Positions 1 to 20,034 of a stretch of 20,034 bases of DNA are shown piece by piece. The first letter of the stretch is position 1. Every line of letters begins with the position of its first letter. Made by a program: the position numbers and the translations under genes. The notes under the pieces were generated by a model that worked only from the letters and a program-made list of their open reading frames with translations, had not been told where the DNA came from and did not search any database. This stretch comes from a virus. Location: IMG/VR virus record IMGVR_UViG_3300025892_000212, positions 1-20,034 of that record; one strand, written 5' to 3'.

Positions 1-114
1 ATATTTAGAACGTTCTGTTCTAAACTTATAATCTTTAAATTCAGGCAATTTAGCTAAAGCATTAACTAAAGTTGTTTTACCTACACTCATTGTACCACAA
101 AAACCTATTTTCAT
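1..114 (-). CDS. P-loop ATPase/kinase-like protein, N-terminal fragment (3' end outside the window)
   Basis: The ATG at 114 opens a frame of 38 codons that runs off the left edge without a stop. The visible protein begins MKIGFCGTMSVGKTTLVNAL: a beta strand followed by a Walker A motif (GTMSVGKTT, residues 7-15) that would bind the phosphates of ATP or GTP. This pattern is common in small AAA or NadR-like nucleoside-kinase proteins of T4-like phages, but too little is visible to name a substrate. It is the last gene of the metabolic run that starts at 3261 and follows the methyltransferase gene by 11 nt. No Shine-Dalgarno is present; the start follows an A/T-rich stretch. Confidence 0.75.
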   Translation of the reverse strand, partial: MKIGFCGTMSVGKTTLVNALAKLPEFKDYKFRTERSKY

Positions 115-125
115 ATTTAACTTAT

Positions 126-821
126 TTATTTCCAAAAATACATAAAACTTTGTGACCATCCAAGATGAACAAAGTGATTATTATACCCTTTAGATTCTAT
201 TGATTTAATAAATTTTATCCTATTTTTATTTCTTTCATCATCTTCAATTTCTGTATTTTCATGATATTCTACAAAAATTTTATCAATTTTATCATATATG
301 GCTTTTGAAATTTGGGGCATAATTTTAATTTCATGTCCTTCAATATCAACTTTCATATAATCTATATGTGAGATTTTGTTTGAATAAAAAAAGTTTTCTA
401 AAGTAATACAAGGGCGGGAAACTTCTTCCCACCAATTAGGCCATTTAGGGATATTTATTTCTCCATCATAATCAGAAATTGCTAAATTAAAATTTTCCCA
501 TTTATCTGATTTATTCATTTCTAAAGCTTCATATACCCCAGGATCAGGTTCAATACAATATAACTTAGATGCACCTGATAATTCTGCTCTTAATGCTGAC
601 ATCCCAACATTTGCACCTAAATCTAAATATACATCTCCTGGTTGGATTCCAGGGCCATGTTGATTTAATTCATCATTAATTAAATTTCCGTAGGCCATAG
701 CTCCTTCCCACCCATATTTATTTTCTAATTCATTTATAGAGGGGGATGATGATATATCCCAAGTAGATATATCAATTAATTGCTTATTTTTTGTATAAAA
801 TTGTTTTCCGTTTCTTTCCAT
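126..821 (-). CDS. FkbM-family SAM-dependent methyltransferase
   Basis: This 231-residue protein carries the Rossmann-fold methyltransferase signature. Motif I is VYLDLGANVGMSAL (residues 64-77), the acidic end of strand beta-2 is EPDP (91-94), and the FkbM-type strand YMKVDIEGHE lies near 155-164. FkbM enzymes usually O-methylate sugars or polyketides, so a sugar hydroxyl is the likely target, but the sequence does not show the substrate. It starts 2 nt after the stop of the small gene at 824-1108 and belongs to the same run as the cupin and FAD-enzyme genes. Length is normal for the family and no catalytic motif looks damaged. Methylation of a phage or host surface glycan is a plausible role, by inference. 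Confidence 0.85.
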   Translation of the reverse strand: MERNGKQFYTKNKQLIDISTWDISSSPSINELENKYGWEGAMAYGNLINDELNQHGPGIQPGDVYLDLGANVGMSALRAELSGASKLYCIEPDPGVYEALEMNKSDKWENFNLAISDYDGEINIPKWPNWWEEVSRPCITLENFFYSNKISHIDYMKVDIEGHEIKIMPQISKAIYDKIDKIFVEYHENTEIEDDERNKNRIKFIKSIESKGYNNHFVHLGWSQSFMYFWK

Positions 822-823
822 AT

Positions 824-1108
824 TTAAATTGTATATCTTTCATTTCCAAGCATTATTTTTAAAACATTTTCGGGAATTGCTGAGTTTACATAAGGGTCTA
901 GTTTGGCTACTGCTTGGGTAACATCATATGCTATAATTGGAACAGTTTTAACAGTACCATTATCTACATACTTACATTCATATAATAAATTATTTTTAAT
1001 TTTAGATAAACCCAATAATTTAATTTCTAATATAGCCGTAGACCTATTTATTTCAATTAAAGAAGATACTAATTCTTGATCTTCTTTTTTATATTTTCTT
1101 CTTATCAT
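824..1108 (-). CDS. Small protein of unknown function (94 aa)
   Basis: I do not recognise this protein. It has a charged N-terminal third (MIRRKYKKEDQEL), a likely beta-rich centre with ECKYVDNGTVKTVPIIAYDV, and a C-terminal stretch with PYVNSAIPENVLKIML. It has no signal peptide, membrane segment, Cys motif or obvious catalytic motif. It sits between the cupin gene (2-nt gap) and the methyltransferase gene (2-nt gap), which supports it as a real cistron of that operon. The start follows TTTTAATT, with no Shine-Dalgarno. Confidence 0.7.
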   Translation of the reverse strand: MIRRKYKKEDQELVSSLIEINRSTAILEIKLLGLSKIKNNLLYECKYVDNGTVKTVPIIAYDVTQAVAKLDPYVNSAIPENVLKIMLGNERYTI

Positions 1109-1110
1109 AA

Positions 1111-1518
1111 TTAAAAGGGTAAATTTTTTGGATCTAATTGTGAAGACCCCATTCCTATTCTATAACTGTCACTATCAAAGTGTTGTGTTGATACCTCAAA
1201 TATACAACTTCCTTCTTCAAGAGCCAACATTTGGTGGGGTTGTCCTGGTATTAAATGTATACAGTCTCCTTCTGTTACTTCAACTGATTTATATTCAGCA
1301 TCTTCAGTGTCAATGTATTTATATAAAAATTTTCCTTTAGAAATGTACCAAGCTTCATCTTTTAATAGATGGTAATGCATTGAAAATGATTTATCTTTTT
1401 TAAATACTAGTAATTTACCACAATAAAGTTCATTATTGATAATCCATAATTCATGACCCCATGCCTTTTTATGGATTTCTCCTTTATAGGGCATTGCTTG
1501 TAGTGTGTGTTCTCTCAT
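1111..1518 (-). CDS. Cupin-domain protein, sugar-isomerase-like
   Basis: The 135-residue protein is a single cupin. The first cupin motif is visible as H48-x-H50-x4-E55-x6-G62 (HYHLLKDEAWYISKG), and the second as PGQPH (91-95) followed by F-E-V near 107-109, giving the expected 3-His/1-Glu metal site. WGHELWIINN (20-29) and the overall order resemble the small cupins related to the C-terminal domain of mannose-6-phosphate isomerase/ManC proteins, so a sugar or nucleotide-sugar substrate is likely. Its start overlaps the stop of the upstream gene as TAATG, implying translational coupling. With the methyltransferase downstream it suggests a small sugar-modifying set, which is inference. Confidence 0.8.
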   Translation of the reverse strand: MREHTLQAMPYKGEIHKKAWGHELWIINNELYCGKLLVFKKDKSFSMHYHLLKDEAWYISKGKFLYKYIDTEDAEYKSVEVTEGDCIHLIPGQPHQMLALEEGSCIFEVSTQHFDSDSYRIGMGSSQLDPKNLPF

Positions 1519-1781
1519 TAGAATCTATTTGTTTTAGGTCCAGATTGTTTATACCAGGGTAGACCTTCTCTTTCTTTCATTATTTCTTTAAATTCTTCTT
1601 CTGTATATTCAATCCCACTTAAAAAATATTTCTTTTTCCATTCTGAATTTTTTGATAAAGGGACAACAGCAGGTGCATCATACCTATGGTGTTTAAAATG
1701 TTCTTCACCTTCCATTCTAATTAAATAATGTCTAGCTCCTTGGTATTTAATAACTTTTTCTTCGTATAATTTATCACTCAT
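1518..1781 (-). CDS. Small protein of unknown function (87 aa)
   Basis: This is a short charged protein rich in Lys, Glu, Tyr and His. Visible stretches are GARHYLIRMEGEEHFKHHRY in the N-terminal half and a helical-looking KKYFLSGIEYTEEEFKEIM in the C-terminal half. Short 'xxYYLSGxxYTEEEF' modules recur in T4-like phage hypothetical proteins as I remember them, without known function. It lies 4 nt after the FAD-enzyme gene and shares TAATG with the cupin gene, so it is probably co-translated. No membrane segment or catalytic motif is seen. Confidence 0.7.
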   Translation of the reverse strand: MSDKLYEEKVIKYQGARHYLIRMEGEEHFKHHRYDAPAVVPLSKNSEWKKKYFLSGIEYTEEEFKEIMKEREGLPWYKQSGPKTNRF

Positions 1782-1785
1782 AACT

Positions 1786-3261
1786 TTATTTATTTAATTT
1801 ATTAGTATTTTCTTTAGGCATTGTTAATCCTCCTATAGTATGGATTTTATCATCTTCTTCTGACCATGGTCCTGGTTTATCAACCCATTCTAAAAAATCA
1901 TTAATTTCTTTTTGATCGTTTAAAATTTGTTCTGCTACTAATGTACCTTGAGCACCTGATACTGTTATACCTCTTGCACTTAAAGCATCACCTACAAAAT
2001 GTACATTAGGGTATGTAGTTAAACTTAAATCATTATAGTTAACTAATGGTTCAGGTGACAAATATTTTACTTCAGGTACATAAATACCCCAATCATCTTT
2101 AAGTGTTGGGAATACTTTTTTCATATCTTCAATAAAATCTTCTATGTAATCATAATAACCTTGAAATGCATCTTTAACTTGATCTAATGATTTAATAGGC
2201 ATAGCATCAACTTTTATACCTTCACTTGTCATTCCTGCTTCACGAGTAGGTGAATAATATAAACCTGTATGAGTCTTACGAGCAAATCTACCTTGGCCTT
2301 TACTATTATCAAACCAAGTTTCATTTACAGCTTTAACTAATTCTCTTGACCAAGTAAAAGGTTCATCAATACCTTGAATTTCCATTAATATGCCAAAATT
2401 GGTCATATTGTTTCTATGTTCTTCTCCTTTTTTAGCGTGTCCATTGTAGCTAACATCCCCATACGTTTGCTCAACGGCAACATAAGCTGCGTTGTTGTTA
2501 GTACAGAATGAACGTAATGATACTCCTTTGTCTTCGAATTTACGATACAATTTGAAATCATAGCTTACATCAATAAGTTTTTGAAAGTGTTTTTGTGGTG
2601 CTTCAAATCGGACACCAATTTGTACTGGTTTTGGTTCAGTTGGTAGTTCATATTTTTCAGCTAATTGTTTACCAAAATCAATACCTGATTTACCTACACC
2701 AAATATTAGACGGTCATATTCAAATGTATGTGTTAGATCAGATTGTAGTACTATTACAGTTCCTGTTTGGTTTTCAAAATCAATTGAAGTTACCTTAGCT
2801 TCCCATTCAAATTTAACACCTTTAGATACTAGATAATCATACCAATTTTTTCCAATTTCGTGTAGGTAATCTGTACCAACGTGCCATACAGGGAATAAAC
2901 GTAAACCAAAATAGGGTTTAATAAAATCTGGTTCTGCAACTGGATTTGAACATTGTACTTCCTCTGGTTTGGGGTGGAAACGTTTAAAATTATCTATCAC
3001 CTGATCAAATAATTCCATTGCTTTTTCTTCCCCACAATATTTAGATAGTTGTCCTCCAATTGAAGTATGGTAAGTTAGTTTACCATCTGACCAACCTCCT
3101 GCTCCTAGGAAACCTGTCATTACCTCTTCATAGGGTCTTAGATAAGGATCTTTACCCATATCAATAATAGTAATTTTACCATTATAACCTTCATCTACTA
3201 GTTTAGTAGCAGCATTTACATTTGCTACCCCGGCTCCAACCATTACTATGTTTTTATTCAT
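1786..3261 (-). CDS. FAD-dependent dehydrogenase, COG2509-like
   Basis: A 491-residue flavoprotein. It opens with a dinucleotide-binding fold, NIVMVGAGVANVNAATKL (about residues 4-21, GxGxxN). It then carries a glycine-rich GAGGWSDGKLT (about 53-63) and HVGTDYL (about 127-133), and ends with VHFVGDALSARGITVSGAQG (about 430-450). This order matches my recollection of the COG2509 'uncharacterized FAD-dependent dehydrogenase' family, where GGAGxFSDGKLT, PHIGTD and GDGAGxxRGI occupy the same places. The reaction of that family is not known to me. It is the first gene after the terminator at 3294-3326 and follows a promoter-like element at 3281-3292, so it probably heads a separate operon running to the left edge. 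A full-length oxidoreductase in a phage suggests an auxiliary metabolic gene. Confidence 0.82.
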   Translation of the reverse strand: MNKNIVMVGAGVANVNAATKLVDEGYNGKITIIDMGKDPYLRPYEEVMTGFLGAGGWSDGKLTYHTSIGGQLSKYCGEEKAMELFDQVIDNFKRFHPKPEEVQCSNPVAEPDFIKPYFGLRLFPVWHVGTDYLHEIGKNWYDYLVSKGVKFEWEAKVTSIDFENQTGTVIVLQSDLTHTFEYDRLIFGVGKSGIDFGKQLAEKYELPTEPKPVQIGVRFEAPQKHFQKLIDVSYDFKLYRKFEDKGVSLRSFCTNNNAAYVAVEQTYGDVSYNGHAKKGEEHRNNMTNFGILMEIQGIDEPFTWSRELVKAVNETWFDNSKGQGRFARKTHTGLYYSPTREAGMTSEGIKVDAMPIKSLDQVKDAFQGYYDYIEDFIEDMKKVFPTLKDDWGIYVPEVKYLSPEPLVNYNDLSLTTYPNVHFVGDALSARGITVSGAQGTLVAEQILNDQKEINDFLEWVDKPGPWSEEDDKIHTIGGLTMPKENTNKLNK

Positions 3262-3280
3262 CTAGACTTAAATTTTATTT

Positions 3281-3292
3281 GTTATTAATATA
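3281..3292 (-). promoter_or_regulatory. Promoter-like element before the FAD-enzyme operon
   Basis: The minus strand reads TATATTAATAAC about 20 nt before the ATG at 3261. It differs by a single-base deletion from the TATATTATATAAC found before the genes starting at 4699 and 18689. It sits just downstream of the terminator closing the previous unit, where a new promoter is expected. No clear -35 box was identified. Confidence 0.35.
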
Positions 3293-3293
3293 C

Positions 3294-3326
3294 GAAAAAA
3301 AAATGTGACCTCCAAATGGAGGCCAC
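3294..3326 (-). terminator. Rho-independent terminator of the 3384-4148 gene
   Basis: Read on the minus strand, GTGGCCTCC-ATTT-GGAGGTCAC (3326 to 3305) forms a 9-bp stem with one G-U pair and a 4-nt loop. It is followed by A and a run of nine T (3303-3295). This is a textbook intrinsic terminator 58 nt after the stop codon at 3384. Confidence 0.88.
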
Positions 3327-3354
3327 AGATCTCTAAATTTATTTTTATATAATC

Positions 3355-3373
3355 GCTCGGCTATGAATCGAGC
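3355..3373 (-). other. Second small hairpin in the 3' untranslated region
   Basis: GCTCG and CGAGC form a 5-bp perfect stem around a 9-nt loop, between the stop of the 3384-4148 gene and the terminator. It has no T tract and may be an RNA-stabilising 3' structure or chance. The remainder of the 3262-3383 gap holds only the terminator and the promoter-like element. Confidence 0.3.
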
Positions 3374-3383
3374 TGTAAAGTTT

Positions 3384-4148
3384 TTAGGCTGAAAGATCTA
3401 CAAACGTTGGGTCACCATCTTTCATTAAACCATACCCACATCCTAAAAGACAAGCTGCTACCTTTTCATCTGTATCAGATGTAGTTAAGTTACTATAACC
3501 CGATAAAACTCTAGGTCTGCCCCATACTGTAGAATTTTGAGTAGCTTTATCAAGTGCTGTTAGAAAGAATTCAGCTAAATTTCCTGTAGCAATGTTATAA
3601 ATTGCTCTTGTACCATGGCTATCAGGTACAGTTTCACCTCTAAATTGATTTGTCGGACAACATAAATTGTAAATATCAGTAGAATTTACTTGGTTTCCAG
3701 GTCTTAAATTTTGGAGAGTACTTCCTACGTTAAAAAAACCACCGCCAACTGCATTAGAAAAATCCATATCCTCTAAACTTTTTGGAGGAGTACCTGAAGT
3801 AAAAATATCAACATCTAAAGCCCCAATACTATAAAACAGACCCCCAGGATAATTAGAATCAGAAATATTACGAGTAGTACCTCCTACATTAGCTAAAGGA
3901 AAAAACTGAAGGGCACTATTATTTTCAACGGCTATTGCTGTTGCTGCTGGAGGAAGACCATCTACTTGAGGACTTCCATTACCAGTCCAAGTGGTATTAT
4001 TTGGGGTATCTATTGTCATACCCTCACCTTCAAGAACATTACCATTTGAATCAGTTTTAATAAATAATCTAAGTCCCGTCCCTGGACTGTTTGACCAATT
4101 TACTTCTGAGTTGGTGAATCCCGCAAAAAACATATGTTTACCTGCCAT
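3384..4148 (-). CDS. Putative virion-associated protein, unknown fold (254 aa)
   Basis: I do not recognise a family. The protein starts MAGKHMFFAGFTNSEVNW and is rich in Gly, Asn, Ser and Thr, with few Lys and no coiled coil, a composition typical of beta-rich phage structural proteins. The centre has NNTTWTGNGSPQVDGLPP and GTPPKSLEDMDFSNAVGGGF, and the C-terminal part has GTRAIYNIATGNLAEFFLTA. There are four Cys, a CC pair in YNLCC and two in ACLLGCG near the C-terminus. It forms its own transcription unit, with a late-promoter-like element 28 nt upstream and a strong terminator downstream. That points to high late expression, as for a decoration, tail or other virion protein. The role is inferred from composition and layout only. 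Confidence 0.8.
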   Translation of the reverse strand: MAGKHMFFAGFTNSEVNWSNSPGTGLRLFIKTDSNGNVLEGEGMTIDTPNNTTWTGNGSPQVDGLPPAATAIAVENNSALQFFPLANVGGTTRNISDSNYPGGLFYSIGALDVDIFTSGTPPKSLEDMDFSNAVGGGFFNVGSTLQNLRPGNQVNSTDIYNLCCPTNQFRGETVPDSHGTRAIYNIATGNLAEFFLTALDKATQNSTVWGRPRVLSGYSNLTTSDTDEKVAACLLGCGYGLMKDGDPTFVDLSA

Positions 4149-4175
4149 CTTATTTTATTTTATTTGTTTATTTTA

Positions 4176-4185
4176 TTATAAATAT
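4176..4185 (-). promoter_or_regulatory. Late-promoter-like ATATTTATAA element
   Basis: The minus strand reads ATATTTATAATAAAATA, 28 nt before the ATG at 4148, in the 38-nt gap after the previous stop. The same 10-mer precedes the genes starting at 10570, 12758 and 16947. T4 late promoters use TATAAATA; here the core is TATAATAA, a degenerate match. Confidence 0.42.
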
Positions 4186-4186
4186 A

Positions 4187-4699
4187 TTATTCTTGATAAT
4201 AATCATCTTCTTCTTCATCATAGTAATCATCATAATCTTCTTCTTCATCTTCAAATTCAGATTCAAAATCAAACATTTCTTTATCTAATTTTGTGTATTC
4301 ATCTTCAGGAGTTGCTTCAACATGATCTATTACTTTTTCTAAAGCAAACTTTATTAATCTTTCATATCCATCTTCCGGGGCATCCGTTGCTTTATTAAAT
4401 GTACTTGCTAAGGTTGATTGTAAGTCAAATGGAATTTGATTTGAATTAACTAAAAATGAATGAGCAGGACCTGCTGTTTCAGCACCATATCCTTTGTAAA
4501 AATAATCTCCATCATTGTACCATCTATAAACTAATCTGTTTATAGCTCTCATTAATTCACCTTCAACTGTTTTTGCAGCACCTGATCCTGGGACTAATTT
4601 ATTAAATAATACGTTGTTTCTTTTTTCTAAAGTACCACCAACAAATTCTTTTAATAATTTACCCTCAGCTAAATATTTTGTTAAATCGAAATTATCCAT
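4187..4699 (-). CDS. Putative internal head protein with capsid-targeting N-terminus and acidic tail
   Basis: This 170-residue protein begins MDNFDLTKYLAEGKLLKE. The first 12 residues form a short amphipathic segment ending in YLAE/G, close in form to the capsid-targeting propeptide of T4 internal proteins, which T4 gp21 protease removes after Glu. The body (about 25-130) contains GELMRAINRLVYRWYNDGDY and is probably helical. The last 25 residues are almost all Asp, Glu and Tyr, a strongly acidic tail. It follows a 62-nt gap with a promoter-like element and is the last gene before the 3384-4148 unit. Alternative reading: an unrelated small structural or scaffold protein. Confidence 0.75.
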   Translation of the reverse strand: MDNFDLTKYLAEGKLLKEFVGGTLEKRNNVLFNKLVPGSGAAKTVEGELMRAINRLVYRWYNDGDYFYKGYGAETAGPAHSFLVNSNQIPFDLQSTLASTFNKATDAPEDGYERLIKFALEKVIDHVEATPEDEYTKLDKEMFDFESEFEDEEEDYDDYYDEEEDDYYQE

Positions 4700-4743
4700 T
4701 TTATTTTTATTTTATACAATAACCTAAACAAACTTGCTTAAAA

Positions 4744-4756
4744 GTTATATAATATA
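4744..4756 (-). promoter_or_regulatory. Promoter-like TATATTATATAAC element (copy 1)
   Basis: The minus strand carries TATATTATATAAC about 44 nt before the ATG at 4699. Exactly the same 13 bases occur at 18690-18702 before the primase gene, and a one-base-shorter variant before the FAD enzyme. The surrounding sequence is palindromic (TATAATATATTATA), so it could also be an operator. Confidence 0.35.
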
Positions 4757-4761
4757 TTATA

Positions 4762-5079
4762 TTACAAATTAATTTTTTCATTTTTATATATTTTAAGTTT
4801 TAAACTTCCAGTGCCTTTGATTACTCTATGCCATTGGTGTCGAGGTATAAATATACGTTCCTGAAGTGAAGATGGCAAAGAATTATCAAGTTGTAAACTC
4901 CAATCTGTTTTTTCTACAATTTCAACTACTCTATCTTCATTATCTCGATGCCAGAGTAATTCTATAGGGTCAATGGATTCATTAAATTGTCTTAGAATGT
5001 AACTATCTGTAACCTCTAAGTCAATATAAGGTTTACCAGAATCCAGAGAAGCTTGATTTGAGTCCGAGTAATTTTGCAT
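4762..5079 (-). CDS. Small cupin-like (beta-helix) phage protein
   Basis: The conserved-looking part is LLWHRDNEDR (residues 41-50), then QLDNSLP (63-69) and IFIPRHQWHRVIKG (76-89). The HxD pair (H44, D46) and the later H84 are spaced as in a small double-stranded beta-helix metal site. Similar 'WHRD...DN.LP...IP...HRVIKG' proteins occur in T4-like phages as I remember them, with unknown function. I chose the ATG at 5079 (105 residues), which overlaps the upstream gene by 47 nt. The longer start at 5178 would overlap it by 146 nt, across its conserved Cys motif. No Shine-Dalgarno separates the two options. Confidence 0.7.
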   Translation of the reverse strand: MQNYSDSNQASLDSGKPYIDLEVTDSYILRQFNESIDPIELLWHRDNEDRVVEIVEKTDWSLQLDNSLPSSLQERIFIPRHQWHRVIKGTGSLKLKIYKNEKINL

Positions 5080-5968
5080 ATCTAGGTAATCTACAGCTCC
5101 AATAACCAGCTTTTGTTCTGTCCTTTTTAGTTGAACATTTATGTCTTTTTGCAAATGCCGCACGGGCTTTGGAGTCATTTATTTTTGCTCTTAAACCACC
5201 AGATCCAAATCTAACGGTTTTTACTTTTTTAGTTTTAGGATCCTTAACGTATACTTTATAAGCTTTTCCACCTGATGATGAACGCATTGGTTTTCCTATA
5301 GGTCTATTGTCTTTTTTCTTAGCTTTTTTCTTTTTAGCTTCGTCTAAGCTACCGGCTTGTAATCTAACAAATCCATTATCTTTTAACCACTTAGCTGCTT
5401 CTTTAGCATTAGAAGCTTCTCCATCATAATCATCAGTTTGGAAATAATAACCCTCTGGTGTCTTATAAACATCTACCATACCATCTGGACCATCAAAAAT
5501 TGCAATGTGGTTAGAAGAATTAAATGTTCCTTCATTCATAGACATATTATCTATTTCATCACGAACCCATTCTTTTTCATTATCACCTAATTGATCATAG
5601 TCCATTCCAAATTCCATATTTGCAATTTCATCATATATGTCCATTTGCTCATTTAGTTCAATAGGAAAGTCTAATGGTACTTTTTTACCTTCAAACATGC
5701 CAAAATGACCTAAATTAGTTTCTGTAAGTAAAGCTAAATCATCTTCATTAGTAAATTCTAAAATACCTCTACTATATAAAGATCTTGCTTCTGCAAATAA
5801 GTCAAAGTAAGCACGTGAGCCAGCACGATATAAATGCTCAGTAAGCGGTTTATCGTTGTCTATATGGTGTTTTAAACCTTCAGACAATATAGCACGTGGT
5901 GCTAAACTTTCATTTAACATTAACGTTGATTTTTTAGTATCACAAGTATTACATCCGCAGTTACACAT
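5033..5968 (-). CDS. Putative virion/internal protein with Cys-rich start and basic C-terminal Cys module
   Basis: A 311-residue modular protein. It starts MCNCGCNTCDTKK (four Cys in nine residues), then carries MLNE/S (20) and AILSE/G (30), two sites resembling T4 prohead-protease sites. A globular domain follows (about 30-105) with GLKHHIDNDKPLTEHLYR and a FEGKKVPLDFP end, which I recall as a recurring domain in T4-like marine phages. Next comes LGDNEKEWVRDEIDN (about 127-141) and a lysine-rich linker (211-220). The basic C-terminal module has HKC (276-278) and YWSC (289-292). The tail RYAKLLGLK resembles the C-terminus of the 9974-10570 protein (RFAKLAGLK). The last 48 codons overlap the next gene's longer frame. 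No enzyme activity can be inferred. Confidence 0.78.
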   Translation of the reverse strand: MCNCGCNTCDTKKSTLMLNESLAPRAILSEGLKHHIDNDKPLTEHLYRAGSRAYFDLFAEARSLYSRGILEFTNEDDLALLTETNLGHFGMFEGKKVPLDFPIELNEQMDIYDEIANMEFGMDYDQLGDNEKEWVRDEIDNMSMNEGTFNSSNHIAIFDGPDGMVDVYKTPEGYYFQTDDYDGEASNAKEAAKWLKDNGFVRLQAGSLDEAKKKKAKKKDNRPIGKPMRSSSGGKAYKVYVKDPKTKKVKTVRFGSGGLRAKINDSKARAAFAKRHKCSTKKDRTKAGYWSCRLPRYAKLLGLKSSFSGFW

Positions 5969-5979
5969 ATTATTTTATT

Positions 5980-7059
5980 TTAGAAAGCATAAGACCATCT
6001 TGGAAGACCATCTTTAAATGCTATTTTAATTTCTTTACCTAACTTATCTACTAAACTATCTGCTGATACTCTTTTATAATTTCCTGATATATCATTTAGA
6101 AAAAATATTTCTTCAAAACCTTCAAATTTTATATATAATTTGACAACTTCTTTAGCCATGTCTTGTTCAAATTTAAGCCAATTAAAATCACCGCCACTAA
6201 CATAAGATTTTAAGTTAATATTTGAAAAATCAATACCCTGATAGTTTTTCTTAAATGCTGATTCTACTACTGATATAAAGTCTTCTATAGCCTCAGGTTG
6301 TTCTTCTTTAATTTGATCGAATATAATTCCAATTCTATTAAAAGGTCTTTTACCTTTAACTCTTAATGAAATGTCATTAGTAAGTTTATCATTTATTCCT
6401 TTTTCAATATCAGTATAAACAGTATCCATAGTATTTACACTAAATTCTGCTTTTTGCCCCATAGGAACAGCTCCTTTATTTTTTACCTCAACTTCTTTTC
6501 CTGCTGCTTCAATATCTCCTCCACTTGTAGCATCTTGTACGTCTGAAAGCATAACAGCTAAAAGTATTTCTCCTTTTCCTGTAGAAATTCTACCAATTGA
6601 AGGTTCTAATTTTAGGATAAATTCAATTAATTCATCTGATAAGAAATTAAATTTTTCTTTTAAATTACCCCCATCACCTAAATAGGAATAAGCTTTCATA
6701 TTATCTAAATATTCAGCATATTTTGGTACATCTCCTGTAGATACCATTTTATTATAAATACTATCCGCTACTTTTGAAGGACCTTTACCTTTTGATGAAA
6801 TATAATCAATAATTGATTTTTTAAATTTAATTCCTGATACTGATGATAATATTCTAGATAATTGTTCAGGTGTAAATTCTTCATCCTGAAGGACTTTAAT
6901 AATTTCTTCTTTAGAAACAACCCCATCAGCTTCTTCTTCTTTAATAAGATTATTAACCATTTCAAATAATCTAGCTTTTTCTTCAGGATTATTTATATTA
7001 GGGTATCCTTTAGGAAATTTATATGATATTTTATTTAAATATTTTGTTATATTATCCAT
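5980..7059 (-). CDS. PD-(D/E)XK nuclease-like protein
   Basis: I start at the ATG at 7059 (359 residues, MDNITKYLNKISYKF), which shares ATGGATAA with the stop of the upstream gene. The longer frame from 7113 would add 18 residues overlapping that gene. Numbered from 7059, E164 (STGKGEILLAVML), D182 (GGDIEAAGKE), E191 and K193 (VEVKNKG) lie in the order and spacing of a restriction-endonuclease-fold active site (E...D...ExK), which binds metal and cuts DNA. The N-terminal half is helical and of unknown role. MDNITKYL resembles the capsid-targeting starts of neighbours (MDNFDLTKYL), but no clear E/G cleavage site follows. It could be a packaged or a cytoplasmic nuclease. Confidence 0.75.
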   Translation of the reverse strand: MDNITKYLNKISYKFPKGYPNINNPEEKARLFEMVNNLIKEEEADGVVSKEEIIKVLQDEEFTPEQLSRILSSVSGIKFKKSIIDYISSKGKGPSKVADSIYNKMVSTGDVPKYAEYLDNMKAYSYLGDGGNLKEKFNFLSDELIEFILKLEPSIGRISTGKGEILLAVMLSDVQDATSGGDIEAAGKEVEVKNKGAVPMGQKAEFSVNTMDTVYTDIEKGINDKLTNDISLRVKGKRPFNRIGIIFDQIKEEQPEAIEDFISVVESAFKKNYQGIDFSNINLKSYVSGGDFNWLKFEQDMAKEVVKLYIKFEGFEEIFFLNDISGNYKRVSADSLVDKLGKEIKIAFKDGLPRWSYAF

Positions 7060-7489
7060 TTTCTTTTCTTTCTTGCCAATCATAAGATACACTATCTTTG
7101 GTAATAGGACCACCTTTAGCCCAAGTTCTACAAGTTCTAGCTGAATGACATTTAAAATTGTGCATCCAACAATAACCTAATCTACCGCTATCATCTGATA
7201 CTTGACCAGGCATACATTCATCCATTCTTGGAGAAATATCAAAAGCAACACAATTACCACATAAAGATTTTTTTGCTGCTTCTAATGTTGTGTCCCAATA
7301 TTCAGCTAATTCTTTCCAATAATCTCCTGGTTCATCTACATTTAATGGACCATATTTAATGTAATCGGCTTTAATTGAAGCGTCTCGATTTTTAGTATTT
7401 AACTTAAGATTTTGAGTAGCAGCAGGACAAGCCATTGCTGCTTCAAATAGCTTACCTTCAGTTAAATATTTTTTTAAATCAAATTTCAT
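7052..7489 (-). CDS. Cys-rich protein with capsid-targeting-like N-terminus
   Basis: This 145-residue protein starts MKFDLKKYLTEGKLFEAAM. YLTE/G at 8-12 resembles a T4 prohead-protease site. The mature-looking part begins MACPAATQ (19-26). Cysteines are at 21, 77, 80, 92, 107, 114 and 120 (CGNC, DEC, YCW, FKC, RTC) with His 110 and 115, suggesting a metal or iron-sulfur site. I recall T4-like phage proteins with this Cys pattern that begin directly at MACP, so the first 18 residues look like an added leader. The function of the family is unknown to me. Stop and start overlaps with both neighbours (ATGGATAA downstream, 1 nt upstream) support a real cistron. Confidence 0.8.
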   Translation of the reverse strand: MKFDLKKYLTEGKLFEAAMACPAATQNLKLNTKNRDASIKADYIKYGPLNVDEPGDYWKELAEYWDTTLEAAKKSLCGNCVAFDISPRMDECMPGQVSDDSGRLGYCWMHNFKCHSARTCRTWAKGGPITKDSVSYDWQERKENG

Positions 7490-7944
7490 TATATATCTAT
7501 GTCTACATTATCATCTACTTCAACATCAACATCTTCACTACTACCACCTCCAGAATCACTATCAACAGCGTCAGTATCAGCTTTTACACCATATCTTAAA
7601 ATACGTGCAATAGCTTCAGTTGCTCTTTCTTCTTCTGGTAAGTTTAATAGGTAATATTTTTTTCCTTCTATTTGGGCAATCCAACTAGTTCTTGAATAAA
7701 TTAAATAAAAATCTTGATCATTTTTTAAATTAATTCGAAATGTTGTTGGTTTTGGGGCAACCCAATCAATTGATGCTAAAAATGAATCAAATTCATGAGT
7801 TAATAAGTCAACAATAACAGCTTTTAACTCTGGAAATTTAGTTAATTCATCATATTCTATAGCAGCTTCTTCTGCTTGTTTCTTGTTACCAACAACAGTT
7901 GGGACAAGTAATCTTATCTTTTCCCTTAGTTCTGCTGATGTCAT
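7489..7944 (-). CDS. Conserved phage protein of unknown function with acidic tail
   Basis: A 151-residue protein. The N-terminal 55 residues are helical (MTSAELREKIRLLVP...LTKFPELKAVIVDLLTHE). They are followed by a beta-rich middle with IDWVAPKPTTFRINL, FYLIYSRTSWIAQIEGKKYY and LLNLPEEERATEAIARILRY (about 60-119). The last 30 residues are nearly all Asp, Glu, Val, Ser and Gly. The core looks like a widespread T4-like phage family that I remember as unnamed. There is no capsid-targeting start. The acidic tail resembles those of the 4187-4699 and 9974-10570 proteins and may be scaffold-like. It overlaps the Cys-rich gene by one base and follows the stop of the 607-residue gene by 1 nt. Confidence 0.78.
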   Translation of the reverse strand: MTSAELREKIRLLVPTVVGNKKQAEEAAIEYDELTKFPELKAVIVDLLTHEFDSFLASIDWVAPKPTTFRINLKNDQDFYLIYSRTSWIAQIEGKKYYLLNLPEEERATEAIARILRYGVKADTDAVDSDSGGGSSEDVDVEVDDNVDIDI

Positions 7945-7945
7945 A

Positions 7946-9769
7946 TTATTTTTGTTTTGCTGTTGGGCCTTTACCTCCGCCTTTTGCTTTATAAGATGCT
8001 ACAGCACCCGCAATTGCTTTAGCTGCTTTAGCTGATTTGCCTTGTTTTTTAATTTTATTTACTAGTGTATTATATGATTCTTCAATATCCTCTTCATAAT
8101 CTCCATCTGCTAATTCACCACTATCAAACGGATCGTTACTTCCGTCTCCATAGGCGAATTCTTCTAAACCAAATCCTATTTCAGCATCTTGAGCTGGGTT
8201 GTCTACAGTTTTATTTGAGATGTTATCTGAGTCAATCTCATCTCCCCCTGAACCAACAAATCTTTCAGGATCCATTCCTTGTTCTTCATCTATTTTGCCA
8301 TCTTGATCTTCATCTTTAGCATCAATTTTTTTATCCCAAAATCCTTTAGGTAAACCTTCTTTTAATTCTTTAGCTAATTTTTCTGCTACTGTACTATATT
8401 TAGATGATTTATTTTCATTTACGGCTGCTGATGGGATATATTCTGCTTCTTTAATTTTTACAATTTTATATACTCCAGTTTCAAGATGATCTTCAATAGC
8501 ATCATCAGCAAATTTTCCTCCTAAGAAAAATGATAGTAAATTTTCTAACCCTTTACTACCTGATTCTAAGAATTTTTCAAATTCTTCTTCATTATCCCAT
8601 TCAAATTTATCATCTGGTGAAAATAATTTGTGAGGTTTTGTTTGCATATTAGATAATGAAAAAGGCATTCCACTACCTTCATGGCCCCCAAAATGTACTT
8701 CTGAGACAGAAACTACATCTGCTCTTGGAGTTTCATTATATTTAAAACGAATAGCATATCGTTTTTTATTATTACTATAATCTTCTAACAATATAGTTTT
8801 CATAGCAAAGTTTTTTCCATTAAAGGCACGGCGCCATTTATTATAGTTCATGTTTTCTTTTATTGGTTTTTTATTTTCTTCAAAAGCTCCTGAGGCGTAT
8901 TCTCGTCCTACTGACGCATCACCTAATTCATTTGGTGTATATAATGATGCTTGAAATCCTGTGTCATCATCTGTACCTAACTGGTTTATATCTTCGTCTA
9001 CTACGTCTGTAGCTACGTCAACTACGGCGTCAATTTTTGGCTCGTTAATTTCAAAGTCAAGATAATGTTTAGCCCCAACTAATGCATCTTTTGCTTTAAA
9101 TACTTTACTTTGCCACCATGATGGAAAATCTACTTCTCCCATATCTTCAAATTGATCAACTATTTGATATAATTCCATAGCATATTTACCGATTCTATAT
9201 AAATCAGCTTTAAGCATATGAGGTTCATTATCTTCATGACCTAAATCTAAATCCTCTGTTACTTTACTTTCATCTTTATCATCAGCTATATCTTTTAAAA
9301 AATTAAGTACTCTTCCAAATTTTTGATTTTTAGAATAATCTTTTTGTTCTTTATCTTGTATAGCATCAAATATCCCAAGCATTGCTTTTGCAAATCCTTG
9401 AGGATCTTTTATTTCATTAGCTAATTTTTGAATAATTGACATTGGTAATTCTACCTCATCAACTTTTTCTTTATCCATTGATTTTTCAATAGCAGCCCCT
9501 CTTTTTTCTTCATAATCTGATAGTTTACCATCTTTATTTAAATCTGCTCTTTTTGGGTTTTTTAAAGCATCTTTAATTAATTCAGTTAAATTAGGGTCTC
9601 TCATTTCTTTAGTTTGTTTTTTAGCCATATTAGTAGCACGTCCGTACATAACAGCTTCTGCATCCTTACCATATTTTTTAACAAGGTCACGTTTGTTACC
9701 TTTCATTTTCATAATAATATCTTCCCTTTTATTAAGTTCAGATTTGGAAAGTTTGCGTTCGTTAATCAT
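7946..9769 (-). CDS. Multidomain EF-hand-containing phage protein, putative head core/internal protein
   Basis: A 607-residue modular protein. Residues 1-50 are basic (MINERKLSKSELNKRED, then KKYGKDAEAVMYGRATNMAKK). D76-x-N78-x-D80-G-K-L-S84-x-x-E87 is a complete EF-hand calcium loop; a second loop at D486-x-D488-x-D490-G ends in Gln 497 instead of Glu. A helical domain spans about 183-241 with MLKADLYRIGKYAMELYQ and WWQSKVFKAKD. A third domain (about 305-440) is unassigned. The C-terminus (about 565-607) is Lys/Ala/Gly rich with GGGKGPTAKQK. Between modules lie VTE/D, PIKE/N, AVNE/N and DIEE/S, which could be protease sites. I recall each module from T4-like marine phages, often in structural regions. 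Calcium binding is inferred from motif only. Confidence 0.8.
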   Translation of the reverse strand: MINERKLSKSELNKREDIIMKMKGNKRDLVKKYGKDAEAVMYGRATNMAKKQTKEMRDPNLTELIKDALKNPKRADLNKDGKLSDYEEKRGAAIEKSMDKEKVDEVELPMSIIQKLANEIKDPQGFAKAMLGIFDAIQDKEQKDYSKNQKFGRVLNFLKDIADDKDESKVTEDLDLGHEDNEPHMLKADLYRIGKYAMELYQIVDQFEDMGEVDFPSWWQSKVFKAKDALVGAKHYLDFEINEPKIDAVVDVATDVVDEDINQLGTDDDTGFQASLYTPNELGDASVGREYASGAFEENKKPIKENMNYNKWRRAFNGKNFAMKTILLEDYSNNKKRYAIRFKYNETPRADVVSVSEVHFGGHEGSGMPFSLSNMQTKPHKLFSPDDKFEWDNEEEFEKFLESGSKGLENLLSFFLGGKFADDAIEDHLETGVYKIVKIKEAEYIPSAAVNENKSSKYSTVAEKLAKELKEGLPKGFWDKKIDAKDEDQDGKIDEEQGMDPERFVGSGGDEIDSDNISNKTVDNPAQDAEIGFGLEEFAYGDGSNDPFDSGELADGDYEEDIEESYNTLVNKIKKQGKSAKAAKAIAGAVASYKAKGGGKGPTAKQK

Positions 9770-9770
9770 T

Positions 9771-9944
9771 TTATTTTGATTTATCTTCTGCTATAGATGC
9801 TTTACGATACTCACTAATAAGTTTTTTAAAGGCGCCTAAAGCTTTTCTAGCACGTCCATGTGCAGCTTTTGATTTACCTCCATGTTCTACTGTAAATGTT
9901 TCGTAGATATTATCTAATTGCTCTTTTAATTCTTGTGTATTCAT
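9771..9944 (-). CDS. Small basic protein, histone-like motif (57 aa)
   Basis: The ATG at 9944 (MNTQELKEQLDNIYETF) runs to a TAA at 9771, one base from the ATG at 9769 of the next gene. It fills a gap that would otherwise be about 200 nt. The centre GGKSKAAHGRARKALGAFKK (about 22-41) is basic and followed by LISEYRKASIAED. The 'RARKALGxxKKLxxxYRKAS' pattern resembles small basic modules I recall in T4-like phages and in some histone-like proteins, suggesting DNA binding in the head or cell. SIAE/D near the end resembles a prohead-protease site. It is short, but frame, spacing and composition favour a real gene. Confidence 0.72.
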   Translation of the reverse strand: MNTQELKEQLDNIYETFTVEHGGKSKAAHGRARKALGAFKKLISEYRKASIAEDKSK

Positions 9945-9973
9945 TTTTATAAATTTTATTAATTAATAACTTT

Positions 9974-10570
9974 TTATTTTAAACCTGCTAATTTAGCAAA
10001 TCTAGCTAAAGATTCATCTAAATTTTCTTTTGATTCTTCTGCTATTGCTTCTTCATTAGTAGAAGAAACAACATGGGCTCTAGTATAATAAGTAATTGTG
10101 TTTCCAATTTGATCCATTAATTTTTCATCTCCCATACCTTCAGCTTTTTCTTGTGCTTTTGTTAACAAACCTAAAATTGCTGCTGTGTCTGCAGATTCAC
10201 CTGGGATTTCAGATTTAACTTCAATATCTGATTCTTTAGATACATCATCAACATCAATTTCATCTTCTACATCTACATTTATATCTTCTTCATTTTCAAC
10301 ATCAACATTAACATCGTCTTCAACAGCTTCATCTACTTTATCTTCGTAGTATTTATCTCCTTCATTAACATCATCCTTAAAATCTTTTTTAAGTTTAGCT
10401 AATTTTTCTTCATTGTCTTTAATATCTTTTTCAAGATCTTTAATATGGTCTCTATCATCACGGATAGCACCTTCCATACGTTTTTGTTCTTCTTTATTAC
10501 CTTTTTTAGAATCTTCAGCTTCAGCTAGAAACTGGGATTTGATAATTTCTTTTAATTCCGATTTTTTCAT
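9974..10570 (-). CDS. Acidic coiled-coil protein with capsid-targeting-like N-terminus
   Basis: This 198-residue protein starts MKKSELKEIIKSQFLAEAED. FLAE/A at 14-18 is very close to the FIAE/A site that I recall at the start of T4 internal protein III. Residues about 25-75 form a heptad-rich charged helix (EEQKRMEGAIRDDRDHIKDL, then EKLAKLKKDF). Residues about 76-120 are Asp/Glu/Val rich (DDVNVDVENEEDINVDVEDE). The C-terminal part has a helix (about 128-165), then EAIAEESKENLDE and the tail SLARFAKLAGLK, which resembles the tail of the 5033-5968 protein. Such composition suits a scaffold/prohead-core or internal head protein. A late-promoter-like TATAAATA lies 24-31 nt upstream. Confidence 0.78.
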   Translation of the reverse strand: MKKSELKEIIKSQFLAEAEDSKKGNKEEQKRMEGAIRDDRDHIKDLEKDIKDNEEKLAKLKKDFKDDVNEGDKYYEDKVDEAVEDDVNVDVENEEDINVDVEDEIDVDDVSKESDIEVKSEIPGESADTAAILGLLTKAQEKAEGMGDEKLMDQIGNTITYYTRAHVVSSTNEEAIAEESKENLDESLARFAKLAGLK

Positions 10571-10593
10571 TTTATTGTTATTTAGTTGGGGTT

Positions 10594-10606
10594 TATTTAT
10601 AAATAT
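10594..10606 (-). promoter_or_regulatory. T4-type late promoter (TATAAATA) candidate
   Basis: In the 37-nt gap after the stop at 10608 the minus strand reads ATATTTATAAATAAACC. It holds an exact TATAAATA (10601 to 10594), the T4 late -10 consensus, 24 nt before the ATG at 10570. Spacing would leave a short A-rich leader. The ATATTTATAA part is shared with three other gaps. Confidence 0.5.
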
Positions 10607-10607
10607 A

Positions 10608-10904
10608 TTAAGATTTTTTCTGATACGTTCCTTTTTGATATTTTGCGGTTTTTGTGTTACTTACAAATTGTTTTCCTTTTTTACTACCACGTACTTTTTT
10701 AGCAACTGTAGCCTTTCTTTCAGCTTTTGATAAAGATTGTGCTTTCTTTTTAGGTAAACACCTTGTGGTTGCCTTACCTTTTTTCATAGTACCACAATCA
10801 CCTGCTATATTACCAGATGTATTAATTCGCACCCAGTTTTCTTTTTTAAACCAGTCACGTAGTGATTCTTTTACTATTTCATATACTCTTTCTTCTGTTA
10901 TCAT
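10608..10904 (-). CDS. Small basic Lys-rich protein with two Cys (98 aa)
   Basis: The protein begins with an amphipathic helix (MITEERVYEIVKESLRDWFK), then WVRINTSGNIAGDCGTMKKG and TTRCLPKKKAQSLSKAERKA, ending in SKKGKQFVSNTKTAKY. Cys37 and Cys49 could pair or bind metal. About a quarter of the residues are Lys. The 'CGTxKKG...TRCLPKxKAxSLSKAER' core is one I recall from many T4-like phages and some bacteria without a known function. It is probably nucleic-acid binding from its charge. Its ATG overlaps the stop of the next upstream gene as ATGA (10901-10904), so translation is coupled. Confidence 0.78.
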   Translation of the reverse strand: MITEERVYEIVKESLRDWFKKENWVRINTSGNIAGDCGTMKKGKATTRCLPKKKAQSLSKAERKATVAKKVRGSKKGKQFVSNTKTAKYQKGTYQKKS

Positions 10905-11437
10905 GCTACTGCTCCTGCTATATCTTTAATTAATGTTGATAGGTCTTTACCTTTTAAAGCTGCCTTTAAACCACTAATAGTTCCAGATGCAATATTACCT
11001 TTTGATAAACTTTGTACTGCTCCACTACCAGCTTTAACACCTAAACTTAAAATTAATAAAGCATATAAACCATCAGTTACTAATTTTAATGTTTTTGGGT
11101 CTTTAGTAAATAATGAAACTACACGTTTAATTGGACCTTTAAAATCTTGTTCTAATTTATGAGTGAATTTTTCTATTTTTTTAGCTGCTTCTTCACCTTT
11201 GCCAAAATTATATTTTTTAAATATTTTACCTGAAAATTTAGCTAAAATATTAATTAATGTTGTGCTAGCTAATACTGTAGATAAAATTGTTACAGGATCA
11301 ACTATTTCTTTTAATTCATCTTTTTTATCTTCTAAGGTATCTTTTATTTCATCAGCTAAAGCATCACCTAAACTATCCATTTCATTTTCATAGATAGGTT
11401 TAGAAAAAAATTCTTGTATTAATTTTAAATCTTTCAT
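10901..11437 (-). CDS. Protein with two hydrophobic segments, putative internal or membrane-active protein
   Basis: The 178-residue protein starts MKDLKLIQEFFSKPIYENEM. The first 9 residues, ending LIQE/F, resemble the capsid-targeting starts nearby, though the site is followed by Phe rather than Gly or Ala. An acidic helix follows (20-45). Hydrophobic segments span about 48-66 (PVTILSTVLASTTLINILA) and 118-135 (KLVTDGLYALLILSLGV), separated by a basic region (70-105). The C-terminus is Gly/Ala/Ser/Lys rich. If packaged in the head, a membrane-active protein delivered with DNA would be attractive, but no family is recognised. It overlaps the basic 98-residue gene (ATGA) and lies 1 nt from the 439-residue gene. 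Confidence 0.75.
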   Translation of the reverse strand: MKDLKLIQEFFSKPIYENEMDSLGDALADEIKDTLEDKKDELKEIVDPVTILSTVLASTTLINILAKFSGKIFKKYNFGKGEEAAKKIEKFTHKLEQDFKGPIKRVVSLFTKDPKTLKLVTDGLYALLILSLGVKAGSGAVQSLSKGNIASGTISGLKAALKGKDLSTLIKDIAGAVA

Positions 11438-11438
11438 A

Positions 11439-12758
11439 CTATCCTTTCATCTGGCCTTTACATACTTTAACAGCACGACCATTTAAATAAGCAGATGATT
11501 TTTCACCCGCTGCCATTCTCTTCTTTCTATATGCTTTACCTTTAGCACAAAGATCTTCATTTAAATTTTTTCCTAATTCAATAGTTTCTTTAATATCTTT
11601 AATAGCTTCTTTTAAACTACCTAATTCATCAATTGCTCTAGTAAGATCTCGTTTTGCTTCATCTTCACTAACACCTCTATATTTAGCTATACTTTTAATA
11701 GCACGCATAGCAATTCTTTTTTCTTCTTTAGAGGCACTTTCTTTCATAAAACCCTTAACTACTGGTCTTGGGTTAGCAACATCCATCATTTTTTGTAAGA
11801 AAAGAACTCTTTTATCAATAGCACCTTTCATTAATTCTAAAGTTTCAATATCAAATTCATCATTTACTGTAGCTAAAAACTCACTAGCTTCCATTCCTTC
11901 AGCTATTGCTTGATTATAAGTCATTTCTTTTCTACCTGATAATTTAGCAATTGCAGCATCAATACTATTTAATTTATTGCCATATTCATCAGCAATTGGC
12001 CCACCTTCTGGTTCGGCTTCTTGCTCCATATCGCGCATTAATTGAGCTCTTTCTTTTTTGAGGAAAGCTAATTTTTTAGCGTTTTTATCATTACCATAAG
12101 CAACTTTAACAGCATCGCCATATTCTTTACCAAAATCTGATTTAGATAATTCTCTTTCTGTTCTATCTTTAGCAGCTCTCATTTTTACAAGAATTGGATC
12201 ATTAATATCCATCTCATTAACTGATTTATATAATGAAAGTAATCTTTTAAGTTCATTTTGAACTAACATTTCAGTCTCATTATCGAGAGGCATACCGTTA
12301 GCTTCACCACTGTCTAAAATTTCTTCAGCATCCTTAATTTGTTTCATGATACCTGCTTTACTCATTCCCTCTTTAATTGGGAAATCGGCTACATCAAACT
12401 CAAATTTTATTTTCGGGTAATAATATCTTTCACCTGGGTCTTCTTCATAATAGTTAGAATCTGAAGTTACTTCAAATCCATTACTTTCAACCCATTTTAA
12501 AGCTTTATTCCAATCATCATCAGGTAATTCATATGATCTAAATGAAATAGATCCATATCCTTTATCTTTTAAGGGATCTGAATCTGGTCTATCACCACTA
12601 TACATCCCCATACTAACATAAGGACTATATTTTGCTAAGATTTTTTTTATATCAATAGTTAAATCTTTAGCTTTACTATCATATTCACCATACTCATCAA
12701 TTTTTCCTTCTGATAAATAACGGTTTCTATTCCATTTTGTGATGTTGAAATTATCCAT
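11439..12758 (-). CDS. Multidomain internal-head-like protein with capsid-targeting N-terminus (439 aa)
   Basis: The protein starts MDNFNITKWNRNRYLSEGK, with YLSE/G at 14-18 in the pattern of its neighbours. Further sites of the same type occur at PIKE130/GMSK, AIAE287/GMEA, FMKE340/S and NLNE401/D, mostly between predicted modules. Residues about 20-127 form an alpha/beta domain (SYELPDDDWNKALKWVESNG). Residues 131-190 are helical, 190-285 are charged helices, and 288-395 hold helical hairpins (FLQKMMDVANPRP). The last 38 residues are a basic Cys module (LCAKGKAYRKKRMAAGEKSS, then GRAVKVCKG). No enzyme motif is seen. The module plan suggests a processed internal protein or polyprotein. A TATAAATA ends only 7 nt before the ATG, so the message would be nearly leaderless if that promoter is used. 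Confidence 0.78.
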   Translation of the reverse strand: MDNFNITKWNRNRYLSEGKIDEYGEYDSKAKDLTIDIKKILAKYSPYVSMGMYSGDRPDSDPLKDKGYGSISFRSYELPDDDWNKALKWVESNGFEVTSDSNYYEEDPGERYYYPKIKFEFDVADFPIKEGMSKAGIMKQIKDAEEILDSGEANGMPLDNETEMLVQNELKRLLSLYKSVNEMDINDPILVKMRAAKDRTERELSKSDFGKEYGDAVKVAYGNDKNAKKLAFLKKERAQLMRDMEQEAEPEGGPIADEYGNKLNSIDAAIAKLSGRKEMTYNQAIAEGMEASEFLATVNDEFDIETLELMKGAIDKRVLFLQKMMDVANPRPVVKGFMKESASKEEKRIAMRAIKSIAKYRGVSEDEAKRDLTRAIDELGSLKEAIKDIKETIELGKNLNEDLCAKGKAYRKKRMAAGEKSSAYLNGRAVKVCKGQMKG

Positions 12759-12764
12759 TAGTTT

Positions 12765-12777
12765 TATTTATAAATAT
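12765..12777 (-). promoter_or_regulatory. T4-type late promoter (TATAAATA) candidate, close to the start codon
   Basis: The minus strand reads ATATTTATAAATAAAACTAATG in the 30-nt gap between the stop at 12789 and the ATG at 12758. It contains exact TATAAATA (12772 to 12765). The -10 box would end 6 nt before the start codon, so transcription would begin at or almost at the ATG. Confidence 0.42.
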
Positions 12778-12788
12778 ATAAAAATACG

Positions 12789-13364
12789 TTATCTTTTAAG
12801 ACTATTTAAATATTCAATAGTTTTGTCTAATCCCTCTAAAACTTTTTCTTTATCAGGAGCACCTACCCATTTTTCAACATCTCCTTGTTCTGTTATAAAT
12901 CCATTATTAGTTAATGCTAATTCAGCTTCTATAAATAATTTAAAATCTTTAATAAATCCTTCAAGATCTGAGTTGATGATTTTATTTTCGTAAATTTCAT
13001 ATAATCCTGCTGTTCGAAGTTGATGTTCAAACTCTACAACACAATTAAAACATTTCTTATGAATTTTATAATAAGGAGTATCAAAATCAGTTGACATTTT
13101 TGACCCACAAGAGGGACAAAAAATAGGCATTCTATGTGCTTTTTTAGCTTTATCTAATTTTGTAATATTTTGTTTAATGCCATTTTTAATAGTCCATTTT
13201 CTCCCATCAATTTCCCATATATCCCCTTCTTCGTGATGGGTTTGTTCTTTAGAATAACCTACACTAGTACCTACTTTATTTCCTTCTTTTCCTGAAATAA
13301 GATTACGCATTCTGTTAACATCTTTTTCAGTAAATTGTTTATTTAAACCTTGTACTTTACTCAT
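12789..13364 (-). CDS. Zinc-finger phage protein of unknown function (191 aa)
   Basis: The N-terminal part has NRMRNLISGKEGNK and HHEEGDIWEIDGRKWTIKNG (about 43-62), then KLDKAKKAHR. A four-Cys knuckle follows, C83-P-S-C86 and C105-F-N-C108, which should bind zinc. The C-terminal 80 residues are helical with an internal GFITE/Q. I recall this arrangement (EEGDIWEE-GRKWTIKNGIKQ plus CPxC/CxxC) as a conserved unnamed protein of T4-like phages. No capsid-targeting start is present. It lies 4 nt after the 68-residue gene and heads toward the late promoter before 12758. Confidence 0.8.
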   Translation of the reverse strand: MSKVQGLNKQFTEKDVNRMRNLISGKEGNKVGTSVGYSKEQTHHEEGDIWEIDGRKWTIKNGIKQNITKLDKAKKAHRMPIFCPSCGSKMSTDFDTPYYKIHKKCFNCVVEFEHQLRTAGLYEIYENKIINSDLEGFIKDFKLFIEAELALTNNGFITEQGDVEKWVGAPDKEKVLEGLDKTIEYLNSLKR

Positions 13365-13368
13365 AAAA

Positions 13369-13575
13369 CTATAATTTTTGTAATTCTAATATTATTGTAG
13401 ATATACCTTCTGTGGTGATTTTACCATCAGCATGTAATATTTTAATATCATTAATTAATTTATCTATATTTACCAATTTAGGAGTATCTCCTAAATATGG
13501 TTTTTTACTACTTTCACTTCTTACTCTAGGAGAACCACCTTTATAACCTCCTGCTAATGTGTTTAATTTACTCAT
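13369..13575 (-). CDS. Small protein of unknown function (68 aa)
   Basis: The N-terminal half is basic and Gly/Ser rich (MSKLNTLAGGYKGGSPRVRS). The C-terminal half looks helical (VNIDKLINDIKILHADGKIT, then TIILELQKL). I do not recognise it. Its ATG overlaps the stop of the 859-residue gene as ATGA (13572-13575) and its stop is 4 nt before the zinc-finger gene, so it is well placed as a cistron between two real genes. Confidence 0.68.
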   Translation of the reverse strand: MSKLNTLAGGYKGGSPRVRSESSKKPYLGDTPKLVNIDKLINDIKILHADGKITTEGISTIILELQKL

Positions 13576-16151
13576 AATCCTAATGCTTTTAATTGTTTAA
13601 TAGTATCATTAGCATTTTTATGTAAAATACCTACTCCACCAGCTTCTTTCCATTGTTCTATATTTGATTCTCTATCATCAATTAATATATGGTTAGGTTC
13701 AGCATAGTTTTTTTTATTATAAGCTTGAGCTAAATGAAGTTTAATACCTGGTAGATTATTTCTAACCCATAATCTTTTCCCTAATCTTGAAGTTTCTGAT
13801 CTTGAGGGGGAAGATAATAATTCTACATCATAGTTTTTAATATAATCCCAATATTGTTTTCCATCTTCCATCCAAGGCATTCCTACCCAAAACCCAACTT
13901 TACCTTCTCCATCAATTAATTTCCAAAATCCATCTTTGCCGAATTTTTTTTCATATTCTCTAGGAGGTATTCCTTTTGAATATTTTTCAAATGATCTGTC
14001 AAAATCAGTTAACACACCATCCATGTCTGAGTATATTTTATATTTCATAGGTTGTGAAGATACAATTTCTTCTTCGGGTAACAAAACTCCTTCGGCAATT
14101 TCTCTAGCAAATTGGTTTAATCCAAAAGGATCTTTACCTAATTTTTTATTAAAACCATGTTTATGTTTATAAGGTTTAGATTCATTTACTGGGGTATTAT
14201 TATGATTGCATTTATGACATATAAATAAATCATTACCTCCTTCTGCTATTTTCCAACTCCAACCACAATTATCACATTCGATTTTTTCCCCAACAATTTC
14301 TTCATTTAAACTATCAGTCCAATTTCTAAATGTCATTGTGCCTTTTAGATTTGCTTCTGCTTCAATGTTATTTAAATGGTCATCTTCTTGGGTATTTGTA
14401 GTTTGAATATTACCTAATCTTCCTTCTATGTTTTGTATGTGGTGAATCATTTCATGAGCGTAACTACGCGCTATATCTTTAGGATGCCTACCTTCCGTAT
14501 ATAATACTATGGTTTGAGTATTTGGATTATAATACGCTGTTTTACCAAAAAAATCACTTGCATTATTATTATCACCATTAATAAATTCTAATTTAGGTAA
14601 AGGAGATATATTCATTCCTTTATCTAACATATGTTGAGTTAGTTGGGCTAATTTTTCTATTAAATTAATATCTTTTGTGTATGAAGCATTTTCAGTAATT
14701 TGAGCTTTAGGTAGGTTTTTCATAGCCCAATTTAAATAAACTTGTTTAATTTTTTTAATTTCACCAGGTGTTAATTCTTCTAATCTTTCATCTAAAAAAT
14801 CATCAATAGCTTGGTTTAACGTTATTTTTTTTGTTTTGGATTTTTTGTATAAACCTTGAACAAAAGCAGGAATTTCATAGTCTAAAGTAAGATAATCAAA
14901 TAATTTTAAATCATCACTTCCCGCAGGATTAACACCTTTATTAAAATTAAATTGACCAATATGTTCTAACTCATGTCTTAAAGCATCTTTAATTTCAGCG
15001 TTTAAATCATTATAGGAGTCTGGAAATGAATCAGGTTGGTATGTTATTATTAGTTCTAAAGAATCTTCATCTGCTGCTGCATTTACTATAAAAGGAATAG
15101 GTCCTAACTCATCAAAGCTACTTGGAATAAATTTAAGCTCTAAATCATAATAAATATCTTCTAATTGACCCTCAAATTCTTCAATAAATTTATTACCTAA
15201 ATTGGGTTTAAATAAATTCATTATAAAACGGGATTGCATTAAAACTTCTTGATCATATCTGCCTTCTTGAAGTGCTATAACAGGAGTAGATGTTTTGAAA
15301 TCTTTCTTACGCATTACTGTTTTAGCATACATTTCAATATCATCATCAGTTACATTTATAGCGAATGGTATATTTATGTTATTATTAAAATCTTTAACAA
15401 CAGCATTAAAATCATCATCTATTTTAGATAAAGGTTTTCCATGTTTTTTATATAAACGTTTAAACATACCTATAAGTTCAGCTGTAGTTATTGGTTTTTT
15501 ATTTCGTTTATCATTTACTCTATCTAAAAAATGCCTTGTAAACTCAATATCAATTCCTAATTTATTAAATAATCCATCAGCATATTTTTCAATTGAATCT
15601 AATTGTGGTTTAGTTATTTCTTCTTTAATTACAGGTCTTAAAATATTAAATACTTCTTCTTTTTCTTTATTATTTAATTCATCTGGAAGAAATGGGGATA
15701 GTTTAGATGAAGATATTTTAGATGCTTTTCTGGCATTAGTACCACTCATGCCTTTATCAGGAGTTGTTTGTACTTTTACTTCCATATTAGAATAAGCTTG
15801 TTCTATATTTTTTGTTCTATTAGTGATATCATCTAAATCATCTTGTCTACCCTCTCTACCACCAATAATAAAATATACTTTATCATCTGGGTTATTTTTA
15901 CCTAAACGTATAATATCTCCAATTGGTAGTTTAGATGGTTCTATTTTTACTTTCATTGGAAGATATTTTTTAAATATATCCCAAATTAAAAGTGATTCAG
16001 TTTGACTAATACCATCACGTTCTTTACCCCCAACATAAATAATAAACTCATCTATTTCAGGGTGTGCATCTAAAGCTTTTTTAACTACTTCTAAATGGCC
16101 TTTTGTTGGTGGTTTAAACCCACCCCCATATGCTGCAATTGTTTTACCCAT
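13572..16151 (-). CDS. Giant multidomain protein: nucleotidyltransferase, two zincins, zinc ribbon and HAD phosphatase; candidate polyprotein
   Basis: The 859 residues contain at least six modules. Residues 1-175 are a nucleotidyltransferase: AAYGGGFKPPTKGHL holds the HxGH-like TKGH, and GMSGTNARK the second signature. Residues 180-295 are unassigned (FTRHFLDRVNDKRN). Residues 300-480 are a zincin with HELEH (393-397) and possible third ligand E426. Residues 490-615 are a second zincin with HEMIH (566-570) and E597 or E599. Cys 626, 629, 645 and 648 form a zinc ribbon. Residues 703-859 are a HAD phosphatase (D709-M-D711-G-V-L-T-D; IDDRES near 824-829), deoxyribonucleotidase-like. At the module borders lie IKEE177-178, ALQE296/G, QITE487/N, LNEE617-618 and EIAE687/G, all like T4 prohead-protease sites. 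The ATG shares ATGGGTAA with the kinase stop. The joint function is unknown. Confidence 0.82.
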   Translation of the reverse strand: MGKTIAAYGGGFKPPTKGHLEVVKKALDAHPEIDEFIIYVGGKERDGISQTESLLIWDIFKKYLPMKVKIEPSKLPIGDIIRLGKNNPDDKVYFIIGGREGRQDDLDDITNRTKNIEQAYSNMEVKVQTTPDKGMSGTNARKASKISSSKLSPFLPDELNNKEKEEVFNILRPVIKEEITKPQLDSIEKYADGLFNKLGIDIEFTRHFLDRVNDKRNKKPITTAELIGMFKRLYKKHGKPLSKIDDDFNAVVKDFNNNINIPFAINVTDDDIEMYAKTVMRKKDFKTSTPVIALQEGRYDQEVLMQSRFIMNLFKPNLGNKFIEEFEGQLEDIYYDLELKFIPSSFDELGPIPFIVNAAADEDSLELIITYQPDSFPDSYNDLNAEIKDALRHELEHIGQFNFNKGVNPAGSDDLKLFDYLTLDYEIPAFVQGLYKKSKTKKITLNQAIDDFLDERLEELTPGEIKKIKQVYLNWAMKNLPKAQITENASYTKDINLIEKLAQLTQHMLDKGMNISPLPKLEFINGDNNNASDFFGKTAYYNPNTQTIVLYTEGRHPKDIARSYAHEMIHHIQNIEGRLGNIQTTNTQEDDHLNNIEAEANLKGTMTFRNWTDSLNEEIVGEKIECDNCGWSWKIAEGGNDLFICHKCNHNNTPVNESKPYKHKHGFNKKLGKDPFGLNQFAREIAEGVLLPEEEIVSSQPMKYKIYSDMDGVLTDFDRSFEKYSKGIPPREYEKKFGKDGFWKLIDGEGKVGFWVGMPWMEDGKQYWDYIKNYDVELLSSPSRSETSRLGKRLWVRNNLPGIKLHLAQAYNKKNYAEPNHILIDDRESNIEQWKEAGGVGILHKNANDTIKQLKALGL

Positions 16152-16947
16152 TAATAAATGCTTTTAATTTTGATTGGGCTTCTTCAGCTGATACAGAATT
16201 GTCAATAACATTTTTAACACCATCATCTGCTAATAATGCTTTAATTTGGGCATTAACTTCAGCTTTTCTTTTATCAGATCTGGCTTGTGCTTTAGCATCT
16301 TTTGGTTTAGTACCTTGAGGTTTAAAAGGTGTTAAATATTTATCAACTATATCTTCTAAATTATCTAATTTTTCATCTTTTAGTAAATTAGATACAGATA
16401 CAAAATTACTACCAAATGCATTTTTATATATATCATAATTTTGAGTTACATCATTCCATGTACGCATTACAATTGCAGGTGCTAAACTTCTATCTTCACC
16501 CCCTGATTTATCAAATCTATCTTGGTTTTGTTTTAATGAGCGTTCTAAGTCTGTGTAAACATAAAGCATAAATACTTCATACCCTGCATTTTCTAATTCA
16601 TCTTTCAATTTAAGAGTAGCACGGCTAGATGCTCCTGTTCCGTCTAATATAAATGATTCTCTGTTAGCAATTGCTTTAGGTAAATCTTCATCCTTTAATT
16701 TTGAAGCTGCTTGTCTCATTAATTTAGAAGCTTCACTTCTTTCTTGAGGGGTTGCATTTTTTAAATCTAAGCTAACTCCTGCTTTTTTTAATAAAGGTAC
16801 AAAATCTAAATCTAAATTATAAGTAGTTAAACCTGATAGATCTAAACCACGCAATATATAACCTTTACCGGCTCCTGGGGCACCTGCTAATATAATTGCC
16901 TTTGGTTTAGCAACCGCTTCTTTTAATAATTGAACTAATGAAATCAT
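16144..16947 (-). CDS. P-loop kinase (zeta-toxin/AAA_33-like) with capsid-targeting-like N-terminus
   Basis: The 267-residue protein has Walker A AGAPGAGKGY (21-30), a strand ending in LDGTG (101-105) and a lid-like region with LYVYTDLERSLKQNQDR (128-144). This is the layout of small P-loop kinases of the zeta-toxin/polynucleotide-kinase group, which phosphorylate a nucleotide, sugar or nucleic-acid end. The substrate cannot be read from the sequence. The first ten residues (MISLVQLLKE/A) resemble the T4-type capsid-targeting leader. The C-terminal 55 residues (KPKDAKAQARSDKRKAEVNA and on) are a charged helical extension absent from typical kinases. A late-promoter-like element precedes it, and it overlaps the 859-residue gene by 8 nt. 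Confidence 0.78.
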   Translation of the reverse strand: MISLVQLLKEAVAKPKAIILAGAPGAGKGYILRGLDLSGLTTYNLDLDFVPLLKKAGVSLDLKNATPQERSEASKLMRQAASKLKDEDLPKAIANRESFILDGTGASSRATLKLKDELENAGYEVFMLYVYTDLERSLKQNQDRFDKSGGEDRSLAPAIVMRTWNDVTQNYDIYKNAFGSNFVSVSNLLKDEKLDNLEDIVDKYLTPFKPQGTKPKDAKAQARSDKRKAEVNAQIKALLADDGVKNVIDNSVSAEEAQSKLKAFING

Positions 16948-16962
16948 AAATTGAGTATTTTG

Positions 16963-16972
16963 TTATAAATAT
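16963..16972 (-). promoter_or_regulatory. Late-promoter-like ATATTTATAA element
   Basis: The minus strand reads ATATTTATAACAAAATACTC in the 24-nt gap after the nuclease stop at 16972, 15 nt before the ATG at 16947. It shares ATATTTATAA with three other gaps and fits TATAAATA only partly (TATAACAA). Confidence 0.4.
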
Positions 16973-17760
16973 CACAATTTCCTTTTAACTTGCGTTCTGA
17001 ATTCAGTAAATATAGGTTTATGTTTAGGATTTTCTAAATCAAATAAAGTTTTAACAGTATTAAAAATAGAAATATTTTCTTCTTGTGTGCGAGAAGATTC
17101 ATATATTTCCCAATTTTTTCCTTTTAAACGTTTACCTGTTTTATCTGCTCCTCTAGATTTTGACTTCAACCATAAAATACCTACTCTATCAGCTGTTTTA
17201 CCATAACATTCCTCATAACATTTAGCATAAACTGCTCCTTGTAAATCATAGGTAGTTTGTAAATGGTTTGATGTTTTAAAATCAATAACCCATAATTCTT
17301 TTTTTCCATTAATCTCCATTTCACAAACCATATCACAAGTACCTGCTACTTTTAATTCATCTGAAAATAAATGTACTTCGGTTTCAATTAATGTTGGGTT
17401 ATATTCTTCCCAAAAGTCAACAAAACGTAAAAACATTTGCCATACGTCAGGGTTATACATAGGTTGATCATTGATTAAAAAATTTAATTCTTTTCCATTG
17501 AGAAAATCTTCAATCATTTCATGTACTTGTGTACCTTCTTCACCTGCTTTTCTTACAATATACTCAGCAGAATATCCTACTTTCTTTAGCCAATCTTCAA
17601 AAAATTTACCTTTAGGATATGTTCCTAAAACATAAGTAATTGAAGGATAATAATCTCCATTACGTCTATAATAACGAGAATCCGGAAGAGTTATTTGTTT
17701 TGAATCTTCTGATATTTTTAATATTCTGTTATAAGACTTTTTAATTTTCTTTTTGCTCAT
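16972..17760 (-). CDS. PD-(D/E)XK exonuclease, RecB/Cas4-like
   Basis: The 262-residue protein shows the RecB-type nuclease motifs in order. They are H80 in GTQVHEMIEDFL, D143 in VAGTCDMV, D160-x-K162 in ELWVIDFKTS, and Q174-x3-Y178 in LQGAVYA. These residues bind metal and DNA in the family, which degrades or trims DNA ends during replication and recombination. The basic N-terminal extension (MSKKKIKKSYNRI) and the YYPSITYVLGTYPKGKFFEDW stretch are also typical of phage members. It follows the primase gene with an ATGA overlap (17757-17760), so it likely acts in the replication/recombination set. Confidence 0.85.
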   Translation of the reverse strand: MSKKKIKKSYNRILKISEDSKQITLPDSRYYRRNGDYYPSITYVLGTYPKGKFFEDWLKKVGYSAEYIVRKAGEEGTQVHEMIEDFLNGKELNFLINDQPMYNPDVWQMFLRFVDFWEEYNPTLIETEVHLFSDELKVAGTCDMVCEMEINGKKELWVIDFKTSNHLQTTYDLQGAVYAKCYEECYGKTADRVGILWLKSKSRGADKTGKRLKGKNWEIYESSRTQEENISIFNTVKTLFDLENPKHKPIFTEFRTQVKRKL

Positions 17761-18689
17761 ATTAATGATAACTTTTTCTCCATTAAGGCGTATTGTGTAA
17801 GTGGAGTTGATTTTTGTATAAGGTTTGTAAAATGGTTAAATCCCATTTCACTAGGGTCTTTCCCTTCAAGTTCAACCAAATGAACTTCCTTGCCTTCATT
17901 TATAAATTTTTCTGCGAATTTTATTGATTTTTTTAAAGCATCATTATCTAATGCTATATAAATTTTTTCAACTGTTGATGTTACTATTTTTTTCATTAAA
18001 TTAGATTGGATATTATTTCCTAATAATGGAATTGCATTTCTTTTAATTGCAATAGCATCAAAAGGACCTTCACATAATACTAGTGGGAGTTTCCAATTAA
18101 TAAATAATTCAAAGGGTATAATATCTCTTGAGGTTTCGGGATTACGATATTTAATATATGGTTCTTTTTCAAAAGATCTTCCTGTAAAATAATTTAATTG
18201 ACCTTTTTCATCGTATGATGGAATAATAACCATGTTTTGATATCTACCAGATGTACAATACCCTAAATTATATTTAAGAATATCATCTTGGCTAATACCT
18301 CTATTTGTTAAATAAGCTAAAGCCCTTCTTCCTTCAATGTCTGAGGAGGTTATATCTGAAAAATATTTTAATTCTTCAGGTAATTTTAATAATTTAAATG
18401 TATTTTGAGTTTTATATTCTTTTTCATTTCCAATTAATTTATATAATTCATTAAATTTTTCTGGTGAGGTTTTAACTTGTTTAAATAAAGAAGAAATGCG
18501 TGTACCTTTTTTGTTACAAACCCAACAATGCCAAGGATTAAATCCTTTTTTATTTTCTGAAAAATTAATTTCTAATTTTGGTTTATGGTGGTTGCAATAC
18601 GGGCAATTATGGGCTTGATTGCCCCTAGCTGTTCGTTTACCCGCTCCTAATACGGAATTTACCAAATTAACTAATAGTTCATTTATCAT
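17757..18689 (-). CDS. DNA primase, DnaG/T4 gp61 type
   Basis: The 310-residue protein carries an N-terminal zinc-binding domain (C29-P-Y-C32, His34/35, C55-W-V-C58). A TOPRIM catalytic domain follows, with the conserved Glu at 207 (LVLCEGPFDA) and the Asp pair in ALDND (248-250). It would make RNA primers for lagging-strand synthesis at the phage fork, with a DnaB-type helicase not present in this window. It is slightly shorter than T4 gp61 (342 residues, from memory) and lacks a helicase domain. The start ATGATAAATG is preceded by a promoter-like element and a 44-nt gap. The downstream nuclease gene overlaps it by 4 nt. Confidence 0.9.
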   Translation of the reverse strand: MINELLVNLVNSVLGAGKRTARGNQAHNCPYCNHHKPKLEINFSENKKGFNPWHCWVCNKKGTRISSLFKQVKTSPEKFNELYKLIGNEKEYKTQNTFKLLKLPEELKYFSDITSSDIEGRRALAYLTNRGISQDDILKYNLGYCTSGRYQNMVIIPSYDEKGQLNYFTGRSFEKEPYIKYRNPETSRDIIPFELFINWKLPLVLCEGPFDAIAIKRNAIPLLGNNIQSNLMKKIVTSTVEKIYIALDNDALKKSIKFAEKFINEGKEVHLVELEGKDPSEMGFNHFTNLIQKSTPLTQYALMEKKLSLI

Positions 18690-18724
18690 GTTATATAATA
18701 TACAAACCTAAAATTGCTAATCAA
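18690..18724 (-). promoter_or_regulatory. Promoter-like region before the primase operon
   Basis: On the minus strand, TTGATT (18724-18719), a 16-nt spacer and TATATT (18702-18697) resemble a sigma-70 promoter. TAGGTTTG at 18710-18703 matches the Bacteroidota -7 consensus TAnnTTTG, but the upstream TTG is not at the usual distance. TATATTATATAAC (18702-18690) is identical to the element at 4744-4756. Confidence 0.38.
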
Positions 18725-18733
18725 CGCTATGGT

Positions 18734-19183
18734 TTAATCAAAGTCTTTACTATAAAATTTACCCAAAATGTTATCATTCCAATAATCTTCAGGATTTTCT
18801 AGTACTTGATATACAAATAAATATTTACACTCATAATATGTTAATAATTTTTTTGAATTAGTAACTATAAGTATTTGCTTATCCCAATTTTCTTCTTTTT
18901 CATCTTTAATTAATTCTAACATATTTTTATTTGAACCCCAATAAGTTTTCCAATCAGATTCTTTAATAGCTAGTTTGTAAGATGGTCTTCTACCAACAAC
19001 ACCTTCATATTGTAGTAAATCTTTTTTACCTAACTTAACCTTTCTAGTAAAATATAGAATTTTTTTACCTATATAAGATTTACCTGTTGGTAAATGGGTT
19101 ATCTTGTAAACAAACCCATAAGAATCATCTGGAAAATCACTTATTTCTGTAATTTCCTGGTTTTGGTATATCCAATTTATCAT
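18734..19183 (-). CDS. GIY-YIG endonuclease-like protein
   Basis: The 149-residue protein has the GIY-YIG core: GFVYKIT (23-29) and SYIGKK (36-41), then YWGSNKNML (81-89) and a candidate catalytic Glu at 118 (YYECKY). Enzymes of this fold cleave DNA; T4-like phages carry them as homing endonucleases (Seg type) or free-standing nucleases. The N-terminal MINWIYQNQEITEISDFPDD is a conserved-looking lead-in I recall from T4-like members. No intron or interrupted gene is visible next to it, so homing activity cannot be claimed. It overlaps the structural gene by 4 nt (ATGA) and is followed by a 44-nt gap before the primase. Confidence 0.8.
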   Translation of the reverse strand: MINWIYQNQEITEISDFPDDSYGFVYKITHLPTGKSYIGKKILYFTRKVKLGKKDLLQYEGVVGRRPSYKLAIKESDWKTYWGSNKNMLELIKDEKEENWDKQILIVTNSKKLLTYYECKYLFVYQVLENPEDYWNDNILGKFYSKDFD

Positions 19184-20034
19184 ACGTCGAAATTTACTAT
19201 TATAGTAGTATCAGTATACTGAGATATAGGTGTTGGGAATGATAATTTACCTACAGCTACTAATTGTTTTGCTTCATTATATAATCCAACACTAGTTATA
19301 TAAGGGGTGAAGAAGGATCCTGTTGTAAAGGGATAATAACTATCATTTATAGCTCCAGATACAGATGATGTTAATAATGTAGGATTTAATGAATTACCAA
19401 ATTCATTTTCTAATATAGTACATTTATATTGTTGTTCATATATAGTTAATGAAGAGGAAAATGATATTTTAGTTTTTTGTAAATTGTTAGGATTAGCATT
19501 TACATTATTGCCTATATTTTCTAACCGTTCATCAAAACTACCTGTTGTTAATACTATGGTACCATGAGAGTAAAATATTTGCCCTACTATTACATTATCT
19601 GATCCACTTATAATATTACCCTCACCATCATCCTTTAAAAAAGAGCCCTCTGGTGTAAACCCACCACCACTTCCGGTGTATGAAAATTCAAAAGTAGTAG
19701 GGATTATCTTTTCACCATATAGTTTGGTTGGTATTGATATAGTTGTAATAGTGCCCCCACTATGTGTAGGAAAATATCTATTTTGTTCTAATGATGATTG
19801 TAAATAATTATCAAATCTAGGAGAATTAATAGGACCATAATAATAATCATCTTCTCTTGTAACCCCAGGAAGTACACTAGCTGTTACTAACACATCTCCT
19901 GTGCTTTGAGTTAAAAAGTTTGAATAATATAATTGTTTTGCACTATTATAAATAGAATTGAATGAAGATGAATATACAAATCCCTGTTGGATGTTGAAAG
20001 AAGAATCGTACGGTACATTTCTACCACCATAAAT
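19180..20034 (-). CDS. Phage structural (tail/neck/baseplate-like) protein, 5' end outside the window
   Basis: The frame is open from 20034 to the stop at 19180, giving at least 284 codons. There is no stop upstream of the GTG at 19893, so that GTG is not a convincing start and the gene probably begins beyond the right edge. The visible N-terminal part reads IYGGRNVPYDSSFNIQQGF and QLYYSNFLTQSTGDVLVTAS. The protein is rich in Ser, Thr, Asn, Gly and Tyr and looks beta-structured. The C-terminal part, SVGLYNEAKQLVAVGKLSFP then TDTTIIVNFDV, matches my recollection of a structural protein found in T4-like marine phages. Its exact place in the virion is unknown. It overlaps the GIY-YIG gene by 4 nt. 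Confidence 0.78.
   Translation of the reverse strand: MYGGRNVPYDSSFNIQQGFVYSSSFNSIYNSAKQLYYSNFLTQSTGDVLVTASVLPGVTREDDYYYGPINSPRFDNYLQSSLEQNRYFPTHSGGTITTISIPTKLYGEKIIPTTFEFSYTGSGGGFTPEGSFLKDDGEGNIISGSDNVIVGQIFYSHGTIVLTTGSFDERLENIGNNVNANPNNLQKTKISFSSSLTIYEQQYKCTILENEFGNSLNPTLLTSSVSGAINDSYYPFTTGSFFTPYITSVGLYNEAKQLVAVGKLSFPTPISQYTDTTIIVNFDV

Follow-up and report, generated by a model that had tools for sequence, protein, structure and literature searches.

Does a phage gene that strings several unrelated domains into a single chain specify one multifunctional protein, or the precursor of separate proteins destined for the head? The question is raised by an open reading frame of 859 residues in a virus fragment of 20,034 bases (the window, that is the whole stretch of DNA analysed), for which DNA megablast found no match among phages. 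The frame is genuine; the original prediction had its coordinates right, and the coding strand is the minus one (Table 1). Polyproteins that a viral protease cuts are usually found in eukaryotic viruses, and the prohead protease of tailed phages is known for trimming leaders and destroying the scaffold. It is probable, in our judgement, that this gene, from a T4-like phage, encodes the common precursor of several internal-head proteins, which the prohead protease would cut at the joints between modules.

Table 1. Features of the window discussed in the text; a slash marks a joint or the end of a leader.
Feature	Coordinates	Strand	Remarks
Whole ORF, 859-residue modular precursor (putative)	13572..16151	-	863-codon open frame
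Module 1, residues 1-177, NMN/nicotinate-nucleotide adenylyltransferase-like	15621..16151	-	GGGFKPPTKGH; Foldseek, pLDDT about 90
Joint 1, VIKE177/EIT	15621..15623	-	34 HSP breakpoints around residue 179
Module 2 (M05), residues 178-296	15264..15620	-	length 119 aa, constant across most relatives; occurs alone in other phages
Joint 2, ALQE296/GRYD	15264..15266	-	close relative G001/L007 lacks module 3 exactly from this GAA codon
Module 3 (M03), residues 297-487, zincin-like	14691..15263	-	RHELEH; start nearly always G[RK]YD
Joint 3, QITE487/NASY	14691..14693	-	44 breakpoints around 483
Module 4 (M00), residues 488-617, zincin-like	14301..14690	-	HEMIHH; nearly all relatives have one
Joint 4, SLNE617/EIVG	14301..14303	-	20 breakpoints around 616
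Module 5 (M04), residues 618-657, zinc ribbon	14181..14300	-	mobile among relatives; ends VNE657/S
Leader-like segment, residues 658-687	14091..14180	-	KDPFGLNQFAREIAE/G, joint 5 at its end; pattern as in N-terminal leaders, e.g. MDNFDLTKYLAE/G
Module 6 (M02), residues 688-859, HAD, 5'(3')-deoxyribonucleotidase-like	13575..14090	-	phrog_2643
Neighbour, zeta-toxin-like kinase	16144..16947	-	leader MISLVQLLKE/A; Pfam Zeta_toxin E 6.4e-19
Neighbour with leader	4187..4699	-	MDNFDLTKYLAE/G
Neighbour with leader	7052..7489	-	MKFDLKKYLTE/G
Neighbour with leader	11439..12758	-	MDNFNITKWNRNRYLSE/G

Modules of the chain and of its relatives

Module 1 is a predicted NMN/NaMN adenylyltransferase by fold, of the NMNAT/PPAT-like type (HIGH-superfamily nucleotidyltransferases), its model matching NadD and CoaD in the PDB by Foldseek (E 2.5e-6, TM on the target 0.6-0.8). 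At the other end of the chain, residues 697-859 form a HAD domain of the NT5C type, recognised by its family profile with E 2.6e-25. Modules 3 and 4 carry HExxH, which is invariant in both together with a downstream Glu, and resemble known zincins weakly. Module 3 modelled alone is predicted with pLDDT 87, the final residues, at the joint, being disordered; the model has no significant match in the PDB, and the best match among viral models is an uncharacterised phage protein. Module 4 scores below the cut-offs of several zincin families, among which MPTase-PolyVal (PF18818; 13.6 bits, cut-off 27.5), with sub-cut-off matches in 17 of 29 members of the module (best E 0.0056), and no module of the window's protein rises above the PF18818 cut-off. 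The list of modules given in the original prediction is sustained for the NMNAT-like domain, the zinc ribbon and the HAD domain, and holds for the two HExxH modules as a weak likeness to zincins; the module at residues 178-296 and a sixth joint, VNE657/S after the zinc ribbon, had been missed.

Module 2 has a conserved core (HF..R and KT[VI]MRK), and is present in hundreds of viral contigs. Its assignment as a RegB-like ribonuclease was rejected: 3 of 15 members match REGB_T4 weakly (E 0.0018), but hhalign against T4 RegB returned a probability of 0.9%.

The full-length AlphaFold model, built from an alignment of 32 rows, has a mean pLDDT of 61 and is poor in the middle, and the borders of the modules therefore rest more on homology breakpoints than on structure. 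All five sites named beforehand lie in this model in low-confidence coil between domains. A fragment alignment of 109 rows was dropped, many rows being misplaced.

Comparisons were made among 57 proteins, including the window's and that of the cultured Flavobacterium phage vB_FspM_immuto; the relatives are mostly uncultured contigs, redundant despite filtering. As many as 52 architectures occur among the 57 proteins, unrelated enzymatic domains being shuffled within one phage protein, and module lengths from joint to joint are nearly constant (119, 130, 40, 85 aa). The original prediction is upheld for the most part. Its proposal that single-domain proteins have fused is strongly supported by the comparison, the modules being joined and shuffled at LxE. 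Since the segmentation into modules makes use of the motif, it is circular as evidence for the motif; the tests based on breakpoints, whole-module indels and C-terminal edges are not.

Position of the L-x-E motif at the joints

The five protease-like sites that had been placed at domain borders (IKE177/E, LQE296/G, ITE487/N, LNE617/E and IAE687/G) all exist. The number of [LI]xE sites in the protein, 12, equals what composition predicts (11.6); the count was therefore rejected as evidence, and it is the position that is informative. In an all-versus-all comparison of the 57 proteins, a breakpoint was scored wherever a local alignment stopped in the interior of both partners, with no reference to the motif. 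The breakpoints of the window's protein form clusters at residues 179, 293, 483, 616 and 690, each no more than 4 residues from a named site, a proximity matched by random positions in 13 of 400,000 draws (about 3e-5). In all proteins, 48-50% of the breakpoint clusters fall within 6 residues of [LI]xE (15% expected), and [LI]NE is found at 21-27% of them (4% expected); no enrichment is seen for [LI]xK and [LI]xD, taken as controls, and next to none for E[LIVMF]x. No p-value is given for this enrichment because breakpoints are mutually non-independent. It counts against the precursor reading that the motif is missing, in the interval tested, from about 20% of internal joints. The consensus at the joints, L-N-E/N/G/E/D, differs from that of [LI]xE elsewhere in the same proteins. 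LxE is also found inside modules, where folding alone would shield it, a second point against that reading.

Gain and loss of modules points to the same positions. The close relative G001 (164 kb, the IMG/VR record behind L007) lacks module 3, and its DNA runs from the Glu codon of joint 2 directly into module 4, reading CTT AAT GAA/AAC GCT TCA TAT against CTT CAA GAA/GGC AGA ... ATT ACT GAA/AAT GCT TCA TAC in the window. Clean indels of whole modules have [LI]xE within 8 residues at 124 of 176 collapsed sites, 32 being expected.

The edges of the modules provide the control. For modules 2, 4 and 3 pooled, [LIV]xE is present at the C-terminal edge in 225/278 cases when a module follows, and in 8/109 when the protein ends, terminal cases having slightly fewer residues able to hold the motif. 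The difference is seen in module 2 (57/70 followed, 2/35 terminal; p = 0.006 at 80% non-redundancy), in module 4 (99/125 and 4/35; p = 2e-6) and in module 3 (69/83 and 2/39; p = 2e-9, both at the same non-redundancy). The chance rate for the edge, about 15-25% from the breakpoint analysis, is far below the internal rate, and above the terminal one. As an example, a followed module ends FRNWTDSLNE/A, a terminal one FRNWEDSIKNV-stop. The C-terminal LxE is hence tied to the presence of a following module, and belongs to the joint rather than to the fold. At the N-terminal edge of module 3 (70% non-redundant) the motif directly precedes the module in 12/12 solo and 22/24 fused cases, nearly all sites reading xE/G[RK]YD, with unrelated residues upstream.

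Solo modules, leaders and the candidate protease

The original prediction had raised the question whether each module occurs alone behind a leader. The modules do occur alone in other phages, most often behind leaders of 7-20 residues that end in LxE and resemble those of T4 internal proteins. Such leaders are MISMKALITE/GRYD, MIKLRNILSE/GKYD and MENLITE/GRYD for module 3, MIRFNQYITE/Q, MKTFKQFSE/DIS and MRSFKEYILE/D for module 2, and MIKLSSLLSE/I for module 4; other solo modules are M06 in L051 (MIKLIDILFE/GDPK...) and M28 in L041. In T4, IPII and IPIII begin MKTYQEFIAE/A, and IPI MKTFKEF..ITE/A. Some solo module 2 genes (e.g. L214, L225, L250) have no such leader. HAD is a gene of its own in many relatives; nearly all such split genes begin with a short leader, usually one that ends in [LI]xE (e.g. 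MIKLKKIYNAVIE/G, MYKLTDLYKQIKE/A). In L047 (6829-6851) and L050 (6893-6915) it is split off by a stop exactly at the joint (LPPFE-stop), with a fresh start codon, ATG, about 20 bases downstream and no leader; a leader is thus not required by every module. Phage immuto has a smaller version of the chain, with HAD and module 2 as separate leader-first genes.

It had also been proposed that each site in the window's protein is surrounded by a leader-like segment. This holds for one of the five, the segment before HAD (KDPFGLNQFAREIAEG), which resembles the leaders of neighbouring genes (MDNFDLTKYLAEG) and recurs in about 30 relatives. At the other joints a bare L-x-E, three residues long, is all that is left, and what stands in front of it is part of the module before. 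Whether the chain as a whole is addressed to the prohead is a further point that counts against the precursor reading: T4 targeting sequences are N-terminal, and the window's protein begins directly with NMNAT (first residues MGKTIAAYGGGFKPP), a leader of 10-20 residues ending in [LI]xE being absent, and the open frame offers no upstream start from which one could be read. Among NMNAT-first relatives, about half have a 15-residue leader, MNQLTKFLVDGILNE/G, before NMNAT. The chain may enter the prohead by way of the internal leader-like segment, or of another signal.

The 859-residue frame overlaps the end of the zeta-toxin-like gene, directly upstream, which has a T4-like leader and is a candidate packaged kinase. 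In G001 the gene lies in the late cluster, with tail genes on one side and head genes on the other (terminase, portal, gp21-type protease, scaffold, major capsid protein). Leader motifs at the N-terminus are concentrated in the late cluster, with 17/34 against 25/156 (p 6e-5), and 17/37 against 27/169 (p 2e-4). Another gene of the window (18734-19183, minus strand) encodes a SegE-type GIY-YIG endonuclease (Pfam E 3.4e-26); it is called 'NAD synthetase' in the matching PHROG and in the immuto annotation, probably a propagated misannotation.

Peptidase_S77, the family of the T4 prohead protease gp21, was identified in 9/9 related records, G001 included, and, in a second set of 16 records, in 8/8 of at least 100 kb, whereas 5/8 shorter fragments lack it. 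The 20-kb fragment itself carries no Peptidase_S77, and a gp21 of the window's phage is presumed from its relatives. The catalytic residues His85 and Ser140 of T4 gp21 are conserved in the gp21-type protease of the relatives, and in the same genomes the propeptide of the major capsid protein ends in VxE, at the place of T4 LTE/A.

Proposed processing in the prohead and its alternatives

In the model we favour, the modules would be made as one chain from the late gene cluster, the chain would enter the prohead core, and the gp21-type serine protease would separate the modules there, cutting after the Glu of L/I-x-E at every joint. The released NMNAT, HAD nucleotidase, two zincin-like domains, zinc ribbon and module 2 would exit together with the DNA when the next host is infected. 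In the course of evolution, modules are gained, lost and reordered at the joints.

Alternatively, the chain may be a permanently fused polyvalent protein, active uncut, the LxE joints being remnants of leaders of once-separate genes, or convenient flexible linkers. Multi-domain phage proteins packaged unprocessed are known, such as the N4 virion RNAP (PMC5512222), and NMNAT is first and HAD last in most relatives, so that the arrangement in one chain may matter. Yet the bodies of the leaders are gone at most joints, and exactly L-x-E has been kept beside unrelated upstream residues. Remnants do not account either for C-terminal edges that carry the motif only with a following module, where no leader ever existed, and the many relatives with a split-off HAD indicate that physical fusion is unnecessary. 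A fusion that works uncut is in our view unlikely. The enzyme may, instead, be one or both of the zincin-like modules, cutting their own chain, perhaps after injection into the host. Self-release by MPTase domains has been proposed for polyvalent proteins (PMC5512222), and module 4, with its sub-cut-off likeness to MPTase-PolyVal, is found in nearly every relative. Solo modules, however, keep LxE leaders without any zincin in the same ORF, and the motif fits both gp21-type proteases and the major capsid propeptide of the same genomes. Zincins with a strict Glu at P1 would be unusual, and we deem self-cutting very unlikely. That the joints are sites of recombination at the DNA level, LNE being the by-product of a conserved short DNA sequence, is extremely improbable. 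At LNE joints codon use is slightly more uniform than in the background (TTA 84% against 70%, AAT 91% against 79%), but 93 joints use 12 different codon triplets, near background bias, the motif is kept at amino-acid level in the leaders of solo proteins, and it is lost from terminal modules.

Several known systems come close to the chain, each resembling it in part. T4 IPI, IPII, IPIII and Alt, whose capsid targeting sequences are removed by gp21, share with the related proteins described here the short N-terminal L/I-x-E leader on packaged proteins and the gp21-type protease, and the leaders of the T4 internal proteins are very similar to those of solo modules (PMC9026906, PMC5694885). T4 internal proteins are made singly, whereas several modules are here in one chain. 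None of them is known as a string of several products with a site between each product and the next. In the polyvalent proteins that phages and conjugative elements encode, 2 to 15 shuffled enzymatic domains make up one chain, zincins included; such chains are believed to be packaged and then split into functional parts (PMC5512222). A shuffled multi-enzyme chain with zincin or zincin-like domains is common to them and to the window's protein; in polyvalent proteins release is ascribed to an embedded MPTase, whereas here a site of the prohead-protease type lies at nearly every joint, and modules alternate with leader-bearing solo genes. By analogy, the chain would work like a set of T4 internal proteins fused end to end; it would also be comparable to a polyvalent protein whose release has passed from an embedded peptidase to the prohead protease. 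Having no N-terminal targeting sequence, and no MPTase-PolyVal domain above cut-off, it is filed as a member of neither family. In the giant phages phiKZ, 201phi2-1 and SPN3US a gp21 homologue cuts many inner-body and ejection proteins after a short Glu-ending motif, at several sites in the case of some (PMC5694885, PMC9026906, PMC10052503), but the cuts described remove and break up propeptides, whereas folded modules flank each site here. PolA of Aquificae viruses is a phage protein called a polyprotein, with parts fused or split across relatives (PMC7689252); it is a replication enzyme, with no link to the capsid and no repeated cut-site joints described.

On balance, we lean slightly towards a broader reading, according to which T4-like aquatic phages include a widespread class with true virion polyproteins: enzyme chains of shuffled order, with a prohead-protease site at each joint, would be cut in the prohead, and the resulting mixture, specific to each phage, would be ejected into the host. 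The mixture would comprise NMNAT, nucleotidase and zincins, with superoxide dismutase and a plastocyanin-like protein added in some relatives. If so, a chain of interchangeable enzymes with a cut site per joint would be a new way of loading the phage head, and the mosaicism of such proteins would be explained, since a module needs just a joint. Packaged proteins of uncultured phages would moreover become predictable from sequence, any domain starting right after an L-x-E in the late cluster being a candidate virion protein. A literature search found no virion proteomics of phage immuto, a cultured phage in which the precursor reading is directly testable.

A few relatives deserve mention for the content of their chains. 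The chain of L047 (3071-6829, plus strand) includes a module that is a Fe/Mn superoxide dismutase (Pfam E 4.5e-29) and another of the plastocyanin/azurin type (E 6.8e-14); L050, near-identical to L047, lacks the dismutase. In other phage contigs (L226, L230 and L219), a different nucleotidyltransferase (FGRFNPPT) resides behind leaders such as MRSFRELTE/A and is followed by module 2 at ILVEE/ITK, apparently a parallel chain.
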